Notes under the pieces: generated by a model
What the model was told of the DNA's origin: nothing
Databases searched by the model: none
What the model saw: the letters and a program-made list of their open reading frames with translations, nothing else
Made by a program: the position numbers and the translations under genes
IMG/VR virus record: IMGVR_UViG_3300021963_000478
Location: 1 to 29,718 of that record
Source: a virus
Strand: one strand, 5' to 3'
Length of the DNA stretch: 29,718 bases
Shown here: one piece after another, positions 1 through 29,718 of the stretch
Layout of the letters: each line of letters opens with the position of its first letter
How positions within the stretch are numbered: position 1 is the stretch's first letter

Positions 1-714
1 CCAGTTGTTCCCGTTGGGACTAGTGTCCTTCCCTAATGTGGTCGCGGTTGCTGCACTGTTGTCCGCGAACTCAAGGTGGAACCCGTTGGTGCCGTAGCTG
101 CCGGTGTACGCCTTGGGGTTCCACACGCCGGTGGTGGCGGAGAACTCGCCGAAGCTGGTGGGGTCTAGCGCTTGGCCGTCGATGAAGTGGATGTCGGCGA
201 GGTAGGCACTCATAAATGAGTACCCCAGCGCGTGACACATTGTATGTGTAGACGTGCTATTTATTAAAGTCTGAGTGTTAAGGGGAATCGTAGGGTTGGA
301 GGACCACGAAGTTAGTCTTACACCGTTGATCCAGATCTGACACCGGTCTTCGGCAGTCGCGTTAGTGGAATCAAAGTTTATGAGATAGTGCATCCAAGCT
401 GACGCATCTCGGAATACGGCAGTCGACTGCTTAAACGCCAGCGGCACCGAGCCTAGATACAAAAAAGCAGAGTTTGTTGTAAATCCAAAGTTATCGGCAA
501 CGCCTGCATCCATTAAGTATTCATAACTTTGCCCAATTGCGACACGCTTCACCCACCCCGCCCAGGTCCACGTCTTGCGGTTGCCCGCTGATGCAGGCGT
601 GCGAGACAAGTAGGCACTGTCACTACTGTTGAAACGGACGGATCTGGAGATCTGGTAGGCAGTCGGTGCTGCACTGCGTAGCAACAGGGATGTTGCATTT
701 CCTGGAATAGTCAT
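1..714 (-). CDS. Tail fibre-associated protein with LamG/concanavalin-like domain (partial)
   Basis: This is an open frame of 238 codons that runs off the left edge, so the C-terminus is missing. The ATG shares its A with the TGA of the preceding gene (TGATG), which fixes the start. After about 25 residues comes a pattern typical of concanavalin A-like/LamG jelly-roll modules in phage fibres: 'RFNSSDSAYLSRTP', 'TWTWAGWVKR' and later 'DRCQIWINGVRLTSW'. From about residue 168 it continues with 'DIHFIDGQALDPTSF' and 'GVWNPKAYTGSYGTNGF', a module I recall from many unrelated tailed-phage fibre proteins. Such proteins usually take part in receptor binding at the distal tail; that role is inferred. 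The last third (window positions about 1-210) is clearly richer in GC than the rest of the gene, suggesting a separately acquired module. Confidence 0.8.
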   Translation of the reverse strand, partial: MTIPGNATSLLLRSAAPTAYQISRSVRFNSSDSAYLSRTPASAGNRKTWTWAGWVKRVAIGQSYEYLMDAGVADNFGFTTNSAFLYLGSVPLAFKQSTAVFRDASAWMHYLINFDSTNATAEDRCQIWINGVRLTSWSSNPTIPLNTQTLINSTSTHTMCHALGYSFMSAYLADIHFIDGQALDPTSFGEFSATTGVWNPKAYTGSYGTNGFHLEFADNSAATATTLGKDTSPNGNNW

Positions 715-1244
715 CAGGTAACATTGCTAATCAGTTGAGCACTAATACGGGTAGTGCTTTCCACGAAGTAAGCCAACACAGAAACACTGCTAAGACCAGT
801 GCTCATGGTTGGCGTTCCTCCTGAGAACTTCCAGTTCGACCCATAGGCAACAGTCGCTGCCGTCGTTCCGTTCTGAGTAATGACAATGACCCCACTCTGA
901 CCAGCAGTCAGGTTGGTAGGGTTAGCCAACGTAATTGATCCCCCAGCAGGGAGGGTCATGGAAAAGTTATTAGCAGACGCGAAGCTCAGAGTCACCGTGC
1001 CACTAACCGAGCCTTGGGCAGAGATGTTGCCCCGTTGAGCAGCAGTAAAGGTCTGTGCAACATCGGTCTTAGCTGTAGTCGCGGCATAGGTAGGGACAAG
1101 GGACGCCCCTTCCTTGACATAAATAATATCAAGATCAGTTGCGTAGACAACTTCTCCTTCCTGAAGGTCTCCAACACTGGAGTTTAGATTTGAGTAAGTT
1201 CCCCGTGCAATACGAACGGGAGTACGAGTGCTAGGCGTAGGCAT
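714..1244 (-). CDS. Small tail fibre / fibre-associated structural protein
   Basis: This protein has 176 residues. The ATG overlaps the stop of the tail fibre gene (TAATG) and is preceded by a strong Shine-Dalgarno (GGAGGAG) about 7 nt upstream. The N-terminus ('RIARGTYSNLNSSVGDLQEG', then 'EVVYATDLDIIYVKEG') resembles the attachment segments of cyanophage fibre-type proteins, where a short N-terminal strand region is followed by a 'GE..ya.D...iYvk' motif. The remainder is rich in Thr, Ser, Gly and Ala with alternating hydrophobics, as expected of a beta-sandwich or trimeric fibre tip. It lies between the main fibre gene and another fibre-type gene, so a role in the receptor-binding apparatus is likely. 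No enzymatic motif is visible. The family is not one I can name exactly. Confidence 0.8.
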   Translation of the reverse strand: MPTPSTRTPVRIARGTYSNLNSSVGDLQEGEVVYATDLDIIYVKEGASLVPTYAATTAKTDVAQTFTAAQRGNISAQGSVSGTVTLSFASANNFSMTLPAGGSITLANPTNLTAGQSGVIVITQNGTTAATVAYGSNWKFSGGTPTMSTGLSSVSVLAYFVESTTRISAQLISNVT

Positions 1245-2929
1245 TAGAAGGCTCCTCCATTAATGGTTTGTGAAAGGTTAACAGTGCTGCTGGCATTATC
1301 AAAATTGCCACCATCAAGGACAGTTACGGTAGGACTTTGGGATACCCAACTAAGTGTTCCCGTGCCATCAGTAGAAAGGAATTGTCCTGATGTACCAGTA
1401 TTAGGAGGGAGTGTCAGAGTTATGCTTGAAGTGACAACTGAAGGAGCTTGAAGCCCAACATAGTGGCTAGCATCTGAATCTGAGAAGCGCAACCAAGTTC
1501 CAATTCCTGCAGCGTTTATCAGTGCTGTTCCCGTTAACGTAGGGTTAGCAAGCGGTGCATAGGTTGATCCTGCAGCTGATGTCGTCAGGTAAGACGACAT
1601 GCCCGCTTGGGTTTGGTAAGTAGAAGCTGCGTTTGTCTGAGTGAGGTAAGTAGAGGCAGCGTTAGTCTGGGTTAGGTAGGTAGAGGTAGCGTTGACTTGC
1701 GTGAGGTAGGTAGAAGCTGCCGTGGTAGCACTCAGCTTTGAGCTATCCAAAGCAAGAATGTCCGTCTCTGCAGTATTCAAATCTGTCTGCAGAGTAGTAA
1801 TTGCATCCCCGTATCTTGTCTCTGGATCATTTGGAAAATACTGAATCCAGACCCAGCTAGTAGTAGCAGTGGAATACACTAGTCGAACATTAAGCCCCGC
1901 ATCTCCAACAAAACCAGCGGGGAGACCAGATAGAGGTGTGAAAGATTGAATACCTGTTGAGTTCTGAATCTCAATGGCATCATTATTAGAAGGAGTAGCA
2001 GGAATGCTCGCTACATTAGCGATCAAGTCATAAAGGATTGCACTGGCAACAGCAGCAATTGCCTGATCAGCCTTAGTATCAGCAGCAAGCGCTGTATTAA
2101 CGGCTCCTTGAGAGTTTGTAAGAGCCGTTGAAGAGGTGGAGTTAGCAGTATTGGCGGTAGTTACTGCTCCATTAGCAGTTGTAATTGCTGTCGCAGCAGC
2201 AGCACTAGCAGCATTTGCTGTTGTAACTGCATTGGAAGCATTGGTGCTAGCTGCATTCGCTGTGGTGACAGCACCCTGAGCAGTGGTAACAGCACTATTG
2301 GCTGTAGAAACTGCAGTTGTTGCATTTGCTGAGGCTGTGTTAGCGGTAGTTACAGCACTCTGGGCAGTCGTCGTAGCAGTGTTAGCTGTACTAACGGCAC
2401 CATTTGCTGTAGTGACTGCATTGTTCGCCGTAGTGACTGCTGATGCCGCTGTGGTATTAGCAGCATTAGCCGTTGTGACAGCACTAGATGACGATGTATT
2501 CGCAGAGTTAGCAGTGTTGACTGCCTGATTAGCAGAGTTAACTGCATTATTGGCGGTAGTTACAGCACTCTGGGCAACCGTCTGTGTATAGTCAGCTTTT
2601 TGGTTTGCCTTCTCAGCTTCCCTATTAGACTCCTGCGTAACGTATAGGTTCTGAGTAAAGTTCTCGTTCAGATCCTGAGACCGAATGGCCGAGCCGGGAT
2701 AGAAGGTGGCAGCCAGGTCAGAGTCATCTGTAACTCGATAGATTTGCACCGTAGCCCCAGCAGTAGGGGCTGTGGTGAACTGAATAGTCGTAGCGTTGGC
2801 GAGGGTGTATGCAGTTGTAATAACACCATTAAGTTTTACCTTAATATCGGTGTTCTCAAGATATGGGAAGGTAAAAGAAAAGAGGACGGTGGTTCCGTCC
2901 CCTGTGTATGTATTCTGTGTGACGGCCAT
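1244..2929 (-). CDS. Tail fibre protein (T7 gp17-like N-terminus)
   Basis: This protein has 561 residues. Residues 1-105 match the T7 tail fibre N-terminal domain that docks the fibre to the tail: 'YTGDGTTVLFSFTFPYL' followed by 'DLNENFTQNLY'. Residues 122-296 are 25 gapless seven-residue repeats of the AVTTANx type, an Ala-rich heptad shaft expected to form a trimeric coiled coil. Residues 407-446 hold four ten-residue repeats (TYLTQTNAAS type), followed by 'STYAPLANPTLTGT', a motif common near fibre tips. The C-terminus contains 'LDGGNFDNASS' and ends 'NGGAF', as I recall from cyanophage fibres. The protein should trimerise and bind the host surface. It follows the gp16-like core protein by 2 nt, as expected for the late structural operon. 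Confidence 0.93.
   Translation of the reverse strand: MAVTQNTYTGDGTTVLFSFTFPYLENTDIKVKLNGVITTAYTLANATTIQFTTAPTAGATVQIYRVTDDSDLAATFYPGSAIRSQDLNENFTQNLYVTQESNREAEKANQKADYTQTVAQSAVTTANNAVNSANQAVNTANSANTSSSSAVTTANAANTTAASAVTTANNAVTTANGAVSTANTATTTAQSAVTTANTASANATTAVSTANSAVTTAQGAVTTANAASTNASNAVTTANAASAAAATAITTANGAVTTANTANSTSSTALTNSQGAVNTALAADTKADQAIAAVASAILYDLIANVASIPATPSNNDAIEIQNSTGIQSFTPLSGLPAGFVGDAGLNVRLVYSTATTSWVWIQYFPNDPETRYGDAITTLQTDLNTAETDILALDSSKLSATTAASTYLTQVNATSTYLTQTNAASTYLTQTNAASTYQTQAGMSSYLTTSAAGSTYAPLANPTLTGTALINAAGIGTWLRFSDSDASHYVGLQAPSVVTSSITLTLPPNTGTSGQFLSTDGTGTLSWVSQSPTVTVLDGGNFDNASSTVNLSQTINGGAF
1592..1711 (-). repeat. Four decapeptide repeats in the tail fibre gene
   Basis: Residues 407-446 of the fibre protein are four consecutive ten-residue units: TYLTQVNATS, TYLTQTNAAS, TYLTQTNAAS and TYQTQAGMSS. 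At DNA level the first three are near-identical 30-bp units, visible on the plus strand as repeated 'ggtaagtagaagctgcgtt'-like blocks. Short in-frame repeats like this can change copy number by slippage or recombination. They form the transition between the heptad shaft and the C-terminal region. Confidence 0.85.
2042..2566 (-). repeat. 25 heptad repeats (AVTTANx) in the tail fibre shaft
   Basis: Residues 122-296 of the fibre divide without gaps into 25 heptads. Every heptad begins with Ala, and most have Val at position 2 and Ala at position 5. The DNA is correspondingly repetitive (21-bp period), producing spurious long frames on the plus strand. This is a coding repeat, not a CRISPR or regulatory array. 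Confidence 0.9.
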
Positions 2930-2931
2930 TA

Positions 2932-5900
2932 CTATTTATTTTGCAATTGAAGAAGTTCTGCGTATTGCTTGGCTGCCTTGGTGTCACCACGCATTGAAGC
3001 TTGTTGACCAAGTTTGGCGTAGCGAGCAGCAATGCTTGCCGATGTATCACCGTTTTCGGCTGATAGTTTCACTTCAGCGAATTCCTTTGCATCACGGAAG
3101 ATTTGATCGATGGCTTTTGTGTGGTAATTTGATCCCACTGGCCATTGCTCTTTAGGGATGCCTTTGTTTCGCAGTTCCTGTACGAGGTCGTATGAGTCTT
3201 TGTAGGCTTGGGTCTTGAACAAGGAATCGAGCCTTGGGCCAATCCCGTATTCACCCATAAAGTCTTGCATTTGACTACGTTCTACAGCTGATAACCTCCG
3301 CCCCTTACTGTCAGTACGTAAGGTGAACGCTACATCGTATCCCGACTTACGTAGAAGTTCTTGGGTCTCGTTCCATCCAGGGTTGATCTGAAATGGGCTG
3401 ATGATGTTAGTGCCCCGGACAATTGGGTGGTAAAGTTTGAGAGGCTCACCATAAAGAATCTCACGCTTGTACGGTAGGGCACCCTTGAAACCAACGTTCC
3501 TGTTTGCGATTTGTTGTCTGAAGTCTTCTTCTAGCTCTCGCATACCGGGGTTAAAAGCCTCAGCAATCTCCTTCCTAAGACTGGAGTACGGGAGAATACC
3601 GTTTGAGTACATCGCAATCGTCTTATTAATACCTGCTCCGGCGCCACCTGAACTGAACAGCTCAGCCAGTGGCTGCAAACCGCTAAGAAAAGTCTTATTG
3701 GTGAGGTTCATGGCTAACAGGTACGAAGCCCGTTCAAACCATGTCTCAGTCCAGACGCTTCCTTTGTTGTCTGAGTTGTCACCGATGTCGGCAATCATCG
3801 CGAGGTAACTAGCAAAGGGATCCAGCCCGTCGTACCCAACCCAAACGCCATCTGCCAACTTGATAGACCGGGGTGACCACCCAGACTGATACCAAGCATT
3901 TCTCGTTTCCTTGTCACCAGGACCGTTACCGGTCAGATTTCCACTGAGGTACATGCCAATAGCACCAAGCGTAATCATCTGACCTGTAGCAATACGACCT
4001 TCGTACATTGCTTGTGTAGAAGCAAGGTCGGTGATGCCGTATTTGGCGGTGACTGCTTCGATGGTGTCTGGTGTTACATTGAGGATCTCATCGACTTCTT
4101 TGATGAAGCTGTTGAAGATCGGAACTTTCTTACCAAAACCACCCATCGTCCCAAGAGGATTGTATGTCAACGTATACTTCAATGCATTGATACCCGTTTT
4201 TGGGAACATCAGGTATGGCTGAAGAATGGGTGCTCTATTTAGCAGGGCATTTACCCACTTAAAGCTATCCCCTAGTTCAGTGGTAAGAGCTGCTTCATCA
4301 CCAGCAAGCGTTGCCGCTTTATCTGTGACAATGCCGTCCTTATCAAAGATCTGATAGCGAAGTTCTTCTTCGTACTTACGAATCATGTTGGCGTTGATCT
4401 TGCCACCAGTTGCGTCCCATGCCTTATCAAACGCAATGTTCTTGAGCTGCATACGACCAAGAATCGTGCGGTTTGCAGCGTCACCAGCACCCATCAACCC
4501 CATCGTATAGTTGACAAATGGGGAATTATTAAAGCGACTCATCATTGTTGCAAGCCGATAGCCTGCCTTGTCACCAGTAGTGCCTCGTGCTTCGGTCCAT
4601 TCACCAAGGGACTTCCACTCAGGCTTCAGGTGCAGAGCATCAGTGTTCCCTGCAAAGTTGGAATAAGGTATACCTTCACCAGAAAGGTGGTTCTTCCACG
4701 AAGTATTGAAGAGTTGCATTGCTTCTCCAAACCCTTCAAACCACACATTCATCTGACTCCACGCCTTAGCTTGGATACGCTCATCACCACGTGCCACACC
4801 ACCAATCAAGGTAGTGATCGGGCGCAGGGCAACCGCCATCGACGTGCCTGTCCATGCTCGTAGCGTTGTTTTAGGGCCAGAGAGAAGGCCGTTGATGAAT
4901 GTGCTTCGGATACCACGGATAATCCCGCCCTGCTCCTCAGGTGTAGCCGCACCCCACTTCCAGATGCGATCCTTCATGTAGTTGTCAAGTTGAGCAAGGG
5001 TTTTGACATCACCACCTGAGATTGCCATTGCATCTACAAAGTGGTTGATAAGTCGATCATCACCTTGATCACGGATTTGACGAAGGGTCGTCATTGAACT
5101 AGCCACACGCTCATCGATAGAACTGATTGCCTTATCAATATCCGAACCACGAATCAGGTTTGTACCTGCTTCTTTTATCAATACACCACGCTGACCCCAG
5201 AGGTACTTGTATTTCCAAGTCTCTTTAAGCAGGAATTCCATTCGACGCATCAACATGTTCTCTTGGTGAGTCGTGTCGATTGCACCTCGAACGGATTTGG
5301 CAGCGGCTGCAATATCAGCCATCTCACCAGCGGTTACATTGATAAACAGCTCAGCGGCAGCAAAGCTTTCAGCGTTCATGTATTTGATTGTCCGACCAGC
5401 GATTGGCTCACTAATCTGGTTATCAAGCATTTTTGCCTTGAACGCTTCAAGGTCTTCAGGATTAGAGAAGTCATCAAAGAGATCAATCGCTCGTGCTACA
5501 GCAAGACGTTTATATTCCTTACGTGTGACTCGCACACCGTTTACTTCTCCAATGAAGCCGTCACCCTTCAGAGCATTATCAGCAACACTCTCGATGATCT
5601 TCCGACGCACAGCATCAGTACCAGCGAGGCGTTTCTCAAGAGCTGCTTCAGTAAAGAGCGACCGAACACGTCCGTCTTTGACCAATGGATCGGAATCAAT
5701 GCGGTAGGCATCCAGCAATGCTTTAGCAAGGCCGTCTTTCCTTACACTGAAGACAGAGTTCTCGTGTTTGTCGAAGAGTGGACTGTTGACATATCCATCA
5801 GGACCGTTGAGCCCCTCAGGATCATCTGCGTAACGGCTCTGTGCCATTTCATCAGAGTTGTCCTGCCTTGCCTTCTGATTGGCTTGGATTTCATCGTCGT

Positions 5901-7014
5901 AAGCCTTGACGGGGTTGATATCTTCAACCTCATCTACGACTTCCTTGCCGACCTTAACTGGAGTCATTGCTGCTGCCTTATCAAGGCGATCAGCGAGTTC
6001 AAGCCACGGCTTAGCCTTTGCTTTTGATCCAAACTCAGTAGTTCTCAGACCTTGTGAAAGGGTACGTAGCTGCTCGTCGTTCCACAGACCTTTTGCCAGT
6101 TCTTCAGCAGCTCGTGTGTTGATCGTCGGTGTGAATGTCAACTCATCTGTGAGACTAGCTACCTGACTCTTTGTCAAAGTAACCTTCGGACCTTTAGGTT
6201 CTGTAACCTTCTGAGTGAGAGCTGCCTGGGCTGCTGCTGTACGTTCATTACGTGCAACCGACATAGCCTTCATACCAGCACCGATACGGTCAAACAGGTA
6301 GTCAAAGCCAAGAGACTCAGCTGAGTTCTTTGCACGACGCATCAGCGGGTTGTCGCTTTCCTTCGTAGCAAGTACGTCAGGGAACCACGGCCACACCTGT
6401 GTCAACGCTTTAGTTGCATTGTCATCAGTAGCCATGGAGCTGAGGTTACCTACCACAACACCACGTGTCATCTCACGTGCCAGCATGCCTCGTTTTGTGG
6501 TTCCAGTACTGCTGATGAATTGACCAGCACCAGAAAGTCCAGGCACCTTGGTAGCTGCTAAACCTTTACCAGTTCCTCGTGTGGCAAAGCTAAGGATGCC
6601 AATCTCACCTATGTTACGGGCAAGCTGACCCCACCACGTTTTGTTCATGGGTTCAACCTTGTCATCCACTTGAAGCCAAGTAGGGACGAACTTAGGGTTG
6701 TTCAGATTACCTGTTACTGCTTGTTGGACGTTGGCTCCGACACCTTCAACAGCATCGATACCAGCACCTACGACAGCAGTACCCAACTCCTTAGCTACAC
6801 CTCCAAGACCAGTTGGCTCTTTGAGTGACTGGATATTCTCCTGTTGTTTCTTGGCTGTTTGAGTAGCGGTTGCTTTTAGTTCTTGATTGTTTTGGATCTG
6901 CTCCTGTTGCGCTTGCTTTTCAGCCTTAACTAGCCCTTGGGTTGCAGCGAACATTTGTTCACTTTCAATGGGGCTGACCGGATTCGCATCAGGAATTCGA
7001 TAACTGCTTGTCAT
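2932..7014 (-). CDS. Internal virion protein, gp16-like DNA-ejection protein
   Basis: This is a very large protein (1360 residues; T7 gp16 has 1318) at the gp16 position, between the gp15-like protein and the tail fibre. In T7 this inner-core protein is ejected first and forms the channel carrying DNA across the cell envelope. The N-terminus has a Gln/Lys-rich segment likely to be helical (about residues 30-65), then Gly/Ala-rich stretches with amphipathic helices. A long helical C-terminal half ends in a charged region ('AKQYAELLQLQNK'). I see no N-terminal soluble lytic transglycosylase motif of the kind T7 gp16 carries; here that domain is on the neighbouring gene. The start ATG lies 3 nt after the upstream stop. 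Assignment rests on size, order and composition more than on motifs. Confidence 0.85.
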   Translation of the reverse strand: MTSSYRIPDANPVSPIESEQMFAATQGLVKAEKQAQQEQIQNNQELKATATQTAKKQQENIQSLKEPTGLGGVAKELGTAVVGAGIDAVEGVGANVQQAVTGNLNNPKFVPTWLQVDDKVEPMNKTWWGQLARNIGEIGILSFATRGTGKGLAATKVPGLSGAGQFISSTGTTKRGMLAREMTRGVVVGNLSSMATDDNATKALTQVWPWFPDVLATKESDNPLMRRAKNSAESLGFDYLFDRIGAGMKAMSVARNERTAAAQAALTQKVTEPKGPKVTLTKSQVASLTDELTFTPTINTRAAEELAKGLWNDEQLRTLSQGLRTTEFGSKAKAKPWLELADRLDKAAAMTPVKVGKEVVDEVEDINPVKAYDDEIQANQKARQDNSDEMAQSRYADDPEGLNGPDGYVNSPLFDKHENSVFSVRKDGLAKALLDAYRIDSDPLVKDGRVRSLFTEAALEKRLAGTDAVRRKIIESVADNALKGDGFIGEVNGVRVTRKEYKRLAVARAIDLFDDFSNPEDLEAFKAKMLDNQISEPIAGRTIKYMNAESFAAAELFINVTAGEMADIAAAAKSVRGAIDTTHQENMLMRRMEFLLKETWKYKYLWGQRGVLIKEAGTNLIRGSDIDKAISSIDERVASSMTTLRQIRDQGDDRLINHFVDAMAISGGDVKTLAQLDNYMKDRIWKWGAATPEEQGGIIRGIRSTFINGLLSGPKTTLRAWTGTSMAVALRPITTLIGGVARGDERIQAKAWSQMNVWFEGFGEAMQLFNTSWKNHLSGEGIPYSNFAGNTDALHLKPEWKSLGEWTEARGTTGDKAGYRLATMMSRFNNSPFVNYTMGLMGAGDAANRTILGRMQLKNIAFDKAWDATGGKINANMIRKYEEELRYQIFDKDGIVTDKAATLAGDEAALTTELGDSFKWVNALLNRAPILQPYLMFPKTGINALKYTLTYNPLGTMGGFGKKVPIFNSFIKEVDEILNVTPDTIEAVTAKYGITDLASTQAMYEGRIATGQMITLGAIGMYLSGNLTGNGPGDKETRNAWYQSGWSPRSIKLADGVWVGYDGLDPFASYLAMIADIGDNSDNKGSVWTETWFERASYLLAMNLTNKTFLSGLQPLAELFSSGGAGAGINKTIAMYSNGILPYSSLRKEIAEAFNPGMRELEEDFRQQIANRNVGFKGALPYKREILYGEPLKLYHPIVRGTNIISPFQINPGWNETQELLRKSGYDVAFTLRTDSKGRRLSAVERSQMQDFMGEYGIGPRLDSLFKTQAYKDSYDLVQELRNKGIPKEQWPVGSNYHTKAIDQIFRDAKEFAEVKLSAENGDTSASIAARYAKLGQQASMRGDTKAAKQYAELLQLQNK

Positions 7015-7017
7015 AGT

Positions 7018-10000
7018 TTATGCATTTGTACCGTGTAGGAATTGGAATCTCCTTCCATCGGGAAGTTCAATAATCAGGTGATCTGTACCACCATCTCCTT
7101 TGAAGCTTCCAACTGGTACAGCACCGTTCCTTACGCGAACGGGTGTGCCAGCGTTAGCTGCGTAGTCAATACCGTAGGAGCCACGAGCCCGGTGCTCACT
7201 CTCTTGGTCAGTCAGTGTTGTACCTTTTGACAACGGAAGCCAACGGTTACCCACCTTTACTTCAACAAAGTTGTCTAGTTCCTGCGGTTTAATTGGAACA
7301 CTTCCAGTCGAAGTCATCGTGCCACGATCAACACGCTTGAGATCAAGGTGAGGACCGGTCGAGCCGTAACCCAAACTGCCAATGCTGTAGACAATCCTTG
7401 GGTTCATGGTTGCAGCTTGTCTGTACGGTGAACCTTGGCCAAAGCCGTACCCGTAAACTGCAGCTTGCTTCAGAACACGAGCTGGGTAATTAATAGATTC
7501 ATCATCCCCACGGTAGCCGCCAGGATTACGCATCGCACCATTAAGACCCATGTTGTAAGCACGAAGTGCCAGCGTGAGGTCACCTTTTACAGCACCCAGC
7601 CGTCCACTAAAGATCTTCGCTGCTCCGTAGATGCTCTTGACTGGATCAAGTCGATCCTTTGCTGTCATGCCAGCTTCAGCGAGTGTGTTGTCCATGATCT
7701 GTCCAAGACCTACAGCACCAGCAGTGCTCACAGCATTCGCTTTCCAGCCTGCACTTTCATGTGCCAACAGTCCAGCAAGAAGAGCCGGATCTAGTCCGTA
7801 CTTAGCTGCCGCCTGTTCAACGTGAATTCCCCAGTTGTTGGGAACCTTTGCAGAATTCCACTGTGTACCAGCAAATGCTCGGTTAGTACGGTTTCGACTA
7901 GGATCTCGGTAGAGAAGCATACGAAGGTTCGGGTCGATCTGGTCTGCCCACTGCACCTCCGGAGGGCGTGTCAACAAAGGTTTCTTAGCTGCTTGGAGCT
8001 GCCCGTCTGCAATGTCCCATGGGCCTAGGCCAGCTTTTTTTGCCATGTAGATGATCGATGCTGGAAACGCTGCTGACGGGTTTGCACGTAACACTTCCAG
8101 CTGTTTGAAGTCGCTGCTGCTGATTAGAACCTGATTCTTGAAAGCATTAGCATCAGTGCGGGTGGCTTCTTCTAGCCGTAGAAAGGCCTGTCGTGCTTCG
8201 ATGACCTTGCCACTTGGACCGGTCATGTACTTACGGAACCCACCACCAGGCTTAGGTGCTTCAGGGTTAGCTGAGTCGATCTCAAGAGCAAATGGACCAG
8301 TACCCATCGGGTTGCCACTACGGGGCTTTCCTTGGTCGATCAGAATCCGTACCTTCTTTGAAGCATTCGCTAGGGCATCAGCCTGCCCCATCGTCCCACC
8401 AGTAACAAGATTGAGGTATTCCTGTCTAAGCAGGCTTTCAGCTTCTGCCTTGGCCAGAGGTTCAGTCCAGTGAGCCCGCTTGTCGAGAGAAGCTCCTCTG
8501 ATGTTCGTCTCAATCAAAAGGCCTAGGGCTTGAACTTCAGCTTTGTACGAAGAGTTGTTTGTAATGTTTTCCTGAAAGGTCCTGACTTTTTTTTCATAAT
8601 CAAGGATTACCTTGTCACTGTAACCACCTGTACGAAGTTCATTAAGGCTAATGCCACGACCACTGGCTAGTTGAGCGTCAAGGTAATCCCTAGCAGCCTG
8701 ATCCTCTTTCTTCTCAACAGTCAGCAGATTCTTGATATTATCAGGAAGTGATTTACCACGAGCGTTATAATCCTGAGTGATCTGAGCAATGTCAGACTCT
8801 GTGGCACCACCTTTGCTTGTCAGGTACGAGACAATACGTTCTTCCTGTTCTTTATCCTCGAAGGCTTCTTGTGCTTCCTGTCGGCGCAGATCACTCTGGA
8901 TACCTTCTTCGATTTCATCATCAAGTCCTGCAAACACTTGAGGAAACTTTTGTCCCCATGTCTGTCCACCGCCTGGGATCTCTTGGTTAAGGATTGCCTC
9001 ACGAACACCAGCAGGGATGTCTCCAGCCTTTCCTAACTGCTTGAGGATTTGAATTGCTTGGTCTCTACCACCACCCAAACCAAGTAGCCCTAGCTTTGGG
9101 TGTCGTATAGGTGAAACGTTAGAGATATAGGTGTTAAATGCTTGGCCAGCAAGTTGTGGATCGCGAAGTGCATTAGCAAGAATACCTGCCTCCTCGTCTA
9201 GACGTTCAGCTGCCTTCCTATCGTTATTCTCACCATTCCATCGCTTGAGTACCGCAGCCTCTTCTGTGTCAAACCTTTCAGTAAAGAAGTACTTATTTAG
9301 TAGTGCTGGGTTAACGCTGGTTAGTCCACGTTCACGCAGGAACTGTTGAAGCAAGACCTTTGAAGTAACACCAAGAACTACGGGATCGTCCGCTTTTGCT
9401 GCTTGAGCTGGGGTAACAACAGAGTTTCCAATGTTGATCTGTGTCTCGTTATCCGTTAACAGCTTGTTATCGAGGTAACTTGCCCATTCACGGCTTGACC
9501 CCATGGCCAGAGCCTGCATGTATCCATACCGCTTCCAGCCAGATAACGCTTGAACACGTTCTACAAACTCAGGTGGATTGCCATTCTTGGCTAGTTGTGC
9601 AGCAGTTGAGTTGGTAACGTCGCGAGCTTGGATAAAAGCTTGTTCATTTTGCTCAAAAGCGAGAGCTTTTTCCGGTGGAAGGCCGTTCTGCCGGTACAAC
9701 AGTATACCCGCTTCAATGTCACTCTGTTTACGCTTTTCCTGCAGGTCAGTAAGTGTCTTACCAATTGTCGTAGAGAATGCCGAGAGACCTTTTAATGTTT
9801 TTTCTAAGTCATCAGCTTTCACCAGCTCGTTTTGCTGCTGTGTCTTCAAATTCTGAAGAACACCTTGCTGATACATATCCCTAGAACGCTTATCAAACTG
9901 ATAGTTCTCTGAGCGGTTCTGGGATTCTATCTGTTGGTTCTGTTGTACTTGAGATTGAAAAGCATTCCGATTGCTACGTTCAATGTCTTGGTTATCACGC

Positions 10001-10116
10001 ATCTGCCGTAGCATTGCGTTGCCTTGTTGACCAATAGCATCAACACTGGCCGTAGACATCTGAATGGGGTTAAAACCTCTATCGCGGGCGTACCCTTGAT
10101 ACTTAATTTGTTCCAT
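7018..10116 (-). CDS. Internal virion protein (gp15 position) with lytic transglycosylase domain
   Basis: This protein has 1032 residues (T7 gp15 has 747). The N-terminal 130 residues are Gln/Asn-rich and helical, as in core proteins. Around residues 775-880 is a soluble lytic transglycosylase (SLT) domain: 'LLAGLLAHESAGWKANAVS' supplies catalytic Glu787, followed by 'AVGLGQIMDNT' and 'ALRAYNMG'. This would open peptidoglycan during DNA ejection. Residues about 943-1032 look like a degenerate M23/LytM fold ('GSYGIDYAANAGTPV' and a terminal 'FLHG'). Asp984 and His1028 are present, but the metal-binding His expected four residues before the Asp is Ser980 and the first His of HxH is Phe1026. It is therefore probably a non-catalytic, possibly peptidoglycan-binding, domain. 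In T7 the SLT domain is on gp16, so the domain has a different carrier here. Confidence 0.88.
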   Translation of the reverse strand: MEQIKYQGYARDRGFNPIQMSTASVDAIGQQGNAMLRQMRDNQDIERSNRNAFQSQVQQNQQIESQNRSENYQFDKRSRDMYQQGVLQNLKTQQQNELVKADDLEKTLKGLSAFSTTIGKTLTDLQEKRKQSDIEAGILLYRQNGLPPEKALAFEQNEQAFIQARDVTNSTAAQLAKNGNPPEFVERVQALSGWKRYGYMQALAMGSSREWASYLDNKLLTDNETQINIGNSVVTPAQAAKADDPVVLGVTSKVLLQQFLRERGLTSVNPALLNKYFFTERFDTEEAAVLKRWNGENNDRKAAERLDEEAGILANALRDPQLAGQAFNTYISNVSPIRHPKLGLLGLGGGRDQAIQILKQLGKAGDIPAGVREAILNQEIPGGGQTWGQKFPQVFAGLDDEIEEGIQSDLRRQEAQEAFEDKEQEERIVSYLTSKGGATESDIAQITQDYNARGKSLPDNIKNLLTVEKKEDQAARDYLDAQLASGRGISLNELRTGGYSDKVILDYEKKVRTFQENITNNSSYKAEVQALGLLIETNIRGASLDKRAHWTEPLAKAEAESLLRQEYLNLVTGGTMGQADALANASKKVRILIDQGKPRSGNPMGTGPFALEIDSANPEAPKPGGGFRKYMTGPSGKVIEARQAFLRLEEATRTDANAFKNQVLISSSDFKQLEVLRANPSAAFPASIIYMAKKAGLGPWDIADGQLQAAKKPLLTRPPEVQWADQIDPNLRMLLYRDPSRNRTNRAFAGTQWNSAKVPNNWGIHVEQAAAKYGLDPALLAGLLAHESAGWKANAVSTAGAVGLGQIMDNTLAEAGMTAKDRLDPVKSIYGAAKIFSGRLGAVKGDLTLALRAYNMGLNGAMRNPGGYRGDDESINYPARVLKQAAVYGYGFGQGSPYRQAATMNPRIVYSIGSLGYGSTGPHLDLKRVDRGTMTSTGSVPIKPQELDNFVEVKVGNRWLPLSKGTTLTDQESEHRARGSYGIDYAANAGTPVRVRNGAVPVGSFKGDGGTDHLIIELPDGRRFQFLHGTNA

Positions 10117-10124
10117 TTAAATCA

Positions 10125-10952
10125 TCACATGAAAGCTTTTTGAATGCTTAAACCGAGATCAATACCGCTCTGCATACCGGTGAGCACTGAACCTATGGGA
10201 CTAGCTGCAGCACCCTTAATGGGCTTAGGAGGCTTAACAGGAGCACGAGGGTCAACGATGGTTGCTCGTGGCATCTTGAGCGGTGCCATCGGGTCAGGAG
10301 CTTTCATTGGTTGGAGCATCCGACGTGACTGAGCATTCAGGTCAGCACCGTACTTCTGAGTATTAATTTCACGCATGGAGATCTTGTTCTCCTTCTTAGC
10401 ACTTACAAGACTCTCAGCCATGATCGCTTGATTCCTCCCATAGGAAGCCATAGCGGAGGCGATAGCCTTACCTGCAGATCTACCAGAAGCACCACTGGCC
10501 TGAAGCTGTCCTTCCTCCTGGAGCATCTTTACCAGCATGTCCTGCTGTTCAAATGCCATACCAGTTAGGGTCTCTTGGAACTTACGATTCTCAGCTTCGT
10601 ATGCAACTTGTGCAGCCTGGTTGTTAAAGCCTAGCTGGAGACCATAGATCCGTTCAGATTCATTGAACTGACGTGCTTGATTAGAGTAGTCAAAGTCCCT
10701 GATAGCTAGATTGTATTGATAATCTCTAAGAGCGGTCTGCTCAGAAAATCGAGCATTGTTATCAATGTTTTGACGATTAACTCGGTTTTCACCAAGACGC
10801 CACTCGTAGTCACGATTGGCTTCATCAAACTGATAATTCCAAACCTCCTTATCATACTTATGTTGCTTCTTGATGGCGTCACTCTGTGCAGAAGATCCGA
10901 AGATACTTCCAATTCCACCAGCAACAGCGCCTATTACTGCTCCCCACGCCAT
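10125..10952 (-). CDS. Internal virion protein, gp14-like
   Basis: This protein has 275 residues (T7 gp14 has 196). The N-terminus 'MAWGAVIGAVAGGIGSIFG' is a Gly/Ala-rich hydrophobic segment typical of gp14-like ejection proteins, which insert in the outer membrane in T7. It is followed by a long charged, Asn/Gln/Tyr-rich helical region (residues 25-190) with repeated 'FDEANRDYEW'- and 'RDFDYSNQ'-like units. The C-terminal third is Pro/Lys-rich ('PRAPVKPPKPIKG'). It sits between tail tube B and the gp15-position protein exactly as gene 14 does in T7. It has the best Shine-Dalgarno of the window (AGGAGGT, 5 nt spacing), formed from the last codons and stop of the tail tube B gene. Confidence 0.9.
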   Translation of the reverse strand: MAWGAVIGAVAGGIGSIFGSSAQSDAIKKQHKYDKEVWNYQFDEANRDYEWRLGENRVNRQNIDNNARFSEQTALRDYQYNLAIRDFDYSNQARQFNESERIYGLQLGFNNQAAQVAYEAENRKFQETLTGMAFEQQDMLVKMLQEEGQLQASGASGRSAGKAIASAMASYGRNQAIMAESLVSAKKENKISMREINTQKYGADLNAQSRRMLQPMKAPDPMAPLKMPRATIVDPRAPVKPPKPIKGAAASPIGSVLTGMQSGIDLGLSIQKAFM

Positions 10953-10955
10953 AGC

Positions 10956-13385
10956 TTACCTCCTCGTATAGAATCTAGGTGAATAATTACCCTCCCATGT
11001 CATTGACAAAAGACTTACCGGAAATGGTGAATCAGAGAAGACTCTGACACGTGTGTTTTCAGATCGTTGATGAATTGGGATTGTGAACTCAGACGTATTG
11101 ACAAACGGGATGTCATTAGCCAGATAGTAGTCTGCGGTCTTAACACCCTGGGTGTCGATCCATTCGGTCCTACCTTTCGACTTCAACTTGAAGATTACAT
11201 CTCCACCCAATCCAAGCAGGAACTTCATTCGTGCAAGGATCAGCGATGCGGTGTAGTCAGTAACCTGACCGCTATCACCTTGACGATAGAATGTCTGAGG
11301 AAGTTCAAGATCCATGTCATAGGTGTAGCCAACGATCAGATCATCACTTGTGAGATTAAGATCATCAACTTTTGCATAGAACCCACCACCATCTTGAAGG
11401 ACGGGTGGAAACAGAACGAGACCAGAGTTACTAAAGACAGGAGTCACCTGATTAGGGTTAGCCGTAACTACACAGAGAGTACGACTAGTGTCATTAGAGA
11501 AGGGTAGATAGATCTTGGTGTGCTGGTTACCAGGGGTAGATACATACGTCTTGCTGGCTGGGGCTTTCCATATATCCAAACGTGGATCCACCTTGCTGTT
11601 ACCTGCGGTAAGGAACGTCGAAGTGGTGGGGCTTTGAACAAGGGAGATCTTTTGAATCACACAGCTATTCTGCTGCTTACTGATAACCCAGAACACATCA
11701 CGGTCTACAGCGTGGTGCAATACATTCCCTGACATCGTCCACTTAAACCATGCCTGTACCTGACGCTCTTCACCGTTTGAGTAGAACCTAAAGAGATAGA
11801 TATCCCGGCTACTACTAGAGGCTATCGAAAGGACACTGTTCTGAGGTGAACCAACAACCTGATCTACTGTTGAAGGAATCCACTCAGGAACAATACGTGA
11901 AATATCTAGCACGATAGGACTTTCATCCTGACCACGTGTCTGCATCTCGAACACACGTGAATAGGATGGAGTCTTTGAGATAAAGGCTACTGTTGTACCC
12001 AGGTCCACTGGGTCATTCAGTTGATCCATCTCGTAGTTCGAGATAGTCTTGATGGTTGTACCAGTAGGTGTCAGTACACCACTACTACCTTGCAGAAGGA
12101 ATTGCTGTGAACGACTAAAGAGCAGAAGACCCTGAGCAACAGGGACCACACCATGTAGTGTTGCAGGACGGATACTTGAACAAGAGATGTCAACAGGGTC
12201 TGAAGCAATTAGCGTCAGTGCTGAGTTGTGATAGAAGTTAAAGTAATCGCCAGTTTGGCTCATTGATACGTTCTCTTCCGTCAACGCCCCAAGGCGATTG
12301 TTATAGAAGAAAAGTTGTTGAATCGTTGAGCCTACAAAGCTTGGGTGTTCATTGGTTTCATCATCACCTACGAGACGAGGTTCCCATGTAGCTTGTTGGA
12401 AGGTGAACGTACCGTTAGCGTTTCGTATTAACTGGTGAGGCATCGTTGCCAAGGTAAGCCCAGGACTCACATTAGGCTTGACGGTTTCCTCCCAAAAGCC
12501 AACACCTGAGACGCCATTCTCAGCGATGAACTTGACGTAGTAATCATCAACCGTATTATTAGCAGCGTTGGTGATTCGTACAATCCTACCGTGTTTTGTT
12601 TGTGCAGGTAGTTTTGAAACATTTTCAACATTATCTTGATACGCTACAATCGCTTCTCCATCCTTACCACCTTTAACGGAGATAGTAAACGGGGAGCTTG
12701 CTTCGACTTCAATGCTAGGACCTATGCGAGTAGCGGTCATCCCACTGATACCCGCAATGGATGTCCGTAGCGAATCAATTACTGCATCAGCATTGACTGT
12801 AGTCTGAGTTTGTGACGGACTAGTAATTGTTGCTTCTGCGTTAAAGGTCGTGTAGCTGACAGTTGTGCTGTTGATAGTTACTTCATACTTAGCCCCGTAC
12901 TCAACCTCTTGCAAACGTATAGTGGCACGGTTGCTATAGGTATAAGAAGGAGCCGCTTGGGTGGTGACAACTACAGTCTTATTGGTGATGAAGGTGTAGT
13001 CGTTAATAGTAAGGATATCGTAGTCATCCTTAGACCCAGTCAGATAGCTGGTAGCGCCAGCACCGTAAGAGACGGTCCTAGGTGTCCCGTCGATCAGACT
13101 CCAAATGCTGATCGTTGTCCCTTTGATGACGCCAATATATTGCTCAGTCGAGTCATGGAAGATGGAGAACCACTTACCGTTATCTAGAGTAGAGGGGACA
13201 ATAAGGTTATTACTCGAATCCTTTAGCTCTGCCAGGAAGGCACCACCAGGCCGCTTAATCAAACCAAAGGTAGGATCAGGGTAGGCATTAATGCATGTCT
13301 TCAGCTGGCCTGGAAACTTAAGGTCATCAGGCTGTTGAGAAACACCACCAATATAATTAGGGATGCGTTGGGATACTGATGCCAT
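10956..13385 (-). CDS. Tail tubular protein B (T7 gp12-like)
   Basis: This protein has 809 residues, close to T7 gp12 (794). It forms the nozzle of the short tail below the gp11 ring. The N-terminus 'SQRIPNYIGGVSQQPDDLKF' followed by 'AYPDPTFGLIKRPG' is the family signature, and 'LFFYNNRLGALTEENVSMSQ' with 'YFNFYHNSALTLIASDP' matches the conserved propeller region of gp12-like proteins. It ends 'YSPRFYTRR', again typical. The start lies 1 nt beyond the stop of tail tube A (13387). There is no sign of truncation. Confidence 0.95.
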   Translation of the reverse strand: MASVSQRIPNYIGGVSQQPDDLKFPGQLKTCINAYPDPTFGLIKRPGGAFLAELKDSSNNLIVPSTLDNGKWFSIFHDSTEQYIGVIKGTTISIWSLIDGTPRTVSYGAGATSYLTGSKDDYDILTINDYTFITNKTVVVTTQAAPSYTYSNRATIRLQEVEYGAKYEVTINSTTVSYTTFNAEATITSPSQTQTTVNADAVIDSLRTSIAGISGMTATRIGPSIEVEASSPFTISVKGGKDGEAIVAYQDNVENVSKLPAQTKHGRIVRITNAANNTVDDYYVKFIAENGVSGVGFWEETVKPNVSPGLTLATMPHQLIRNANGTFTFQQATWEPRLVGDDETNEHPSFVGSTIQQLFFYNNRLGALTEENVSMSQTGDYFNFYHNSALTLIASDPVDISCSSIRPATLHGVVPVAQGLLLFSRSQQFLLQGSSGVLTPTGTTIKTISNYEMDQLNDPVDLGTTVAFISKTPSYSRVFEMQTRGQDESPIVLDISRIVPEWIPSTVDQVVGSPQNSVLSIASSSSRDIYLFRFYSNGEERQVQAWFKWTMSGNVLHHAVDRDVFWVISKQQNSCVIQKISLVQSPTTSTFLTAGNSKVDPRLDIWKAPASKTYVSTPGNQHTKIYLPFSNDTSRTLCVVTANPNQVTPVFSNSGLVLFPPVLQDGGGFYAKVDDLNLTSDDLIVGYTYDMDLELPQTFYRQGDSGQVTDYTASLILARMKFLLGLGGDVIFKLKSKGRTEWIDTQGVKTADYYLANDIPFVNTSEFTIPIHQRSENTRVRVFSDSPFPVSLLSMTWEGNYSPRFYTRR
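10958..10964 (-). promoter_or_regulatory. Strong Shine-Dalgarno for the gp14-like gene
   Basis: On the minus strand AGGAGGT lies 5 nt before the ATG at 10952. It is built from the two terminal Arg codons and the stop region of the tail tube B gene, so stop and ribosome loading are coupled. Most other genes in the window lack such a complete site. Confidence 0.8.
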
Positions 13386-13386
13386 A

Positions 13387-14001
13387 TCAACGTGCCAAAG
13401 TCTTATAAGGTTGATAGCTGTTGTAGAAGCCTAAATTTTTATTGGCTCCAAAGTAGGAGTAGTCTCCTTGATTGCATTCATACTCCATCACATTGGCACG
13501 AGCCATCGCTTCCTTCTGTTGGAGCATTTGATAAACTGTTGAATCACCAACCATCTTTGTTGATGCTTGTACAGAAGCACGAGCTATCACAAGGTCACGG
13601 AATGATGTGGGTAGATCATTGAAGTCAAACAACCAAACGACATCACACTTGACTGGGGTTGTCCAGGTGAAAATGTGTTCAGTCTTGTTGTAAAGCTTTC
13701 CATTCCTACGTACAACTTCGACACCCATATTCTCGTACAAATTAGAAAGATCTAATTGAAGTACGTTCGTTGGGATCAGGATCTCTCCGTTATTGTCAGG
13801 AGTAAAGGGATATTCAGATTCAGTATTAAAAGTCCATCCCTCTGACTGCACCTCATGATTGACTTCAATAAGGGTATCGTAGGCGATTGCTACATCAGGA
13901 TTGGTTTGATCGAGAGTAGTGACAGGAGCCTGTCCTACTGCCCCGAGTATTTGATTTACGGCAGCCAGTTCGGTGGCCACTAAAGCATTAGGAAAGGCCA
14001 T
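13387..14001 (-). CDS. Tail tubular protein A (T7 gp11-like)
   Basis: This protein has 204 residues (T7 gp11 has 196). The N-terminus 'ELAAVNQILGAVGQAPVTTL' and the segment 'EVQSEGWTFNTE' are characteristic of the gp11 family, which forms the dodecameric adaptor ring between portal and nozzle. Later 'DLPTSFRDLVIARAS' is also family-typical. It is the first gene after the intrinsic terminator at 14011-14047, so its expression depends on read-through from the capsid transcript or on a promoter I could not identify. Confidence 0.95.
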   Translation of the reverse strand: MAFPNALVATELAAVNQILGAVGQAPVTTLDQTNPDVAIAYDTLIEVNHEVQSEGWTFNTESEYPFTPDNNGEILIPTNVLQLDLSNLYENMGVEVVRRNGKLYNKTEHIFTWTTPVKCDVVWLFDFNDLPTSFRDLVIARASVQASTKMVGDSTVYQMLQQKEAMARANVMEYECNQGDYSYFGANKNLGFYNSYQPYKTLAR

Positions 14002-14010
14002 ATCACTATA

Positions 14011-14047
14011 TTAAAAGAAAAAAGGGGAACCTTTAATTAGGCTCCCC
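14011..14047 (-). terminator. Rho-independent terminator after the capsid cluster
   Basis: Read on the minus strand, GGGGAGCCT, a 6-nt loop (AATTAA) and AGGTTCCCC form a 9-bp stem (one G-T wobble), followed by TTTTTTCTTTT. It lies between the 56-aa gene and tail tube A. This is the position of Tphi in T7, where partial termination makes capsid mRNA more abundant than tail mRNA. The sequence is seen directly; the partial read-through is inferred by analogy. Confidence 0.93.
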
Positions 14048-14059
14048 GGTATTAAAAGA

Positions 14060-14230
14060 TCAGACGTTGGTGATGTTGCACTCAACGGCGGGATACGCAA
14101 TGCGAAGGTTCTTGGTCACAGACTTCACAGCGGAGTCAGAAACAGCAGAACCATATCCCTTACGGGTCTTGGCCACAGAGATGCGCTCAGCATCCGTGGT
14201 GCAGACACCAGCAGCACTAGAGACAGCCAT
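14060..14230 (-). CDS. Hypothetical 56-aa protein downstream of capsid
   Basis: This is a short gene starting ATG two bases after the stop of the 115-aa gene and ending just before the terminator. The product begins MAVSSAAGVCTTDAERISVA, contains 'KTRKGYGSAVSDSAVKSV' and ends 'YPAVECNITNV'. It has two Cys and alternating polar/hydrophobic residues but no motif I recognise. The tight packing, a coding-like third-position pattern and its position inside the capsid transcript favour a real gene, probably a minor virion or capsid-associated protein. The function is unknown. Confidence 0.7.
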   Translation of the reverse strand: MAVSSAAGVCTTDAERISVAKTRKGYGSAVSDSAVKSVTKNLRIAYPAVECNITNV

Positions 14231-14232
14231 GA

Positions 14233-14580
14233 TTAATACGAAAGAGAAGCTACCGTGCCAGTTACTGCAGACGCAGTACCAGCAACAGCAGCGGAAACGG
14301 TGATTTGGTCACCAATCCGATAACCACTACCAGCGTTATTACCAAGCGCAATCGCGGTAACAACACCGGCAGCAGCCGTCAGGTTGACAGTGAGACCAGT
14401 ACCATTCTTATCTGTAGTGGTAGCTTTGTTGGTCACAGTGGTAGCACCGGAGCCACCATTACCAGTAACGGTAACAGTAGCAACTTTGCCACCAGCACGA
14501 CTCAGCTCAACACCAGGGAACGGATACCAAGTCTCACTGTTGGTAACTCCGACACCGTCAACAACTTGACGGATAGCCAT
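14233..14580 (-). CDS. Gly/Thr-rich beta-structured protein next to capsid
   Basis: This protein has 115 residues. The N-terminus 'MAIRQVVDGVGVTNSETW' is followed by Val/Thr/Gly-rich strands and the motif 'GNNAGSGYRIGDQITVS'. That 'GSGY..GD.ltV' pattern recurs in phage virion proteins as a beta-repeat element. The gene begins 11 nt after the capsid stop and ends 2 nt before the next gene, so it is co-transcribed with capsid. A capsid decoration or head-fibre-type role is plausible from composition and position but not shown. There is no signal peptide or catalytic motif. Confidence 0.8.
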   Translation of the reverse strand: MAIRQVVDGVGVTNSETWYPFPGVELSRAGGKVATVTVTGNGGSGATTVTNKATTTDKNGTGLTVNLTAAAGVVTAIALGNNAGSGYRIGDQITVSAAVAGTASAVTGTVASLSY

Positions 14581-14591
14581 TAGGAGTTACC

Positions 14592-15605
14592 TCAGGTGGT
14601 TGCTTGCAGCTCGATGGCAGCAGCAGGGTTCAGGGTGCCGCAACCCATGGCCAGACGGCCCAGGATCACATCACCTTGATACAGCACCGACACATCACCA
14701 GAGGTGGTTTGCACCTGAGGACCGATAGCTTCCACAACACCAGCAGCATCCTTTTGATAGATGAGGCCAGCGTGATAGGAGAAGTCACCGCTGTAGTCGT
14801 TGTTCTCACCAGTCACGGCAGCCACAGAGCCAGCCATGAAGGGGAGGTTGTTAGAACGCTTGATCGAGATACCAGCGATTTCATACAGGCCGTCACCGCT
14901 GTTCAGGTTGCCTTGGGTGGCACCGAAGTCACGGTTAAGGATGTTGGAATCGACCTGGCTGATCAGGGCGTAGTACTGACGGGGGCTGAGCACAGCACAG
15001 CGACCCTGACGGGGCACGTTCTTCTCATCAAGAATAGAGGCAGCCTCAAAGAAGCTATCCACCAGGGCTTGAGCATCGAACTGCTTACCAGTGCCGAGCT
15101 TGATGATCGAACCACCAGGCTCAGGACCAGGAGCAGCAGTGATCGGATGGGCTTCACGAGCAGCCTTGGCGATCATACGGAAGATCTTCTTGTCATAGGC
15201 CTCAGCGAGGGCATGACCGATCTTCTTGGAGATCTCACCACGCAGGGAGTAATGTGCTAGCGTTTCGTCAAGGTCGTAGACGAAGGCAGAGCTGACGAGA
15301 AGGTCATCACAAATGATGGTCTTTTCTGCCACCGGGGGATCACCAGAACCCAGGATAGGAGTCCCAGGTGTATGGTAAGAAGCTTGCATACGACCGGTGA
15401 AGATGAACTGCAGCGACTTACCATTCTTCAGGGTACGACGCTGAACAGTTTCACGAGCAATCGTGGCAGATTCATAAGCCTTAAACATCTCACCCGAAAA
15501 CAGTTTCAGGTAAGTTGCATACTTAGTATCGTATGCATTGGTTCCAGCGGTACTAGATACTGCTTTGTTAAGAGTACCGAGTACGGATTGTACGGCGTTT
15601 GCCAT
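14592..15605 (-). CDS. Major capsid protein (T7 gp10-like)
   Basis: This protein has 337 residues, near T7 gp10A (345). Family features include the N-terminal 'YLKLFSGEMFKAYESATIA', then 'GKSLQFIFTGRMQASYHTPG' and the C-terminal 'GRLAMGCGTLNPAAAIEL', all typical of T7-type HK97-fold capsids. It follows a 282-nt non-coding leader with several inverted repeats. No clear Shine-Dalgarno precedes the ATG (CTCTCTTTTCTAACAATG), which is odd for what should be the most abundant phage protein. The stop is normal, and I see no gp10B-like frameshift extension. Confidence 0.96.
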   Translation of the reverse strand: MANAVQSVLGTLNKAVSSTAGTNAYDTKYATYLKLFSGEMFKAYESATIARETVQRRTLKNGKSLQFIFTGRMQASYHTPGTPILGSGDPPVAEKTIICDDLLVSSAFVYDLDETLAHYSLRGEISKKIGHALAEAYDKKIFRMIAKAAREAHPITAAPGPEPGGSIIKLGTGKQFDAQALVDSFFEAASILDEKNVPRQGRCAVLSPRQYYALISQVDSNILNRDFGATQGNLNSGDGLYEIAGISIKRSNNLPFMAGSVAAVTGENNDYSGDFSYHAGLIYQKDAAGVVEAIGPQVQTTSGDVSVLYQGDVILGRLAMGCGTLNPAAAIELQATT

Positions 15606-15637
15606 TGTTAGAAAAGAGAGAAGTTATTGACGTTCTC

Positions 15638-15651
15638 CCTAAGCGCTTAGG
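15638..15651. repeat. 14-bp perfect palindrome CCTAAGCGCTTAGG
   Basis: This is a perfect 14-nt palindrome 32 nt upstream of the capsid ATG. As RNA it could fold only with a tight loop; as DNA it could be a dimeric protein site. It sits 4 nt from another hairpin. Confidence 0.85.
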
Positions 15652-15655
15652 AATT

Positions 15656-15673
15656 CACATGAGTAGTCATGTG
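15656..15673 (-). repeat. Hairpin CACATGA-N4-TCATGTG
   Basis: This is an inverted repeat with perfect 7-bp arms and a 4-nt loop in the capsid leader. No U-run follows, so it is not an intrinsic terminator. It could be an RNase cleavage or stabilising stem, but its function is not visible from sequence. Confidence 0.8.
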
Positions 15674-15887
15674 CATTCGATTAAAAAAGTTATAGCGTGT
15701 TCGTCTCTCCGAACTGTCAATGGCTAAAGGGTGTCCACCGTGGTGGGCCTAAAGCCAATAGGAGTCAAGTCCGACAATGAGGTGCCTGACTCCCGTTGGT
15801 GCGCTAGACAAGCAGCAACCATTTCCATACCCATTATCTGGGGTTTACATTGTTGCCGTTATAAAGCCACGGGCACGGGCTCTTTTA

Positions 15888-16034
15888 CTACTTAGATTTC
15901 TTCGTAGTCTTTGCAGACTTCTTGAATTGTGCAGCAGTAGGTGCCCCTGGTGACCCAGGCTTACGCATCTTTTCATCCGAACCATTTTTAATTCGGAGAC
16001 GTTTAGCATGGATGTTGGCGTAGAGGCCTTTCAT
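15888..16034 (-). CDS. Small basic conserved cyanophage protein ('YANIHAKR' type), 48 aa
   Basis: This short gene of 48 codons begins MKGLYANIHAKRLRIKNGSD and continues 'EKMRKPGSPGAPTAAQFKKS' before a Lys-rich end. I recall nearly identical small proteins with 'YANI.AKR.RI..GS.EKMRKPGS.GAPTA..FK' in many marine cyanophages and other phages, often near structural genes; the function is unknown to me. The ATG is 2 nt after the preceding stop, which supports translation. The very basic composition (about one third Lys/Arg) suggests nucleic acid or capsid-interior binding, but this is inference. The gene ends where the non-coding capsid leader begins. Confidence 0.85.
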   Translation of the reverse strand: MKGLYANIHAKRLRIKNGSDEKMRKPGSPGAPTAAQFKKSAKTTKKSK

Positions 16035-16036
16035 CC

Positions 16037-16198
16037 TTAGGGCCAGGCAGTACCACCAGCCTGCACTTTCCCACCAAAGGGAGACAGTTTAGTGAGGGTC
16101 TGGTTGTATGCAGAAATGAAGGCAGCAGCACCAGCAGTAGGTGTCACATACTTAACATTAACTGTTGAAACCTTTGGATCGTAATTAGCTTTAGCCAT
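16037..16198 (-). CDS. Hypothetical 53-aa protein
   Basis: This protein of 53 residues begins MAKANYDPKVSTVNVKYVTP and ends 'KVQAGGTAWP'. The ATG at 16198 is chosen because it directly follows the RlpA-like gene's TGA (stop at 16200) and the N-terminus reads naturally. An in-frame GTG 36 nt upstream would add residues that merely overlap the RlpA-like gene. The middle ('AGAAAFISAYNQTLTKLSPF') looks like an amphipathic helix. It is not recognised as a known family. It is packed between the RlpA-like gene and the 48-aa gene. Confidence 0.65.
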   Translation of the reverse strand: MAKANYDPKVSTVNVKYVTPTAGAAAFISAYNQTLTKLSPFGGKVQAGGTAWP

Positions 16199-16199
16199 T

Positions 16200-16505
16200 T
16201 CACTTAAGTGGTGTAATAGTAACTCGACCGACACCTTCGCTATCTAGACCAATTGCTCGCGCAGCAGCACGACTGAGATCAAGCTCACGACCAGGAATAA
16301 AGGGGCCACGATCATTGATTCGTACAGTTGTGCATTTGGAGTTACGCTTGTTGCAGACCCTCAGCCTTGTCCCAAAGGGGAGGCTTCGATGTGCTGCAGT
16401 CATTGAGTTCATGTTGTAGATCTCACCAGAAGCGGTGCGTCTACCGTGATACGGAAGGCCATACCACGAAGCTAGAGTTGCAAAAGTAAGTGTCAGAGAA
16501 AGCAT
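16200..16505 (-). CDS. RlpA-like double-psi beta-barrel peptidoglycan enzyme
   Basis: This protein has 101 residues and consists almost entirely of one RlpA/DPBB domain: 'ASWYG' (12-16), 'GRRTASGE' (21-28), 'MTAAHRSLPFGTRLRV' (35-50), 'VRINDRGPF' (61-69) and 'GRELDLSRAAARAIGL' (72-87). Bacterial RlpA proteins are septal lytic transglycosylases that cut glycan strands lacking stem peptides. The catalytic Glu, His and Asp of that family correspond to Glu28, His39 and Asp65 here, all present. Only about ten hydrophobic residues precede the domain, too short for a standard signal peptide and without a lipobox. The usual SPOR domain is absent. It lies between scaffold and capsid, away from the usual lysis genes. 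It could be an endolysin or a virion hydrolase. Two Cys (51, 58) could form a disulfide. Confidence 0.88.
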   Translation of the reverse strand: MLSLTLTFATLASWYGLPYHGRRTASGEIYNMNSMTAAHRSLPFGTRLRVCNKRNSKCTTVRINDRGPFIPGRELDLSRAAARAIGLDSEGVGRVTITPLK

Positions 16506-16529
16506 TGGTAAATAGCAAAGGACTTTAAT

Positions 16530-16576
16530 ATTGCCAACGCCTAAGAAAATGCTAATACACGCGCAGTATTGGCAAT
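16530..16576. repeat. 8-bp inverted repeat between scaffold and RlpA-like gene
   Basis: ATTGCCAA at 16530-16537 and TTGGCAAT at 16569-16576 are perfect inverted arms separated by 31 nt, filling most of the 82-nt gap upstream of the RlpA-like ATG. On the minus strand one arm contributes TTGGCA, with TATTTA 17 nt further on, a weak sigma-70-like arrangement. The role is uncertain: promoter, operator or RNA stem. Confidence 0.5.
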
Positions 16577-16587
16577 TATACGAATAC

Positions 16588-17370
16588 CTAGAAGTTCAGG
16601 TTGGAACGCTCTAGCTTGTCATACACATCCTGTCGATAAGCAGGGTCGTTGTCATACCTAGGATCACCCATAGCACGTACAACCTCTGCTTGACTACGGA
16701 ATGCATCTGTGGTTCGTGCAGCTCGTCCAGTCAACATCTGACCTTCGTAACCTACAGAATCCTTGAAGCGGTAGTTCAATGCTTGAATTGCAAAGTAAAT
16801 AGCCTGGGGGTCACCCTTATCCATGACAGAGTCATAGACCTGGATTTCCTCAGGAGATAGGTTCTGAGAGGCCCAAGAGATCATGTTGCTGTACTCCTGA
16901 TCACCACCAACAACTGACTTCATCTCAACGATGTCATCAGTACTCATTTGGTATTCAGGTTCAGGAGTACCAGTCTCTTGGCGGTAAGCGAGGAACATAT
17001 CAGCAATATCAGATGCTGACATACCTTCCAACGCTTGCAGAGTCTCTGGGGTAAACTCACCACCATCAGCCTCTTGAGCCAACCGATTCAGGAAGGAGTA
17101 ATCAACGGGCTCATCATCTTCCTCAACCTCCTCTTCAGGTTCAGGTTGAGTATCGTCGGTGGGCTCATCGGATCCTTTAGAACCAAGCTTACGTTGGAGT
17201 TCAATGTAGGCCTGCTCTAGTTCTTCGGCATCACGATACTTACCAGCAAGCAGGTTGTTCTGCTCCTGTTCAAGACGTTCACCGATTTCATAACTTTCTT
17301 GATCCCGCTGTTCCGCTTCAGCAATTGCTGTCGGGTCATCGCTGGGATCATACGTTAGGTTCAATGCCAT
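16588..17370 (-). CDS. Scaffolding / capsid assembly protein (T7 gp9-like)
   Basis: This protein has 260 residues and is very acidic, with a Glu/Asp-rich tract around residues 70-90 ('PEPEEEVEEDDEPVDYSFL'). Upstream is a short helical 'KYRDAEELEQAYIELQRKLG' motif that recurs in phage scaffold proteins, and the C-terminal half is helical. It lies directly after portal and before capsid, the T7 gene 9 position. Scaffold proteins direct capsid shell assembly and leave before DNA packaging. The stop is followed by an 82-nt gap containing an inverted repeat, then the inserted RlpA-like gene rather than capsid. Confidence 0.93.
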   Translation of the reverse strand: MALNLTYDPSDDPTAIAEAEQRDQESYEIGERLEQEQNNLLAGKYRDAEELEQAYIELQRKLGSKGSDEPTDDTQPEPEEEVEEDDEPVDYSFLNRLAQEADGGEFTPETLQALEGMSASDIADMFLAYRQETGTPEPEYQMSTDDIVEMKSVVGGDQEYSNMISWASQNLSPEEIQVYDSVMDKGDPQAIYFAIQALNYRFKDSVGYEGQMLTGRAARTTDAFRSQAEVVRAMGDPRYDNDPAYRQDVYDKLERSNLNF

Positions 17371-17560
17371 TAAAAGTTTCTACTTTGAGATTACCTAGAC
17401 CAACAGTTTCAACTCGGATTGCACGACCAATGGTCGGTTTACCAATGAGCTGTGTACGTCGGGCATATTTGTTTTCCTCTTCCAACGGCTCTGGTTTAGA
17501 GACCGGGGGGAGGGGCTTGTTCTTGATCCGCTGTGGGCGGCTCGGTTCCTGCTTGTCCAT
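17348..17560 (-). CDS. Hypothetical 70-aa protein between portal and scaffold
   Basis: An ATG frame of 70 codons fills the otherwise empty 125-nt gap between portal stop and scaffold start, overlapping each neighbour (65 and 23 nt). It begins MDKQEPSRPQRIKNKPLPPV, a Pro/Lys-rich disordered segment. It then continues 'RTQLIGKPTIGRAIRVETVG', which looks like a small beta-structured core. No Shine-Dalgarno is evident. The reading frame and the natural-looking C-terminal half favour a real gene, but I know no family for it and part could be chance. Confidence 0.6.
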   Translation of the reverse strand: MDKQEPSRPQRIKNKPLPPVSKPEPLEEENKYARRTQLIGKPTIGRAIRVETVGLGNLKVETFNGIEPNV

Positions 17561-19106
17561 TGATTAGGTTCATTGCTTCAGGGTTCTTGGTCGGGTCAAA
17601 CATTGGAGCTTTAGCCAATGCTGCAGTCTGGTTGGTCATTGCCATATCCTTCTGCATACCCATCTGTTGCTGCATCTCACTTTGCTGCTGCTCCATCGTC
17701 TTGATAAGATTCAAGATGTCGATGCCTTGAGCAGTAGCGAGGCGTTTGATTGCTTCATCAGGGCTGACGTACTTAACCAGTGCCTCAGGACCTAAGGTCT
17801 GAGCAATGGTCGTAAGGAAAGCAGTAAGGCTCTCCCGGTCTTGTCCACGTCCAAGAGCATTAATACCAGCAACGATGGTCGGGCGTACCAAACCTTTAGG
17901 GAGACGAATGATCTCACCACTACGTTGCATCACATTCAGCTTTCGATTCAGATAGGGAATCAGGAACTCAACAGTAAGAAGACTAAAGAGTCCACCTAGT
18001 TGTTGCTCCAGCTCCATCTGAGTCATCCGCACCTCTTCAGCAGTTGTGCGCTCAGACTGACGAACATTCATCACAAGGAATGCTTCGCTAATCCGACGCT
18101 CCAATGTGGCTGCCATCTCAGCAGCAGTACGGAAGTCAGCTGTCTTACCAACCTGGATCACACCAATGTCATCAGGCCTACCCTGGACAATGGCACCGTT
18201 ACCAGCAGCAGCAATCGTTGCGGGCTTGGTAGTGGAGGATGGAGACACCGTGAAGATCACCTTAGCGGCTGCAGCAGAGCCCTCCACGAGAGCCTGCATT
18301 AGGGCCTCTAGGGATCGAAGATCACCAAGGAACTCCTCGACCCGGCCACGTCCATAGCACTCACCATCCACCGTATTAAAGCGGAGGGGGAGCCAGGGAG
18401 AGGCGTCAGTGGGGGCCTTGCCCATCGTGTTGGGGATGATCTTATCAAGTGCTTCTTGATGCCACAACCAACGGTTGTTGTCTAGACGTACATGTGTGAA
18501 GACATCAATGTCCTCATCAGTTTCTGAACGATCATCACCAGGAGAATTGGGAACAGTCTCTGCAAGAGGTCCCAATAGCTTCTTACTGATGCGCTCCTTA
18601 GTAACTATCTCAATGACGTTACCGTTACCATCTCGATCTACGACGAAACGATTCAGTGGATACAACTTCAACCCGTTCTTCTGATCCATGTAGATCAGAG
18701 CATTACCACCTACAACGAGGTGCTTGATGGCTTGGTGAATTGCAACCCGATCACTGCTTGCAGCAATCGAATCCATCACCATCCGCTCAAGTTTGGCAAA
18801 GCTCAGATCAAGTTCAGATCGGGCTTCAGCTGGGATCTCAACACCTAACTTGGAATCATTTACCTGGAGCTTAAAGAAGCTGGTCTGAGGGGGCAGTAGA
18901 GCTAGCATCAACTTGGATGCCAGAGTGACTACACCTTTTGCACCAACGCTTTGCCAAGGAGTAATGAGTTTTCGATAGGTATTACGACCACTCAACTCAT
19001 CCTCTTGTATCAGATACGGAAGGGTGAGCTTTGAACACTGAACAGCTACATCGAGAAATTGGGTACGGTTACGTGTCAGATAGTCATACCGTGTTCTCGC
19101 ACTCAT
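17496..19106 (-). CDS. Portal / head-tail connector protein (T7 gp8-like)
   Basis: This protein has 536 residues, exactly the length of T7 gp8 (536). The N-terminus 'RTRYDYLTRNRTQFLDVAVQC' followed by 'TPWQSVGAKGVVTLASKLML' and 'ALLPPQTSFFKLQ' is the T7-type portal signature. Later 'RQSERTTAEEVRMTQMELEQ' is the conserved stem/clip region. The C-terminus is Gln/Met-rich then Pro-rich ('QEQAPPPGL'). The portal ring is the DNA entry and exit channel and docks gp11. The ATG is 2 nt after the stop of the gp7.3-like gene. Confidence 0.97.
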   Translation of the reverse strand: MSARTRYDYLTRNRTQFLDVAVQCSKLTLPYLIQEDELSGRNTYRKLITPWQSVGAKGVVTLASKLMLALLPPQTSFFKLQVNDSKLGVEIPAEARSELDLSFAKLERMVMDSIAASSDRVAIHQAIKHLVVGGNALIYMDQKNGLKLYPLNRFVVDRDGNGNVIEIVTKERISKKLLGPLAETVPNSPGDDRSETDEDIDVFTHVRLDNNRWLWHQEALDKIIPNTMGKAPTDASPWLPLRFNTVDGECYGRGRVEEFLGDLRSLEALMQALVEGSAAAAKVIFTVSPSSTTKPATIAAAGNGAIVQGRPDDIGVIQVGKTADFRTAAEMAATLERRISEAFLVMNVRQSERTTAEEVRMTQMELEQQLGGLFSLLTVEFLIPYLNRKLNVMQRSGEIIRLPKGLVRPTIVAGINALGRGQDRESLTAFLTTIAQTLGPEALVKYVSPDEAIKRLATAQGIDILNLIKTMEQQQSEMQQQMGMQKDMAMTNQTAALAKAPMFDPTKNPEAMNLINGQAGTEPPTADQEQAPPPGL

Positions 19107-19108
19107 TC

Positions 19109-19669
19109 TTAGATACCAATATTAAGACCCGAAGACCGGGCGGATTGTCCACCAATTTTGAATAGACTGGTTCCCTTAGAGGTCAGACCGGCCATCTTTG
19201 CGGAAGATTTCTTATGACGAAACCCAGCTGCGTTAGTACCAACATCTGCTCCCGCCCCACCCGCAAGATATTGAGGCGGTGGAGCTGCAGGCATGTCAGG
19301 CATCGTGATGTTGAGTGATGGCTGCTGCTGAGTTTCAGTTGCTAGCGGTGTTGGGTTGTAGTCATTCTGCTGTGTTGTGGCAGCGGGCGTTTCTGCTGGT
19401 GCTGTTGCCGCAGTACTAGCAGCGTTTGTCTTGGTAGCAGTCCTGCGTATTCCAGGTGCTTTAGCACTGGTGGCCCATGACATACCTACCAATCCCTTAC
19501 CGTCACCACCACCTGGGCGATATACAGTTTCAGTACTAGCAAGTCGTGGATCAACCTTTGCTCTTGCATCTAGTCCAGCTTGCTTAACCTGTGCTGGTGT
19601 TTGTCCAGCAGTCTTTGCAGTTGCTTCAGCCTGCTCCCTGGCTCGTCTTGCTTTACCTTTTACTGCCAT
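19109..19669 (-). CDS. gp7.3-like virion protein upstream of portal
   Basis: This protein has 186 residues: a basic N-terminus ('KGKARRAREQAEATAKTAG'), a long low-complexity Ala/Thr/Pro/Gln middle, and a C-terminus containing 'GTSLFKIGGQSARSSGLNIG'. The ending strongly recalls T7 gp7.3, which ends with a 'SL.vaRSSGG.NI' motif and also sits immediately before the portal gene. T7 gp7.3 is a minor virion/tail-assembly protein, so a similar role is likely here. The conserved part is essentially the last 20 residues; the rest is probably disordered. A GAGG lies 9 nt before the ATG. Confidence 0.78.
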   Translation of the reverse strand: MAVKGKARRAREQAEATAKTAGQTPAQVKQAGLDARAKVDPRLASTETVYRPGGGDGKGLVGMSWATSAKAPGIRRTATKTNAASTAATAPAETPAATTQQNDYNPTPLATETQQQPSLNITMPDMPAAPPPQYLAGGAGADVGTNAAGFRHKKSSAKMAGLTSKGTSLFKIGGQSARSSGLNIGI

Positions 19670-19672
19670 AAT

Positions 19673-19858
19673 TCATTCCTCATTAATGATTTGTTCAATG
19701 TATTCGACCACACTCCGTTGACCAGAGCGGTACATAATATCGTCAATCTTGTCACCTGGACTTGGCCTCGATGGCGGGAAGTTGACCTCCAAATCAGCCA
19801 ATAGTTTCTCAACAGTCAGCCCAAGATTAAGCGTACTGTGGGAGGTTTGGATTTGCAT
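19673..19858 (-). CDS. Hypothetical 61-aa protein downstream of nrdB
   Basis: This protein has 61 residues, starting at the ATG at 19858 and overlapping the end of nrdB by 32 nt. An upstream in-frame TTG at 19864 is a less likely start. Sequence features are 'LNLGLTVEKLLADLEVNF', then 'GDKIDDIMYRSGQRSVVEYI', and an acidic helical end ('EQIINEE'). I do not recognise the family. It is the last gene before the head cluster. Confidence 0.75.
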   Translation of the reverse strand: MQIQTSHSTLNLGLTVEKLLADLEVNFPPSRPSPGDKIDDIMYRSGQRSVVEYIEQIINEE

Positions 19859-20537
19859 GTTCAAAGAAGGCAGGCATACGTGCCCGCTGAGTATCGAGTA
19901 ATCCTTCTGCCTTACCTGCGTACATCAGACTATCGCTCTGATCAAGCCAGAACTGTTTGTCCAGGTACTTATCTTCGGAGCGCTTAAGTGGTTGCATCAC
20001 CCAAGCGATGGTTGCCTTACGCAGACGATCCAGGGAGGGGGAGACAGTGTGACCAAGCTCACGACACACAAGTGAGTTACAAGCTACGTGGACCTGTTCA
20101 TCCCTAGAGATGTCAGCACTCACAGTTCGGAGACCAGCGTCACCATTAAAGCGGAAGAATGGGAGTAGTACGAAGAACACCGCACGTTCGGCCACCATTG
20201 CTTTGAGGACAGTGTGATCAGGATGCGCCGTCCACGCATCGCGGAGTCGCATTGCTTCGGCTTCAGCAGTTTCGTCAACACCCAAAGCATTGGCGATGTA
20301 ACCGAGAGCCAGGTCGTGCTTCTCCTCGTCTTTGATATTAGATTTGAGCAGGTCTGCCGATAGAGCTGGAACTTCACCAAGCGCAGATTCAATGAAGCTA
20401 CCAACGGGGAGTTCCATGTGTCGCATAGCGAGCGCACGGAAGATCGTTTCTTCAGCACCACTCTTGACTTGACCAGAGGTTGTTTGAACAGGAGTCCAGG
20501 TTCGCTTACGATTCAGAAGTTTTTGATAGGGGTTCAT
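19827..20537 (-). CDS. nrdB: Class I ribonucleotide reductase beta subunit, divergent NrdB
   Basis: This protein has 236 residues, much shorter than E. coli NrdB (376). The ATG overlaps the nrdA stop (ATGA). The ferritin-like metal site is visible: Glu42 as probable first ligand, Glu71-x-x-His74 ('DEEKHD'), Glu117 ('MVAERAVFF') and Glu147-x-x-His150 ('ISRDEQVHV'). The residue four after His74, which carries the radical Tyr (Tyr122) in E. coli, is Leu78. The protein therefore cannot form the standard tyrosyl radical at that site and would need a metal-based or other radical, as in tyrosine-less class I subgroups. A C-terminal Tyr ('LPQYA') may serve in radical transfer to NrdA. I recall cyanopodovirus RNRs once being called class II until such a beta subunit was recognised. 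Confidence 0.88.
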   Translation of the reverse strand: MNPYQKLLNRKRTWTPVQTTSGQVKSGAEETIFRALAMRHMELPVGSFIESALGEVPALSADLLKSNIKDEEKHDLALGYIANALGVDETAEAEAMRLRDAWTAHPDHTVLKAMVAERAVFFVLLPFFRFNGDAGLRTVSADISRDEQVHVACNSLVCRELGHTVSPSLDRLRKATIAWVMQPLKRSEDKYLDKQFWLDQSDSLMYAGKAEGLLDTQRARMPAFFEHANPNLPQYA

Positions 20538-21949
20538 TCGGCACAGTCACACATAGGTTTATCAGAATCTTCAAGCAGTGATTCCAAGTAATTCTCAACG
20601 TCAGCAGCATCCAACGCTGCATACGCATTCGACTTGTCTTGGGTATCAGGCATTACCTGAAGAGAATAATAGAGAGACGTTTGTGGCGAGTTAAGCCAAG
20701 ATTCAACGTACTGTTCGTCATAGGTGACGACATCACTCCAACTGTTGAACGAGTACCCATGAAGGAGTCCCGTCTTATCCAACATTGAAACGATGCCATT
20801 TGCCACATCGAAGTAAGCATCCCAGCCCACCTCGCTAGCAATCTCTACGTCACCATAGTTAAAGCTTTCTACTCCAAACGTACCGCTATCTCGATCCACC
20901 TTTCGTGCGATAGGAGGAGCAATCTCCGGCGTCGTTGTAAAGCCATCGAGGTCAGTGTATCGATAGGAGCAAGATGCAGTTGGCGCGATAGCAAACGCTC
21001 GGACCATGCCGTTGCTGCGAGCAACACTGGCAGCACCTTCAATAGCACGTTTAAGTTCAGTAGCGAGAATGATTGCCGGGGTCGGTTCATAATTACGGAA
21101 GTCCTGCCCCATGTTGATCTTGGTAAGAGCTGCCCCAAAGTCTTTATAAGAGACGTTGTAGCGCCTCAAAAGGTTCGCTAGACCAAGCATCCCCAGACCC
21201 ACCTGACGGTCGATCTCAGGCGTTAGGTACTCACCGCTTTCACCGACTCCGGTCTTGGCGTGGAGGGAACACAGCTCTTGCATCCCACGAGTGAATGCCT
21301 GCTGCAGATCTCCCACTTCACAGGCTCCAAGGTTGACGTGTTGGAGCAGGCAGGTTCCCCGGCTGGGGAGGTAGACCTCAAGGCAGACGTTTCCATAAAT
21401 TCGTTGTCCAAATCCATCGACCTTAGTTTTATTAAGCCAGATATCCCCACGCTTAATACCAGTGAGGAGAGCATCCTTTACTTCTTGCGAAGCTTTTTCC
21501 CACCAAAACGGATTAACATTGACGCACCGCTTGACCCAGGGAAGATCAGCTCGACTAGCAGTGATAAACTCGAGTACGTCAGGATGCTGAAGATCAAGGT
21601 GACAAACAACAGCTCCATTTTTATAAACGCCTCCGCGCCTTAGGATTTCATTGAGGGTGGAGTAGATCTTGGCGAATGACACAGGGCCTGACGCCACAAG
21701 TCCTCGACCATTTTCGCTTCCTCGACTACGGAGTTTAGATAGGTGTACAGCAACTCCTGCTCCGTATCGGAGTGCGTGGGAGACGAATCTCCATGAGGCT
21801 TCAATTCCATTAGGACCTTCCATTTCATCCTCCACCACAAACACGGTGCAGGACACAGGGAGGCGAGAGGTCGGATCATCAATCCAACTTTGAACCCGGC
21901 CAGTGCGGGCGATCAATTCTTTATTCACAGTAGGTTCAAACAAGATCAA
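20534..21949 (-). CDS. nrdA: Class I ribonucleotide reductase alpha subunit
   Basis: This protein has 471 residues and reduces ribonucleotides to deoxyribonucleotides for phage DNA synthesis. Visible catalytic elements are Cys34 ('LPVSCTVF') and Cys200 ('GTCLLQHVNLG') as the active-site redox pair, and Asn187-x-Cys189-x-Glu191 ('NVCLEVYLP') with the thiyl radical Cys. Tyr427-Tyr428 ('SLYYSLQV') correspond to the class I radical-transfer dyad, and a C-terminal Cys pair is at 467/469 ('MCDCAE'). The Tyr dyad and adjacent nrdB argue for class I, not class II. There is no N-terminal ATP-cone, so overall dATP inhibition of the usual type is probably missing. An in-frame stop lies directly before TTG at 21949, so initiation must be at TTG or a later GTG (21928); no ATG is available near the N-terminus. 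Confidence 0.93.
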   Translation of the reverse strand: MILFEPTVNKELIARTGRVQSWIDDPTSRLPVSCTVFVVEDEMEGPNGIEASWRFVSHALRYGAGVAVHLSKLRSRGSENGRGLVASGPVSFAKIYSTLNEILRRGGVYKNGAVVCHLDLQHPDVLEFITASRADLPWVKRCVNVNPFWWEKASQEVKDALLTGIKRGDIWLNKTKVDGFGQRIYGNVCLEVYLPSRGTCLLQHVNLGACEVGDLQQAFTRGMQELCSLHAKTGVGESGEYLTPEIDRQVGLGMLGLANLLRRYNVSYKDFGAALTKINMGQDFRNYEPTPAIILATELKRAIEGAASVARSNGMVRAFAIAPTASCSYRYTDLDGFTTTPEIAPPIARKVDRDSGTFGVESFNYGDVEIASEVGWDAYFDVANGIVSMLDKTGLLHGYSFNSWSDVVTYDEQYVESWLNSPQTSLYYSLQVMPDTQDKSNAYAALDAADVENYLESLLEDSDKPMCDCAE

Positions 21950-22316
21950 TTAGAGAGGGTTCAAAATAGTTAGGGCCTTTGAGGATCTTTCCGTCTTCAC
22001 GTCGAAGTGGCCTTCCGTCAACACCAAGCTTGCTCATGTTGCTTGAATGCACCCGGTTGTAAGCAACCTGAAGATCCCAGCCAAAGGAGGCAGCCATTTG
22101 GTGGCACACATACACAAGATCTGCTAGCTCCTTCAGGAGGTGCTCACGAGCTTCCTTGTTCGTGATGTCATCCTTGAGGTAGAGGTAGGCGTGTGCTACT
22201 TCGAGGTGCTCCTCATCGATCAAATTCTGCTGAAGATTCAAAGAGGTAGTCGTCAACCCTTGCGGCAGTCCGTAGGCTTTCCGAAATTCGTGTGCTGCTT
22301 GCTCGTAAAAACTCAC
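21936..22316 (-). CDS. MazG-like nucleotide pyrophosphohydrolase
   Basis: This protein has 126 residues with the all-alpha NTP-pyrophosphohydrolase pattern: the first acidic cluster Glu35-Glu36-x-x-Glu39 ('IDEEHLEV'), the second Glu63-x-x-Asp66 ('KELADLVYV') and the downstream 'NRVHSSNMSKL' helix. Such enzymes hydrolyse (d)NTPs to NMP and pyrophosphate, and MazG proteins are frequent in cyanophages, where a nucleotide-pool role has been proposed. The start appears to be GTG (22316), giving a 104-nt overlap with the DUF3310-like gene. The end overlaps the nrdA start. Placement beside nrdA supports a nucleotide-metabolism function. Confidence 0.85.
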   Translation of the reverse strand: MSFYEQAAHEFRKAYGLPQGLTTTSLNLQQNLIDEEHLEVAHAYLYLKDDITNKEAREHLLKELADLVYVCHQMAASFGWDLQVAYNRVHSSNMSKLGVDGRPLRREDGKILKGPNYFEPSLIDLV

Positions 22317-22494
22317 GTTCGTTTTCTAGGTAGTGGATTGCTTTAGTAAGATCATCAATAGGATCTACGCCAGCCTTCTTGCCGCATCGAGTGATGTACT
22401 TGATGGCGTTACCAAGGTGGAAGCTCAGCTGTTGGTCTCGGATGAAGTCACCGACCTTCCAACTGCTTCCGTAATGGGTTGGGGAAGTGGCCAT
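22213..22494 (-). CDS. DUF3310-like protein
   Basis: This protein has 93 residues. The central 'FHLGNAIKYITRCGKK' and 'DDLTKAIHYLENE' match the DUF3310 family (small phage nucleotide kinase-like/SaV-like proteins) in which 'lGNaiKYi.R.g.K....DL.KAi.YL' is conserved; an early 'HYGSSWKVGDFI' also fits. The biochemical role is not settled. The ATG lies inside the end of the NblA-like ORF (70-nt overlap), and its own end is overlapped by the mazG-like gene. This compact arrangement suggests translational coupling across the three small genes. Confidence 0.85.
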   Translation of the reverse strand: MATSPTHYGSSWKVGDFIRDQQLSFHLGNAIKYITRCGKKAGVDPIDDLTKAIHYLENEREFLRASSTRISESLRTAARVDDYLFESSAEFDR

Positions 22495-22676
22495 TTCTTT
22501 ACAAGGTTAGATACAGTATTAGAAAGGACAAAGTTTTGATGTTGTAGAGCCATGAAGATCGTAATGATGTCTTCCTTCTTGGCTTCAGGCAGCAGATCGT
22601 TCAGTCGTCGCAGCTTGAACTGTTGCTCGACTGTCATCTCCATCACTGGAGGTGGGGGTCCAAAGGATTGGAACAT
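22425..22676 (-). CDS. nblA: NblA-like phycobilisome degradation adaptor
   Basis: This protein has 83 residues. Residues 14-64 follow the NblA pattern closely: 'MTVEQQFKLR' (14-23; cyanobacterial NblA has 'LSLEQQF.iR'), then a two-helix segment, then 'NLVKKWPL' (57-64; NblA has 'LLKHQWGL'). The distance from the Phe to the Trp is 43 residues, one fewer than in the Anabaena sequence I recall. NblA is a helical hairpin dimer that binds phycobiliproteins through its C-terminal region and recruits Clp protease, dismantling the antenna. The N-terminal ten residues (Phe/Pro-rich) and the C-terminal 20 are extra. The first ATG overlaps the exonuclease gene by 92 nt; ATGs at codons 12 and 14 are alternative starts. 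Phage nblA genes are known from freshwater cyanophages such as Ma-LMM01. The homology is by eye and should be tested. Confidence 0.72.
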   Translation of the reverse strand: MFQSFGPPPPVMEMTVEQQFKLRRLNDLLPEAKKEDIITIFMALQHQNFVLSNTVSNLVKKWPLPQPITEAVGRSVTSSETNS

Positions 22677-23379
22677 TGTTCTCGTGATCGAAGTCGTTGT
22701 ATTGAAGGATCTTGGCTAGACGTGCATTACGAAGGGCGTCTTCCTCAGTCATGTCTTTCTCTAGGAAGGTCTCTAGGACGGTGTTCCACTTGCAACCTTT
22801 GGTGTCAAGTAGAGCAGCAGCACGTTTGATCCCGATGCCAGGAGCCCCGGCATAGCCATCGGTCTGGTCACCACTCATCGTCTGAATCAGATGCCAGCGA
22901 TCCCCCTCTTCCTTGGTGATTTCAGTCACAGGATTTGTTAGGTCAAACAAGAGACCAGGGATCTGCCGCATGTCTTTATCGGGACTGACGAGGATGTGGC
23001 CTGCCTCAAGCTCAATGGGGTCAGTTGCATAAACGCCCAGGGCATCGTCAGCTTCAAGGCCATCGACCATGATCGTGATGTAGTTCTCACCACACCAGTT
23101 CAGCAGCCGCTTGTAGCCACAGGGCTTCTTTCTGTTTCGATGACCTTTGTAATCGGGGTAAATTTTTTTCCTGAAATTTGTAGGACTACTAAAGAAAAGG
23201 ATGAAGTCATCAAACAACCCCATGCACTCAGCAATGGACATCAGCTCCCGCTGGAACATGTCTAGAACATGGGAAAAGCGGCTGGTGACAACGATCACGT
23301 CATTGCCAAAGTCAACCTCGTCTTCACAGGCTGCACAGGATTTGTAGGCCAGGTAGTCAGCGTCAATAAGGAGGCTCAT
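22585..23379 (-). CDS. 5'-3' exonuclease (T7 gp6 / FEN-like)
   Basis: This protein has 264 residues with the metal-binding acidic residues of the FEN/5' nuclease family: Asp6 and Asp8 ('LLIDADYL'), Glu109/Asp111/Asp112 ('GLEADDALG'), Asp134/Asp136 ('SPDKDMRQIPG') and Asp171/Asp174 ('SGDQTDGYAGAPGIG'). The last merges into the helix-three-turn-helix DNA-binding motif. In T7, gp6 removes RNA primers and degrades host DNA. The ATG shares a base with the previous stop (TGATG). It is the last classical replication enzyme before the nblA/DUF3310/mazG/nrd cluster. Confidence 0.95.
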   Translation of the reverse strand: MSLLIDADYLAYKSCAACEDEVDFGNDVIVVTSRFSHVLDMFQRELMSIAECMGLFDDFILFFSSPTNFRKKIYPDYKGHRNRKKPCGYKRLLNWCGENYITIMVDGLEADDALGVYATDPIELEAGHILVSPDKDMRQIPGLLFDLTNPVTEITKEEGDRWHLIQTMSGDQTDGYAGAPGIGIKRAAALLDTKGCKWNTVLETFLEKDMTEEDALRNARLAKILQYNDFDHENNVPILWTPTSSDGDDSRATVQAATTERSAA

Positions 23380-23582
23380 CAGGAGTCACCCAAGTATTCA
23401 ATGATGGTCTTCTCATGGAATCCAACAGCAGCCAAGACCTTCTTAAATTGATAAATCCAACCAGGCATACTTAGGTCAGTAGCGTCAAAGCTGATTGTGG
23501 TCTCTTCCGTTGGAGGGAAGTCTTCAAGCTCACCATTACAAGCTTCAATGATGATCACGCATTCTGTTTTATGTGGCTTCAT
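23379..23582 (-). CDS. Hypothetical 67-aa protein upstream of exonuclease
   Basis: This small acidic protein of 67 residues begins MKPHKTECVIIIEACNGELE, then reads 'ETTISFDATDLSMPGWIYQF' and ends 'EKTIIEYLGDS'. It looks like a small alpha/beta fold but has no motif known to me. Its ATG overlaps the stop of the 46-aa ORF (ATGA) and its stop overlaps the exonuclease start, so it is translationally coupled on both sides. A DNA-metabolism accessory role can only be guessed from context. Confidence 0.78.
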   Translation of the reverse strand: MKPHKTECVIIIEACNGELEDFPPTEETTISFDATDLSMPGWIYQFKKVLAAVGFHEKTIIEYLGDS

Positions 23583-23719
23583 TTACCTTGACCTCGTCGT
23601 AGTTTCTTTGATCCTTTTGGGAGGGAACGGGTTCCATTTCCCTGGTGGGTGTGCTTGTACTTTGCACGTGATTCAAAGGTCTTTTTGGATAGGTTTGTTT
23701 TTGATTTCTGTGGAGGCAT
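23579..23719 (-). CDS. Small basic 46-aa protein
   Basis: This short ATG frame begins MPPQKSKTNLSKKTFESRAK and ends 'RSLPKGSKKLRRGQGK'; about one third of residues are Lys or Arg. It starts inside the end of the HNH endonuclease gene (47-nt overlap) and ends with an ATGA junction to the 67-aa gene. It fills what would otherwise be a 90-nt hole in a gapless operon. No Shine-Dalgarno is visible. The composition suggests a nucleic acid-binding or ribosomal-protein-like peptide. No family is recognised. Confidence 0.65.
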   Translation of the reverse strand: MPPQKSKTNLSKKTFESRAKYKHTHQGNGTRSLPKGSKKLRRGQGK

Positions 23720-24137
23720 TCTGTAGATACATAACAGCTGCCATCAAGCCAGCCAGGTTGTCACCTAGTTGACCTATGGCTCGATTGCATTGATTACAAA
23801 GCCACCCACGATGTTTCAACGTGGAGTGATCATGATCAAAGCAAAGTTGAGATTTTGTGTCGCCACAAATAGGACACGGTGTTCCTACCTGTGGTGGTCT
23901 TGGGTTGCCCGCTAAGGACTTGGCTTGTGCAAGAGCTTGACTAGCTGCAGACTCACAAGATTTGCATTTAGATCGACGGTAATCTGAATCACCCTTTCTC
24001 CAAGGCGCAAACTCAAGTATGTCTTTTAGTTGACCACATTTAATGCACCGAGTAAAAGTCTGGTCCGACTTTTCCTTGGGCTTCGATTGGGCAGCGCAAC
24101 TTGTAAAACTCCCCAGCAGCTCTAGCTGAGTACTCAA
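23673..24137 (-). CDS. Endonuclease VII-type HNH nuclease without an ATG start
   Basis: This reading frame has 154 codons. An N-terminal zinc-knuckle pair (Cys31-x2-Cys34, Cys58-x2-Cys61) precedes the recombination endonuclease VII core: Cys88-x2-Cys91, 'CFDHDHSTLKHRGWLC' (99-114) and 'CNQCNRAIG' (114-122), with zinc Cys114/Cys117 and the His/Asn of the nuclease site. T4 endonuclease VII resolves Holliday junctions, but relatives are often free-standing homing endonucleases, and the position directly after DNA polymerase fits that. There is no ATG before residue 132. The candidate start is TTG at 24137, which overlaps the polymerase gene by 98 nt; CTG codons 7-8 are other options. The recognisable domain begins just where the polymerase stops. 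Confidence 0.8.
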   Translation of the reverse strand: MSTQLELLGSFTSCAAQSKPKEKSDQTFTRCIKCGQLKDILEFAPWRKGDSDYRRSKCKSCESAASQALAQAKSLAGNPRPPQVGTPCPICGDTKSQLCFDHDHSTLKHRGWLCNQCNRAIGQLGDNLAGLMAAVMYLQNASTEIKNKPIQKDL

Positions 24138-25314
24138 GTATGAACTTCATTGTGTCGGCCTCAGCCGGGGGGACTTCATAAAACAAGGCATCGTGAATAA
24201 ACGCTAACTGGTGTGAATCAAGCTTCTGTTCTTTGATCATGTCATCGATCATGACCATCCAGCGTTTGGCTACTACACCAGCACTGGATTGAAGAAGATA
24301 GTTCAGAGCCTTGTGAGGCCCGTCAACCGATATTCTTCGCCCATCAATCGAATTAACATACCCTGAAGCTGTTGCTTTTTTCTTGACTGCATTAACAAGA
24401 TCCTCAAGACCTTCAATTGCATCAAGATACGCTTGCCTAATTTCTTTTCCCTTTTTTCTTGCCTTATCGGCAGGAAGCTGAGGGTCATAGGAACGTCCGA
24501 TCTTTTCGTCCCCAGCCCCATAAAGGAAAGCATAGGTAACGGTTTTGACAAGCTTACGGCTAATTCCAATCTTGTTAGCGTTGACTTGGTGAATATCACC
24601 ATTAAGCAGGACCTCACCATACTTGCCGCTGTCATAACGAGCAAGGTAGTGCGCGAACATTCGCAGCTCGATGCCGCTAAAATCGGCGCCAGCCATGACC
24701 AGTCCTGGAGTAGGTCGGAAGAGTCGTTGAAATTGTTCTCCACTAGGAATCTGGGCTACGTTAGGATTTCGATGTGCGCATCTATGCGTGTTCGTAGATA
24801 CAGAACAATGATGATGAATCCGGCCATTCCGAAGAAGCTTTAACCAAGCATTAGTGCCTTCCGACAACATGCCAAGCTGCTTGTTCAGATCCAAGCACTG
24901 AAGAAATTCAAGCGCAATTGGAGTGCCAATCTCAGTAAGTACTACTTCATCAATGGTTGCCTTCCCCTTATCTGTGAATTGGGTTGGCTTCCACCCATAG
25001 AACTCCTTCATCACCCATGCGATGTGATCTCGACTGGTTGGGTTAAGATCCTTGAGGCGCGTAAAAGCACATCCATTGAAATATCCTTGGGTCTTGTTAG
25101 GACGACGAGGAGTAAACTCGCTTCCCGCAACGAAAGGATGTCGTTCTCTAAGAGATGCTGACAGCGATTCAAGTGTAGATCGAAGTTCCGATTCCAACTC
25201 ATGAGCGGATCGTTCGTCGAAGTACCATCCATGCAGCTCCTGTTCAGTAAGGATTTCAGCGACCCGATGTTCAAGTGTTATCCAATCAGGAATTTCTTTT
25301 GGAAATGATTCCAT
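24040..25314 (-). CDS. DNA polymerase, family A polymerase domain (split gene, C-terminal part)
   Basis: This ORF of 424 residues from ATG at 25314 holds the whole polymerase domain of a T7 gp5-like enzyme. Motif A is 'GADFSGIELRMFAHY' (Asp211), motif B 'RKLVKTVTYAFLYGAG' (Lys257, Tyr261) and motif C 'FIHDALFYEV' (Asp375). Motif C reads His-Asp-Ala where family A normally has His-Asp-Glu. The thumb insertion that binds thioredoxin in T7 (about 75 residues) is reduced to roughly half that (about residues 58-92), so thioredoxin dependence is doubtful. The C-terminus ends 'GPDFYSVH', matching the natural T7 end. The exonuclease domain is in a different frame upstream (-1 relation, 37-nt overlap). 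The frame stays open upstream to a TTG at 25380. Confidence 0.93.
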   Translation of the reverse strand: MESFPKEIPDWITLEHRVAEILTEQELHGWYFDERSAHELESELRSTLESLSASLRERHPFVAGSEFTPRRPNKTQGYFNGCAFTRLKDLNPTSRDHIAWVMKEFYGWKPTQFTDKGKATIDEVVLTEIGTPIALEFLQCLDLNKQLGMLSEGTNAWLKLLRNGRIHHHCSVSTNTHRCAHRNPNVAQIPSGEQFQRLFRPTPGLVMAGADFSGIELRMFAHYLARYDSGKYGEVLLNGDIHQVNANKIGISRKLVKTVTYAFLYGAGDEKIGRSYDPQLPADKARKKGKEIRQAYLDAIEGLEDLVNAVKKKATASGYVNSIDGRRISVDGPHKALNYLLQSSAGVVAKRWMVMIDDMIKEQKLDSHQLAFIHDALFYEVPPAEADTMKFILEYSARAAGEFYKLRCPIEAQGKVGPDFYSVH

Positions 25315-25790
25315 AGTTTGTGGGTTACCTGTAGGTCTTGGGCGCAATAGTCCTCCATGTCTTGGGACCAGTCTTTCCAATCCGTGGTCTTAGCGAAGCC
25401 ACCCTTGTATTCACCCAACCTGTATCCGTAGGATTCAAGAGAGTGACGACCAAAGAGTTGAAGCGGCATATGGGGCCACTTACGGGTTTGATCTATCTTG
25501 AGAATGTCAGGATGGTAAAGCCGAGAAAGAATAAGAGTGTCCAAAGACCTAGGTGGTTTGAACCATCCATAGAATTTTTGAATTACGGGGATGTCATAGT
25601 TGATAATGTTATGGCCAATGATCGTGTCAGCTTCCTCCAGCATCGTGATAGCACGAGCAATGGGTTGCTGATTACCTTGGTCATTGAAGACATAAGTCTC
25701 ACCGTTATCAAGGTCCTTGATAGCAACACAGTGAATAGTGGATACGTTGTTGTACAGGCCGTTGGTTTCGATGTCGAACAGGAGGTTCAT
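25278..25790 (-). CDS. DNA polymerase, 3'-5' exonuclease domain (split gene, N-terminal part)
   Basis: This protein has 170 residues corresponding to the T7 gp5 proofreading domain. The exonuclease motifs are intact: Asp6 and Glu8 ('LLFDIETNG'), Asp66 ('HNIINYDIPV'), and Tyr148 with Asp152 ('DYCAQDLQVTHKLW'). 'LTWEAL'-like helices are replaced by shorter ones. The frame closes soon after the last motif ('HFQKKFLIG'), while the adjacent -1 frame continues 'KEIPDWITLEHRVAEIL', which is where T7 has '..DIEHRAAWLL'. Two proteins, a programmed frameshift or a sequence error are all possible. The ATG overlaps the previous stop (ATGA). Confidence 0.92.
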   Translation of the reverse strand: MNLLFDIETNGLYNNVSTIHCVAIKDLDNGETYVFNDQGNQQPIARAITMLEEADTIIGHNIINYDIPVIQKFYGWFKPPRSLDTLILSRLYHPDILKIDQTRKWPHMPLQLFGRHSLESYGYRLGEYKGGFAKTTDWKDWSQDMEDYCAQDLQVTHKLWNHFQKKFLIG

Positions 25791-26029
25791 TCATTGATCC
25801 GATAACTTGGATCTTTAATCGTGGCCTCCATCGCCTTGACCACATCTCCCCGAAAGGGTTGAGCACGGGCAACCATCTCAGGTGTTGGAGGATTAGGCCT
25901 CACAGCAAAACATTTATCTGGATCAGCGCCAAGATAAATAACACCATGCTCGACTTTTCCAGTAGAGAATTGCAAAGCTCGTGCTTTTTCAGAAATCGGT
26001 TGATGCGTCGAACTCTGATTCAACTTCAT
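25787..26029 (-). CDS. Hypothetical 80-aa protein between primase and DNA polymerase
   Basis: This protein has 80 residues. Its ATG lies 41 nt inside the end of the primase/helicase gene and its stop overlaps the polymerase exonuclease start (ATGA). Sequence features are 'EKARALQFSTGKVEHGVIYL', then 'DPDKCFAVRPNPPTPEMVAR' and the end 'IKDPSYRINE'. It looks like a small beta-alpha protein; no family is recognised. Its position in the replisome operon suggests an accessory role, which is inference. Confidence 0.78.
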   Translation of the reverse strand: MKLNQSSTHQPISEKARALQFSTGKVEHGVIYLGADPDKCFAVRPNPPTPEMVARAQPFRGDVVKAMEATIKDPSYRINE

Positions 26030-27578
26030 GTTCAGTAAATCGTGATGTAGCTAGGTCGTAGGTAAGTTCACAAGCTGGGCCAACTTCACCCGTGTAGCGG
26101 TTCTTGAGAACCCTCACGGTGGTAGTGCTGTTGGTCTGTTGATCGCGCTCTAGGGCGACGACGGCGTCACTTAGTTGAGCTATGGAAGCCGATCCGCGCA
26201 GTTGCCCAAGGGTGACGCGAGCACCTTCCTCGTGGTTCTGGTCACTAGAGGTGCGCTTGAGGTGTGACACAAGGAACATCGAGATCCCTGTCCGCTCCAC
26301 AAGTGAGCGCAGACGTGTCATTGTTTGGTCAATGATTCGCCGCTCATCCCCATCGAGGCCACTCAGGAGGATCGATAGGTGGTCAAGGATGACGACCTTC
26401 ACATCCAACCCCTGAGCCATGTACTCGACACGGTTGTAGATCACATCGGGATCAAACGACCCGAACCCATCAAACAGGTAGAGGTTCCAGTCTCGTAGCG
26501 TCTTTTCGTAGGCAGCTGTAAGGTCCTCACGGGAATGCTCTCCAATATGGAAAGCTTTACCTTCAGCTGCAGACATCAGCCCAAGTGCTGTACGTCTGTT
26601 GCTCTCTTCAAGTGCGAGATAACCCACTCGTTCGCCGCTGGAAAGTAGATGAGTTGCAAGCTCGCGACAGAAGGAACTCTTGCCGATTCCACTTCCTGCA
26701 GTGACCGTGACAAGCTCTCCGTATCTAATACCGTGAAGCTTTTTTTGAAGACCCTTATACGGGTACTCATGAGCACAAGGTGGGTTAGGAGTAGTGATTA
26801 CCTCAAGGAGGTTCTTCGCTTCGACAATGCCATCTGGGCGGAATGGTTTTGCATTCCAGATCGCTTCTCGAATCTTTTGTGCCTCGCCAGCCTGAAGTGC
26901 ATCGGAAGCATCCTTCCAATCATCGAGGCGAGCGATCTTACATTTGCCAGGTGGGAGAATGCTTGCCGCATCCTTCGCTGCCTCACGGCCAGCATCGTCA
27001 TTGTCGAAGAACAAGACAATCTCTTCGTAGCCCTGGAGCCACTCAAGCTGTCTTTGAATCGAGCGCTTCGCTGACTTGGCACCATCTGGTATTGAAACCA
27101 TCGGCCACCCCGGCATAGCCTCTTGACACGAAAGAGCATCGAGTTCCCCTTCAGTGATGACAACTCGCTTCCCATGACTTGGGAAGAGATGCTGTCCAAA
27201 TAAGGTGTGGTCTGTGTTTTGTCCATCCCAAGAGAAAGTCTTTTCTTTGGTCTTTACCTTGGCTCCACAGCAGATCCCATCACGAGTGAAGTAATGGAAA
27301 TAGAGGCGGTCTGCATCTCGATGGACTCGATACTTTTTGCAAACCTCCTCACTGATACGTCGCTTAGGCAGTGGTTCAGGGGATCCCTTCAAAGTGAAGG
27401 TCATTCGTTTTTTTGACGATGGTGTGTAATCAGATCCGTCACCAGGCTCCCAATAGTCACAGCCAAAGCAATAGCCGTGACCATCGTCGTAGCGAGCCAG
27501 ATTGTTCCTGGATCCACAAGCGGGACAGGGCTCATGCCTTAGGAACTCGCTGACGGACTGCGTTTGCGATGCTTGCAT
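25989..27578 (-). CDS. DNA primase/helicase (T7 gp4-like)
   Basis: This bifunctional protein has 529 residues with the start used here. Zinc-binding Cys18, Cys21, Cys37 and Cys40 ('CPACG', 'CFGC') give template recognition. The TOPRIM fold has 'VVITEGELDAL' and 'LFFDNDDAGREAA'. The RecA-type helicase has Walker A 'GSGIGKSSF' (Lys300), Walker B 'VVILDHLSILL', then 'LVSHLKR' and 'LGQLRGSASIAQLSD'. It synthesises primers and unwinds DNA at the fork. The start is chosen because it puts the first zinc Cys at 18 (17 in T7). An ATG at 27617 with GAGG 6 nt upstream is a real alternative, adding 13 residues. It overlaps the upstream small gene. Confidence 0.95.
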   Translation of the reverse strand: MQASQTQSVSEFLRHEPCPACGSRNNLARYDDGHGYCFGCDYWEPGDGSDYTPSSKKRMTFTLKGSPEPLPKRRISEEVCKKYRVHRDADRLYFHYFTRDGICCGAKVKTKEKTFSWDGQNTDHTLFGQHLFPSHGKRVVITEGELDALSCQEAMPGWPMVSIPDGAKSAKRSIQRQLEWLQGYEEIVLFFDNDDAGREAAKDAASILPPGKCKIARLDDWKDASDALQAGEAQKIREAIWNAKPFRPDGIVEAKNLLEVITTPNPPCAHEYPYKGLQKKLHGIRYGELVTVTAGSGIGKSSFCRELATHLLSSGERVGYLALEESNRRTALGLMSAAEGKAFHIGEHSREDLTAAYEKTLRDWNLYLFDGFGSFDPDVIYNRVEYMAQGLDVKVVILDHLSILLSGLDGDERRIIDQTMTRLRSLVERTGISMFLVSHLKRTSSDQNHEEGARVTLGQLRGSASIAQLSDAVVALERDQQTNSTTTVRVLKNRYTGEVGPACELTYDLATSRFTEHEVESEFDASTDF

Positions 27579-27753
27579 AAACAGCTGCGGTGTCAACGAA
27601 ATAAGAGTGCCACTCATCGATAGCCTCAATAAAAGCTTCGACTACATCATCAGGAGATAGTACGCCCTCCTTTACTGATTCCTCTGCATCGGCCAGGGTT
27701 TCAGAGAAATACTCCGACAGGCGATCAAAGGCTGCTTGTTTGTCAAGTGTCAT
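27532..27753 (-). CDS. Small acidic helical protein (hypothetical)
   Basis: This protein has 73 residues, helical and acidic: 'AFDRLSEYFSETLADAEESV', then 'DDVVEAFIEAIDEWHSYFVD'. The ATG at 27753 overlaps the endonuclease stop (ATGA); another in-frame ATG lies 9 nt upstream. It resembles small proteins with an 'EWH.YF' motif that I recall upstream of primase in T7-like cyanophages, but I cannot name a function. It is encoded between endonuclease I and primase/helicase, where T7 carries the lysozyme gene 3.5. It shows no lysozyme motif. Confidence 0.8.
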   Translation of the reverse strand: MTLDKQAAFDRLSEYFSETLADAEESVKEGVLSPDDVVEAFIEAIDEWHSYFVDTAAVYASIANAVRQRVPKA

Positions 27754-28103
27754 GTCAACCATTCAACGGGAATCGAGTGAAATGCACACCAAGGGAAGCC
27801 GTGTTTCTCGGCCCACTTGGCGTAGGTGGTTTTAGATCCTTTGTAGATCTTGTTAAACGGGGATTGAAATACGAATCGCACGTCCAGTTCAGGATTGGCT
27901 TCCTTGACTGCTTTCATCTTGCGTCGGTCTTCCTCAGTGAGGTGACCTTTAGTCTCAAGATAAATACCATTAGGCAGCAAAAAGTCAGGCGTGTAATTAC
28001 ACCTGAGAACATATGCAACCTTGGCTGATTCGTATTCGTAGTCAACCCCCAGGTTGGTGAGAAGATCAGCGACCTTCTCCTCCAACCCAGAGCGGAAGGC
28101 CAT
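27750..28103 (-). CDS. Endonuclease I, Holliday junction resolvase (T7 gp3-like)
   Basis: This protein has 117 residues (T7 gp3 has 149), lacking part of the basic C-terminal tail. It shares 'FRSGLEEKVADLL', 'YTPDFLLPNGIYLETKG' and 'LYKGS'-like 'IYKGSKTTYAKW' with T7. The catalytic residues are present: Glu8, Asp40, Glu50 and Lys52 (Glu20, Asp55, Glu65 and Lys67 in T7). It cuts branched DNA and helps degrade host DNA. The ATG shares a base with the SSB stop (TAATG). Confidence 0.96.
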   Translation of the reverse strand: MAFRSGLEEKVADLLTNLGVDYEYESAKVAYVLRCNYTPDFLLPNGIYLETKGHLTEEDRRKMKAVKEANPELDVRFVFQSPFNKIYKGSKTTYAKWAEKHGFPWCAFHSIPVEWLT

Positions 28104-28672
28104 TAGAAATCGCTGTCGTCCTCAGCGGCAGGAGCCGGGGTGACATTCGGATCATCTGCTTTGAAACCTTTCGTGGTTCCAAACAGTGCAGCGACATCTT
28201 CAGCAGCCATATCACCAGAATCAACACCAGCACTGGTAGCCAGGCTGATGATCTGGATGCCTTTCAGTTTGAGAGTGGTGCCATAAGTGACACCATCCTT
28301 TAGGATGTAAGGCTTCTGGATGAATGCTAATTTCACAGTACTTCCGCTATAAACGGGAAGTGCTGTATTTTTTACAATCGTACCCTCACTGTCAACAATC
28401 GTTGGACAGTTATCCTCAGTCCATGAGAACTTAACTTTGTACTGGTTTTCAGCAACCTCTTCCCAAGGTTCGGGCTTGAGGGTTGCCCGCTTAGGATTCT
28501 TTAGTTTCGATTCAGCCCACTTAAGGACTTCAGTTCGATCATCTTCCAGTTTCTGGATGAGATCATCAGTAAAGATAGTGCCAAGAGAGTAGCCATACTT
28601 ACTCGGCTTCATCACAGCCTGATAACCTTCAAGGACAACAGGCTTCTCAGTGACGATAGTTTTGGGTGCCAT
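28103..28672 (-). CDS. Single-stranded DNA-binding protein (T7 gp2.5-like)
   Basis: This protein has 189 residues from ATG 28672, which overlaps the RNA polymerase stop (TAATG); an upstream TTG in frame is ignored. It has a beta-rich core ('YQAVMKPSKYGYSLGTIF', 'NQYKVKFSW', 'STVKLAFIQKPYIL', 'GTTLKLKGIQII'). The acidic C-terminal tail ends in Phe ('EDDSDF'), the hallmark through which T7 gp2.5 contacts polymerase and helicase. It coordinates leading and lagging strand synthesis. Position directly after the RNA polymerase gene fits T7-like cyanophages. Confidence 0.9.
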   Translation of the reverse strand: MAPKTIVTEKPVVLEGYQAVMKPSKYGYSLGTIFTDDLIQKLEDDRTEVLKWAESKLKNPKRATLKPEPWEEVAENQYKVKFSWTEDNCPTIVDSEGTIVKNTALPVYSGSTVKLAFIQKPYILKDGVTYGTTLKLKGIQIISLATSAGVDSGDMAAEDVAALFGTTKGFKADDPNVTPAPAAEDDSDF

Positions 28673-29718
28673 TAACAAAAGAAATAGGTGGAATCAAGGA
28701 CGGACTCAAGATCGAGATCACCAATGATGGGTGGTTCGGTCTCGGCGCCGATAGCTTTAGCAAAGTCCAAAAGGAAGTTACTGTCAGCAAATAGTTCGTA
28801 GTAAGTTTGTCTTACTACACGATTAAGTGTTCCCATGTCTGTCGCTCTGCAAAGAACGGAGTCATGGATGACGGTGAATGGGGCGTTGAACTTAAGGAAT
28901 GCAAGGTGAAGAAGACTTGCATCCAGGGAGTGGATGAGGTTGGGAGCAGTACTAGACCGGTGACCATTGACATCAGGACCTTCAAGACCTGTAGTCAGGT
29001 TGATTTGACAACGGCCAAGGATCTGCAGGTTGATTCGTTCAATAACACGCTTCCTACGGTTCTGTTTGACAACAAAACCTGAAGGTGTCTCCCACTGCAG
29101 GTGATCAGCACCACGCTTAAACGCAGCACCAACCTCCTGTTTGATCCAATCCATCACCTGCATTGGGCCAGGGACTACCTCATACATCGCTTCCCTTACT
29201 GCGTTGACAATCAAGGTCAACTCCTCAGGGGTAAACTCAGCACCTTTTTCTTTCAGCGCATCACGGATGTACTGACGATTAGAGTGCTTAGTTGCGTTAT
29301 ATGGAATGGTCATTACTGTTCGCTTTGTGACCTTTCGATCCAGTAGCGCAGCAAGACGAGCGGGAAGTTTTGGCTTAGCAGTTTCAGCCACCACCTTGTA
29401 AGCATCTTGAGGCTCTTCACCTGGCAAGACATTTACTAATTGAGCAGTGGAATGATCTCTCGCCAAGCCAGCCAGGATCTGTAGTCCACTACAGGTGGCG
29501 TCAATAGCCACAGGAAGGGATGTCCAGCTTCTTGAACAATCAATCACTGTTGCATAGTATTCCTCGCAGCTAGCTAAGAACTGCCAAGGCTCAGACGCCC
29601 CCTCCCATTCACATAAATTGCCAAGTGGATCAGTTGCCACACGAGAAATTAAATTCAAGTTGGCTTCGACCCAATCATGCCGCTCTTTCATAGTGGCTTT
29701 GTCAAGCCCGTATGTCGT
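28672..29718 (-). CDS. Single-subunit RNA polymerase (T7 gp1-like), 5' end outside window
   Basis: The last 348 codons are present and the frame is open to the right edge: the nine residues before the first Met ('TTYGLDKAT') already align with T7 'NYGVDKVPF'. The internal ATG at 29691 is therefore not the start. Catalytic residues are Asp73 ('AIDATCSGLQ'; T7 Asp537), Lys132 and Tyr140 ('TKRTVMTIPYNAT'; Lys631, Tyr639) and Asp286 ('FTVIHDSVL'; Asp812). The usual T7 C-terminus 'DFAFA' is replaced by 'STYFFC'. The enzyme would transcribe the downstream phage genes from its own promoters. Confidence 0.96.
   Translation of the reverse strand, partial: TTYGLDKATMKERHDWVEANLNLISRVATDPLGNLCEWEGASEPWQFLASCEEYYATVIDCSRSWTSLPVAIDATCSGLQILAGLARDHSTAQLVNVLPGEEPQDAYKVVAETAKPKLPARLAALLDRKVTKRTVMTIPYNATKHSNRQYIRDALKEKGAEFTPEELTLIVNAVREAMYEVVPGPMQVMDWIKQEVGAAFKRGADHLQWETPSGFVVKQNRRKRVIERINLQILGRCQINLTTGLEGPDVNGHRSSTAPNLIHSLDASLLHLAFLKFNAPFTVIHDSVLCRATDMGTLNRVVRQTYYELFADSNFLLDFAKAIGAETEPPIIGDLDLESVLDSTYFFC

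Follow-up and report, generated by a model that had tools for sequence, protein, structure and literature searches.

A divergent nblA-like gene between the exonuclease and DUF3310 genes of a T7-like cyanophage

Here we describe a small gene in a 29.7-kb virus record of a T7-like cyanophage (IMG/VR record IMGVR_UViG_3300021963_000478, positions 1 to 29,718), of which the whole stretch of 29,718 nucleotides was analysed and is hereafter called the window. The portal protein of the window is 65-73% identical to those of S-CBP1, S-SRP01, S-CBP3, S-TIP37 and P-SSP7, which groups it with these phages. The gene lies in a block of replication and nucleotide-metabolism genes, where its start overlaps the end of a T7-like exonuclease gene and its end overlaps the start of a DUF3310 gene (Table 1). 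Downstream of DUF3310 come a MazG/PRA-PH-like pyrophosphohydrolase gene and then the ribonucleotide reductase genes. The initial annotation, made from the letters of the sequence, had proposed an NblA-like protein of this length between an exonuclease and DUF3310; its coordinates are exact, the strand, which it did not give, is minus, and Pfam matches confirm both neighbours.

Table 1. Genes of the nblA-like locus and features within the nblA-like protein, in window coordinates
Feature	Coordinates	Strand	Basis
nblA-like gene, 83 aa	22425..22676	-	ORF; ATG at 22676, stop 22427-22425; protein MFQSFGPPPPVMEMTVEQQFKLRRLNDLLPEAKKEDIITIFMALQHQNFVLSNTVSNLVKKWPLPQPITEAVGRSVTSSETNS
T7-like 5'-3' exonuclease	22585..23379	-	PF02739, E 2.3e-11; 3' end shares 92 nt with nblA
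DUF3310 protein	22213..22494	-	PF11753, E 2.1e-11; 5' end shares 70 nt with nblA
MazG/PRA-PH-like pyrophosphohydrolase	21936..22316	-	PF01503, E 3.6e-5
Ribonucleotide reductase, large subunit	20534..21949	-	PF02867, E 2.3e-21
Ribonucleotide reductase, beta subunit type	19827..20537	-	phrog_6799, E 7.5e-131
FGPPPP, Pro-rich N-terminus, similar to S. elongatus NblA	22647..22664	-	conserved in phage family
TVEQQF, residues 15-20, counterpart of cellular NblA N-terminal ClpC-binding motif	22617..22634	-	aligns with SLEQQF
LVKKW, residues 58-62, counterpart of C-terminal phycobiliprotein-binding motif	22491..22505	-	register with cellular NblA
Variable Ser/Thr-rich tail, residues 65-83	22428..22484	-	codon test; low pLDDT; absent in many relatives

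An open reading frame that overlaps both of its neighbours, and that is left unannotated in several deposited genomes (S-TIP37 among them), might be a meaningless by-product of the overlap between the exonuclease and DUF3310 genes, but this reading is ruled out by a codon test and sits poorly with conservation of the frame across dozens of phages. In the test, synonymous and nonsynonymous codon differences were counted for all pairs among 11 close sequences, the window included, in the three forward frames. The part unique to nblA has 598 synonymous and 183 nonsynonymous differences in its own frame, against 37 and 767 or 17 and 797 in the other two, counts that are mutually non-independent across pairs but whose contrasts are large nonetheless. 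Within the exonuclease overlap, the nblA frame has 352 synonymous to 119 nonsynonymous differences, while the exonuclease frame has 29 to 434. The nblA frame is under purifying selection, the exonuclease overlap included; there selection preserves the EQQF motif together with the Pro-rich N-terminus, and the tail of the exonuclease is free. At the other end it is the DUF3310 frame that is constrained (233 synonymous to 160 nonsynonymous) rather than the nblA frame (125 to 388), and the Ser/Thr-rich tail is therefore a by-product of the DUF3310 overlap and not a functional feature of the protein. Many relatives lack the tail in an alignment of 39 family members, and in an AF2 model of the window protein pLDDT falls below 50 from residue 69 onward. 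The tail had been singled out in the initial annotation as a difference from cellular NblA, and it is indeed present; as a functional feature it does not stand.

The only Pfam family matched by the window protein is NblA (PF04485), with an E-value of 9.7e-5 over profile positions 1-49 of 50 and a score of 23.2 bits, 1.8 bits short of the curated cut-off of 25, which is a database threshold and not a biological feature. We nevertheless assign the protein to PF04485, because orthologues at the same place in other genomes exceed the cut-off with 25.2-30.4 bits (L070, L039, S-TIP37, L025, L001, L059 and L020). Among them L001, which is 83% identical to the window protein, scores 28.7 bits, S-TIP37 27.8 and L059 30.4; S-SRP01 scores 24.7, and for the P-SSP7 member no Pfam NblA match was found. 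Across the family, the Pfam profile matches 38 of 39 non-redundant syntenic members (best E 2.2e-7), and the NCBIfam NblA model likewise matches, so the profile match proposed at the outset as a check on the NblA reading is present. Against a profile of cellular NblA, the real window protein outscores all 20,000 of its shuffles.

The evidence also runs in the opposite direction. When a profile of the phage family was searched against the PDB, the first hit was 3cs5, the NblA of S. elongatus (E 8.7e-5), and the second 1ojh, that of Anabaena, out of seven hits that also include the NblA entries 2q8v and 2qdo; when it was searched against 244 cyanobacterial genomes, 27 of 33 matches fell on PF04485 loci. 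An hhalign comparison with cellular NblA gave 53 collinear columns with an E-value of 8e-5, at a probability of only 61%. A tblastn search with Nostoc NblA found nothing relevant in the phage collection, so a single-sequence search is unable to bridge the distance. The window protein belongs to phrog_27006 (E 1.4e-22), for which PHROGs gives no function and for which this evidence favours the name NblA. It is conceivable that an unrelated small helical phage protein resembles NblA by chance in an EQQF motif, since weak matches are typical of short helical proteins and the Pfam score of the window protein is sub-threshold. Set against this are the family-level and reciprocal profile matches and collinearity over the whole length, which leave chance resemblance highly improbable. 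At the level of homology, as judged from sequence profiles, the gene is very probably a divergent nblA.

We take the functional motifs of NblA, from mutagenesis work, to be the EQ..F stretch and the Leu/Lys pair. Both have counterparts in the window protein, where the strings EQQFKLR and LVKKWPL, on which the initial annotation rested, lie at residues 17-23 and 58-64. At the N-terminal end, TVEQQF aligns with the cellular consensus SLEQQF, and T15, E17 and Q18 are invariant in all 39 phage members; the N-terminal motif of cellular NblA is the one that binds ClpC (PMC4103541). At the C-terminal end L58 and W62 are invariant in the phage family, and Leu58 and Lys60 stand at +38 and +40 from Phe20, in exact register with the Leu/Phe and the invariant Lys of cellular NblA. 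That lysine varies among the phages, being Glu in P-SSP7 and Thr in S-TIP37. The spacing of 43 residues from Phe to Trp that had been read from the sequence is right when counted inclusively, but it corresponds to an offset of 42 and so is one residue shorter than in cellular NblA (43 in 25 of 25), and the Trp is followed by Pro in place of Gly. An N-terminal extension rich in Phe and Pro had been held to be unlike cellular NblA, which proved mistaken: after its first residues the S. elongatus protein (3cs5) reads PPLPDFSLSVEQQF, which aligns with the phage Pro-rich N-terminus, FGPPPP being paired with PPLPDF. P8 and P10 are invariant in the 39 members, and FGPPPP is conserved in the nblA frame even though it lies inside the exonuclease overlap.

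The predicted fold has the helix-loop-helix layout of NblA. The AF2 model of the window protein (mean pLDDT 74, pTM 0.42) places helices at residues 16-31 and 34-60, and a control model of Nostoc NblA places them at 9-22 and 27-55, so that the helical hairpin expected of an NblA is predicted here as well. Structural searches of the PDB returned no NblA for the phage model, either with Foldseek or with VIA-align; both searches are uninformative rather than negative, and with Foldseek the model of the genuine Nostoc NblA found none either.

The window protein shares with cellular NblA (PF04485; 3cs5, 1ojh, 2q8v, 2qdo) a collinear domain, the N-terminal ClpC motif, the C-terminal Leu/Lys pair and the helix-loop-helix layout, but is about 26% identical to it and carries the variable tail that comes from gene overlap. 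Phage-encoded NblA is also found in the freshwater cyanophages Ma-LMM01, MaMV-DC and PaV-LD, whose phage types and hosts are unlike those of the window; their expression is accompanied by loss of phycobilin, and in a published tree the nblA genes of marine and estuarine cyanophages are far from theirs (PMC9602691). According to PMC9602691, nblA had been predicted in 14 cyanopodoviruses by Nadel et al. (2019). This marine and estuarine T7-like nblA is very probably of the same family as the window protein. The T7-like cyanopodovirus gene occupies the same place, between the exonuclease and DUF3310/RNR, and over the aligned parts its product is 69% identical to the window protein in S-TIP37, 69% in S-CBP3 and 60% in P-SSP7. 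Nadel et al. (2025; Nature 648:434, as described in PMC12892361) describe NblA encoded by many oceanic cyanophages, with degradation of the host antenna and an estimated drop in light capture. The initial annotation implied more surprise than is warranted, as nblA in T7-like cyanophages was already published. Of the isolates, S-SRP01, a phage from a freshwater reservoir, is closest to the window (81%); nblA goes unmentioned in the paper describing it, and naming the gene in the S-SRP01-type freshwater branch seems a modest addition. It also supplies a probable function for the orphan phrog_27006 and for an ORF omitted from deposited genomes or called hypothetical in them. In S-TIP37, reportedly the phage engineered in the 2025 study, the nblA-like ORF (L082, 2965-3201) is unannotated in the deposited record, though it scores above the Pfam cut-off.

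About 35 cyanopodovirus records and 159 IMG/VR stretches carry this ORF at the corresponding position. When the listed isolates are limited to those with a portal identity of 60% or more to the window, it is present in 13 of 13 podoviruses of Synechococcus and in 4 of 10 podoviruses of Prochlorococcus (Fisher p 0.002, a value that ignores shared ancestry). The recorded host of P-SSP2 is Synechococcus WH8017, so the split could be 14 of 14 against 3 of 9. We regard the split as suggestive only, because these phages are related to one another and the losses may be just two events (Tangaroavirus and P-GSP1). With the family profile, no nblA-like ORF was found in the parts of the genomes searched of 9515-10a, P-SSP6, P-SSP10, NATL2A-133 and P-SCSP-R27W, nor was one found by tblastn alone in P-GSP1. 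Phages of the MPP-A type (Syn5, P60, S-CBP2, S-TIP28 and SS120-1) have no hidden copy in the stretches searched and carry other small ORFs at the nblA position. In P60, Syn5, S-TIP28 and SS120-1 a different small conserved ORF stands there (L237 10690-11130, L238 13820-14200, L236 14600-14960, L234 5300-5560), with a pattern of approximately RNYL..R.AY...PLG...WE.WM..LL.K.E.EL.

The product is very probably a divergent viral NblA, a small protease adaptor that, by analogy with cellular NblA, would bind both ClpC and phycobiliproteins and cause the phycobilisome to be dismantled through Clp. In this scheme TVEQQF, in the first helix, would be the contact for the host unfoldase ClpC and the C-terminal end of the second helix (L58-K60-K61-W62) the contact for phycobiliproteins, perhaps with the protein acting as a dimer in a four-helix bundle. 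The Clp protease would then take apart the phycobilisome of the infected host, probably a freshwater cyanobacterium of the Synechococcus/Cyanobium type, which might bleach. Such breakdown would make amino acids available for building phage proteins and would also reduce light harvesting, and the phage would presumably benefit. If so, a probable freshwater T7-like lineage joins the phages that are able to dismantle the light-harvesting antenna of their host.

Besides the sub-threshold Pfam score, the hhalign probability and the closer Trp followed by Pro, the observations that weigh against the NblA reading include the presence of the family in phages of Prochlorococcus and, in the P-SSP7 member, Glu for Lys and the missing Pfam NblA match. 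Prochlorococcus is reported to have chlorophyll-binding proteins instead of phycobilisomes and to lack nblA (PMC7439483), and the gene is kept by its phages P-SSP7, P-SSP3 and NATL1A-7. The protein might be a Clp adaptor descended from NblA that has kept the ClpC-binding end but carries cargo other than, or besides, the phycobilisome, and that either delivers different host proteins to Clp or occupies ClpC; the contrast between an N-terminal EQ that is invariant throughout the family and a C-terminal Lys that varies is what such an adaptor might show. However, the C-terminal L/K/W motif of the window protein is intact, its relatives infect Synechococcus that bear phycobilisomes, and the distribution among Synechococcus and Prochlorococcus podoviruses, kinship aside, indicates the phycobilisome as the main target, so we consider a different cargo unlikely. 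It is similarly doubtful, though worth stating, that the whole T7-like cyanophage branch of NblA is a broader Clp adaptor, in which the ClpC end is fixed, the cargo end has shifted in the Prochlorococcus phages, and proteins other than phycobiliproteins are also degraded. If it is true that Prochlorococcus phages use the same protein, a target besides the phycobilisome must exist.

Several other features of the window were observed along the way. Between the head assembly and capsid genes lies a gene for an RlpA-like double-psi beta-barrel protein (16200-16505, minus strand; PF03330, E 3e-25), in the interval where Prochlorococcus relatives have hli and psbA; no ORF of psbA length was found in that interval of the window. 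NATL1A-7 is among the psbA matches listed and also among the records with the nblA-like ORF, so exclusion between psbA and nblA is not strict. An Endonuclease VII-type protein (23673-24137, minus strand; PF02945, E 2e-13) overlaps the end of a polymerase ORF. The DNA polymerase itself is encoded by two overlapping ORFs (24040-25380 and 25278-25790, minus strand), one for the 3'-5' exonuclease part and one for the polymerase part, as is also the case in S-TIP37 and P-SSP7; the records of these two note a split gene or a programmed frameshift.

Follow-up and report, generated by a model that had tools for sequence, protein, structure and literature searches.

The DNA polymerase of the virus in the window (the whole 29.7-kb stretch of DNA that was analysed, 29,718 nt, virus record IMGVR_UViG_3300021963_000478) is encoded by two overlapping open reading frames (ORFs), one for the proofreading exonuclease and one for the polymerase domain. 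This is very probably a genuine split gene, the products of which would be two proteins, each with its own initiation, that form a T7-type replicase of two subunits. The window polymerase belongs with those of the P-SSP7-like (MPP-B) cyanopodoviruses, a clade in which the split arrangement is already known and annotated; what is new here is comparative sequence evidence that favours a split gene kept in place by selection on the internal start codon.

A sequence-only reading of the window had described two ORFs in a -1 relation, with the polymerase ATG at 25314 and the exonuclease stop codon ending at 25278, and this layout was recovered exactly as described (Table 1). The polymerase frame is open upstream to a TTG at 25380, while the conserved start is the ATG listed in the table; the TTG was rejected as the polymerase start, because in 83 of 213 relatives the frame is open for no more than two codons ahead of the conserved start. 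At its 3′ end, the polymerase gene is overlapped by 98 nt by an endonuclease VII-like ORF (window 23673-24137), and a similar neighbour is also annotated in S-SRP01 and SS120-1.

Table 1 Coordinates of the split polymerase genes and their overlap in the window
Feature	Position	Strand	Remark
Proofreading 3′-5′ exonuclease (putative subunit), 170 aa	25278..25790	-	T7 gp5 residues ~1-194
Family A DNA polymerase (putative subunit), 424 aa	24040..25314	-	T7 gp5 residues ~195-704
Polymerase start codon ATG, inside the exonuclease gene (exonuclease codons CTA TGG)	25312..25314	-	
Exonuclease stop codon TAA	25278..25280	-	Most relatives: TAG a few codons further on
Dual-coding overlap, 37 nt, -1 frame, polymerase ATG to exonuclease TAA	25278..25314	-	

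Domains, folds and catalytic residues of the two parts

The exonuclease ORF gave a Pfam match to RNase_H_2, with DNA_pol_A_exo1 just below the cut-off, and the polymerase ORF matched DNA_pol_A (1.9e-38). Within PHROG_17, the exonuclease covers positions 673-828 and the polymerase positions 828-1232, leaving no gap between the two parts. The predicted model of the exonuclease (pLDDT 94) found its best match in residues 1-194 of T7 DNA polymerase (Z 21.9, rmsd 1.6, 165 residues), and that of the polymerase (pLDDT 91) in residues ~194-200 to 704 of the same protein (Z 38.8, rmsd 3.3, 412 residues), indicating that the break lies at the domain boundary. T7 gp5 is covered end to end by the PHROG_17 and model matches, which bears out the earlier suggestion that joining the two frames recreates a continuous T7-like polymerase. 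An intron- or intein-interrupted polymerase of the Pf-WMP3 type was rejected, because there is no insert and the parts are contiguous in PHROG_17 and overlapping in the DNA.

Exonuclease residues D6, E8, N61, D66, Y148 and D152 are invariant across 38 aligned sequences, and polymerase residues D211 and D375 across 39; we take these positions to be catalytic on the basis of motifs known from T7 gp5 and Pol I. Their invariance argues that neither part is decaying. Both proteins are predicted with high confidence to fold alone, and the exonuclease model closes with a long C-terminal helix (residues 143-166) that includes residues encoded in the overlap.

The window proteins share with T7 gp5 the same domains in the same order, the catalytic residues and the fold, so that by catalytic motifs and T7-like folds they are a T7 gp5-type family A polymerase; however, T7 carries both domains in one polypeptide, whereas in the window they lie in two ORFs. 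The window polymerase is also ~40 residues shorter than that of T7 in the part that matches the T7 thioredoxin-binding loop (25090-25146, residues ~57-75), and processivity may work differently in the split and fused clades. A thioredoxin gene is annotated near the polymerase in the MPP-A phage S-TIP28.

The same two ORFs, with the same -1 relation and start position, are annotated as exonuclease and nucleotidyl transferase regions in P-SSP7 (PSSP7_017A/017B) and S-TIP37 (STIP37_17A/17B), with a protein identity to the window of ~54-63%. Their overlap is 40 nt, against 37 nt in the window, which has one extra codon and the earlier TAA stop. The closest annotated record, Synechococcus phage S-SRP01 (MW015080; 80% DNA identity over the region, 84% polymerase protein identity), is likewise annotated as two genes overlapping by 40 nt, with the stop, unlike in the window, being a TAG at the usual site. 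Family A polymerases annotated in more than one gene also occur in the OM43 phages MEP401/402 (PMC10580990) and in Pseudomonas phage DL54; there, however, the break falls inside the polymerase domain or the pieces are parted by other ORFs, whereas in the window the two genes overlap at the domain boundary.

Selection on the internal start codon and the frameshift question

At one fixed position, the polymerase-frame codon of 213 distinct junctions is ATG in 199, TTG in 12 and ATT in 2, that is, ATG or TTG in 211/213, and in both ATT junctions a TTG directly follows the ATT. The first base of this start codon is the third, synonymous, base of an exonuclease Leu codon. Over the 213 junctions that codon is CTA, TTA or CTT (GTA, valine, once) and never CTG, CTC or TTG; among exonuclease Leu codons elsewhere, 39% end in A, and CTG, CTC and TTG together make up 35%. 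On the tree, the start-forming base changed 5 times, versus 34-56 times in six further conserved Leu codons of the exonuclease that lie outside the overlap, whereas the first base of the same Leu codon, not being part of the ATG, showed an ordinary rate of change (25 changes versus 19-38 elsewhere); these are Fitch counts on the FastTree tree that ignore branch lengths, and the contrast is large. A conserved Leu outside the overlap, polymerase residue 40 (25195-25197), has only 6 third-base steps, which is unusually few.

The exonuclease residue that follows the start-overlapping Leu is W or C in 211/213 junctions, two unlike residues that share the codon-initial TG needed for ATG. Exonuclease residues 158-170 and polymerase residues 1-17 show a suppression of synonymous change, which at the end of the exonuclease gene sets in at the ATG. 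Three loci (L021, L026 and L030) carry a 39-nt insertion after the ATG, within the overlap (~locus 4030-4091), in which both frames and the ATG are kept; the insertion contains AAGGAGG. The other end of the overlap is also largely fixed, with TAG as the exonuclease stop in 201 junctions, TAA in 7 and TGA in 5, and an overlap of 40 nt in 177/213. In most relatives, the TAG is kept through polymerase Leu codons ending in A; where the stop is located elsewhere, as in the window, that Leu codon is free (CTT in the window).

Slip sites were searched by tallying canonical heptamers and X_XXN tetramers by position over the 213 junctions. A canonical X_XXY_YYZ heptamer was present in only 3/213 and no slip position was conserved, so that the conserved slippery sequence of a programmed -1 frameshift gene of the dnaX or insertion-sequence type was not found in this set. 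X_XXN tetramers, at which a single tRNA might slip, are found at codon 6 in 62% of the junctions and at codon 4 in 52%; both are missing in 44/213, and the two vary independently, with no compensation. A further tally over the whole possible shift interval gave no X_XXN tetramer anywhere in 20/213. The slip interval of the window holds the tetramers T_TTC and A_AAG, the latter being present at the same codon in only 5/213 relatives, and the usage of the His codon behind T_TTC does not depart from background (CAT 110, CAC 101). We agree with the earlier remark that CAA-AAG-AAA in the window is not a canonical slip site.

These counts bear on two ways in which a fused protein might arise. One is that the overlap yields mainly two separate proteins together with a minor frameshifted fusion, which we regard as improbable: slip tetramers are frequent and the window itself has both T_TTC and A_AAG, but no slip position is conserved, the codons that create one are not under selection, and a Shine-Dalgarno-like stimulator is missing. 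The other, that programmed -1 ribosomal frameshifting in the overlap produces a fused polymerase as the main or sole polymerase product, appears highly improbable, even though every relative in the clade shows the -1 relation, tetramers suited to a single-tRNA slip are frequent at two codons, and frameshifting is one of the options given by the authors of the P-SSP7 and S-TIP37 GenBank entries, in notes that read 'split variant' or 'frameshift'. Set against it are the rarity of the canonical heptamer, the junctions that lack both commoner tetramers or have none at all, the independence of the two commoner tetramers and the background usage of the His codon; moreover, frameshifting alone gives no reason to keep an ATG at a synonymous site. 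Transcriptional slippage was rejected as well, as no homopolymer in the interval exceeds 7 and the longest is usually 3-5, which is short for slippage.

Between the outcomes that the sequence-only reading had offered, the conserved start codon thus speaks for two polypeptides, and the want of a conserved slippery site speaks against a frameshifted fusion as the main route. Proteomics of P-SSP7, as cited in PMC3350473, is said to confirm 'a putative frameshift or a split variant'. Among the papers searched, none resolves split versus frameshift.

Conservation and single origin of the split

Relatives were gathered from IMG/VR and from GenBank phages. Both parts are present in 269 loci, of which 249 show the -1 split and the other 20 have a single frame; the split loci come from both isolates and metagenomes, P-SSP7 and S-TIP37 included. 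With T7 as the root, a FastTree tree shows the split clade to be monophyletic with a support of 0.991, and its 88 split representatives include no fused member, so the split has a single origin. Its sister is a clade of marine cyanopodoviruses (MPP-A: Syn5, S-CBP2) with one uninterrupted polymerase gene. Both the -1 overlap at the domain boundary and the tree placement assign the window to the split MPP-B (P-SSP7-like) polymerases.

The 20 single-frame loci consist of the MPP-A group (Syn5, S-CBP2, S-CBP42, SS120-1, S-TIP28 and metagenomic relatives), Roseobacter phage CRP-118 and two PCR-era records, EF535232 (L091) and EF535233 (L003). The fused MPP-A polymerases (Syn5, S-CBP2, SS120-1, S-TIP28) are homologous to that of the window, with an identity of 42-46%, but are encoded in one uninterrupted ORF. 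The two PCR-era records seem to reflect editing or misreading and not a true fusion, because in comparison with the S-CBP1 and S-CBP3 genomes, that is, those of the same phages, each has one extra C at the same site (position 492), which makes an artificial single ORF. A second polymerase frame break, near the O helix, is present in S-RIP1 (L099), NATL2A-133 (L103) and P-GSP1 (L104), where an A-run at locus ~2290-2360 is one base short; these breaks look like homopolymer sequencing errors. The exonuclease and polymerase region carries no annotated genes in the public MPP-B genomes L002, L004, L008, L092, L098, L099 and L100, perhaps due to the frame break.

The sequence-only reading had looked to close relatives for a decision, a conserved split supporting its description and one uninterrupted gene in all of them overturning it; the split proved to be common to 249 relatives, and only the sister clade has one uninterrupted gene. 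A sequencing or assembly error, which that reading had also considered, or a decaying pseudogene is therefore practically out of the question: single-base differences do exist in this gene in public records, but the split is common to the 249 loci from isolates and metagenomes alike, and neither part varies in its catalytic residues.

Proposed translation and implications for marine podoviruses

A Shine-Dalgarno sequence at the polymerase start is absent across the relatives (mean energy 0.4 versus -2.2 for random positions), and initiation there would thus be weak, coupled or Shine-Dalgarno-independent. Several other genes in the window also have no Shine-Dalgarno sequence. The sequence immediately 5′ of the ATG is predicted to be highly accessible, and an A-rich stretch adjoins the start; combined with the absent Shine-Dalgarno sequence, this accessible A-rich stretch suggests separate initiation, perhaps coupled, as the likely route.

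We propose that a single mRNA would carry the exonuclease ORF and the overlapping polymerase ORF in the -1 frame. The exonuclease would be translated as far as its own stop, and ribosomes would start the polymerase independently at the ATG at 25314, which has no clear Shine-Dalgarno sequence, perhaps in coupling with translation of the exonuclease. The two proteins would most likely associate via the interface that joins both domains in T7 gp5, and the result would be a two-subunit replicase in which proofreading acts in trans.

The P-SSP7-like podoviruses infect Prochlorococcus and Synechococcus and are widespread, and their polymerase gene serves as a standard marker of diversity. The comparison favours a real two-subunit replicase and largely settles the old annotation ambiguity, split versus frameshift, in the GenBank notes; a further indication is that MPP-B marker-gene records in which the frames are joined into one are artefacts. 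It is conceivable, although rather doubtful, that proofreading is a dissociable subunit of this T7-type replicase, in a logic like that of the bacterial Pol III alpha and epsilon subunits. If so, these marine phages could replicate with a polymerase either carrying or lacking its editor, and fidelity would be set by the relative translation of two overlapping genes.
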